From: a virus
DNA length: 34,966 bases
Virus record (IMG/VR): IMGVR_UViG_3300012936_000067
Location: 1 to 34,966 of that record
Strand: one strand, 5' to 3'
This document shows, piece after piece, positions 1-34,966 of the stretch. The notes under the pieces were generated by a model, which made no database searches, had not been told where the DNA came from, and saw only the letters and a program-made list of their open reading frames with translations. Numbering within the stretch: the stretch's first letter is position 1; every line of letters starts with the position of its first letter. Made by a program: the position numbers and the translations under genes.

Positions 1-1301
1 CCTGGCGTAGCCGAACCTGGGGGGAGGACCACCTGCTTCTCGTGGTCAACACTCGTGGGGAGTCCCTTTTGGGACTTCTCGGTTACGAAAGTCTGAATAC
101 CAGGGGTGGGGGCGATACGCATCGCGTATCTGCGAGCCACGCGACCCGCTGAAGGGTAGCCACAGCTTTCCTCAGACTGAGGGCGAGGGTCCTGGTCGGT
201 TTCCCAATAGACGGTGATGATGTAGGCCGTACCCGACTTTATTTGGAAAACCACGGACAGGTCCTTGGGGACCTTTGCTATCCACTTTATTGGCTCCCCA
301 TAAGCCATGGCTGTAGACCACCCCATGAAGTCAACAGACTTCTGAGATTTCCCATCGTAGAAGGCTTTGATGAAACCCTTCAACGCCAGCCTTATTTCAA
401 CAGCAGTTATGCCCCGCTGGTCCATACGGTACTGGGCGTGAGCGGTTATTACAAAGTCCTTCAGCAGTTTGGACTGAGTACCAACCTCTACCTGAGGAGA
501 CTTATAAATCTTGTGGGCTTCCGAGTTGGAGAGGCTTTTACCCTCCTCCAGTTTGTCCACCAAATTGTCTCTGAGTTTGGGGTTTCTGACCTCTTCGTGC
601 ACTCGCTGGATAGTGTGGCACGGTCCCCCTGGGTACCCCAATGGGGGCATGAGGTCTGCGCTTTTGAGCTTAGGAAGAATGCGGTCCAGGCCATGCTCCT
701 CGTACTCTCCGGACCACCCCTCCCAATTCTTCCAGGTGTCGCATTCGCTGGGGTGAACTGGGGGTTCAGGAGCACCGCCTGGGAAAAACACAGAATCAAT
801 GCGGACACTGACTTTCATCTTTTGTTTGAGAGCCTTGTTCTTGGGCACCAACTTCATGACCGTGAAAAATAGCTCAAGCTTCGGGTTGTTAGACTTCCAC
901 CTAACATCCCTGCCCATCAGAAGTCGGGTGTAATAATTACTACCACCCTTGCCCTCCGCTACTGCCCAATCTCTGTGGAATTCCCTTAGAGAATTCTTAA
1001 CGTCGTTAACCGTAATCCCGCGAAGGTCCATACGGTACTGAGCGTGGGAGGTGAGGTACAAATCGAAAAAGGTCCCTTCGACCTTTCCTTCAGGGTACAT
1101 GGCCTGGTATACAGAATTTTCCTCTTGAGGAGTCAGCCTCTTATTCTGAAGGTGCTTTTCCACTATCTTCTGAACGAGAGAAGGGCTCCTTACCTCGTCG
1201 ACCACCCTTTCTTGAAAATAACAGGATCCTCCTGGGTACCCCAATGGGGGACTCAGGTCTGCTTCCAAGAAGCGGGCCACTATCTTTTTAGGAGAACCCA
1301 C
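1..1301 (-). CDS. Tandem DUF4258-like protein, 3' end outside window
   Basis: Open from a GTG at 1301 to base 1 (about 433 codons, C-terminus off the window). GAGGGG lies 8 bases before the GTG, overlapping the stop of the upstream peptidase gene. The protein is an internal duplication with a period of about 202 residues. Each copy has a PPLGYPGG.C segment (near residues 18 and 220) followed about 70 residues later by HAQYRMD.RGIT (near 87 and 289). HAxxRMxxRGI followed by a strand such as AYIITVYW (second copy) is typical of DUF4258, a small RelE/BrnT-like fold found in toxins and in phage polyvalent proteins. That assignment is by motif only. The N-terminus SPKKIVARFLEA resembles PKRVAARH of the 13747-14181 product. 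The role is unknown; a virion-associated effector is possible. Confidence 0.75.
   Translation of the reverse strand, partial: MGSPKKIVARFLEADLSPPLGYPGGSCYFQERVVDEVRSPSLVQKIVEKHLQNKRLTPQEENSVYQAMYPEGKVEGTFFDLYLTSHAQYRMDLRGITVNDVKNSLREFHRDWAVAEGKGGSNYYTRLLMGRDVRWKSNNPKLELFFTVMKLVPKNKALKQKMKVSVRIDSVFFPGGAPEPPVHPSECDTWKNWEGWSGEYEEHGLDRILPKLKSADLMPPLGYPGGPCHTIQRVHEEVRNPKLRDNLVDKLEEGKSLSNSEAHKIYKSPQVEVGTQSKLLKDFVITAHAQYRMDQRGITAVEIRLALKGFIKAFYDGKSQKSVDFMGWSTAMAYGEPIKWIAKVPKDLSVVFQIKSGTAYIITVYWETDQDPRPQSEESCGYPSAGRVARRYAMRIAPTPGIQTFVTEKSQKGLPTSVDHEKQVVLPPGSATP
628..1250. repeat. Paired direct repeats of the tandem duplication
   Basis: A 20-base block (CCTGGGTACCCCAATGGGGG on the plus strand) occurs at 628-647 and 1231-1250, 603 bases apart. 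A second block, TCCATACGGTACTG, occurs at 421-434 and 1027-1040, 606 bases apart. Both spacings are whole codons, so the repeats mark an in-frame gene-internal duplication whose copies have since diverged. Confidence 0.85.
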
Positions 1302-1313
1302 AGTCTTATCCCC

Positions 1314-2774
1314 TCAGGACATATATGCTATGACTTCGAAAACGTCGTCGCGAAGTTCCGTGTACTGAATTATAAGCATAGAATTGGTGATGGCATACGG
1401 GGAGAAAATGTCTTCCTGGTTAGTGAAAGCCACGTCAACCCTCACGGAACCAGTTGGTCTGTGCTTGAAGTCGAACGGGTCTGGAATGTCCCCCAACTCT
1501 ATCCCGTATTCCCCCATAAGGTCTACTGCACGGGAGTACCCCTGTTGAGGGGTTTTAAACCTGCTGTTGCCATCCAGCCCTATGCGCTCAAAGCTTCGGT
1601 TTATGAGGGACTTCAGCTTTCTATCCAACCTCTTCTGGTAGCGGTTAGCCACTTTGGAAGCGAACATTTCAAAGTCCATCTTTGAAAATTCCCAAGGCTT
1701 CCGAGGATCCCTGGTGTAAGTCGCGAAGAATTCGTCACCAACCGAAAGTGAAGCGGAGGGAAGCCACCTTTTGGGAACTGTTATGCCAGCCTTGAGGGCG
1801 GCATGGCCGCTGCCCTTGAGGGTGGCGTTAGGACCGTTTATCTTGGTCACTTCCACAGTGTGCTCTTTGGTGTAAGCCTGAACCAGTCTCTTTACCGAAG
1901 CCAACTTGTAATCTCCCTTATGGGACAAAACCCAAGCTGGTATGCTTCCACGACCATGGAGCTTTTCGAGTCGGCGCATGGCATCCTTCTCAGCCGAACT
2001 CTCAGAATCGTGGAGAACCGGACGGTCGGTGTCCCACCTGCTAGCCATCCCCCGGATGACGTCTCCGAGCTTCTTGGGGTGGGAAATCTGGGTCACTATG
2101 TCCACAATTTCTTCCCACTCAGCGGGATCGGTTACAATCCAAATGTCCTTCAGTACAGCGGCGGTTTTGCTGTTGCGACCCCAACGTGCGAGGACCCTCT
2201 TGGCAGAGGTTTGAGGGGTCGGGAACTTGTTGTTAGCCATAACTTGTCTTCCTTCGGGAGTGACCTCCCGTTCTATAGCGCAAGCTGGCCTACGAATCAA
2301 GAAACCCTGGGGTGACTTTTCGTACCACTTGCCGTAGAATTCCTTCTTGGGAACTACACGAACAGTTTCATCGGGGTCCGGTATATTCGGGTCAGCAACG
2401 TGAACCAAAAATCCGTGCTCGTCGTCCTCGGTGACGTCGAACACCAGAGAAGCGTGGGACCACTCGCGCCCCTCAGGATTCCAGGCTATGACTATGGGAC
2501 TGCCAGCATCGGTCCACTTCTTCAACTGCAGAACCGTCGAAGGAAGGGTCAGCGTGGCTCTCATACCATAGTGGTTTGCTGCTGCAAGCAGGGGTTCCCA
2601 GGCGGCACCTCGAAGGGGCATAGCCCCAACGACTTTGTTCACCTGCTGGATGGAGCACTCCTCGCCAGGCACACCAAGGGCGCGGAGAGCCATGCAGAGG
2701 CTCGTGGTCATGCAGTTGTACTGATTCTGTTGACGAACCGGAACAACGTCCGCTTTGGCACTCCTGTGGGGCAT
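1314..2774 (-). CDS. C39-like cysteine peptidase with long C-terminal extension
   Basis: 486 residues. The first 130 look like a papain-fold C39-type peptidase: Gln16 (oxyanion hole), Cys21 in QYNCMTTSLCMALRALG, His107 in EWSHASLVFD and Asp128 in VHVADPN. In that family the domain cleaves leader peptides at double glycine, or serves as a general papain-like protease. Residues 150-486 match nothing I recognise; they are basic with several predicted helices (for example FASKVANRYQKRLDRKL). The ATG at 2774 overlaps the upstream TGA by one base (TGATG), so translation is probably coupled to the large acidic gene before it. A virion-associated polyvalent protein or maturation protease is an inference from its multidomain form and neighbours. 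Confidence 0.65.
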   Translation of the reverse strand: MPHRSAKADVVPVRQQNQYNCMTTSLCMALRALGVPGEECSIQQVNKVVGAMPLRGAAWEPLLAAANHYGMRATLTLPSTVLQLKKWTDAGSPIVIAWNPEGREWSHASLVFDVTEDDEHGFLVHVADPNIPDPDETVRVVPKKEFYGKWYEKSPQGFLIRRPACAIEREVTPEGRQVMANNKFPTPQTSAKRVLARWGRNSKTAAVLKDIWIVTDPAEWEEIVDIVTQISHPKKLGDVIRGMASRWDTDRPVLHDSESSAEKDAMRRLEKLHGRGSIPAWVLSHKGDYKLASVKRLVQAYTKEHTVEVTKINGPNATLKGSGHAALKAGITVPKRWLPSASLSVGDEFFATYTRDPRKPWEFSKMDFEMFASKVANRYQKRLDRKLKSLINRSFERIGLDGNSRFKTPQQGYSRAVDLMGEYGIELGDIPDPFDFKHRPTGSVRVDVAFTNQEDIFSPYAITNSMLIIQYTELRDDVFEVIAYMS

Positions 2775-4459
2775 CAGAAATGCCGCTCCAAATGGGCCAG
2801 TATCTGTTCAGCGGCGTCCTTAAGGCGCTTCACATTCCTTGAGATCCGCTCCAACTTTTTCGAACGGGGAGAGAGAGCGAATACACTCCATCCTTTACTC
2901 CGGTCTTCCGTGAAGACGTATCCCATTTCTTTACTTTTATTTTTAAGGATGTAAGACACGCTTTCGTAGGGGGAGGATTCGGTTTCCTTTTCCCATTCCA
3001 TTCCTCGGGGCGGCTTGGGGAGGTCCTTATCTTCCTTATCCTCTTGCTTCTGCTTCTTTTTAATATCGTCGTAGATTCTCTCCAGAGGACCCTCGTCTAT
3101 AAGATCCCCGTAGACCTCGTCGACGTCGATATGGTCCTCGCCGATTTCTTCCCCATCTTCATCTACCTCGTCGTACCCCATGCCCCGCTGGAACATTTCC
3201 AAGCCTTCCGACCGGAGAATGTCCTCAGCCTCGTCTGTGTCAACGAAGTTGTCGTCGGGGAGTTCCTTGGGGTGCCAATACTCCTCAGGGTAGTCGAACT
3301 GCATGAAAACAGCGCGGGCCTGGAAAGGCTCGATCCCCGCTTTCTTCATACCCCCCATCTTTCGGAAAGTCTTGGCGAGGTTCAGGGCGCGGAGTAGGCT
3401 GGTCTCTTCATCGGTTCGGTCGTCCTTGGACTCCAGCTTCTTGATCTCGCCGTCGATCTTGGAAACCGGGATCTTCTCCCCTTCAGGGATACCGAAGTAT
3501 TTGTGGAGTCGACCTGGTCTCTTAACGGCCTTTTCTATCCAATCTTTCGCGACCTTCTTGGACAAAGAAGCGTAGCGTCCTCCGTAGTATGCGTCCACAG
3601 CATCAGAGTCGTCTTCGCTCTCCATGCCGAATTCTTCCCCTTCGAATGCCATCTTCTTGGGGTCGTAAGTCAACTCGGCCTTGCCATTGAAGCTTTTCCC
3701 CATAACCTCAAGATCGAGGAATCTAACAGAGGGTTCTCCGTCGTAGTCCACGTACCCCGAGTCAGAGAAACCGTTTTCATTCTCGATAAGTTTACCGAGG
3801 ACATACCCCGTATCCGGGACGCTAAATTCCCGGCTCATCTTCTTACCGAGGACGCTAAGGAAATCCTCAGAAGCAAAAATCCGTTTTACGAGTTCTTCGT
3901 ACTTCTTCTTCCACTTCTTTTCCAGACTCTTACCTTCTCTACTTTTTGTGAATTTGTCCGGACCGTACTCAAACTCGGAGGAGAGGGCACTGTTTTCCCA
4001 ACTCCCAAACGAGAAGTCCCGTAGGAAGTCCCCACTGATGTTCGCAACCAGTTTGGTTGGGACCAGCACATCGGTAAATTCGAAACCTATAGCAGGGCCA
4101 GACACCTCAGCGAACCAAACCGGCACGTCATTCGGGTCTATGTCGGTGACGACGTCGCTGAAGAAGAAATTGAGATTGTCTATATCACTGTTGGCAGACG
4201 TCCGGGGTGAAGTCAAATCCAACAGGTTGTCGCCGTCTTCGTCAACGTACAGATGTTCATACTTCTCTATTTCTCTGTGTGCTTCCTCGTAGAATTTGAG
4301 GAGCATGTTGTAAATCTTCTTGGAGGCGAACTTGGTCGTTCCGGACCGGGGAAGAAGACTGAGTCCTGACAGTACAGCCCTCCTCCCCTTATCCCCTGCG
4401 GGAAGGGAAGAAGCGAGGCGGATAAGGCTCTTACGATCAGACGCAGTGAGGTTATTCAT
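2774..4459 (-). CDS. Large acidic protein with shared N-terminal leader
   Basis: 561 residues from the ATG at 4459 (GAGGA 8 bases upstream); an in-frame TTG at 4474 has no good ribosome site. Residues 1-33 (MNNLTASDRKSLIRLASSLP...) match the N-termini of the products of 20365-20703 and 21851-22435, which are otherwise unrelated. Near residues 306-327 is KDWIEKAVKRPGRLHKYFG followed by EGEKIP, then an ALNLAKTF segment at about 359; I know this W-I-x-K-A-x-K-x-P-G-x-L signature from uncharacterised phage proteins. Residues 400-480 are very rich in Asp and Glu, while the C-terminal 50 are basic and helical. Function unknown. The leader and gene context make an internal virion protein plausible. 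Confidence 0.7.
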   Translation of the reverse strand: MNNLTASDRKSLIRLASSLPAGDKGRRAVLSGLSLLPRSGTTKFASKKIYNMLLKFYEEAHREIEKYEHLYVDEDGDNLLDLTSPRTSANSDIDNLNFFFSDVVTDIDPNDVPVWFAEVSGPAIGFEFTDVLVPTKLVANISGDFLRDFSFGSWENSALSSEFEYGPDKFTKSREGKSLEKKWKKKYEELVKRIFASEDFLSVLGKKMSREFSVPDTGYVLGKLIENENGFSDSGYVDYDGEPSVRFLDLEVMGKSFNGKAELTYDPKKMAFEGEEFGMESEDDSDAVDAYYGGRYASLSKKVAKDWIEKAVKRPGRLHKYFGIPEGEKIPVSKIDGEIKKLESKDDRTDEETSLLRALNLAKTFRKMGGMKKAGIEPFQARAVFMQFDYPEEYWHPKELPDDNFVDTDEAEDILRSEGLEMFQRGMGYDEVDEDGEEIGEDHIDVDEVYGDLIDEGPLERIYDDIKKKQKQEDKEDKDLPKPPRGMEWEKETESSPYESVSYILKNKSKEMGYVFTEDRSKGWSVFALSPRSKKLERISRNVKRLKDAAEQILAHLERHF

Positions 4460-4466
4460 TGATTTC

Positions 4467-4493
4467 GTCCTCAAAAGTTATACAACCGAGGAC
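4467..4493 (-). promoter_or_regulatory. Hairpin covering the ribosome binding site
   Basis: Read on the minus strand, GTCCTC (4493-4488) pairs with GAGGAC (4472-4467) across a 15-base loop holding GTATAACT. The 3' arm is the ribosome binding site of the gene starting at 4459, so the fold would hide it. A stronger hairpin sits at the same place before the second leader gene (22438-22476). Confidence 0.4.
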
Positions 4494-4508
4494 ATAAAGG
4501 ACCTAACG
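4493..4508 (-). promoter_or_regulatory. Promoter-like element CGTTAGGTCCTTTATG
   Basis: On the minus strand this reads CGTTAGGTCCTTTATG, followed by CGGTTGTATAACT and then the start of the 4459 gene. The same arrangement, with the same 27-base phase between CTAACG and AGTTAT (plus-strand view), precedes the genes starting at 20703 and 22435. Related elements are at 9449-9466, 9876-9893, 9900-9917 and 19035-19052. It lies in the gap after the stop of the 4513 gene. No consensus sigma-70 -35 box is seen. Confidence 0.5.
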
Positions 4509-4512
4509 AAAT

Positions 4513-4995
4513 CTAAAAGTCGTACACAGTGTCGGTGAGGTCAAAAACCTCACTTCCTTTCGTCCCCTTGTACCCCACACGACCAACCAGGAAGCCCCCG
4601 TGCAAAGGGTTCCACCCCCTGCCCAGAAGCTCGTTTGAATAGGAAGGAGGGGCACCATTTGTAGCCACGGTGATATGGGGTATGCTTTTGGTGCTCCTGA
4701 TCCCTTGAGGCTGAACGACTATAGCTTGGCCTTTTTCATCCTCAGACCATCCAATAATTTTGAGCTTAATAGGAGAGCCCATGGGGAGGCGCTTTATATC
4801 CCCAACGTCTGGCTTGAATTTGATGGTCATATGGTGGGAGAACGTTTTGGGGTGAAGGGGTGTCCCAACATTGTTTTCCCACCACCGCAAAAGGTCTTTG
4901 GGGTCATCCAGGAAAACAGCCGAGTATATAGCTTTTTCCGGCTTCTTGGAAGAAGTCATAACTCTCCTAATGGCCTGTCTCTTGGGGTCTTCCAT
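4513..4995 (-). CDS. 2H phosphoesterase superfamily protein
   Basis: 160 residues. Two H-x-T motifs, FSHHMTIKF near residue 55 and IPHITVAT near residue 107, are the paired catalytic signatures of the 2H phosphoesterases. These cleave or form 2',5' and 2',3'-cyclic phosphodiester bonds; examples are 2'-5' RNA ligase-like enzymes, tRNA-ligase cyclic phosphodiesterases and the phage anti-CBASS nuclease Acb1. Length fits a single-domain member. The ATG at 4995 follows AGGTTGG. I cannot tell RNA repair from cyclic-oligonucleotide degradation; sequence around the motifs resembles the RNA-repair type rather than T4 Acb1. The gene stands alone between short gaps, with a possible promoter (TTAACTTATAGG) just upstream. 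Confidence 0.7.
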   Translation of the reverse strand: MEDPKRQAIRRVMTSSKKPEKAIYSAVFLDDPKDLLRWWENNVGTPLHPKTFSHHMTIKFKPDVGDIKRLPMGSPIKLKIIGWSEDEKGQAIVVQPQGIRSTKSIPHITVATNGAPPSYSNELLGRGWNPLHGGFLVGRVGYKGTKGSEVFDLTDTVYDF

Positions 4996-5024
4996 ACTAC
5001 CAACCTATAAGTTAAAATGAACCC

Positions 5025-5381
5025 TTACCGAATGCGAGGCCCTGAACCTACAGTCACCACTTCTACGAAAGGCAGACTACGGATCGCCTTCAAAGCGTCT
5101 TTCCTCTGTTCAAGAGTTATGGGGAGGTCAAGGGTGACTTGAACAGGGGTCGTTCGACGGATGAAGGGAATAGACTTGGTGGCTTTTGCTGCAGCAGACT
5201 GAATCTTCTGGAGGTAAGGGTCCCCTCCAGGAAGATTCATGGTGACCAACAGCCGAACATAATGGGGCTCCCGCTCGGTTTTGGGGATGTTGTCAAACCT
5301 CATTTTCTTGATTCGAGAAACCGCTACGTGGTGGCGCATAGCGACCTTGATTGGGAGAGGGATATCCATCCCTACCACCAC
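5025..5381 (-). CDS. Hypothetical protein
   Basis: 118 residues from GTG at 5381, overlapping the end of the upstream endolysin-type gene by 10 bases; an ATG at 5369, two bases after that stop, would give 114 residues. Strands and helices alternate, the protein is basic (RHHVAVSRIKKMRF), and the C-terminal half (TPVQVTLDLPITLEQRKDAL) looks like a small alpha/beta fold. No catalytic motif or family recognised. Tight coupling to the lysis/tail gene suggests a late or virion role. Confidence 0.6.
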   Translation of the reverse strand: MVVGMDIPLPIKVAMRHHVAVSRIKKMRFDNIPKTEREPHYVRLLVTMNLPGGDPYLQKIQSAAAKATKSIPFIRRTTPVQVTLDLPITLEQRKDALKAIRSLPFVEVVTVGSGPRIR

Positions 5382-6196
5382 TTGTTCATCAGAGTGTAAG
5401 AAAAGGTCTTGCGGCCCGTCTTGTCCTGCTGCTGGTGAGCCAGCTCCATCATCTTAGCGAAGCCGTCTGCCGAGGCGTGAACCTGGCACCCTGCGCTCCA
5501 CTTACCAACGACTGTAGAGGTCTGACCTTCAGTCCTGGTGGCAGCGTGCAGGTTGATTCCGAAGTATCCCGTGGTGATGGTAACAGGGTCGAGGTCCAGT
5601 TTGTCATCCTTGCTGGTATCCCGATAAACTTTGACTTCACCGGCCCTCTGGCACAGGGCTTCGTATTTTCCAGCGTGGAGGTCGATGGTCCAGGTGTCGA
5701 GGTATTGACCAGCCACAAGGATGGCGCACCCCATGGAGTTCATGGGGTGCTCAAGGTAATAAGCCCCCGGATCAGTGGTTCCCGGCCAGTAGAAGACCTC
5801 CCAAAGACCATCATCGTTGACGTAGGCACAGCCCAGCATATCGTCGAAGGCGTCGGCCTTACGTTCTGAGGACCGGACTCCGAACAGGAAAAGACGCCAG
5901 GGGTCCCCCCAAGTCTCGTATCCCAAGCTCTGGGCCTGAGCTATAACGGGAGGAAGGGGAGAAGGAGCGGCAATACCCACGTCATCGGAATTCTCCGCGA
6001 GTAGCTTACCCCAGGTGGCGTTACCCACAATGCCGTCAGCCACCAGACCATTAGCAGCTTGGAACCTCTTGACTTTCGACTCTGTACCGGAACCAAAGAT
6101 CCCGTCGGCCTCGCAAGGGTACCCCTTCTTGGTGAGGCTATCCTGGCACAGTACCACATCGCTTCCGCGAGATCCCTTTCTAATTGTTGATGGCAT
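5372..6196 (-). CDS. Peptidoglycan-binding protein with L,D-transpeptidase-like C-terminus (endolysin-type)
   Basis: 274 residues. Residues 7-68 form a PG_binding_1 domain, with two DG(I)xG repeats (EADGIFGSGTE, VADGIVGNATW) and a conserved RFQAANGL helix. The C-terminal half contains FGINLHAATRTEG followed by WSAGCQVHAS, resembling the His and S-x-G-C catalytic signatures of YkuD/L,D-transpeptidase-fold enzymes. No signal peptide is visible, so release would need a holin or it may be virion-borne. It is 13 bases downstream of a tail-type gene, with GGGAGA as ribosome site. In phages such proteins act on the cell wall at lysis or DNA entry; which applies here is not shown. The catalytic domain assignment is less certain than the binding domain. 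Confidence 0.75.
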   Translation of the reverse strand: MPSTIRKGSRGSDVVLCQDSLTKKGYPCEADGIFGSGTESKVKRFQAANGLVADGIVGNATWGKLLAENSDDVGIAAPSPLPPVIAQAQSLGYETWGDPWRLFLFGVRSSERKADAFDDMLGCAYVNDDGLWEVFYWPGTTDPGAYYLEHPMNSMGCAILVAGQYLDTWTIDLHAGKYEALCQRAGEVKVYRDTSKDDKLDLDPVTITTGYFGINLHAATRTEGQTSTVVGKWSAGCQVHASADGFAKMMELAHQQQDKTGRKTFSYTLMNKWW

Positions 6197-6209
6197 GGTT
6201 GTTCTCCCG

Positions 6210-7439
6210 TTATTTGATCAGTTCGAAGTTTTTGTTTCTGCCTGAGTACCATGGGTCTTGTATGGTCATCAAGCCGAGGTTGTCAGTAACCCTGAGGTTA
6301 GAGGGGGTTCCAGAAGCGGCTATCTCGGCATCAGTCATACCGGCCACTTCTTCAAGCTGTTGTTGGGTGTTGGTGTTGACCCGAGAAACTTTGCGCCCAG
6401 TAGGCACTTGTATAGACCAGTCAGTCATTATGGAAATGGAAATAGAAGAGGTATAATAGTAGTCATCGCCGTTTTCGTCGTAGACCTCTTCGGCTTCCCC
6501 TCCAGCACTGGCCTCAGTGAGTTCTATCCCCTCTCTGGAGAACCTCTCCCTGGCTTCAGTGTAAATGAACATCAGAGTTCTATCGGTTATTTCCCCCTGG
6601 GCGTACAGGTCCCTGGCCATTATGTCGAATTCCAGGTTCATTTCCCATTTCCCACCGAACTCGTTAGCGACTTCGTCCCTTCTTTCCCCCACCACAATGG
6701 CCATTATGTCGCCATCATAAGCCCTCCTACCAAAGGCAATAACCACCCCTGGTATGACGTTATCCACAGCCCCATTTTCGGGAAGGGGTATGGGGCCTAT
6801 GGAAGTTCCAACATGGCGGTAGTCCACTGACAAGTAAGTACCAGACAACAATGGGCTCTCCCGAGTTATCCTGCCTGTGGCGGGGTCGGCTGTGTAGTTT
6901 ATGTTATTCTCGTATAGGATGTTGCCTGGCATTTCGTAAACCCTGAGACTGCCAGGATGGAAGGAGCCAGCGCTAACTTCGTATAGGAGAGGACTAAGCA
7001 TAGTGGCTCGTTCGTCTATAACTTCAAGAAGTGGGTCCACATAGAATACGAGCCTCTCAGAGGGAACTCCTCTGACCTCTATGACTTCCTCCCTAACTTC
7101 TATATAGTATATCCCAGGGGGAGAGGGAAACACCCCTCCGTTATTTCTGATGGCCAACCCGTTTTCCCTTACCCACTCTATGCTGGTGCCATTTTGACCG
7201 TGGACTTTGGTCAGGTAACAGTAAGACACTACTGTTCCTTGAAAGTGGTCAGCAGAGAATTGAAATGGGTTAGCAGAGCCGCCTTTTATGACTATGGCTT
7301 GCTGAGGTCTCTCTTGAAAAGAGAACCTCCCTTGGATGTTAGGAGCCAAAGAGTCCTTATATTGAGGGTCCTTAGACCAGAAGTACCTGACTTCTTGGAT
7401 GACTCTCCGTTTTATGGACTCTGTTAAGTTGGCAAACAA
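6210..7439 (-). CDS. Putative phage tail/neck structural protein
   Basis: 409 residues. The start is a TTG at 7439 with GAGGAG 6 bases upstream; the nearby ATG is out of frame. The protein is beta-rich with an N-terminal helix (SIKRRVIQEVRYFW). It contains long segments typical of virion proteins, such as KVHGQNGTSIEWVRE, and a central block (VVIAFGRRAYDGDIMAIVVG). I do not recognise a named family, but composition, length and position between tail tube and cell-wall genes fit a tail or connector component. A TATAAT sequence on the minus strand about 35 bases upstream of the TTG may be a promoter. Confidence 0.6.
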   Translation of the reverse strand: MFANLTESIKRRVIQEVRYFWSKDPQYKDSLAPNIQGRFSFQERPQQAIVIKGGSANPFQFSADHFQGTVVSYCYLTKVHGQNGTSIEWVRENGLAIRNNGGVFPSPPGIYYIEVREEVIEVRGVPSERLVFYVDPLLEVIDERATMLSPLLYEVSAGSFHPGSLRVYEMPGNILYENNINYTADPATGRITRESPLLSGTYLSVDYRHVGTSIGPIPLPENGAVDNVIPGVVIAFGRRAYDGDIMAIVVGERRDEVANEFGGKWEMNLEFDIMARDLYAQGEITDRTLMFIYTEARERFSREGIELTEASAGGEAEEVYDENGDDYYYTSSISISIMTDWSIQVPTGRKVSRVNTNTQQQLEEVAGMTDAEIAASGTPSNLRVTDNLGLMTIQDPWYSGRNKNFELIK

Positions 7440-7444
7440 GGAAG

Positions 7445-7486
7445 ACTCCTCATGGGTCTACCCGTATTATACCTATAAACTCTTTA
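7445..7486 (-). promoter_or_regulatory. Possible promoter with TATAAT
   Basis: The gap between the stop at 7487 and the TTG at 7439 contains, on the minus strand, AGTTTATAGGTATAATACGGG. TATAAT is a perfect -10 box with no clear -35. A few bases earlier CGTGTTCTCCTTAATAA weakly resembles the recurrent CGTTAGnTCCTnTATAA element. Confidence 0.4.
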
Positions 7487-7861
7487 TTAAGGAGAACACG
7501 AGTTGTGCTGGGTGGAGATCAACCAAACACCCTCTTCCCAATTGACCAGGAAAGTGAAACGAACGGTCAGATCTGAATTAGGAGAGTCGGGCCAAGAATA
7601 GAGGAATTCCCCTGAAATAGACCTGTGGCCGTCGCTGTGAATGGTCTGGTTTATCTCTTGGCCCTTGTGCTCTATCCTGGGAAAATTGGACAGGAATCTC
7701 ACAAAGTATTCCCTGATACCCTCTATCCCGCGTATGGGCTGTTCCTCGAATTCGGGGATGAAAACGGCTTCATCACCGTACATACCCAGCAACCCAATAA
7801 GGTTGCTCTCGTTGACTGACTTTATGTAGTCAGAAACGAACCCCAGAGCGTATTCAGACAC
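7487..7861 (-). CDS. NTF2-like (SnoaL/CaMKII-association-domain type) protein
   Basis: 124 residues from a GTG placed directly after the upstream TAA. The pattern is that of an NTF2-like cone fold: helices with FVSDYIKSVNESNLIGLLGMY, then AVFIPEFEEQPIRGIEGIREYF, then strands ending VRFTFLVNWEEGVWLISTQHNSCSP. The ending resembles the W-x-I-x-x-H-H-S-S-x-x-P close of CaMKII association-domain and DUF4440-like proteins. Members are ligand-binding oligomers or small enzymes; no substrate can be named. An unusual cargo gene to sit among tail genes. Confidence 0.65.
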   Translation of the reverse strand: MSEYALGFVSDYIKSVNESNLIGLLGMYGDEAVFIPEFEEQPIRGIEGIREYFVRFLSNFPRIEHKGQEINQTIHSDGHRSISGEFLYSWPDSPNSDLTVRFTFLVNWEEGVWLISTQHNSCSP

Positions 7862-8641
7862 TTAAGAAGCCCACTTTCGGGCTATACGCCCACAGTTAAG
7901 TCCACGGGTGTGAGCCAATCGCACTGGACCATACCTATCGACGTACCAGTCAAGGTGGCCGTCTTCTGTGATCTTGTCCAGCTTGTTGTCGGCTCTTCCT
8001 ATAACTCTAATCACCAAGGCGTAAATTATCTCCCCAATCGGGAGGGTTCCGAGTACGGCCCACTCAGGGTCACCCGTGAGCTTGATCATAACCGACGGGA
8101 GGATAGCGTGTTCAACTATTTCAAACAGGGCAAATCCCAAGCCTATCTTCCAGCCGTGCTTTTTCACAGCCGAAATTATGATCTTCAGAGTGTGGGAAGG
8201 AGAGACGGCGCTCCAAGCTTTCCTCATGAGGTCAGCTATGACCTTCTCCGTGACCTGGCTCCGAAATTCTTGGATTTGCTCCTTGACCACCTGGCGTTTT
8301 ACCTGAGAAGGCAGTTCTTTGCCATCCCAGCTGTGGGCAGAGCTGAAGCCCCATTCATACCCAGCGTAGTAGTCATCTGACTGGCCTCTTTCGGGATCTT
8401 TGAAAAACCCCTGTAGGGCCTCATATCGGCCCTCTCTGGCACCGTCAGTAAATTCCCCAACGTCCTCGTCAATTTCGTGTTCGCCGACCGACTCTACCAA
8501 CTTAGGAGCCAGCTTACGGATTATTTCATCCATAAGGTCGTCCACAGGACCGTATATGAAGTCCTTGTGCTCCTTAAGAATCACAGAGAGTGGCTGTGCC
8601 ATCCAGCCCAGCCACTCTTTGAGAGTGGCCTCCTTATCCAT
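7862..8641 (-). CDS. Hypothetical protein with two hydrophobic segments
   Basis: 259 residues. The ATG at 8641 overlaps the tail-tube-candidate stop by one base (TGATG). The N-terminal half is acidic and helical. Residues about 163-187 (IGLGFALFEIVEHAILPSV) and 195-214 (AVLGTLPIGEIIYALVIRVI) are hydrophobic enough to be membrane helices. The C-terminus is basic (RGLNCGRIARKWAS). No family recognised. It could be a membrane-active virion protein or a holin-like protein given the cell-wall gene downstream, but the long soluble N-terminus is unlike a classical holin. Confidence 0.6.
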   Translation of the reverse strand: MDKEATLKEWLGWMAQPLSVILKEHKDFIYGPVDDLMDEIIRKLAPKLVESVGEHEIDEDVGEFTDGAREGRYEALQGFFKDPERGQSDDYYAGYEWGFSSAHSWDGKELPSQVKRQVVKEQIQEFRSQVTEKVIADLMRKAWSAVSPSHTLKIIISAVKKHGWKIGLGFALFEIVEHAILPSVMIKLTGDPEWAVLGTLPIGEIIYALVIRVIGRADNKLDKITEDGHLDWYVDRYGPVRLAHTRGLNCGRIARKWAS

Positions 8642-9420
8642 CAGCCAGCGCCCTGGGTCAGGTCGTTGTTGTAGACAAGAGAGCCAGTCTGGCCAATAGT
8701 CGGGTCGTTACCCGTAGCGAGGAACTCGCCGTACTGGGTGGTGCCGAAATCGTGGACGTCGGTGATGGTGACGTCGCCAGACTCCATAACCACGACAGAG
8801 TCCTTAGCGAAGGTAGCACTCCAAGAGGTCCACCAGCAAGCTTCGTAGTACGAGATCAAGATGTTGTGGGAAAGGGAACCCCCACTTCCAAATGCCCCGC
8901 CGCCACCGACTGCACCGGTGTAGGCCAGTGACCCGTAAGCTCCAGAAGAAGCGCTGAATCCAGTCTCAGACCCGGTGCCATCACCGGTCAGCTCAGCGTC
9001 AGCGATGCGAGAGAACACGATCTGCTGCTCAATATCAAAAGGCCAGCGGTGGTGCTTGAGAGCCCGAACGGGTCCGGAAACACCAGCGGCGTAACCAGTA
9101 GCCTGCCACATGTTGGACAAGTAAAGAAGGGCTCGTTCGATGGAGGCGGTCATGGGGTCCGACATTCCGGGAACAAGCTCAGCGACCTGGTCACCGAAGC
9201 CGATACCAGAAATTGCTTCAACGCCACGACCGTCGTTGACCCCAAACGAACTCAAAACGCCCATCTGAAGGAGGCCAGTGCCCCCGTAAGCAGGAGTGAG
9301 AACCCTGACTCGCTGAGAAACAACAGCGCGGGTGTTTGGGGAAGTACCAAACTTGTAGATTTGGGAAGATCCCTGAACGCCGCCAGGAGAACCAGGGTTG
9401 AGGTCGTTGTTAGTAGGCAT
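8641..9420 (-). CDS. Probable tail tube protein
   Basis: 259 residues. The segment SGIGFGDQVAELVPGMSD followed by TASIERALLYLSNMW resembles the conserved core of contractile-tail tube proteins (gp19-like: a G-x-x-D-x-V-x-E-L-x-P-G run, then a helix). The C-terminal half is beta-rich and Gly/Ser-rich with a YYEACWWTSWSATF strand. Codons are strongly biased (ATC, CGT, GTC), as expected for an abundant virion protein. The ATG is preceded by AAAGGGAAAG and, further up, by a promoter-like element. A capsid decoration protein is the alternative. Confidence 0.5.
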   Translation of the reverse strand: MPTNNDLNPGSPGGVQGSSQIYKFGTSPNTRAVVSQRVRVLTPAYGGTGLLQMGVLSSFGVNDGRGVEAISGIGFGDQVAELVPGMSDPMTASIERALLYLSNMWQATGYAAGVSGPVRALKHHRWPFDIEQQIVFSRIADAELTGDGTGSETGFSASSGAYGSLAYTGAVGGGGAFGSGGSLSHNILISYYEACWWTSWSATFAKDSVVVMESGDVTITDVHDFGTTQYGEFLATGNDPTIGQTGSLVYNNDLTQGAG

Positions 9421-9448
9421 TTACTTTCCCTTTTGATACTCCACCGAT

Positions 9449-9466
9449 CTTATAGAGGAGCTAACG
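9449..9466 (-). promoter_or_regulatory. Promoter-like element CGTTAGCTCCTCTATAAG
   Basis: On the minus strand CGTTAGCTCCTCTATAAG is followed by ATCGGTGG, matching the 4493, 20735 and 22472 elements in order and spacing. It lies 29 bases before the start of the tail tube candidate. TATAAG is a plausible -10. Confidence 0.55.
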
Positions 9467-9468
9467 AG

Positions 9469-9849
9469 TTATGTCCAATTGGCCCAGGACAGTTTGGTAC
9501 CACCGTCATAAGGGACGGCAAGCTTCTCTTCCACCAGCAAATCGTTGATGCACTTCCCCTCTTCAGTCCAAACTTTGACAAGCAGCCTTCCGTACTTGTC
9601 GGGCTTCTGGACTGACTGTATCACCACTTTTTTCCCCATAACAAGGGACTTAACCCTGTCTTTGGCCTTATAAGCTGCCTCTTTCTCCCCGGAGACTTTG
9701 GAACGGACCTCGGGTGTGTCTATCCCAAAAAGCCTGCAGCTGGCCTTAGCGGTCATCTTCATACCCAAGTCCAAAAGAACCGTGATAGAGTCACCATCGT
9801 AGACAGAGATAACTTCTGCGTTGTAAACGTAAGGCTCGGGTTTTTCCAT
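9469..9849 (-). CDS. Thermonuclease (SNase) homologue
   Basis: 126 residues from ATG at 9849 (GGAAGG 8 bases upstream; a GTG at 9858 is too close to it). The staphylococcal nuclease core is complete: VYDGDSITV, then CRLFGIDTPEVR (Arg, Asp, Thr, Glu of the active site) and DKYGRLLVKVW (second catalytic Arg). Such enzymes cut DNA or RNA using calcium. There is no signal peptide. Roles in phages are unclear: host DNA degradation or virion-borne activity. The promoter-like element at 9876-9893 lies 27 bases upstream, back to back with a plus-strand one. Confidence 0.85.
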   Translation of the reverse strand: MEKPEPYVYNAEVISVYDGDSITVLLDLGMKMTAKASCRLFGIDTPEVRSKVSGEKEAAYKAKDRVKSLVMGKKVVIQSVQKPDKYGRLLVKVWTEEGKCINDLLVEEKLAVPYDGGTKLSWANWT

Positions 9850-9875
9850 GGGTAACACCTTCCTAAGAGGAAAAG

Positions 9876-9893
9876 TTTATGAAACCCCTAACG
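9876..9893 (-). promoter_or_regulatory. Promoter-like element for the thermonuclease gene
   Basis: Minus strand CGTTAGGGGTTTCATAAA keeps the CGTTAG and a -10-like CATAAA. A weaker relative (CGGTAAGGGTTCATTTTAA) precedes the 2H phosphoesterase gene. Confidence 0.4.
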
Positions 9894-9899
9894 CCAGCG

Positions 9900-9917
9900 C
9901 GTTGAATCTTCTATCAA
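9900..9917 (+). promoter_or_regulatory. Promoter-like element for the plus-strand operon
   Basis: Plus strand CGTTGAATCTTCTATCAA fits the CGTTRRnTCYYYTATnA consensus found before minus-strand genes. It lies 23 bases before the ATG at 9940 and only 6 bases from the divergent element at 9876-9893, so this is a face-to-back divergent promoter pair. Confidence 0.5.
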
Positions 9918-9939
9918 ACCCGAGTTATGAGGAAACAGC

Positions 9940-10275
9940 ATGCCTAACTTCGGATTCTGGACTTTCGGTCAAAAAAACGGGCTGGTGGGGTCAGAAAGTT
10001 CTAAGGTTGAACTGCCGGATGGCAGAATTCAGACCATAAAGAACAAAGAAAACCCAGCCGTTCTCGAAGACGAGTTTATACTGTTTTCGGTAAAGACTTC
10101 GAGAATCGCCCAAAAGGATCTGTTGAGGCTGTTACCACAATTGGACGAAGCGAGCCAGACCAGAATACGAAACCTGATGAAGAAGCACCCCAGGGCTTTC
10201 AAGCCCATAATTTCCCACCAAGACTTTTACGATTATATCCAAGCCAAACAGGTCAACCCCCTGAGAGGAGAATGA
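9940..10275 (+). CDS. Hypothetical protein, first gene of plus-strand island
   Basis: 111 residues from ATG after TGAGGAAACAGC. The N-terminus is Gly/Phe-rich (FGFWTFGQKNG). A helical stretch follows (RIAQKDLLRLLPQLDEAS, then RIRNLMKKHPRAF), and the C-terminus is IISHQDFYDYIQAKQ. No family recognised. It overlaps the next gene by four bases (ATGA) and leads a four-gene operon of small, basic, possibly nucleic-acid-binding proteins. Confidence 0.65.
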   Translation: MPNFGFWTFGQKNGLVGSESSKVELPDGRIQTIKNKENPAVLEDEFILFSVKTSRIAQKDLLRLLPQLDEASQTRIRNLMKKHPRAFKPIISHQDFYDYIQAKQVNPLRGE

Positions 10276-10580
10276 AGATGGCAAGAATGTCCAAAGCTAT
10301 GTCCGGAAGAGGCGGAAAGGCAAACAAGCGTAAGATGTTGCTCAGGAAGCAGGAAGAGCGCCGAATAGCCGCTAATGAAGCCATCAGGGGTGCATCGGCT
10401 TCTGCACCCGCCCCCGCACCCGCACCCGCACCCGCCCCAGAGGTAGAGGCGTCTGCCCCAGAGGAGTCTTGGTCGATGGAAAACACCAAGGCAGAACTCA
10501 CAGAAGCTGCGGAGAGAATGGGTATAGAGGTGAAATCCGGGATGACCAAATCGGATATCCTGTCCAAGATCAATTCGTAA
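10272..10580 (+). CDS. Basic protein with Ala-Pro linker and SAP/Rho-N-like C-terminus
   Basis: 102 residues (ATG at 10272 overlaps the previous stop; an ATG at 10278 with GAGGAG 7 bases upstream is as likely). It has three parts: a Lys/Arg-rich N-terminus (residues 1-38), a 12-residue Ala-Pro linker, and a C-terminal helical module, TKAELTEAAERMGI followed by GMTKSDILSKI. The last part has the two-helix pattern of SAP, LEM or Rho N-terminal domains, which bind DNA or RNA. The layout resembles small chromatin-like proteins. Function inferred only from shape. Confidence 0.65.
   Translation: MKMARMSKAMSGRGGKANKRKMLLRKQEERRIAANEAIRGASASAPAPAPAPAPAPEVEASAPEESWSMENTKAELTEAAERMGIEVKSGMTKSDILSKINS
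10404..10439. repeat. Six GCnCCn hexamers encoding an Ala-Pro linker
   Basis: Six consecutive 6-base units (GCACCC or GCCCCC/GCCCCA) encode (AP)6. Being a short tandem repeat it could vary in length between isolates. Confidence 0.85.
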
Positions 10581-10612
10581 TTTTGAACCTGTGAAATTCC
10601 AGAGCGAAGCGC

Positions 10613-11032
10613 ATGAAGTTTTATGTAGACTTCTACCTGGAAGAAAAGGGTTACGGGTTCATAGAGAACGAATCTGGAGAAAGGTACTTCTTTAGGGGTG
10701 AGAACTTCTTTAGGAGAAGCCCTGAACACCCTATGCCCATATCTGGGGAAGAAGTGTCTGTGGGTTACACAGAAGACAGAGAGAAAGGGTCTTCTGTAGC
10801 CAAAGAAGTGAAACGGTTGTCCAGCCCCCAGCAAACTTCTGGGGTAGTGGAATCGTTTGACACAGTGAAGGGGTGGGGGTTCATAAGAGAGTACGGGAAC
10901 CAAACCAAAGTGTACTTGCACGTCTCAGACTTATCAAGCGGGTGGGTCCCGATAAAAGGTAGCAGGGTAAAATTCTGTAAGGGATGGAAAAAAGGCCGTC
11001 CAAGAGCTTGTTACGTAAAAGAGGACGTGTAA
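10613..11032 (+). CDS. Double cold-shock-domain protein
   Basis: 139 residues containing two cold-shock-like OB folds in tandem. Copy one has KGYGFIEN (RNP1) and ERYFFRGENFF (RNP2 position). Copy two has KGWGFIREYG and KVYLHVSDL, followed by KGSRVKFCKGWKKGRPRA. Cold-shock domains bind single-stranded RNA or DNA, melt RNA structure and can antiterminate. Ordinary bacterial Csp has one domain of about 67 residues, so the fusion is atypical. The ribosome site is weak. Its stop overlaps the next ATG (TAATG). Confidence 0.8.
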   Translation: MKFYVDFYLEEKGYGFIENESGERYFFRGENFFRRSPEHPMPISGEEVSVGYTEDREKGSSVAKEVKRLSSPQQTSGVVESFDTVKGWGFIREYGNQTKVYLHVSDLSSGWVPIKGSRVKFCKGWKKGRPRACYVKEDV

Positions 11033-11622
11033 TGGAAAAGAACAGATTCGGGGGCAGAAAGGGCTCGTCTTATACCCCAATGTCGGAAGACGAGCAGGAA
11101 GTCCTCAGCCGACTGGTAAACTCCCAAGACCTGAGGGTTGTAGTAAAAGGTTACGGGGAGGCACAAAACCTGAAGGTGAAATTCGGGGACCTGAGAATAG
11201 CTCTCGCCTTCCGTCTGTCATTCGACAAGCCTGCAGTTCCCGTTCCCGTACACTTCATAGATCTGGAGCTACAGACTGGGTCCGGTATGAAGCTGTTCTC
11301 AGAAAGACAGCCCACGGTCTATGACGGTAAGCCCATCCAAGTTGCAGACGGTGTGTTTTTCGATATGGTTTGGGATATCGCCATCCTGGCTATGGATCCC
11401 AAGGTGGTAAAAGCCATAAAGCCTGGAGCGACTGGTCTAACCTCACGGTGGATAGACAAGGACACGGAGCAGTTGACCCTTACGGGCAACAACAGGTTCT
11501 CAGGATCGGACAAGAGAGAGTTGAGAAGAATCAGAGAGGGAGAAGCGAAGTCCAGGGCCAACACAGCAGACAGACTGCAGGAGGCCAGGTCTCTGATACA
11601 GAAGAGGGGAAGCAAGAAGTAA
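11032..11622 (+). CDS. Hypothetical protein
   Basis: 196 residues from ATG at 11032, which overlaps the previous TAA by one base; a longer reading from 10984 would run inside the cold-shock gene and is less likely. The middle is a beta-rich region (LRIALAFRLSF, VPVPVHFIDLEL) and the C-terminal 45 residues are a charged helix (RRIREGEAKSRANTADRLQEARSL). No family recognised. Last gene of the island, ending inside a hairpin. Confidence 0.7.
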   Translation: MEKNRFGGRKGSSYTPMSEDEQEVLSRLVNSQDLRVVVKGYGEAQNLKVKFGDLRIALAFRLSFDKPAVPVPVHFIDLELQTGSGMKLFSERQPTVYDGKPIQVADGVFFDMVWDIAILAMDPKVVKAIKPGATGLTSRWIDKDTEQLTLTGNNRFSGSDKRELRRIREGEAKSRANTADRLQEARSLIQKRGSKK

Positions 11623-11641
11623 CCTCCCTGCTTCCCCTCTT
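11602..11641. terminator. Perfect 13-bp hairpin between convergent genes
   Basis: AAGAGGGGAAGCA (11602-11614) pairs perfectly with TGCTTCCCCTCTT (11629-11641) around a 14-base loop. The left arm codes the C-terminus of the plus-strand gene and the TAA is in the loop. It sits between converging transcription units, so a bidirectional terminator is likely, although no long T run follows on either strand. Confidence 0.5.
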
Positions 11642-11678
11642 AGCGAGAGTAGGTGACCTACTCAAGCCGGATGGGAAA

Positions 11679-11873
11679 TCACCCCTTGCGAGCAGCAAGA
11701 ACGTCCTTTCGGACCTGGCCTGCAGTCTCCCGGACTTCTGCCATGGCCTTGCGGACGCGGGTTCCGGGGTTACCGGCCTGACCACCATCGCACTTGGAAG
11801 CGTCGGCCTTGACAGCCTCCAGCTTTGCGATCATGGAGTCGATGACTTCGACAAAAGTGAATTCGTTTTCCAT
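11679..11873 (-). CDS. Histone H1-like protein (Hc1 type)
   Basis: 64 residues from ATG with GAGG 7 bases upstream. The C-terminal half, AGNPGTRVRKAMAEVRETA then GQVRKDVLAARKG, follows the pattern of bacterial Hc1/histone H1-like proteins (GN-x-x-G-T-R-x-R-K-x-L-x-E, then a basic helix). The N-terminal half is an acidic helix (EFTFVEVIDSMIAKLEAVKADA). Hc1 proteins condense DNA in chlamydiae and occur widely as short bacterial homologues. Here the lysine-rich tail is absent, so strong DNA compaction is doubtful. Single-gene unit convergent with the plus island. Confidence 0.65.
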   Translation of the reverse strand: MENEFTFVEVIDSMIAKLEAVKADASKCDGGQAGNPGTRVRKAMAEVRETAGQVRKDVLAARKG

Positions 11874-11901
11874 TTTCGTACCTCTTTTGGAGTGGCAGGA
11901 C

Positions 11902-11916
11902 TGTTAGGTCCTAATA
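11902..11916 (+). promoter_or_regulatory. Plus-strand promoter-like element
   Basis: TGTTAGGTCCTAATA on the plus strand differs little from the CGTTAGGTCCTTTAT element at 4493-4508. A transcript from it would run antisense to the 11941-12234 gene and into the exonuclease/HNH operon at 12261. The centre is also a near-palindrome (TTAGG-T-CCTAA), so it might act on the minus strand for the 11873 gene instead. Confidence 0.3.
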
Positions 11917-11940
11917 CTCATTTTACCCACAAAGAGGACA

Positions 11941-12234
11941 TTAGATATCGTCCTCAGGTTTCACCAAGTGATTGAGTCTGTGGCTCCTAGCCATATCATT
12001 GGCAGCGGCCCTGAGGTGTCTAATTATCAGTTCCACCTCGTAAGAGGTTTCGGGAGGACGCATCGCCAGGTCCTTCAGGGGTGACCCCCTCCTCAGACTT
12101 TCGATTTCGATGATCTTGGCATTCCAACCAAATTCTGACTCCCCCCATATGGCTTCAAAGTGCGCCACAGGGTACTGTACCTTATAATCTTCGATGTAAA
12201 ACACGTTACTGTTTTCATCGCCCTTTTTATACAT
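11941..12234 (-). CDS. Hypothetical protein
   Basis: 97 residues from ATG at 12234 after a run of G (GGGGGG) 5 bases upstream; a TTG at 12249 would add five residues. The first 50 residues are strand-like with many aromatics (NVFYIEDYKVQYPVAHFEAIWG). The rest is helical, ending RSHRLNHLVKPEDDI. No family recognised. It diverges from the plus-strand exonuclease gene, whose ATG is 26 bases away, so the two control regions overlap. Confidence 0.6.
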   Translation of the reverse strand: MYKKGDENSNVFYIEDYKVQYPVAHFEAIWGESEFGWNAKIIEIESLRRGSPLKDLAMRPPETSYEVELIIRHLRAAANDMARSHRLNHLVKPEDDI

Positions 12235-12260
12235 ATAAGCCCCCCACAAGGACCCACAGC

Positions 12261-12830
12261 ATGAACCTGGCCTTCGTAGACGTTGAAACCACAGATCTGG
12301 ACCCTAACAAAGCAGCAATACTGGAGATAGCCATCATAAGGGTGGAAAAAGGTGTGGAAACGGACAGGTACCACACCCTTGTCAAGCCCACTCCGCAGGA
12401 AATGGCCAGGGCCAACCCGAAGTCCCTGGCCATAAACGGGTACGACCCCCAAAGGTGGATTGGGGCCCCTTCCATAGAACAGGTCGCTGGTAGAATATCT
12501 TCCATTATGGAAAATTGTACCCTCGTGGGACACAATGTGTCTTTTGACGAGTCCATAATAAAAGCTGTATTTCTAAGGCACGGGATAAACCAGAAGGTAC
12601 CCTACCATAAGATAGACACCGTGACTCTGGTGTATGAACATCTTTCCCCTTTGGGCCTGAGAAGGGCTTCACTTGATAGTGTTAGAGACTTCCTCGGGTG
12701 GGACAAAAGTATGGCCCACACAGCTTTGAAGGATACAGAGGACGTCATGAGACTGTATAAAAAGCTCTGGAGAATGTCTCTGTGGGGAAGTATCATTTTG
12801 AGAATAAAGATTTGGTTTAACAGGCTATAA
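12261..12830 (+). CDS. DnaQ-like 3'-5' exonuclease (DEDDh)
   Basis: 189 residues with the complete DEDDh set: Asp7 and Glu9 in FVDVETTDL, Asp96 in GHNVSFDES, His153 and Asp158 in MAHTALKDTED. This is the proofreading/RNase T fold that removes nucleotides from 3' ends of DNA or RNA. The last 18 residues (MSLWGSIILRIKIWFNRL) form a hydrophobic-basic amphipathic tail not usual in DnaQ. The ATG follows AAGGACCCACAGC. In an operon with the HNH gene 10 bases downstream. TATACATATAAG on the plus strand 24-35 bases upstream may be its promoter. Confidence 0.85.
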   Translation: MNLAFVDVETTDLDPNKAAILEIAIIRVEKGVETDRYHTLVKPTPQEMARANPKSLAINGYDPQRWIGAPSIEQVAGRISSIMENCTLVGHNVSFDESIIKAVFLRHGINQKVPYHKIDTVTLVYEHLSPLGLRRASLDSVRDFLGWDKSMAHTALKDTEDVMRLYKKLWRMSLWGSIILRIKIWFNRL

Positions 12831-12840
12831 AGGAAGCACG

Positions 12841-13311
12841 ATGAAAGTGTTTGGTATGGGAGAAGAGGAAGCACCCAATAAGAAAAAGTTGACCATTGAA
12901 CTTGTACCTCAAGGACAATGGGGATTGAATTTGCGCTCCGAACTCCCAAGAAAAGAGTGGGACCGTCTTCGAAAGTCGGTTTACAAAGCGGCCAACTACA
13001 GGTGCGAAGTCTGTGGGGGGAAAGGACCCAGGTGGCCAGTGGAATGCCACGAACGTTGGGAATACGACGAGTCCACCAAGGTCCAATCGCTCGTGGGGCT
13101 TATTGCCCTGTGTCCCTCTTGCCACGAAGTGAAGCATATAGGAAGGGCAGGCGTGATGGGGAGAGCCACCCAGGCACTGAGTCACCTCATGGAGGTGAAC
13201 GATTGGGATTTGGACCAAGCCACCGAGTATGTGGACGATTGCTTCAGTGTTTGGGCCAGGAGGTCCAAAGAGGACTGGAAGCTGGACATATCGTGGATAA
13301 AGAACCAGTGA
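12841..13311 (+). CDS. HNH endonuclease
   Basis: 156 residues with a zinc-bound HNH core: CEVC at 55-58, ECHERWEYD at 69-77, then LIALCPSCHEVKH at 88-99. The double CxxC plus His/His pattern is that of phage HNH nucleases that nick or cut DNA, including free-standing homing and packaging-associated types. AGGAAGCACG is the ribosome site. It lies in a plus-strand island within minus-strand structural genes and ends 52 bases from a GIY-YIG gene facing it, so mobility is possible. Confidence 0.85.
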   Translation: MKVFGMGEEEAPNKKKLTIELVPQGQWGLNLRSELPRKEWDRLRKSVYKAANYRCEVCGGKGPRWPVECHERWEYDESTKVQSLVGLIALCPSCHEVKHIGRAGVMGRATQALSHLMEVNDWDLDQATEYVDDCFSVWARRSKEDWKLDISWIKNQ

Positions 13312-13457
13312 AGTTCAACCCCTGCCCCTGCTGTGAGTGCGACCCCTGCGACTGTGACTGGGGCTACTCGGTGATCTCAGCCGCCACCAAGGCGTTGATA
13401 TCGGCGACCCTCGGGTCATCAGGTCCGAGACCCCGGCACCATGACACCCCCTTGTAG
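13308..13457 (+). CDS. Candidate Cys-rich micropeptide
   Basis: A 49-residue frame starts with GTG overlapping the HNH stop by three bases (GTGA). Its N-terminus, KFNPCPCCECDPCDCDWG, has six Cys in ten residues, a metal-binding pattern. From 13364 on it is antisense to the GIY-YIG gene, and its ribosome site is weak, so it may be chance. The composition of the first 20 codons, most of which lie in the otherwise empty gap, is the reason to list it. Confidence 0.25.
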   Translation: MKFNPCPCCECDPCDCDWGYSVISAATKALISATLGSSGPRPRHHDTPL

Positions 13458-13753
13458 GTGTCTTCTGGCGACCAGCGACACCGGGCCTCTCCCCTTTTGC
13501 CGTGCTTCAGCGCCCTTTCGGCTTTGAGGGCTTCACTCTGGTCGGCATAAGGTCCGTATATAGCCCGCATCTTCCAAGGTCGATGTTTGCTCGTATATCG
13601 ACCCCCACCCTTGATGAACCCGTTGTGCTGCCGTATCCTGCGCTTCGGGTCTGTGGTACACCCCACATACCGAAATCCAGCCAGGGCCCTTCCCCGCTTG
13701 CCTATGCGGATCTGCTGACTCTGGATGACGTACACAAACCAGGGTCTCACCAC
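13364..13753 (-). CDS. GIY-YIG endonuclease domain protein
   Basis: 129 residues. The core reads WFVYVIQS, then FRYVGCTTDPKRRIRQHN (YVG in place of YIG, with the catalytic Arg), then GGGRYTSKHRPW and EALKAERALKH (catalytic Glu). This is the Slx1/UPF0213-like form of the fold, which cuts branched or damaged DNA. GTG start (13753 or 13750) after GGGAGG, overlapping the upstream gene by 7 bases. It ends tail to tail with the HNH gene. Confidence 0.85.
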   Translation of the reverse strand: MVRPWFVYVIQSQQIRIGKRGRALAGFRYVGCTTDPKRRIRQHNGFIKGGGRYTSKHRPWKMRAIYGPYADQSEALKAERALKHGKRGEARCRWSPEDTYKGVSWCRGLGPDDPRVADINALVAAEITE

Positions 13754-14181
13754 CGGAACCTCCCGAAGTACAAGAAGTAGCGGAGGTCTGGCCCCATTTC
13801 GTCGTTGTCTCTGAGGTCACCGCTGTACATGCCGGTGTCTTCGGCCCACAGCCTCATCTTCCTTTCGGTTTCGGTTTCGCCCCAGATGTACTCGATCTCG
13901 GGGTGGCTGGGCTTCGGCTTAACCGTCGCACGGATAATCAGATAGCGGTTTGGCTCATTGAATCCCAGACGCTCAACGTCTTGCTCGACCTCGACCTTGG
14001 TCATTTCCCAGTTGGGAAAAGCGGACTCAAACGACTTCGCGAGTTTAGATCTTATTTCACGCTCTACCTGCCGAAACAGGCTGTCCATGGCCTCCTGCTT
14101 GGCATCCCGCAGGAAATTAATGAGATCGAATTTTGCCGCTTTACGGTGTCGGGCTGCTACACGCTTGGGGTCAGGCGTCAT
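13747..14181 (-). CDS. Hypothetical protein with PKRVAARH N-terminus
   Basis: 144 residues, ATG four bases after the upstream TGA. It begins TPDPKRVAARHRKAAKFDL, a short basic motif that recalls SPKKIVARFLEA in the left-end gene. A long charged helix follows (residues 20-50), then a strand-rich part (RYLIIRATVKPKP), and an aromatic end (GPDLRYFLYFGRFRW). No catalytic motif. Coupled to baseplate genes, so a minor virion or assembly role is possible. Confidence 0.65.
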   Translation of the reverse strand: MTPDPKRVAARHRKAAKFDLINFLRDAKQEAMDSLFRQVEREIRSKLAKSFESAFPNWEMTKVEVEQDVERLGFNEPNRYLIIRATVKPKPSHPEIEYIWGETETERKMRLWAEDTGMYSGDLRDNDEMGPDLRYFLYFGRFRW

Positions 14182-14185
14182 GGGG

Positions 14186-14407
14186 TCATTCCTCAGAATC
14201 TTTAGGTTGGGGCACTGCGCTTTCTGCAGCCAAGGCAGACCGAACAGCCTTCGCTGCTCTTGCCCTTTCGAGTTTCAGACGTTCAAGCGTGCTTCTGACG
14301 GGTCCCGCGTCAAATTCGCAAGATACAGAACAGAAATACTTTAGAAGACCATCACGGTTGGTGAAAGACCTCCCGCATACCAAGCATGAGGTATCGAAGG
14401 AGGCCAC
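14186..14407 (-). CDS. Small zinc-finger protein
   Basis: 73 residues from GTG at 14407. SCLVCGRSFTNRDGL followed by YFCSVSCEFDAG gives a C-x2-C...C-x3-C treble-clef-like finger, close to MYM/FCS-type fingers. The remainder is a charged helix ending KDSEE. A nucleic-acid or protein interaction role is inferred. It is 2 bases past the baseplate J-like stop. Confidence 0.7.
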   Translation of the reverse strand: MASFDTSCLVCGRSFTNRDGLLKYFCSVSCEFDAGPVRSTLERLKLERARAAKAVRSALAAESAVPQPKDSEE

Positions 14408-14409
14408 AA

Positions 14410-17400
14410 TCAGGAGTCCTCGTCGTAGGTCAGGGTTAGGGTCCCCACCTGACAGAATTCAGCTCCGCCTGGATCGATGTTCTTTGACCCGGTGTCGTTT
14501 CCTACGATGTAGGTGACTGAATAGTCGTGATTAACGGGAGAATCCCCTATAGAAACGGAAACAATAACCCTGTTTGCAGTTATGTCCTTTCTGCGAGAAG
14601 ACTTAGAAGACTCAGTGGTGTAACCCTCAGCTTCAAGCGTTGAGTCATCCGAGAACCCAGGTATGGATTTACCATCTTCGCCTATAACGAAGGCGAATCC
14701 CGGACCGACAGTTAGGGACTGAAGAACAGAAGAAGGAGGAAGTAGGTCCAACTCCAGGTCATCCTGGAATACAGCTTTGAAGTCCCCCTCCTGTCCTCCC
14801 CCGTCTATGGTTGCGGCAGAGAATTCTTGGTTGAGGAGGAACACCGAAGAAGCAGAGGAAGCCAGCCCGGAGAGGAAAGTGCTCTCTGCGGCGGTGTCAG
14901 TAGACAGGTCCTCTCTAACGACCGTACTCCCTTCTTGACGCACCATCTTGGTAAGGGGAACCACCACGTAAGAAACCCCGGCGGTATCCTCCATCACGTT
15001 AATAACGTCGGACTGCCTAACGGGGTCTCCCAATCTAAGCTGGCCGAAGAAGTTATTAAGATTGGTTCTAAGGGAGGTGTCAGCGACTCCTGTATCCACC
15101 CCCGGAGACAGGAGTATAGTAGCCTCTACGTCTATAGGAATGGGAACCGCTTCTTTTACAAGTACGTCAGCAGTGGCGTGCTTGTTTTGGTCTACAGCGT
15201 CCTGAGTGGTTTTCACTATGAGGTTGGTGGTATAAGTGACAGTGAAATTCTCGTCGTGTTCGTAAGATATTAGGACGGTGGCACCACTGGGAATGGTGCT
15301 GGACTCAGTTCTGGTGATACTGACTGCGGTGGTCTGGGTTCCAAGGGTGACCTGGTAATCTGGGGCCCCGCTTGGGTCGAGGGGTCCAGCATAAGTAATC
15401 AAACCATCCGCGCTCTTGACCACTATGGTGAGAAAGTTCGCCCCCAAGCTGTCCAGGAATTCTGGGTATTGGCCGATAAGAACATGCTGTTCGTCAGTGA
15501 CAGAACTCGTGTCCCCGCTGGGCACAAAGTTACCGTCTTCATCTGTGAACCCAGTGACAGAAAGGAAGTCACCAGCCAGGATAGACCTACCGAGAGACAG
15601 GGGGGCGTTGGGGTGGACGAGAGTGTAGGCAGTGCTCGGTATCACTCCACTCACTTCTCCTTCGAGGGAAGAGACTCCAGAAACCGGCTGTCTGACGAAC
15701 ACAAAATCTGTGCCAGTCCTCTTTCGGTAAGACCCCAGTACCACATCTGTTAGGTCGACAGAGGGCTGCACCAAACTGGTGTCCAACTTTATTGTGTTAT
15801 AAGAGGTTATAGTAACCCCTTGCAGATTGAAAGCCTGCCCCGTGGAAGCGTTTATGAATTCGTATCCTATGGCAGGATTATCCAGCATTTCTATTATAGG
15901 GTCGAGGCTGGATAGGTCCGAATCCACAGCCCTAAACTGCAAAGAGCTTACGTCCAAAACTTCGAACTGAATATCGGATTTAATTTCAAAGGTGAAAGCG
16001 AAGGAATCGGTTATGGTGTTAATGTTGGTGCCCTGCACCCACACGTCCACCTTTCCTCCCCTGTGAACTCCTGATTGGTCCATATCCCTCTGCATGAGGG
16101 GGTCGCCTGCCGCCACGACTCCCGATCTAACAACTCCGGGGGTGTTGGCGGCTGTTTGCTGGTACCCCTGCTTAGTGCCGGAATCTACAGAGGATATCCT
16201 GTTCTGAACCCTCGTAGTGAGGGAGAGGTTGCTCTCTGACTCTTTTCCCCCGAAGGTGGCGGCGGAGTTTGTAACTCTTATGCTGGACCCAACGTTGGAC
16301 AAAATTTTGTTTATCTGCCCCCTACCCAGGTTGGTCTGGACCCCAACTTCCACGGCTTGAACAGGGGCGTTGACCTTGTAAAAACCAGAAACTGGGTCAA
16401 AGTAGGAAGCCAACTGACCCACCGGAATAGAAACGTTCTGGGTCACTGAGAATGTCTGACCACCCCCGGATACCTGAGTTCCTATAGGCACGGAAACTGT
16501 GGCCTGTGGCCTGGAGGAAGTGAAAAAGGTGACTTCCCCCCTGGAGGAGACTCCAGCCCCACGGGTCACTCCGAAATTGGAGGCGTAAGCGTCAAACGCA
16601 GAGTCGATAAGGTCTTGGACCTGGGTGTTGGTTTCAAAGTACAAAGCCGACTTCAGTCCAGACTTGTAAGTGCTCTGAGATACCGGTACACTGACCCCTG
16701 ATCCGTCTGGGTCGTCTATCTGAAGGAGAAGAGAAGGGGTTCTGGCCCTGTGGTAAAAGTCCAAGATGAACCTGAGTCTCTCGGATTCGGAAGAGAACGG
16801 GTCTATGACGGTGTCTCTGAGAACTGACCCAACTTCCACCTTTACCTGGGGGTTGCTTCTAAATATGGAAGTAACAAACTGCTGAAGAATGTCCTGCCTG
16901 GAAGCGGTGCCTATAGACCCCAGAATTCTCGTGACTTTAGACGGGTGGGCCACCACCTCTGCAGAGAAAGCAGACTCGTACTCCAGCTTTTGTATGGGGT
17001 CATAGAATACTGCCGTCGCCACATAGTAAAGGGGCTCGGAACTGGGAATAGCTTTAAACTCAGATATGGCCACGGTCGGAACCAGGGAATCCGGTCCAAA
17101 CCCACGGTTGTGGTCAAACCTGTACACCCCCACCGTTCTTATTTCTTCTATCTGAGAGACGTACCTTATAGAAACGGCTGACTCTGGTATCTCGTATCTT
17201 TCTGAAAAGTCGGACTGCAGAGTGACTTCGTCAGAGTCTTCCTGAGACCCAGAAACCCTGAAAAACATAGGGTCAGCCACGTGGTTGCCGTTAGCGTCCG
17301 ACTTCACCTCTATATCAAATTGTGAGTTAGCGAAGGAAGAAGTCTTCTGGACAGTTTCGGAAATGGAAACCGTGTTGACGTTTATGCGGAAGTAACCCGA

Positions 17401-17865
17401 GTTTCCTCCTCCAGGGAGGGCAGAGGCGTAAAAGTTTATGCCCCTGAGATACCCCTCAGGGTCAGAGGGGGGTTCAACGCTTATCACCACAGAAGTGTCC
17501 TTCTGTTCAGCCGAAACAGAAGTGGGGGAATTCGCAACCGAACCCGTGCTCTCCAAAAACCTTATATTGGCAGTGGAGGGGGGAGTAACCGACCCGTTGG
17601 GGAGGACGGCTCTGATTTTAAAAGAGTTAACCCCGACGGATAGAGCTATCCCATCCGGCTCGTAGGAGGGGTCAGGGAAAGTCCAAGAACCGTCACCCCA
17701 CCTCACCAAACCCTGGTAGGAGTTATAACCAGAGCCGTTGAAGTCCACTTGGACGTCTACAGCTGAGGCGGGGATACTCCCACTGAGGAACACAGTCTGT
17801 GAGTTAGTGGAATAGAACAGGTCCTGGTAGGAAACCCCGTCAGGACCTTTGATAGTGACGCTCAT
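14410..17865 (-). CDS. Baseplate J-like protein with N-terminal Ig/Fn-like domains
   Basis: 1151 residues. Residues 1-330 are beta-sandwich-like (VEPPSDPEGYLRGINFYAS fits a fibronectin-type fold). From about 345 the Baseplate_J pattern appears: NPQVKVEVGSVLRDTVIDP, then a Gly-rich region with PIGTQVSGGGQTFSVTQ, FDPVSGFYKVNAPVQAVEVG and TTRVQNRISSVDSGTKQGYQ. A late segment, VEATILLSPGVDT with LRLGDPVRQSDVINVMEDT, matches the usual C-terminal module. Such proteins form the wedge joining the baseplate hub to fibres in contractile injection machines. It overlaps the gp25-like gene by ATGA, the classical gp25-J order. Longer than typical J (about 300-500 residues) because of inserted domains. Confidence 0.85.
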   Translation of the reverse strand: MSVTIKGPDGVSYQDLFYSTNSQTVFLSGSIPASAVDVQVDFNGSGYNSYQGLVRWGDGSWTFPDPSYEPDGIALSVGVNSFKIRAVLPNGSVTPPSTANIRFLESTGSVANSPTSVSAEQKDTSVVISVEPPSDPEGYLRGINFYASALPGGGNSGYFRINVNTVSISETVQKTSSFANSQFDIEVKSDANGNHVADPMFFRVSGSQEDSDEVTLQSDFSERYEIPESAVSIRYVSQIEEIRTVGVYRFDHNRGFGPDSLVPTVAISEFKAIPSSEPLYYVATAVFYDPIQKLEYESAFSAEVVAHPSKVTRILGSIGTASRQDILQQFVTSIFRSNPQVKVEVGSVLRDTVIDPFSSESERLRFILDFYHRARTPSLLLQIDDPDGSGVSVPVSQSTYKSGLKSALYFETNTQVQDLIDSAFDAYASNFGVTRGAGVSSRGEVTFFTSSRPQATVSVPIGTQVSGGGQTFSVTQNVSIPVGQLASYFDPVSGFYKVNAPVQAVEVGVQTNLGRGQINKILSNVGSSIRVTNSAATFGGKESESNLSLTTRVQNRISSVDSGTKQGYQQTAANTPGVVRSGVVAAGDPLMQRDMDQSGVHRGGKVDVWVQGTNINTITDSFAFTFEIKSDIQFEVLDVSSLQFRAVDSDLSSLDPIIEMLDNPAIGYEFINASTGQAFNLQGVTITSYNTIKLDTSLVQPSVDLTDVVLGSYRKRTGTDFVFVRQPVSGVSSLEGEVSGVIPSTAYTLVHPNAPLSLGRSILAGDFLSVTGFTDEDGNFVPSGDTSSVTDEQHVLIGQYPEFLDSLGANFLTIVVKSADGLITYAGPLDPSGAPDYQVTLGTQTTAVSITRTESSTIPSGATVLISYEHDENFTVTYTTNLIVKTTQDAVDQNKHATADVLVKEAVPIPIDVEATILLSPGVDTGVADTSLRTNLNNFFGQLRLGDPVRQSDVINVMEDTAGVSYVVVPLTKMVRQEGSTVVREDLSTDTAAESTFLSGLASSASSVFLLNQEFSAATIDGGGQEGDFKAVFQDDLELDLLPPSSVLQSLTVGPGFAFVIGEDGKSIPGFSDDSTLEAEGYTTESSKSSRRKDITANRVIVSVSIGDSPVNHDYSVTYIVGNDTGSKNIDPGGAEFCQVGTLTLTYDEDS

Positions 17866-19046
17866 GATTCACCCAGTATCACGCGGGTTGGCTGCTTACC
17901 CAGGGGTCTACCATTGGACCCGGCGAGGGCAACAGCACCCGGAGCTGTATAGGTAACAGTAGTGCTAACAGGGGACCCAGAGCCGTTGGTGACTACCACC
18001 GAAATGTTAAAAACGGTGGGGTCAGAACCTGGGGTCACGTCTACTGTTACAACCCTGTAGAGGCGTTCTTTGTTGGTGACCTGCTGGAAAGACCTTTGCT
18101 TTCTCTGCAACTCTTGGACCGTGTCCAAAGCGTTGACCACATCTTCCCTAATTTGTGCGGCCACAGCCCTGACCGATTTGGAACCAATACGACTCATTAT
18201 CCTTGAACCGTACCCAGGATGAAAGGGGTTGGAGCCTCTGACAGTAAGTATAGACTTGAGACACACCTGTTGCAGCAAATTCTCGTCCACGACGGTAAGG
18301 ACGTCACCTGAGGGGTCAAACCTATAATCATTCTCCACATAGGTTGCCTGACACCTCGGGCACCTTTCCGGCATAGCGGAATAGGTGACCTTGAAGGTGG
18401 GGTTACCCCTTATGGGAGAAACAAACTTCGGATACCGGGCTTTAACTATTACGACTCTTCCTATAGTGGAAGCTGGAAAGACCTCCTCCTTGGATTCCAG
18501 AGTCCAAGCAGGGTAAAGCTCCTTTCCTCTTGCTGCTCTCTGTGAGAAGCCAAGAGCTTCAGCAGCTCCCCCGGCCACCCTAACGAATGACTTTCTACCA
18601 GCCTCAAAGGGGTCTGAAAGCTGAAACTTGTTGTTAAACACCCTGACGAGGCAAAACCCGTCCAGTTTTAGCTTCAAGAATTCTACTATGGTAGAAGCTG
18701 AAACCCGATCTCCAGTGGGAAGCCTAACTGTAACCTCCCCAGCAGAAGTAGAGACAGTGAGAAGGTTGGCATCTGGACCGGAGAGCCCCAAGCATGGTCT
18801 GATGCGAAAAGGTCCTTCAGGGCTATGAAGGGTAGCCTGACTATTGAGGCCGGAAGGCGGTATATAAAGGGAGTCATTTGCCAGAATTCTGACAGTATTG
18901 GAGTTAGAAACGGGAGACCGGGTGTCGAGTGACATACGGTCTGAACCGAGGTCTACAGGCTCTTCAACCACAAGGTGTGGACAAGGAAACCCTATTTGTA
19001 TTTCTTTACTCAATTCCACCTCTAAACTAAAATCCGTATAATTCAC
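17862..19046 (-). CDS. Baseplate wedge gp25-like protein with N-terminal extension
   Basis: 394 residues as read from GTG at 19046. The C-terminal third carries the GPW/gp25 pattern: GSNPFHPGYGSRIMSRIG then a long helix (AQIREDVVNALDTVQELQ) and strands with VVTVDVTPGSDPTVFNISVVV. Typical gp25 is about 130 residues, so roughly 250 residues are added in front. They include a phage-type segment (LPTGDRVSASTIVEFLKLKL ... GGAAEALGFSQ) and a CPRC pair near residue 226 that could bind zinc. The start is uncertain: a promoter-like element covers the GTG, so initiation may be at TTG 19013 after GAGG. Confidence 0.7.
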   Translation of the reverse strand: MNYTDFSLEVELSKEIQIGFPCPHLVVEEPVDLGSDRMSLDTRSPVSNSNTVRILANDSLYIPPSGLNSQATLHSPEGPFRIRPCLGLSGPDANLLTVSTSAGEVTVRLPTGDRVSASTIVEFLKLKLDGFCLVRVFNNKFQLSDPFEAGRKSFVRVAGGAAEALGFSQRAARGKELYPAWTLESKEEVFPASTIGRVVIVKARYPKFVSPIRGNPTFKVTYSAMPERCPRCQATYVENDYRFDPSGDVLTVVDENLLQQVCLKSILTVRGSNPFHPGYGSRIMSRIGSKSVRAVAAQIREDVVNALDTVQELQRKQRSFQQVTNKERLYRVVTVDVTPGSDPTVFNISVVVTNGSGSPVSTTVTYTAPGAVALAGSNGRPLGKQPTRVILGES

Positions 19047-19052
19047 CTAACG
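19035..19052 (-). promoter_or_regulatory. Promoter-like element between divergent genes
   Basis: Minus strand CGTTAGGTGAATTATACG fits the recurrent CGTTAG...TAT element and would serve the baseplate operon. On the plus strand the same bases contain TATAAT (19038-19043 region) ahead of the 19065 gene. The two outputs therefore share one short control region. Confidence 0.4.
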
Positions 19053-19064
19053 TTGGGAGAAAAA

Positions 19065-19796
19065 GTGAAAAGTGTAAACTCTCTAATAGAAGGGTGGGTG
19101 AAGAATAAGTCCAAAGAGGTGAACCCGGACTTGAGTCTGAACCGAAAAGACTTCGAGAAGGCAGCTCAAGTAAGGGTAACTGACCAGAGACTGCCTCATC
19201 AGGTTGAGCCGGATGACTCTACCAAACCCAAGAAAAGGTCTACCAAACCCAAGAAAAGGTCTACCAAACCCAAAAAGGGTTCTAAGAGTAGCCCGGACCC
19301 CCTCGAAGCACCAGTTCAAACCTCTGAAGTTCAAACAGAAGAGAACGACTTGGAGGAAGAGGTAAAAGTACCTTCAGACTCTGACTTCGGGCGTCCCACA
19401 GTGTTCAAATGTGGGCACACTAATTACAAACACCACGGTATAACTGAGAACAGCCCACTGCAGGTGAAGGCGAGGAAAGAAGGCTACTGCTGCCAGTCTC
19501 TGAGAGAAGCCACACTAAGGGCCTGGAAAATTAACCCAAGTATGGCCGAACGCAAACGCACAGCCCAAGTATCCGTGGTGTGGCAGGTAAAAGGTCTGCA
19601 CGAACCAGTTCCCCAATCCATGAGGAGGTCACCGGAAAAGCATAAGGGGAACGGGTGGCCAGGTCTATGCTGCGACCCAGCCACCGGATTGTACATAGGT
19701 GGACTGGGCAACAATTGTCGACACTACCATGATGGCCCCGAAAGATGCGTAGTGCACGCATCCAAGAGGGTGATAGACTTTTCCGACGAAGAATGA
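19065..19796 (+). CDS. Lys-rich repeat protein with Cys/His-rich C-terminus
   Basis: 243 residues from GTG at 19065 (GGGAG 5 bases upstream; an in-frame TTG at 19053 lies inside that site). Residues 50-72 are three copies of a seven-residue unit, STKPKKR/G. An acidic linker follows. The C-terminal 130 residues hold many Cys and His (FKCGHTNYKHHG, GYCCQSL, GLCCDPATG, NNCRHYHDG, ERCVVHAS), suggesting one or two zinc sites. No named family. Single plus-strand gene between minus-strand operons; its stop is one base from the stop of the gene facing it. Confidence 0.7.
   Translation: MKSVNSLIEGWVKNKSKEVNPDLSLNRKDFEKAAQVRVTDQRLPHQVEPDDSTKPKKRSTKPKKRSTKPKKGSKSSPDPLEAPVQTSEVQTEENDLEEEVKVPSDSDFGRPTVFKCGHTNYKHHGITENSPLQVKARKEGYCCQSLREATLRAWKINPSMAERKRTAQVSVVWQVKGLHEPVPQSMRRSPEKHKGNGWPGLCCDPATGLYIGGLGNNCRHYHDGPERCVVHASKRVIDFSDEE
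19218..19280 (+). repeat. Three 21-base tandem repeats
   Basis: Units at 19218-19238, 19239-19259 and 19260-19280. The first two are identical; the third differs in its last bases (AAAAAGGGT). Each encodes STKPKK plus R or G. Confidence 0.9.
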
Positions 19797-19797
19797 C

Positions 19798-20313
19798 CTA
19801 ACGGGGGCAGGACTCGAATCGGTACCCAGCCTTCTCAAGGAATTCGACTGCGTTCACGATGCTTTCGATCTCCGTCTTGATGGGAACATTGGGGTTGTGG
19901 CCCAGGGACTTGTAAGTCTTAACGATTTTGGCCGCGCCACCAAGCACTTCTCCCAGAGATTTGTGTACCTGGGTGTCTGACACGATGTACCGCCAACCGC
20001 TGATGTTCCTCAATTCAGCTTCAGCCTCCAGGTGAGGGAGCTGAGGGGTGTAGGAGACCCTGGCCTCACGGAGCGAACCAGAATAGGCCACCTTGTGAAG
20101 ACTCATGGAGAAAGTTGTGGGACCACCATGTTCCTTTTCGAGGTCTTTGATCATACGATGAAGACCCTGTCTGACGTCGGATTCAGACAGAGAGTACAGA
20201 TGCTTCAGCGCCTTGAAGATGTGCCGGTCCTCCATCTTCGAAATGTTGTGGACTCGACCATCCTTAGTGACCCAAGACATAGGGTCTGCTGACTTAGGAA
20301 ATGCCACGCTCAT
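19798..20313 (-). CDS. Hypothetical protein
   Basis: 171 residues from ATG at 20313 with GGAG 6 bases upstream; the GTG at 20340 lacks a properly spaced site. The N-terminus WVTKDGRVHNISKMEDRHIFKAL resembles small phage proteins that begin with a W-x-T-K-D-G strand followed by an M-x-x-x-H helix. The rest is mixed alpha/beta with a C-terminal helix (SIVNAVEFLEKAGYRF). Upstream GTATAAAAGG (minus strand) in the 24-base gap before 20340 could be a -10 box. Confidence 0.65.
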   Translation of the reverse strand: MSVAFPKSADPMSWVTKDGRVHNISKMEDRHIFKALKHLYSLSESDVRQGLHRMIKDLEKEHGGPTTFSMSLHKVAYSGSLREARVSYTPQLPHLEAEAELRNISGWRYIVSDTQVHKSLGEVLGGAAKIVKTYKSLGHNPNVPIKTEIESIVNAVEFLEKAGYRFESCPR

Positions 20314-20364
20314 AGGGTGCTCCGTAGGTTGTGGGGGCACCCTTTTATACAGCTTGTACGAAAG

Positions 20365-20703
20365 TCAGCGGACCTGTGCTGAGATTACAACCCTGATAGG
20401 ATAGGGTTCCCCAACTTCAGGAAACACCTCCACCTTCATAGTTCCCTTGGGACCATCCCAGTTTATGTCTTTCACCACCAAGACTTCCCCGTCACTGGTA
20501 ACCCATTCACCTCGACCCCCCATGAGATTGTTCTCAAGAGTTGCCAAAGTGCCAGAAAGTATCTCCGTAGCAAGCCTTCCCTTGTCTGGACTGCCCGCCT
20601 TCTTGAGGCCCGACAAAATAGCTTGTCGCTCGGGGCTTCCCTTCTCAAGGGTTGCAGCGAGCTTGATCAGTGATTTGCGGTCTGCAGCGGTGAGTGACTT
20701 CAT
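20365..20703 (-). CDS. Small protein with shared N-terminal leader
   Basis: 112 residues. Residues 1-33 (MKSLTAADRKSLIKLAATLE...ERQAILSGL) match the leaders of the 2774-4459 and 21851-22435 products. The remaining 75 residues (GEWVTSDGEVLVVKDINW and VFPEVGEPYPIRVVIS) look like a small beta domain with no recognised family. It lies between the IMP dehydrogenase gene and the 19798 gene, with the promoter-like element at 20735-20751 in front. Confidence 0.75.
   Translation of the reverse strand: MKSLTAADRKSLIKLAATLEKGSPERQAILSGLKKAGSPDKGRLATEILSGTLATLENNLMGGRGEWVTSDGEVLVVKDINWDGPKGTMKVEVFPEVGEPYPIRVVISAQVR
20672..20703 (-). repeat. Leader-coding repeat, copy 1
   Basis: The first 32 coding bases are nearly identical to 22404-22435, including a 17-base exact block (GATTTGCGGTCTGCAGC on the plus strand). 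The third leader gene (2774-4459) keeps the amino acids but much less of the DNA. Confidence 0.85.
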
Positions 20704-20718
20704 TGTGGGCCCTGTGGG

Positions 20719-20751
20719 AGTTATCCAACCGGAGTGATAGGAGACTTAACG
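20719..20751 (-). promoter_or_regulatory. Bipartite promoter-like element before leader gene
   Basis: Minus strand CGTTAAGTCTCCTATCA (20751-20735), then CCGGTTGGATAACT (20732-20719). Order and spacing equal those before the 4459 and 22435 genes. It fills the gap after the IMP dehydrogenase stop. Confidence 0.5.
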
Positions 20752-20756
20752 ACAGG

Positions 20757-21809
20757 TCAGTCTACTTGTTCAACACTGTGAGGACGGCTCTCTACGATCC
20801 CGCTACTGGTTATACGGACAAACTCGCAGTTGCCTACCATGGTAGAGAGGTTGGGGTGTCCGGTGTAACCCATGGCCGAACGCAAACCACCGACGAGCTG
20901 ATAAAGTATATCCCGAACGGAGCCCTTATAGGGGACGCGAGACTTGATGCCTTCGGCCACGAGCTTCTTAGTGTTGTCCTGGAAGTACCTGTCAGAGGAC
21001 CCGGCCTTCATGGCGTCTATGGAGCCCATACCCCGGTATGCTTTATACCTCTTGCCCCCGTGCTCAAACACTTCACCGGGTGACTCGTCGGTACCAGACA
21101 GGAGGGAGCCCACCATGACCACGGTGGCTCCGACGCCTATTGCCTTGGCTATGTCTCCGGAAACTTTGATACCACCGTCTGCTACTATATCGACGTCGTT
21201 GTTGAAGCAGAAGTCAAAAGCCTCGTCCACAGCAGAAAGCTGAGGGAACCCCACTCCAGACACGACCCTGGTGGTGCAGATGGAGCCCGGACCAATTCCG
21301 ACCTTGAGGATGTTGGCACCCGCCTTCGCGACCGCTTCCGCGCCCTCCCGTGTGGCCACGGATCCAGCCAGGATGTTCATGCCGGGGAAAGCCTTTCTGG
21401 CCAAAGAAACGGCACGGAGAACGCCTTCTGAGTGCCCATGCGCTGTATCCACACAGAGGAGGTCGACACCAGCTTCCACAAGGGCGTGGGCTCGGTCCAG
21501 GCCGGATTCCCCGATCCCCACTGCGGCACCAACCAACAACCCTTTGGATTTGACCTCAGCGACCTGATAAGTTTGGTCCTCGACAGACAGGTTCTTGTGG
21601 ATGACCCCCAGCCCCCCTTCCTCAGCAATAGCTATAGCCATGGCAGACTCGGTGACCGTGTCCATAGCAGAGGACAAGATAGGGATTCTGAGGTCCAGAT
21701 TCCCAAGACGCACCGAGGTGTCCACCTCGTTGGGCAGACACCTCGAATGGGCCGGGACGAGAAGAACGTCGTCGTATGTCAGAGCGGGGGTGTTGGACCG
21801 AAGCTTCAT
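20757..21809 (-). CDS. guaB: IMP dehydrogenase without CBS domains
   Basis: 350 residues, a complete IMPDH/GMPR TIM barrel. Substrate Cys178 is in [11 protein letters not shown], the phosphate-binding part in [12 protein letters not shown], and the flap in YRGMGS. Arg274-Tyr275 in SSDRYF, the catalytic pair of dehydrogenases, favours IMP dehydrogenase over GMP reductase, as do the YRGMGS loop and [10 protein letters not shown]. Bacterial GuaB has about 490 residues because of two CBS domains after the third strand; these are absent, so nucleotide feedback through CBS would be lost. It converts IMP to XMP and would raise guanylate. Next to PurZ, this suggests supply of dGMP for 2-aminoadenine. 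The ribosome site is GAGGTACCCACA. Confidence 0.9.
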
Positions 21810-21850
21810 TGTGGGTACCTCGTTTAAGTGTTGAGGACACCCTACCCCTT

Positions 21851-22435
21851 CTACCAGTCTATTTCGTCTTCGTCCTCGTATTCGTCTTCAAGCTTGCTGA
21901 TCAACTTGGACACAGCCACAGCGTCGACAGCCTTACCTTTGACGAGTCTCCACAAGTCTCCCCAAGTGGCTGTGGTGTCTTCCCACCTCCAGCCGCCTCC
22001 ATCCTCGTAGCCCTCCTGTGCCTCGTACAGAGCATCCTTGGTTCTGACAACAGCAACACCCTGTGACTTCAGAGCCTCTTCAACTTCTTTTCTGGCAGAG
22101 CCACTGAGAAGGGGAAGGATAGACCCTATCAGGCCGAACCCTGCTGGCTGACCGTACTCTTCCTGTTCTTTCTCCGTATAACGGGTTGGGGAAGCTTCCT
22201 CCCGGATTTCAATGTAAGCTCTGAACCTGGAAGACCCCTTGAGGACCTGTTTCACTTCGCCAACTGCGTCCAGTATTTCCTTGTGGGTGCGGGGGTCCAA
22301 ACCCTCAAGAACGACCTTCTTGGCTGCAACTTTGCTGAGTCCAGCCAAGATAGCGCGTCGCGACTTATCTCCCTTCGGGAGAGAAGACGCGAGTCTAACC
22401 AGAGATTTGCGGTCTGCAGCAGTGAGGGACTTCAT
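21851..22435 (-). CDS. Acidic-tailed protein with shared N-terminal leader
   Basis: 194 residues. Residues 1-33 (MKSLTAADRKSLVRLASSLP...SRRAILAGL) are the shared leader. The middle is mixed (a helix LDPRTHKEILDAVGEVKQVL, a strand RFRAYIEIREE, and LIGSILPLLSG). The C-terminus is strongly acidic (EDEYEDEDEIDW). No family recognised. A 15-bp hairpin covers its ribosome site. Located between the dUTPase fusion and IMP dehydrogenase genes, but the leader suggests a link to the other leader proteins rather than to nucleotide metabolism. Confidence 0.7.
   Translation of the reverse strand: MKSLTAADRKSLVRLASSLPKGDKSRRAILAGLSKVAAKKVVLEGLDPRTHKEILDAVGEVKQVLKGSSRFRAYIEIREEASPTRYTEKEQEEYGQPAGFGLIGSILPLLSGSARKEVEEALKSQGVAVVRTKDALYEAQEGYEDGGGWRWEDTTATWGDLWRLVKGKAVDAVAVSKLISKLEDEYEDEDEIDW
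22404..22435 (-). repeat. Leader-coding repeat, copy 2
   Basis: Pairs with 20672-20703; same start codon position and nearly the same 32 bases. Confidence 0.85.
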
Positions 22436-22437
22436 AC

Positions 22438-22476
22438 TTATGTTCCCGGTTGAAAGTTATCCAACCGGGAACATAA
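22438..22476 (-). promoter_or_regulatory. Perfect 15-bp inverted repeat over the ribosome site
   Basis: TTATGTTCCCGGTTG (22438-22452) is the exact reverse complement of 22462-22476, with a 9-base loop. On the minus strand it ends 2 bases before the ATG at 22435. Its 3' arm contains the only GGGA ribosome-site candidate and its loop is GATAACTTT. It could be an RNA hairpin blocking translation, an operator, or a terminator for the operon before it (no T run seen). Confidence 0.7.
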
Positions 22477-22487
22477 AGGATCTAACG
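22472..22487 (-). promoter_or_regulatory. Promoter-like element CGTTAGATCCTTTATG
   Basis: Differs by one base from the element at 4493-4508 and lies at the same distance from its gene. It overlaps the left edge of the inverted repeat. Confidence 0.5.
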
Positions 22488-22499
22488 GGGTCAAGAGGG

Positions 22500-23228
22500 T
22501 CAGGTTCCTGAGGAACCAAACCCCTTGGATCCACGATCCCCGTACCGCTCAGCGGCAGCGTGAACGTCTTCCATCGAGCCGTCCATGACCTTGAGAGCCG
22601 GGATGGGGATAGGAATGGCCTGCACGACCCGAGAACCCTTGGGGAGGGTGACGGGCTGGTCGGTGGGGTTGTGGACCATGGCGAACAGTTCACCGGAGTA
22701 CCCTGCGTCGATGACGCCGGGGATGACCATCAGCTTGTGCTTCGACCACGTGCTGCTGCGCCCCACAAGGAACAACCATGTTCCGGGGGGTGGGACCATG
22801 CGGGTACCACTGGGAACGTTGGAGTGGGTGTGGGGAGGAACCACAACGTCTTCGCTGGTGTACACATCCCACCCAGCATCGGTTTCGTGGGCCTTTTCGA
22901 ATTCACCATGAGTGACGAGGGGGTTGCCAATCGAGGGACCAGGACCAGCCCCCCGATTGGTGTCACCCATGAACAACGCGATGGCGGCGTAGTTGATGGT
23001 GTCGAGAACGTCGTCGCGTACAGCTTCAAAGTCCTCTTCACCAGTCTCCAGCCAGCGTCTGATGCGAACACCCTTGTCGTGGATCATGCGACCCAGGACA
23101 CCGTGCACCCCCTGGTCATCAAGGTTGGAGGTGCCACGAAGCTGAGCCTTCTCGGTCATGACCCCGAAGGCTTCATCGATTCGGTCCTTGACTCCTTCAA
23201 GGAACTGGCGGGTGTTTTCATCAGACAT
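22500..23228 (-). CDS. MazG/Nmad1-like domain fused to trimeric dUTPase
   Basis: 242 residues. Residues 110-242 carry all five dUTPase motifs: DAGWDV (117-122), GRSS (156-159), GVIDAGYSGEL (171-181, catalytic Asp174), GSRVVQAI (198-205) and RGSKGFGSSG (232-241). dUTPase turns dUTP to dUMP and PPi. Residues 1-90 are all helical with HGVLGRMIHDKGVRIRRW and RDDVLDTINYAAIALF, resembling DUF1599/Nmad1, a MazG-like pyrophosphohydrolase relative tied to modified-nucleotide systems. The fusion is unusual. It is 17 bases downstream of purZ with GGAG as ribosome site. MazZ, which makes dGMP from dGTP in known Z phages, is a MazG-type enzyme; the N-terminal domain may do the same here, by inference. Confidence 0.85.
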   Translation of the reverse strand: MSDENTRQFLEGVKDRIDEAFGVMTEKAQLRGTSNLDDQGVHGVLGRMIHDKGVRIRRWLETGEEDFEAVRDDVLDTINYAAIALFMGDTNRGAGPGPSIGNPLVTHGEFEKAHETDAGWDVYTSEDVVVPPHTHSNVPSGTRMVPPPGTWLFLVGRSSTWSKHKLMVIPGVIDAGYSGELFAMVHNPTDQPVTLPKGSRVVQAIPIPIPALKVMDGSMEDVHAAAERYGDRGSKGFGSSGT

Positions 23229-23245
23229 TTCGGTCGTTCTCCGTT

Positions 23246-24325
23246 CTAAAAGAGGATGGTTTCGCTGGCCTTCGGCCCAATGCTGATACCGGCGACAGTA
23301 ATCCCGTTTACCCCATTGATCTCGTCAACGATAGCCTGGGTCTCAGGGGCGAGAGTGCCGTCCTCGTTGACAGGCTTTCCACCATCGAGGTAATCGCAGA
23401 AGGTCAGGAGAACCTTGCCCGAACCGTTGCGAGCCACGGAACGCTTGAACTCCTTCATGTTGAAGCGACCGATGCGACGGACCTTCTTGGTAACGGTGGT
23501 GCGTTCGATTACCTCACGACCTGCGGACTCGGAGACCTCTTCCCAGGTCATTTCGCCGGGGAGAGGTCCAGAGGGACCAGCGACGCGGATCGGCATGGTG
23601 CGGGTGGCGTACCACACGACCACGGGGCGGTCACCGGGGGGAACCCCAGCCTCGGACATCATGGAGGCAACACCAATGTCAGCACTGGTGGTCTTCGGCC
23701 ACGGTCCGTGGAGAAGCGAGAGGCCAGCCCCCTGAGTTCCCTCCAGCAGAATGCGGTCGCCCTGCTGGATGATCTCGACGGTGTCGGCCTCAATCCAGCG
23801 GCCCTTCAGCCCACGGGAAGCGACAGTGCCAGTGGAAAGTTCTCCATGCCAACCGAGGCCACGAGCGATGTGGACAGCGCGAGCGATGCCGACACCCTTG
23901 CCGGTGGAGCCGATCTTGGCGTGAGCGTCACCCTTGGTGCCACCCTCGAAATCGCGGTGGTCCTGGGCGATCACAGCGGCGTTGGAATCGACGTAGAGAC
24001 GGTTGGTGATGTAGCCCTCACCGTATTCAGCCTCGATGCTGTCGATCTCCTTGTTGATCTGGTCGGGGTCGAACAGAGCGCCCGCACCGATGACCAGCTT
24101 GGTGGTGGGATCCTCCCAAGCACACGGAATGGACTGCATGACCCACGCCTTGCCGTCCTTGGTGTAGAAGGTGTGCCCAGCGTTGGGACCACCAGTCCGG
24201 ACGGCGACGTCGAACCCGTTCCCGTCGTCCATGTTCTTGATAAGGCAGTCTACGACCTTGCCCTTGCCTTCACTGCCGAACTGTGCGCCAATGACTGCTA
24301 CAACTTCTCTCTTTCTACCGTTCAT
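23246..24325 (-). CDS. purZ: PurZ-type 2-aminoadenylosuccinate synthetase
   Basis: 359 residues from ATG at 24325 (AGGA 8 bases upstream); an ATG at 24332 sits directly on that site. The adenylosuccinate synthetase fold is clear: P-loop-like GAQFGSEGKGKVVD, GGPNAGHTFYTKDG with His51, and EGTQGAGLSLLHGPWP. In PurA the first motif is G-D-E-G-K-G-K and its Asp is the catalytic base; here it is Ser18. Asp-to-Ser at this site and a short length (PurA has about 430 residues) are the marks of phage PurZ, which condenses dGMP with aspartate to give the precursor of dZMP (2-aminoadenine). Codons are strongly biased, suggesting high expression. Host PurB would complete the step. Confidence 0.85.
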   Translation of the reverse strand: MNGRKREVVAVIGAQFGSEGKGKVVDCLIKNMDDGNGFDVAVRTGGPNAGHTFYTKDGKAWVMQSIPCAWEDPTTKLVIGAGALFDPDQINKEIDSIEAEYGEGYITNRLYVDSNAAVIAQDHRDFEGGTKGDAHAKIGSTGKGVGIARAVHIARGLGWHGELSTGTVASRGLKGRWIEADTVEIIQQGDRILLEGTQGAGLSLLHGPWPKTTSADIGVASMMSEAGVPPGDRPVVVWYATRTMPIRVAGPSGPLPGEMTWEEVSESAGREVIERTTVTKKVRRIGRFNMKEFKRSVARNGSGKVLLTFCDYLDGGKPVNEDGTLAPETQAIVDEINGVNGITVAGISIGPKASETILF

Positions 24326-24335
24326 GAGTTCCATC

Positions 24336-24557
24336 CTAAGGTTTTAGGGGGTTGGGGAGTATACCACTTGGAGAGTTCCTACTTACCTCCACGCGGTCAT
24401 AACGAATATGTGGGGTTTCTACGAAGAAGTCCCACAGTGGCTCAAAGATTCTTGGTTCCCCCGTTTTGGATCCATTGACCTCAACTTCACCATCCCAAAC
24501 CACGGTTTGGACGTGGGGAAAATCAGAAAATACCGACAAAATCGCAGGAGGAATCAT
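24336..24557 (-). CDS. Small hypothetical protein upstream of purZ
   Basis: 73 residues from ATG at 24557, which overlaps the upstream TGA by four bases (ATGA); GAGGAA lies about 10 bases before. Its stop is 10 bases from the purZ ATG. The sequence (SVFSDFPHVQTVVWDGEVEV, then EPRIFEPLWDFFVETPHIRYDRVEV) looks like a small beta-rich fold. A longer frame from 24713 overlaps the upstream gene and is not needed. No family recognised; the coupled position makes an accessory role with purZ possible. Confidence 0.65.
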   Translation of the reverse strand: MIPPAILSVFSDFPHVQTVVWDGEVEVNGSKTGEPRIFEPLWDFFVETPHIRYDRVEVSRNSPSGILPNPLKP

Positions 24558-25075
24558 TTTATTATTACGATTCCTCTGGAAGGATTGTGGACCAGCACCC
24601 CAGATTTGTTCCCGTCGAATTTGTAAACGGTCCCAACGTATTCTCGGCCTGGGACCATTACGGCCCACGAAGAGGGAAGCCAGGATGCAGGGGCTCTGTC
24701 CATGTTGAGGCACAGACTTATATCGAATTCGTCGCCATAAAGGAGCGTGAAGTCAGAGAATCCGTAGTAGGAGAGGTGGTTCATACCCTCCAAAACCCCC
24801 TCTTTGGTGGGGGGATGGACGTTACCCCACCCCTTATCCAGCCCCTCCTGAGCGACTGATTCCACTATTTCTCTGTATATAGTGTCTGTGTCAGCACTTC
24901 TCATGGCGAGGCGAAGGAAACCCCCTTCAAAAGCTCTGGCGACCCATATAAGGGACCGACTGGAGGAAATTAAAAAGGGGCCAGCTTCAGGGTCAGACGG
25001 AGCTGGAACCCGGTCGAGCATAATAGGAGTTTTCTTGTGGTGGAGGGGTATGACCACCAAGAGGTTAGAATTCAT
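24554..25075 (-). CDS. Hypothetical protein
   Basis: 173 residues from ATG at 25075, which overlaps the previous TGA by four bases, with GAGG 8 bases upstream. N-terminal strands (NLLVVIPLHHKKTPIML) are followed by an acidic alpha/beta domain with FTLLYGDEFDISLCLNM and a C-terminal strand set (GVLVHNPSRGIVIIK). No motif recognised. Middle of a four-gene overlapping run that ends at purZ. Confidence 0.65.
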   Translation of the reverse strand: MNSNLLVVIPLHHKKTPIMLDRVPAPSDPEAGPFLISSSRSLIWVARAFEGGFLRLAMRSADTDTIYREIVESVAQEGLDKGWGNVHPPTKEGVLEGMNHLSYYGFSDFTLLYGDEFDISLCLNMDRAPASWLPSSWAVMVPGREYVGTVYKFDGNKSGVLVHNPSRGIVIIK

Positions 25076-25506
25076 CCGAACAACCTCTGCCACCAAGACT
25101 TCTTAACAGGTGGAAGCTCCTGGGAGAGAACAGGAAGCTCCGGTTCAGAAGTCGCGGCCTCTACGATTTTGTCTATCATGGACCTGGCTTGTTCCGCTTC
25201 CTCTTCGGAGTCAGCCCAAAGCGTTACCCCGCCCATCCTTCCGACAAGGGAACCATTGGGCATTAGGGGCTGGTCGGGCTGGTAATCCAGTACCCACATC
25301 AGGGCAGCAACATCCGGGAACTGCTGGGCTATAACGTGAACGGGAGAAACCGAGAAGAATTCCCTGTAGTCAGATTTGATACTTTCCACTTCTTTGGAGG
25401 GCCACTCGCCCTTCCCCAGGTGACGGAATCTGGCACGCAGAATCTTCTTCACATGGCGGTACTGCGCCTGCTGAAGTTTGCGTCTGGTTTCGCCTTCCGT
25501 TTTCAT
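25072..25506 (-). CDS. Hypothetical protein
   Basis: 144 residues, ATG overlapping the upstream TGA (ATGA). The first 50 residues are a basic helix (RRKLQQAQYRHVKKILRARF). The middle has VIAQQFPDVAALMWVLDYQP, then an acidic helix (ADSEEEAEQARSMIDKIVEA). It ends PPVKKSWWQRLFG, a short basic-aromatic tail that might contact membrane or a partner such as the clamp. No family recognised. Confidence 0.65.
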   Translation of the reverse strand: MKTEGETRRKLQQAQYRHVKKILRARFRHLGKGEWPSKEVESIKSDYREFFSVSPVHVIAQQFPDVAALMWVLDYQPDQPLMPNGSLVGRMGGVTLWADSEEEAEQARSMIDKIVEAATSEPELPVLSQELPPVKKSWWQRLFG

Positions 25507-26189
25507 CCCTTACCTAACTTCCTAAAAGTCGCTCGGCCCCCGGAATTCTTGATCCTATAGGCCGTATCCGCCGCTTCAACCAACGCAGGGTTGTGGGTCA
25601 CACTGAGTATGTCCATCCCCAACCGGTCGCATAGCAACGATAGGAAAGTACCCACGCGAGGCACATAGTGTTCAGACACAGCAGCAAGAGATTCGTCCAG
25701 AAGAAGGAGTGGTCGCATGTTTCTGCGGTTCACAACCACTATCCGGAGAAGAACGGATTCCACAGTTGCGATCGACCCCCCACAGGAGTCGATGCAGGAA
25801 CCCTCAGTCACGGTTCCATCAGGGAGCTTCTGAACAGTAGAAAGCTCAACTGAAACTTTCCCCCGTTTGACCGAAATATCGGAAGAAACGGACAGATCGA
25901 GGTCATCGAACACAGCTTGAAGACCTTCCGTCAAGAGGCTCTCGACCGCTCTAACGTTGCTGATGACTTCTTTGTCTATCAGCACTCGGAACAGGTCCGA
26001 AACTCTCGCCAGGATCTCAGACTCCCCCTCCAGCTTTATGACTTTGGCCTCTGTGGTGGCCAAAGTGGAGGCACAGGAACTCCGAAGGGTGTCCAATTGC
26101 AGGAACCTTGATTTGACTTCTTCAAGTCTCAAAGTGGCATCCGACAGCGAAGGAGTAGGAATTGGATTCATCGGATTCAGGGTCGTCAT
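25503..26189 (-). CDS. C-terminal half of SbcC/Rad50-like ATPase
   Basis: 228 residues. It contains the ABC signature region (SCIDSCGGSIATVESVLLR, residues 131-148), Walker B (PLLLLDES, 160-167, with Asp165 and Glu166) and the H-loop (SVTHNP, His199), but no Walker A. A short coiled coil occupies residues 20-60. This is the C-terminal lobe of a Rad50/SbcC/gp46 ATPase. The N-terminal lobe is the separate gene at 30203-31408. Together with the Mre11 homologue they would form a complex that trims DNA ends. The start overlaps the clamp gene by 68 bases; ATG at 26189 or 26171, neither with a strong ribosome site. Confidence 0.8.
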   Translation of the reverse strand: MTTLNPMNPIPTPSLSDATLRLEEVKSRFLQLDTLRSSCASTLATTEAKVIKLEGESEILARVSDLFRVLIDKEVISNVRAVESLLTEGLQAVFDDLDLSVSSDISVKRGKVSVELSTVQKLPDGTVTEGSCIDSCGGSIATVESVLLRIVVVNRRNMRPLLLLDESLAAVSEHYVPRVGTFLSLLCDRLGMDILSVTHNPALVEAADTAYRIKNSGGRATFRKLGKG

Positions 26190-27288
26190 GGTACATGGTC
26201 ACATACCCCTTCTGGCCCGCCTTGTAGACCCCCACCCTCAACTCGGAAATGCTGAAAAGCCCGAATAGGTCGATGAAATAGTGGTAGTCGATGAAGAACT
26301 CAAGATTCTCCCCACCCTCCTCTGCCTGAGTGTGGATCATGGGGTAAGAGTCCTTACCCCCCGCCGCAGACGGCATGGAAAGGGTGACCGACTCCCCCTG
26401 GATAGAGAAGTGGGCCGTGTGATGACCTCTGGGCGCTGAAGCCGTAAGAACGGACAGAGCGGTCTGGAATTCTTCGCTGTGCAGGTTGATGTAAGCATGG
26501 CACTTCTGGTCCTTCCCAGGAGTGAGAACTTTCGCGGGAAGAAGAGAAAGTCTGGCAACACCAATGTAGGTTCCATCAGGTCTGGCGAAAAAGTCGAACT
26601 CCGAACCTCCTTCTTCCTTGGGCCTCTTAGATTCCTTGATGTAGACAGGGTTATCCACGGTGTCTTTATCGTCTATGAACTTCTGGACAGTGGGGATATC
26701 CTTGAAGGGAACCCTGATGTTGATACCCTCGTAGGGCAATCCGACGTTCACCACCCCTCTCTGGTCTGTAGAAGCGATGGAATCCCCCCAGGCCACCAAC
26801 TGGCAGTTTTCTGGCTTCAGTGTGTCTTCCTGGGAAACCATGGTCTTACCAGCTGCGAGGGCTCTTGAGAGCACAACTGGGTCTACCTTACAGCAGTCTT
26901 CTGCCTTATCGTAGAGAGAGTCCCAGCCCCTGAACCCGTTAGGGTCGAGGCTTCGGAACTTGACCTTGCTCCTGCCACACTTAGCGGTAACCTCACCGTC
27001 CTTGTGGGACAAAGTTATGACGTTATTTCCACTGTTGATGGTGTTGACCCACTTGATAAGACGCCAAGCCTCAACGGTGAACCTCGGGTCCTCTCCCTCT
27101 TCCACCTCTGTGGTGCAGACCACCGGACAAACTGAGAAAGTCCTGGTGGACTTGCTCAGGATTTCGGCAGTTTCATCCGGAAGTACCCGGAACAAAAAGT
27201 TGGAAGACATTCCCCCTTTGTTGTCGATACAAAGGTTGGCTATGCGAAGAGCGGAAAGAAGGTAATCAGGGGCGACTGTGATTTTCAT
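26122..27288 (-). CDS. DnaN-like sliding clamp
   Basis: 388 residues, the length of bacterial beta clamps. The pattern fits three repeats of the clamp fold: FTVEAWRLIKWVNTINS then VITLSHKDGEVTAKCGRSKVKFRSL; a central domain with LSRALAAGKTMVSQED; and a last part with FIDYHYFIDLFGLFSISELRVGVYK. It would tether the phage DNA polymerase, which is not in this window. The ATG follows GAGGCATAAAA and lies 2 bases past the coiled-coil gene. Similarity is by fold pattern rather than strong motifs. Confidence 0.75.
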   Translation of the reverse strand: MKITVAPDYLLSALRIANLCIDNKGGMSSNFLFRVLPDETAEILSKSTRTFSVCPVVCTTEVEEGEDPRFTVEAWRLIKWVNTINSGNNVITLSHKDGEVTAKCGRSKVKFRSLDPNGFRGWDSLYDKAEDCCKVDPVVLSRALAAGKTMVSQEDTLKPENCQLVAWGDSIASTDQRGVVNVGLPYEGINIRVPFKDIPTVQKFIDDKDTVDNPVYIKESKRPKEEGGSEFDFFARPDGTYIGVARLSLLPAKVLTPGKDQKCHAYINLHSEEFQTALSVLTASAPRGHHTAHFSIQGESVTLSMPSAAGGKDSYPMIHTQAEEGGENLEFFIDYHYFIDLFGLFSISELRVGVYKAGQKGYVTMYHDDPESDESNSYSFAVGCHFET

Positions 27289-27290
27289 TT

Positions 27291-27563
27291 TTATGCCTCG
27301 TACTTCTCAAGGGCAGAGGCGGCGTCCTCAAGCTTCGACTCAAAGTCCTCAAGGGAGGACCTCAAAGCGGACTCCAACTGCTGCAAGGTTTCAGAAAGGG
27401 TGTCTGGGTCGAGATTGTTGTCGTGTATCTCTTTCCTGACGGCCTCCAAACGCGAAGCTGCTGCTTCTTTCTTTCCGGCGATCTTCTGGGATTTTGCTTT
27501 AAGCTTGTCCCTTTTCTCGATGGCAAGTTTAAGTCTGGTATCATCGTCAAGAAGCTCTTCCAC
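27291..27563 (-). CDS. Small coiled-coil protein
   Basis: 90 residues from GTG at 27563 (GAGG 6 bases upstream); a GTG at 27611 has no usable site. It is entirely helical with heptad-like charge (IEKRDKLKAKSQKIAGK, then ETLQQLESALRSSLEDFE and LEDAASALEKYEA) and a break around NNLDPDTL that would form a hairpin of two helices. This resembles an isolated coiled-coil arm. Lying between the two SbcC halves, it might supply or cap the missing arm, but this is inference. Confidence 0.65.
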   Translation of the reverse strand: MEELLDDDTRLKLAIEKRDKLKAKSQKIAGKKEAAASRLEAVRKEIHDNNLDPDTLSETLQQLESALRSSLEDFESKLEDAASALEKYEA

Positions 27564-27613
27564 GTCTAACCTCGTTTTGTCAAAATTACAACGAAAGAGG
27601 GAGCCCCACACCC

Positions 27614-28567
27614 CTAAATGGTGAAGAATTTGACGCCACCCTCTTCTTTGGTGGGGTTTATATCCAGTTCTACTGGAGCCTTCTTCTTATATTTGGCTGC
27701 GTTGGCGGCTCTCTGGGACTGGCGGTCAGGGCATACCGATTCGTAGTCACACATCCTACACTTGGATGGGACAGGGTTGGGTGCGAACTTCCCCTGCCTC
27801 ATGGACTTCTTTACTTTTATGACCCGCTGAGCAAGACCCTGTAGGTCTTCCTCGTCAAAGTCGACCCATTCCACCCCAGTTTCGATTATCTCGGACCCGT
27901 CTTCGCCATAGGTGACCATCCCATAGGGGAACCTATACCAGACAAAAGCAAGGCGGTCTGGCATCCTCTTGTAAGACAACTTGAAAAGAAGCGCATACCA
28001 CCGGAGTTGGTCCGGGTCGGAGTACTTCATCTTCCACTTGGTATTTTTGCCGTCGATGATCGTGATACCAGTGTCGTCACGCCGGATTATGGTGTCGGCC
28101 CTCCCCCCGATGGAGGTCCACTTGTTTATCCATCCGTAGATGTTTACTTCCGCCTTGGCGTAGGGACCCAAAAACCTATGTGCTTTCATGGTCTTGAGAT
28201 AACCATGAACCCCGTCCTCTACCACCTGAAGAGCTTCAGAACGGGTTATTCTGGAATTTCGCCAGTTGATATTGTTGCGAGGCTTGGACTCCTGCCTTTC
28301 AAACTCTTTCCTGGCAATCTTCTGCATGGTTTCAAGAAGGTTCTTTGGGTCCTTATACAATTCCCCGTTGTACATCTTTTCCACAGCGTACTGAATGGCT
28401 ATCCCCATCACAGCGTGCTCTTTAGAGTCATCTGACGGGTTGGGCTTTGACCTTCCCTCCCCGCCACCACAGTCTATACCATCCCAACCTTTTGTCCACA
28501 AAAACTTCTGCGGACAGTCCTCGTACATCTTGAAATGGGACCAGTATAAAGTAGAAGACTCGTTCAT
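27614..28567 (-). CDS. PD-(D/E)XK nuclease, Cas4/AddB type with Fe-S cysteines
   Basis: 317 residues. The nuclease core is GGRADTIIRRDD followed by GITIIDGKNTKW (Asp, then D-x-K) and a QLRWYALLF helix. Cys18 in YEDCPQKFLW and three Cys in KCRMCDYESVC near the C-terminus give the one-plus-three arrangement that binds a 4Fe-4S cluster in AddB and Cas4. Such enzymes are 5'-3' DNA exonucleases in recombination. It is coupled to the Mre11 gene (15-base gap, GAGGTACCC site), so DNA end processing is likely. There is no CRISPR array or cas1/2 nearby. Confidence 0.85.
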   Translation of the reverse strand: MNESSTLYWSHFKMYEDCPQKFLWTKGWDGIDCGGGEGRSKPNPSDDSKEHAVMGIAIQYAVEKMYNGELYKDPKNLLETMQKIARKEFERQESKPRNNINWRNSRITRSEALQVVEDGVHGYLKTMKAHRFLGPYAKAEVNIYGWINKWTSIGGRADTIIRRDDTGITIIDGKNTKWKMKYSDPDQLRWYALLFKLSYKRMPDRLAFVWYRFPYGMVTYGEDGSEIIETGVEWVDFDEEDLQGLAQRVIKVKKSMRQGKFAPNPVPSKCRMCDYESVCPDRQSQRAANAAKYKKKAPVELDINPTKEEGGVKFFTI

Positions 28568-28581
28568 GGGTACCTCAGCAA

Positions 28582-29559
28582 TTACACTGTACCCATTTGC
28601 TCCAGATAAGAGAGGGCGCGTTCTCTAACCTCGTTAGGGACTTCCCCCATACTCGCTACAGTCTCAGAAAGGGAGATTCCTCCTTCTGTAGGCTGCAGAG
28701 ACTCGCGAATGGAGTTGACGAACGAGTCCATTTCTACCTGTCTCTTCACCTGGCGCTCCCGACCTTCCAAGTCGAACACTTCTTCTGCGGGACGGACGTT
28801 GAGCGGTACAACCTCGACTTTGACGCCCTTCTCAGTGCACCGGAGCACAGCTGCAGAAGGAATCCGGTCGAGATTATCCTGTGAGAGCGACCCGCGCGTC
28901 AGACTTCCTATGTTCACAAACTGCTTGCCGCCGATCTCCTCGACCCCTTGGTTCTTGTGCCAGTGGCCGAACAGAAACACGTCGGGAGCGGTGTCCAATA
29001 GGTCCGCGTATTTGATGATATCCTCACCCTCAAACATAGTTCCGCCTCTGTGGGAGGCAAGAACGTGAGCCACGCAGATAAGGATATCCTCGTCACCCCT
29101 CTCTATGGAGGTGAACCGCTCCATATCGTAGGACGTGCCGTGATAAGGGATGCCGACCACGCGGACCTTGACCCCGTGGAACTCCTCAAACACGGCCTCA
29201 TGCTCGTCGTAGAGCCGCTTGAACACGCCTGTGCTGAACAGGACGCCCAACGGCTGCTGGGGCAGGAAGGAGTAGTCGCCGTAAACCGCGTCGTGGTTCC
29301 CCGGAGTGCAGTAGACTGGGCACGGGTAGGTGCTGTGGTGTTCTGCCGTCCGGTGAACGAGAGCATGACTGTTCCGACCGGGCGACTTGACGTGGAAATA
29401 ATCGCCGCCGTCTATGATAGCAGCAGCGTTGACCTCTCGGGCGAGGTCACGAACCTGCCCCAGCTTGTCGAACACAGCGTCCGCCCAGTTATCGGTGCGG
29501 GAGGACGGTGAACGGTCAGAAAGGTGAACGTCGGTTCTCCAGACGAGATTGATGCTCAC
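28582..29559 (-). CDS. Mre11/SbcD-like nuclease
   Basis: 325 residues from GTG at 29559 with AGGAGG 6 bases upstream; the TTG at 29577 overlaps that site. Metallophosphoesterase motifs are complete: Asp10/His12 (TDVHLSD), Asp53 (IDGGDYF), GNHD at 87-90, a conserved His (CVAHVLASHR) and GHWH near 205. In T4 (gp47) and bacteria (SbcD) this nuclease works with the SMC-like ATPase gp46/SbcC. Both halves of such an ATPase are encoded on either side of this gene. Confidence 0.9.
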   Translation of the reverse strand: MSINLVWRTDVHLSDRSPSSRTDNWADAVFDKLGQVRDLAREVNAAAIIDGGDYFHVKSPGRNSHALVHRTAEHHSTYPCPVYCTPGNHDAVYGDYSFLPQQPLGVLFSTGVFKRLYDEHEAVFEEFHGVKVRVVGIPYHGTSYDMERFTSIERGDEDILICVAHVLASHRGGTMFEGEDIIKYADLLDTAPDVFLFGHWHKNQGVEEIGGKQFVNIGSLTRGSLSQDNLDRIPSAAVLRCTEKGVKVEVVPLNVRPAEEVFDLEGRERQVKRQVEMDSFVNSIRESLQPTEGGISLSETVASMGEVPNEVRERALSYLEQMGTV

Positions 29560-29573
29560 AGATCGCCTCCTGA

Positions 29574-29597
29574 CCAATTAAGTTTATCCCCAATTGG
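29574..29597 (-). promoter_or_regulatory. Inverted repeat and possible promoter before the Mre11 gene
   Basis: CCAATT (29574-29579) and AATTGG (29592-29597) flank GGGGATAAACTT on the minus strand. GATAAACTT resembles the GATAACTTT found before leader genes. It lies 15 bases before the GTG. The 75-base gap also has a 6-bp hairpin at 29622-29639 over the stop of the previous gene. Confidence 0.3.
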
Positions 29598-29636
29598 AAT
29601 TACAGAGGATGGGAGAAGTGCTGACCCCCGTGAGGG

Positions 29637-29990
29637 TCACGCTCCCCCAAGAGTCCAATCGTCTGGCCCTACAAAGCCGAGGTGTACACAGCCGTAGGCC
29701 CGACACGCAGCGGGGTCCACGTCTTCGCCGATGAACAAGTAGGCGTATACAGCCAACGACCCATCGTTCTGCCACAAGTAGAAGATGTGATGATCCAGAG
29801 CAAATGGACCCCATGAATCGTGTTTGCCACGCGTCGTGAACTCGGGCACCACGAACGTCGGCTTCGACTCGCGAAAGAACAGGTAATCGGGGTAAACAAC
29901 CGGGCGGTTGCTACCGCAGGAAAGATCTCTAACGGGTGGTGGTAGAGAGGCAGACGGTGCCAGGTACTTCTGGTCAGGGGGTTGCTTCAT
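29637..29990 (-). CDS. Hypothetical protein
   Basis: 117 residues from ATG at 29990, which overlaps the upstream TGA by four bases and follows GGAGG. A Pro-rich N-terminus (PSASLPPPVRD) precedes a strand-rich part: VVYPDYLFFRESKPTFVVPEF, DHHIFYLWQNDGSLAVYAYLF and ACRAYGCVHLGFVG. No family recognised. It sits inside the recombination operon. Confidence 0.65.
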   Translation of the reverse strand: MKQPPDQKYLAPSASLPPPVRDLSCGSNRPVVYPDYLFFRESKPTFVVPEFTTRGKHDSWGPFALDHHIFYLWQNDGSLAVYAYLFIGEDVDPAACRAYGCVHLGFVGPDDWTLGGA

Positions 29991-30193
29991 TGTGCCTCCA
30001 AGAGAGACACAAACTGCTCCCAATTGATTCGGACGCCGTTCGCTCGGCGAGTGCGTCCCCTGCACCACGTGAAACCGGATTTGCTGATGATAAGGTCTCC
30101 GAGGTGGTCACCGTTTGTGTTCCTGACCTCGATCTCGATGCCTTTGTTCTTGATTTCCATTTCTACGGCGAGTTTCTTTATTCTAACCTTCAC
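29987..30193 (-). CDS. Small basic protein, possibly ssDNA-binding
   Basis: 68 residues from GTG at 30193 with AGGAGA 5 bases upstream. The first half is alternating charged strand (MKVRIKKLAVEMEIKNKG). The second half, HLGDLIISKSGFTWCRGRT then GVRINWEQFVSLLEAQ, recalls the strand-helix pattern of small PC4/YdbC-like single-strand binding proteins; this is only a resemblance. It follows the SbcC N-half by 9 bases. Confidence 0.6.
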   Translation of the reverse strand: MKVRIKKLAVEMEIKNKGIEIEVRNTNGDHLGDLIISKSGFTWCRGRTRRANGVRINWEQFVSLLEAQ

Positions 30194-30202
30194 GACAGTC
30201 TC

Positions 30203-31408
30203 CTAATTGGAGTGTATTGTGTTGCAGACGGGGCACACGCCCATATCCCCAAGGATGGAGGATACTTCGGATTCCGAGTCTTCGAACTCGGAAGAACAGA
30301 TAGCATAATCTTCTTCTAAAGTCTGAATTTCCTTCTGAAGGGACTCCAAGGATCCCAAGAATCCAGACACCAAAGCTACAGACTCACTGAGTCGTTCGAT
30401 ATCCCCAGAATCTGGGACATTCGCGTCACACCCCTCAAGGCTCGAAAGCAGAGACTCGGATTTCTCCAGCTTAGAAACGAAACCCCGCACAGTGGCAATT
30501 TTGTCTGACAGCTGAAGAAGGTCATCAGGGTCTGGCAGAGAAACGGACACGAATCCTTCGAATCGGTCCAAGTCCTTGGTGGAAGACTCCAATCTGGAGA
30601 CCATTCCAGTGACTTTCCCCACGGCTTTTCCAAGCCTCTGTACTCTGGTCGAGTCAGGGACAACACTTGGATCAAAACCAGAGTAAAGGTCATGGGAAGC
30701 TTTAGAGTCCTCGTATGAAGATCTAAGACCTTCCAGTCTGGAGATCTCGGACTCTTCGGATTTTATGACTTTGTCCATGGAAGAAAGGGCCTCTACCAAT
30801 CTCCCCACATCTTCAAGACCGTCGTACTTCGACAACTCTTCTGCCTGGTCCTGGGCGTCCTTCCTGCGGATCTTTAGCTCGGAGTCCACAGACCTTTTGT
30901 CCTTCTCCGAAGCCTTGAGTGCCGCCGTTAGCGACCCCACCCGCTCCACATCGGATAGAGCTTCTGCGGTGGCAGAACCGGGTCTGTTGACCAGGAACAG
31001 GGAACCGTCGAATTGGTCCGCAATCTGCGGCCAAATCCTGTCAGAAGCGGCCCTGACTTCTTTGACTCCCAGGTCCTCGATCTCTGGTGGAACGCCGCTT
31101 CCGACCCCAGCCAACTCTTTCCCGTTCAGCAGATACCTGTTGACGGTCTTGCCCTTCTGATTGGGCTTCTCCCAACCCTTTTCCCAGGTCACGGTCGTGC
31201 CGTCATCGAATATGAGGGTAACACTGAGATAAGCACAGCCGTGACGCACGAGAGCACCAGCAGGGGGGTTGGTGAAAACCCCCTTGATGGCTCTGATAGC
31301 AGCAGTTTTGCCACTATTGTTGGTTCCAGTGATGACCGTCAAGCCGTCCACAACCAAAGTTGCTTCTTCAATGGACTGGAAATTTTTGATCCTAACTTCA
31401 ACGGCCAC
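30203..31408 (-). CDS. N-terminal half of SbcC/Rad50-like ATPase, ending at zinc hook
   Basis: 401 residues from GTG at 31408 (GAGG upstream). The N-terminal lobe has Walker A GTNNSGKT (28-35) and a Q-loop-like region, then a coiled coil of about 200 residues. The last ten residues begin CPVC (392-395), the C-x-x-C zinc hook that joins two Rad50 arms. In normal SbcC the chain turns there and returns through a second coil to Walker B. Here it stops six residues later. The returning half is found only as the gene at 25503-26189 with a much shorter coil. No frameshift or leftover frame is seen after the stop; an established gene starts there. Confidence 0.85.
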   Translation of the reverse strand: MAVEVRIKNFQSIEEATLVVDGLTVITGTNNSGKTAAIRAIKGVFTNPPAGALVRHGCAYLSVTLIFDDGTTVTWEKGWEKPNQKGKTVNRYLLNGKELAGVGSGVPPEIEDLGVKEVRAASDRIWPQIADQFDGSLFLVNRPGSATAEALSDVERVGSLTAALKASEKDKRSVDSELKIRRKDAQDQAEELSKYDGLEDVGRLVEALSSMDKVIKSEESEISRLEGLRSSYEDSKASHDLYSGFDPSVVPDSTRVQRLGKAVGKVTGMVSRLESSTKDLDRFEGFVSVSLPDPDDLLQLSDKIATVRGFVSKLEKSESLLSSLEGCDANVPDSGDIERLSESVALVSGFLGSLESLQKEIQTLEEDYAICSSEFEDSESEVSSILGDMGVCPVCNTIHSN

Positions 31409-31416
31409 CGTGCACC

Positions 31417-32613
31417 TCAGATATCCAACCCGTCAAGTTCTTCCTCTTCGGAATCCTCTTCGAATCCCTCCAAAGACTTACCTGCTCCGAGCAGCGGAAT
31501 TACCCTCTGGTGGAGTGCTTCACGGTGCTCCTCATTGTCCACGAAGTGTTTCCGGAACTTCTCCACACCCAGAACCTTCAGGGGTCCATCGGGGCAATCC
31601 TCCCAGGACAACCACGAACCGGAAGCCTTGATGATTCCATGCGCCTTGGCGATTTCGATCATGGTGCGGATGTTGTCGATACCTTCACCCCACCGGATGT
31701 AGAACAACTCCTGTCGACCCTGCGACTTGGAGAGCTTGTTCTTGATGGCGGTGGCCCGGATGATACCACCGATCACGCGCTCGTCGGCACGATGGGTGAG
31801 GAGGTTATGTTCCTTGGACTTCTCGTTCTTGATGCGGGTCAGTTCCAGACGAACACTGGAGTAGAATTTCCAAGCGTTACCACCCTGAGGCTTGGTCTGC
31901 TTGCCCATGGCGTTCATGGTGGCCCGAACCTGAGAGATACCGATGACCGAAGTCCCGGTCTGCGCAATCAAGTTCTTGAGGTTGGGAAGTTCCTGGGACC
32001 AGATTGACTGGAGTTCCGCGATCTTCCCCTGTTCTGCCACGTCCATAGCATCGCGCTCCGCGATACGGCGCGGGACGGCAGAACCGACAGAGTCGAACAC
32101 AATCAGGTCAACACCAGCAGCCGCATACGCCATGGCATACTTGATTCCGTCTTCCAGAGTTTCTGGCTGGAGAAGCTCAAACTTCGACTCCTCGTTGATC
32201 GGCACCCCGAGAGCAGCTGCGTAATCCGGGACAATGTCGTTCTCCCAGTCGACGTAGACTGCCGTACCACCCTGGCGACAAACCTCAGCCACAGCCTCCA
32301 AGCAAAGAGTGGTCTTTCCTGCGGACTCGTGGCCCCAAACCTGAGCGACACGGCCCCGAGGGAATCCGGGACAGGGAGCAACCCCGAACATGTTGGGCTC
32401 TCCACCAATCAGGAAGTCAATGGTGATCGAACCACTGCTGATGTGGGGAAGGCTCTGCTTCAGTACGTCGTCGTTGAGAGCCACCCGAATGTTGTCGTAC
32501 TCCTTGCCCTTCTTCTTCCTGAGGTGCTCCCTCATTTTGGTAATGGGGTCATCCTGCATATCGCGGAATCTGGTTCCCTTATTGGTTCCTTTGCTTTTGC
32601 TCGCTGTTGCCAT
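31417..32613 (-). CDS. RecA-type recombinase
   Basis: 398 residues from ATG at 32613 (AGGAA 7 bases upstream); the frame is open further up but overlaps the RuvC end. The RecA core is clear: GHESAGKT (94-101), TAVYVDWEND, LIVFDSVGSAVPRR (Walker B), and the L2-like region with MNAMGKQTKPQGGNAWKFYSS. The C-terminus is acidic, EEDSEEEELDGLDI, as in RecA/UvsX. It forms filaments on ssDNA for strand exchange. Strong codon bias suggests high expression. Lies between RuvC and SbcC genes. Confidence 0.93.
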   Translation of the reverse strand: MATASKSKGTNKGTRFRDMQDDPITKMREHLRKKKGKEYDNIRVALNDDVLKQSLPHISSGSITIDFLIGGEPNMFGVAPCPGFPRGRVAQVWGHESAGKTTLCLEAVAEVCRQGGTAVYVDWENDIVPDYAAALGVPINEESKFELLQPETLEDGIKYAMAYAAAGVDLIVFDSVGSAVPRRIAERDAMDVAEQGKIAELQSIWSQELPNLKNLIAQTGTSVIGISQVRATMNAMGKQTKPQGGNAWKFYSSVRLELTRIKNEKSKEHNLLTHRADERVIGGIIRATAIKNKLSKSQGRQELFYIRWGEGIDNIRTMIEIAKAHGIIKASGSWLSWEDCPDGPLKVLGVEKFRKHFVDNEEHREALHQRVIPLLGAGKSLEGFEEDSEEEELDGLDI

Positions 32614-32623
32614 TTGGTGTTTC

Positions 32624-33271
32624 CTATTGTAAGATGTTGGACCACAGAAAGAACCTGTCATTCTCGCGGTGAACAACACCCCGCTTGACAGTCTTGCCAG
32701 CTTTTTTGCCCCGCACGTAAGTGTGGACACGGTTGAAATACCGGTTTTCCGTCTTCGTCAAATCCCCCTCGGGGATTTTCCCGTCGAAGAACCCCCAGAA
32801 CCTGGCGGAGAGGACAGCTATAAGATAGGCATCCGCTTCGTTATGGTTCATCCTGGCAGCACAATCCTTCTGTGCCGCTTCCACCATATCAGCCTTGTCC
32901 ATGGGCCATTTTGGTGGTCGGACGATGGAATCCCTGGCGTGGGCCTTGACCTGGGGAGGGGACCAGAAAACCGTGTCCATACCCCTGGATTTGAGGGCCT
33001 CACAGGAGTAAAGAAAGAGCCCGTACATGCCAGAAGAGAACATGCTGTCAAACACGGGGAATTCAATCCCAACCCTGTCGGGTTTGTGTTCGTCCAAAAG
33101 ATCTTGTAGACTGGTGCGAAAAAAGCAGTACCTTTCCACAAATTCCACACTGGACTTAGTACGGAATCGCCCCCTGCTGACACACCTATCCCGGTGGCCA
33201 GAGGGGGCGGCGGTATCGAGTACTGCCCATCCGTAGTTAGTCAGGGATGGGTCAAGCCCCAATACTTTCAT
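32624..33271 (-). CDS. RuvC-like Holliday junction resolvase
   Basis: 215 residues. The RNase H-like core shows four acidic positions: LGLDPSLTNYGWAV (Asp7), VGIEFPVF (Glu), KADMVEAA (Asp) and NHNEADAYLIA (Asp). Family members cut four-way junctions, resolving recombination or replication branches before packaging. A basic C-terminal extension of about 50 residues (YVRGKKAGKTVKRG) goes beyond E. coli RuvC. ATG after GAGGCACTCG, 8 bases from the upstream stop. Confidence 0.88.
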   Translation of the reverse strand: MKVLGLDPSLTNYGWAVLDTAAPSGHRDRCVSRGRFRTKSSVEFVERYCFFRTSLQDLLDEHKPDRVGIEFPVFDSMFSSGMYGLFLYSCEALKSRGMDTVFWSPPQVKAHARDSIVRPPKWPMDKADMVEAAQKDCAARMNHNEADAYLIAVLSARFWGFFDGKIPEGDLTKTENRYFNRVHTYVRGKKAGKTVKRGVVHRENDRFFLWSNILQ

Positions 33272-33279
33272 CGAGTGCC

Positions 33280-33996
33280 TCAGATTTCGAGGTCGTCCAG
33301 CATGGACTCCATCTGCTCGGCAGACGCAGAACTGGTGGGGGAGGAAACCTCCTCTCCCAAAGCCTCACGAACTTCGTCCAAGGTCATATCGCGACCAAAC
33401 TCCCGACCGATCTTGTCAAAGACCTTGCGGGCCTCTGCAACGATATTTGCGCCGATCTTCTGGAAGCCCTCGTTCTTCGAATCGAGGTACATGCGAAGGC
33501 AGCACTTCGGGTCGGAGACCATGGTGAATGACTGGTACTGCCCGTCGCTGCAGGTCATGCTCAGGTCATGGTTGGGGAGCGGGAACTTCTTGTGGCAGCG
33601 GGCGAGATCCGGGTAGCGGGTTGCCGAGAGGATCCAGGGCATGATCTTGTAGCCCTTGCCCTTCTTGAAGGACTCGACGTCCAACTCTCCCTGGCGGTCG
33701 GTGGGCCAGACACACAGAACGGTGCCGACATAGTGTCGAGCTTCCTTCTTCAGAAGGGACTCCATGGCCGACTTGTTGGCGTCGTCCACGATGACGTTTC
33801 CGACCCCCTGCTTGTAGATTCGGTGAGCGGAGGCGAAAGCCGGGTTAGCGCCCTCTGCGGGGAGTCCGTCTTCGTCGTAGTCCGTGAAGGAAACGAAGGA
33901 AACGAGGTAGGTGCGTCCAGTCTCGCCCTTGAAGCGAGAGACCTTCTTGCCGATGTTGTTGTCGTCCTGGCCGAACGTGAAAGTGGTGACAGGCAT
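33280..33996 (-). CDS. Probable single-stranded DNA-binding protein
   Basis: 238 residues. The N-terminal part is strand-rich with basic and aromatic residues (KVSRFKGETGRTYLVSFVSF). A Cys/His group (ARCHKKFPLPNHDLSMTC, then DPKCCLRMYLDSKNEG) could bind zinc as gp32-type proteins do. The C-terminus is a Ser linker and an acidic tip, MESMLDDLEI, like the partner-binding tails of SSBs. Codon bias is strong, fitting an abundant protein. Position before RuvC and RecA supports the call. No direct family motif is decisive. Confidence 0.6.
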   Translation of the reverse strand: MPVTTFTFGQDDNNIGKKVSRFKGETGRTYLVSFVSFTDYDEDGLPAEGANPAFASAHRIYKQGVGNVIVDDANKSAMESLLKKEARHYVGTVLCVWPTDRQGELDVESFKKGKGYKIMPWILSATRYPDLARCHKKFPLPNHDLSMTCSDGQYQSFTMVSDPKCCLRMYLDSKNEGFQKIGANIVAEARKVFDKIGREFGRDMTLDEVREALGEEVSSPTSSASAEQMESMLDDLEI

Positions 33997-34089
33997 GGTG
34001 TGGAATTCTCCGGTTTGAGTTAAGCGCTTGGCTGTTTCTGCAATTGCGCCGAGATTTTGTTACATCCTGTGTAGAGGAGACATACCCCC

Positions 34090-34908
34090 TCACAGGTCCA
34101 TAGCGTCGAGGATACTCTCAATGTTGTCAGGGGAAGCACTTTTTGTGGCGCTGGAATGGTCCTTGATGGCGTCGAGAAAAGAGTCCATGGCTTCGTCAGA
34201 TTCACCACCAGCGAATTCCTCTTCGGAGTCGGGGAGACCGGAAGAAACCTCTTCCGAAGAATCCTGGGGATCTGGAGCTATAACTTCCGAGTCAGTGACT
34301 TCTGGTGCCTTAGAACCAGAGAACAAATCCTGCAGGTCCCTAATGGTCTGCTTAGGGACGCTCGGGTTGTTTTCAAGGTCAGGAACCTTGGTGCCAGGAG
34401 GAGGCTTGCTCCCCCACTTTGCTCCAAGCCCGATTTCCTCGTGACACAGCTTGATTTGGTCGCGAATCCGGCCCTGCAGGTCCTTCAAGTCGACCCGTTT
34501 GGACTTCACAACTGAGAGAACAGCTTCGAGGTTGGATAGGCTCTTAGCAAGATTGTTGAGTTCCCTGGCCTGTTCCAGAAGCTTACCAGTCGCGATAGCA
34601 TCACGATCAGCCACATTCCGACCAGCCATCACCTCCGGGTCGTTGGCGTACAGATGCTTCTTGTCAATGTCAAATTCAAGCTCAAGCGTCCTGTGGCTGG
34701 TCTTGAAATTCTGCAGAAGGTGAGAAACGTGAAGGTAGATCCTCTCACATTCGGTCAACATTCCGCGTGCCGTCGCGATCTTGCCATTCAACCGCTTAGG
34801 CCCATACCGAAGCGGGTCTTCATCCAGCTCGACCTCCATGGTGGCCAATCTGGAGAACACAGAATCCAGGAAGGAGGGCTCCAGAGTGGGGAGGGTAGAA
34901 TCAGTCAT
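34090..34908 (-). CDS. Helical protein with SSB-like acidic tail
   Basis: 272 residues from ATG at 34908, overlapping the upstream stop by 8 bases. Residues 1-165 are long helices (ARGMLTECERIYLHVSHLL, LLEQARELNNLAKSLSNLE). From about 195 the chain is low-complexity, rich in Ser, Asp and Glu, and ends SPDNIESILDAMDL, which resembles the end of the ssDNA-binding candidate (AEQMESMLDDLEI). A recombination mediator or replication accessory protein is a reasonable guess from form and position. A 93-base gap follows before the next gene; it holds no clear gene. Confidence 0.65.
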   Translation of the reverse strand: MTDSTLPTLEPSFLDSVFSRLATMEVELDEDPLRYGPKRLNGKIATARGMLTECERIYLHVSHLLQNFKTSHRTLELEFDIDKKHLYANDPEVMAGRNVADRDAIATGKLLEQARELNNLAKSLSNLEAVLSVVKSKRVDLKDLQGRIRDQIKLCHEEIGLGAKWGSKPPPGTKVPDLENNPSVPKQTIRDLQDLFSGSKAPEVTDSEVIAPDPQDSSEEVSSGLPDSEEEFAGGESDEAMDSFLDAIKDHSSATKSASPDNIESILDAMDL

Positions 34909-34966
34909 TTCCGCCGTCCGGAAGGATTCTATCAATGTGGGCGATGGTGTTGGACCGGATCTCACG
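34901..34966 (-). CDS. 3' end of an unknown gene, partial
   Basis: A frame open from the right edge ends at TGA 34903-34901, giving the C-terminus EIRSNTIAHIDRILPDGGND. It overlaps the next ATG by 8 bases (ATGACTGA), the spacing expected for coupled phage genes. Too short to identify. Confidence 0.5.
   Translation of the reverse strand, partial: REIRSNTIAHIDRILPDGGND

Follow-up and report, generated by a model that had tools for sequence, protein, structure and literature searches.

All phages in which 2-aminoadenine (Z) DNA has been described to date belong to the siphoviruses or podoviruses (PMC8599892), and the adenylosuccinate-synthetase-like enzymes to which the locus described here compares most closely form two subgroups: classic PurZ, known from cyanophage S-2L, vibriophages VP2/phiVC8 and Acinetobacter phage DMU1, and PurZ0, known from Arthrobacter phage Wayne, Streptomyces phage Keanu and Gordonia phage Archimedes, the PurZ0 of which has been solved as 7vf6 (PMC12884076). 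The partner gene dutZ is present in all PurZ0 genomes (98/98), whereas dmtZ is found in 85/98 and is lacking in 13/98; DutZ hydrolyses dATP and dGTP, yielding dAMP and dGMP (PMC12884076). Here, we analyse a stretch of viral DNA of 34,966 nucleotides (the window), which makes up an entire IMG/VR virus record and in which a PurZ-type synthetase and a DutZ fusion, judged from their sequences, very likely constitute a module for Z nucleotides that belongs to a third lineage of PurZ. By analogy with the known systems, the virus probably makes Z-DNA.

The synthetase and its predicted active site

The synthetase is encoded on the minus strand by an open reading frame of 362 aa (24334..23246), with an in-frame ATG three codons in (24325; 359 aa). 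The latter is the better start, because a 96%-identical relative starts there (MSGRKREVV) and AGGA lies shortly upstream. Comparison with this relative reveals 83 silent codon changes and 14 residue changes, and the gene is under purifying selection and no chance ORF. The product matches Pfam PF00709 (8.7e-45) and PHROG 1211 ('2-aminooxy adenylosuccinate synthetase'; 3.2e-65), and its best NCBIfam match is NF038379 (PurZ), with 211 bits, below the curated cut-off of 300. Rfam and promoter scans yielded no match.

The initial annotation had described an adenylosuccinate-synthetase homologue with the motif GAQFGSEGKGK, Ser in place of the catalytic Asp, a retained His and a short chain, all of which the sequence bears out: the Asp of the PurA motif (GDEGKGK) is absent, with Ser21 instead, and the GPNAGHT motif retains His54. 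The dGMP-pocket positions in S-2L are Ser23, Ser131 and Thr273, together with a loop inserted after V241; the corresponding Ser21, Ser143, Thr279 and SG loop insertion of the window enzyme are of the PurZ type, unlike PurA (PMC8342488). For instance, the short archaeal PurA of Pyrococcus horikoshii (5k7x) is similar in length, fold (TM about 0.8) and GTP-type Asp, but has Asp, Thr and Gly at these three positions and no loop insertion. Identical pocket residues are also carried by chromosomal Ser-type paralogues. PurZ0 enzymes (about 33–38% identity) share the Ser at the catalytic position, the Ser143/Thr279 type and the loop insertion, as well as an Asp in the donor base pocket and DutZ in the gene neighbourhood; the window enzyme nevertheless belongs to a sister clade, without DmtZ. 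Classic PurZ proteins (about 29–31% identity) share the Ser and the other dGMP-pocket residues, but differ at the donor-base position: S-2L and phiVC8 have Gln/Asn (ATP-type), whereas the window enzyme has Asp314, as do PurA and PurZ0. GTP is therefore the predicted donor, and the predicted reaction would convert dGMP, Asp and GTP to N6-succino-2-amino-dAMP. PurZ0 reportedly uses GTP. One sentence of PMC12884076 assigns the preferred donors, ATP and GTP, to the two subgroups in the reverse manner.

The AlphaFold model of the synthetase (pLDDT 86, pTM 0.88) matches 5k7x, 7vf6 and 6fko with TM of about 0.8, 5k7x being the top match, just ahead of 7vf6; as modelled, the fold does not tell the subgroups apart. 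By sequence, the nearest solved relative is 7vf6 (1.4e-44), followed by archaeal PurA (3e-37).

Phylogenetic position and the serine signature

Tree placement had been set beforehand as a test, and in the best tree the synthetase lies outside PurA, beside PurZ0. Three trees were constructed, one with FastTree (160 rows) and two with IQ-TREE (a quick one with 92 rows and a careful one with 46), and in all of them the synthetase falls into a clade of viral sequences and one MAG contig (L113), which also bears polymerase and Dut neighbours. This third clade (100/99 in the careful tree) is sister to PurZ0, outside the PurZ0 clade and distinct from classic PurZ; the node uniting it with PurZ0, along with two additional viral rows, is supported at 95/89, and PurA is separate (100/99). 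In AU tests on the 46-row set, joining the window enzyme with PurA (p=0.021) or with classic PurZ (p=0.026) was rejected; with the looser 92-row alignment, for which a better tree existed than the one reached by the unconstrained quick search, joining with PurA was not rejected (p=0.65). Given that the branch to the window synthetase is long (about 1.2), some doubt attaches to this otherwise good placement.

The substitution of Ser for Asp had been put forward as the mark of PurZ. The substitution is present, but we reject its diagnostic value because many chromosomal paralogues have it. We collected by profile scans the best 80 viral loci and the best 80 bacterial and archaeal genome loci with Ser-type homologues; among 159 loci, the motif exceptions are L188, with Gly, and L116, truncated before the motif. 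Of the genomes with a Ser-type homologue, 20 were tested; every one is cellular, and 17 encode a separate full-length PurA. Since bacterial and archaeal chromosomes thus hold Ser-type paralogues beside PurA, Ser alone is ruled out as proof of a Z phage.

Some of these chromosomal paralogues reside in recurrent gene rows. Six loci (L125, L126, L139, L150, L174 and L192, at about 3000–7200 of each locus) encode an RNase-H-like protein, which in some cases carries a kinase-like AAA domain, then a Ser-type PurA and, in several of them, a dCTP-deaminase/dUTPase-like protein; L126 additionally contains an HD phosphohydrolase and an adenylate-kinase-like gene, and L139 a deoxynucleoside kinase. This row might represent an undescribed bacterial purine-nucleotide system. 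In a second chromosomal family (L163, L167 and L171, about 4400–6800), proteins of ~550 aa combine an N-terminal kinase-like P-loop domain with a Ser-type PurA domain, and the next gene encodes a DUF7002-type protein (identified in L171).

The DutZ fusion and the gene neighbourhood

The 'nucleotide-cleaning fusion' noticed beside the synthetase is real. Located 18 bp downstream of the synthetase gene (22500..23228, minus strand), it consists of a short N-terminal domain (about residues 1–95) and a DutZ-type dUTPase domain (residues 96–242), which is predicted to clear dATP and dGTP and to supply dGMP. In a tree of 44 rows, built after the removal of five that were too long or too short, 30 rows comprising the dUTPase domain, the DutZ proteins of PurZ0 phages and Dut from third-clade loci are separated from 14 rows of ordinary phage and cellular dUTPases with 100/100 support; within the DutZ group, the window branch is long and its position tentative. 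The motif (G/A)RSS is common to the 30 rows, the window domain having GRSS, whereas 13 of the 14 others carry RSG. The 40 best matches of the domain among 651 phage records, about 16 of which were checked by name, come from actinophage groups carrying PurZ0. The domain thus resembles DutZ of phages Ghobes and Wayne in both clade and GRSS motif; in the known system, however, the fusion partner is DmtZ (PMC12884076), whereas in the window it is weakly similar to MazG and to nucleotide modification associated domain 1. Relatives of this N-terminal domain are restricted to near-identical phages and to a stand-alone homologue in L034, which directly follows DutZ and in turn shows weak similarity to nucleotide modification associated domain 1. 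Furthermore, the PurZ0 phages are actinophages of 39–83 kb, whereas the window lineage is a large phage.

Group assignments from the 160-row FastTree, with near-duplicates placed partly by similarity, show DutZ adjoining the synthetase in 16 of 23 third-clade loci (including two near-duplicate pairs), 40/41 PurZ0-clade loci and only 2/79 genome-record (mostly chromosomal) loci; for family A polymerase, the respective counts are 18/23, 11/41 and 0/79. Flanks were 5 kb for genome loci versus 10 kb for the others, but the contrast stands because the DutZ and polymerase matches lie within about 4 kb. Synteny with DutZ is thus a better test for Z phages than the Ser signature. Fifteen of 16 third-clade polymerases group together (SH-aLRT 94, with few non-Z controls), and DatZ is absent from the PurZ0-clade loci.

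DatZ and DpoZ had been expected elsewhere in the genome, but neither was found in the window or in its 158,946-bp relative, G001, which may be incomplete; PurZ0-type phages use DutZ in place of DatZ. Models of DatZ, MazZ, DmtZ and PurB matched nothing in either sequence; the missing DatZ and MazZ matches and the rejected joint tree position set the window apart from the classic PurZ systems. Polymerases of families A, B and C and PrimPol were likewise not found in the possibly incomplete G001 record, and phmmer searches with Wayne gp45, an S-2L PrimPol fragment and a DpoZ found no polymerase. Upstream of the synthetase, however, lies a homologue of a DNA polymerase processivity factor, or sliding clamp (26122..27288, minus strand; phrog_947, 7.5e-16), implying a clamp-using polymerase; both clamp and clamp-loader genes are present in the phage. 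None of the 27 contigs identified as relatives through their terminase or baseplate protein matches PF00709, and 11 of them encode a family A polymerase. The trait is therefore not ancestral to these contigs, and the module was probably acquired by this lineage.

G001 contains the same operon in the same order. Conserved beside the synthetase is an IMP dehydrogenase (GuaB) without CBS domains (20757..21809, minus strand), which, by its sequence, would convert IMP to XMP as the first step of guanine-nucleotide supply; PMC12884076 makes no mention of guaB or IMPDH. As further supply genes, G001 has those for GMP synthase (GuaA) and dCMP deaminase, along with a portion of a class II ribonucleotide reductase gene. 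Between DutZ and GuaB lies a small protein (21851..22435, minus strand), possibly outside the pathway, with a repeated N-terminal motif. This start of ~33 residues, LTAxDRKxLIRLASSLPKGDKxRRAILAGL, occurs on different proteins, at 4450 and 22426 (minus) of the window, with a similar one at 20365–20703 and six further places in G001, and resembles a shared targeting or packaging signal.

Elsewhere in the window, a calcineurin-like (Mre11-like) phosphoesterase (28582–29577) is adjacent to a Rad50-like AAA protein (30203–31408), followed by RecA (31417–32730) and an overlapping RuvC-like resolvase, recognized by eye (32624–33271). In G001, an intein-like insertion interrupts a DNA methylase gene (Hint, LAGLIDADG and intein-splicing matches) and, as judged by sequence, probably the clamp-loader gene too (L006:6194-8026; L010:9036-11119); the genome also encodes a glutamine-synthetase homologue and a TPR-sulfotransferase (L009:12477-13802; L010:17609-19006). 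Because the tail-sheath family PF04984 is missing from G001, Baseplate J is the one indication of a contractile tail. Among 50,697 known phage records, 217 matched, all with <60% identity (<=37% among the matches listed), so that no close isolate is known.

A putative route to Z-DNA and its alternatives

Homology, tree positions, pocket residues, gene order and conservation in the relative are what the sequences show directly; every catalytic step of the route below, and whether and how far Z enters virion DNA, are inferences. GuaB, with GuaA of the close relative, would drive IMP to GMP. Guanine deoxynucleotides would then form, and the DutZ domain would cut dGTP to dGMP while also removing competing dATP. 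The PurZ-type enzyme could join dGMP with aspartate, with GTP as donor, to give N6-succino-2-amino-dAMP, which host PurB and kinases would carry on to dZTP. Finally, a putative polymerase would use dZTP instead of dATP.

The enzyme might instead be an ordinary phage-borne PurA that boosts the AMP/dATP supply of the host and acquired its Ser by drift. The PurA-like Asp314, the narrow lead of archaeal PurA 5k7x over PurZ0 7vf6 in the fold search and the AU test with p=0.65 are in line with this reading. Yet the catalytic Asp is missing while the PurZ-type pocket residues are kept, the best tree places the enzyme outside PurA (100/99; AU p=0.021), and a role in boosting dATP is contradicted by a partner of the DutZ type, which destroys dATP; we thus regard an ordinary PurA as highly improbable. 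Nearly as improbable is a phage copy of a chromosomal Ser-type paralogue that operates in a bacterial nucleotide or defence-like pathway without Z-DNA. Such paralogues possess the same pocket residues, and their short forms occur in operons of nucleotide enzymes, including dCTP-deaminase-like and HD proteins, but the window enzyme groups with the viral PurZ forms, apart from the chromosomal ones, and the DutZ partner is nearly absent from chromosomal loci (2/79).

A variant of the Z-module explanation, and compatible with it, is that dZTP is made but Z takes the place of adenine only partially, or acts chiefly by depriving host replication of dATP. The failure to find a Z-selective polymerase in G001 and the 27 related contigs without PurZ, 11 of them with a family A polymerase, favour this variant, but the relatives are fragments, and the destruction of dATP allows S-2L to replace adenine completely with a PrimPol that is unselective (PMC8065100, PMC8342488). 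We consider this variant a minor possibility. Some replacement of adenine in the virion is likely, and complete replacement is plausible, being slightly more probable than not. Overall, the tree position outside PurA and the DutZ partner support the direction of the initial annotation, a Z phage, whereas its reasoning from Ser alone was too simple.

Tentatively, the locus may belong to a third, separately diversified Z-genome system, in which a large phage combines a PurZ lineage driven by GTP with GuaB/GuaA supply, a class II ribonucleotide reductase, DutZ in place of DatZ and a polymerase outside the known DpoZ types. The open literature searched yielded no account of Z-DNA in any larger phage. 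If the Z-module interpretation is correct, Z-DNA would extend past small siphoviruses and podoviruses, and there would be a third, previously undescribed PurZ lineage, neighboured in related contigs by a polymerase set of its own and represented here by a phage that seemingly produces its own guanine-nucleotide precursor.
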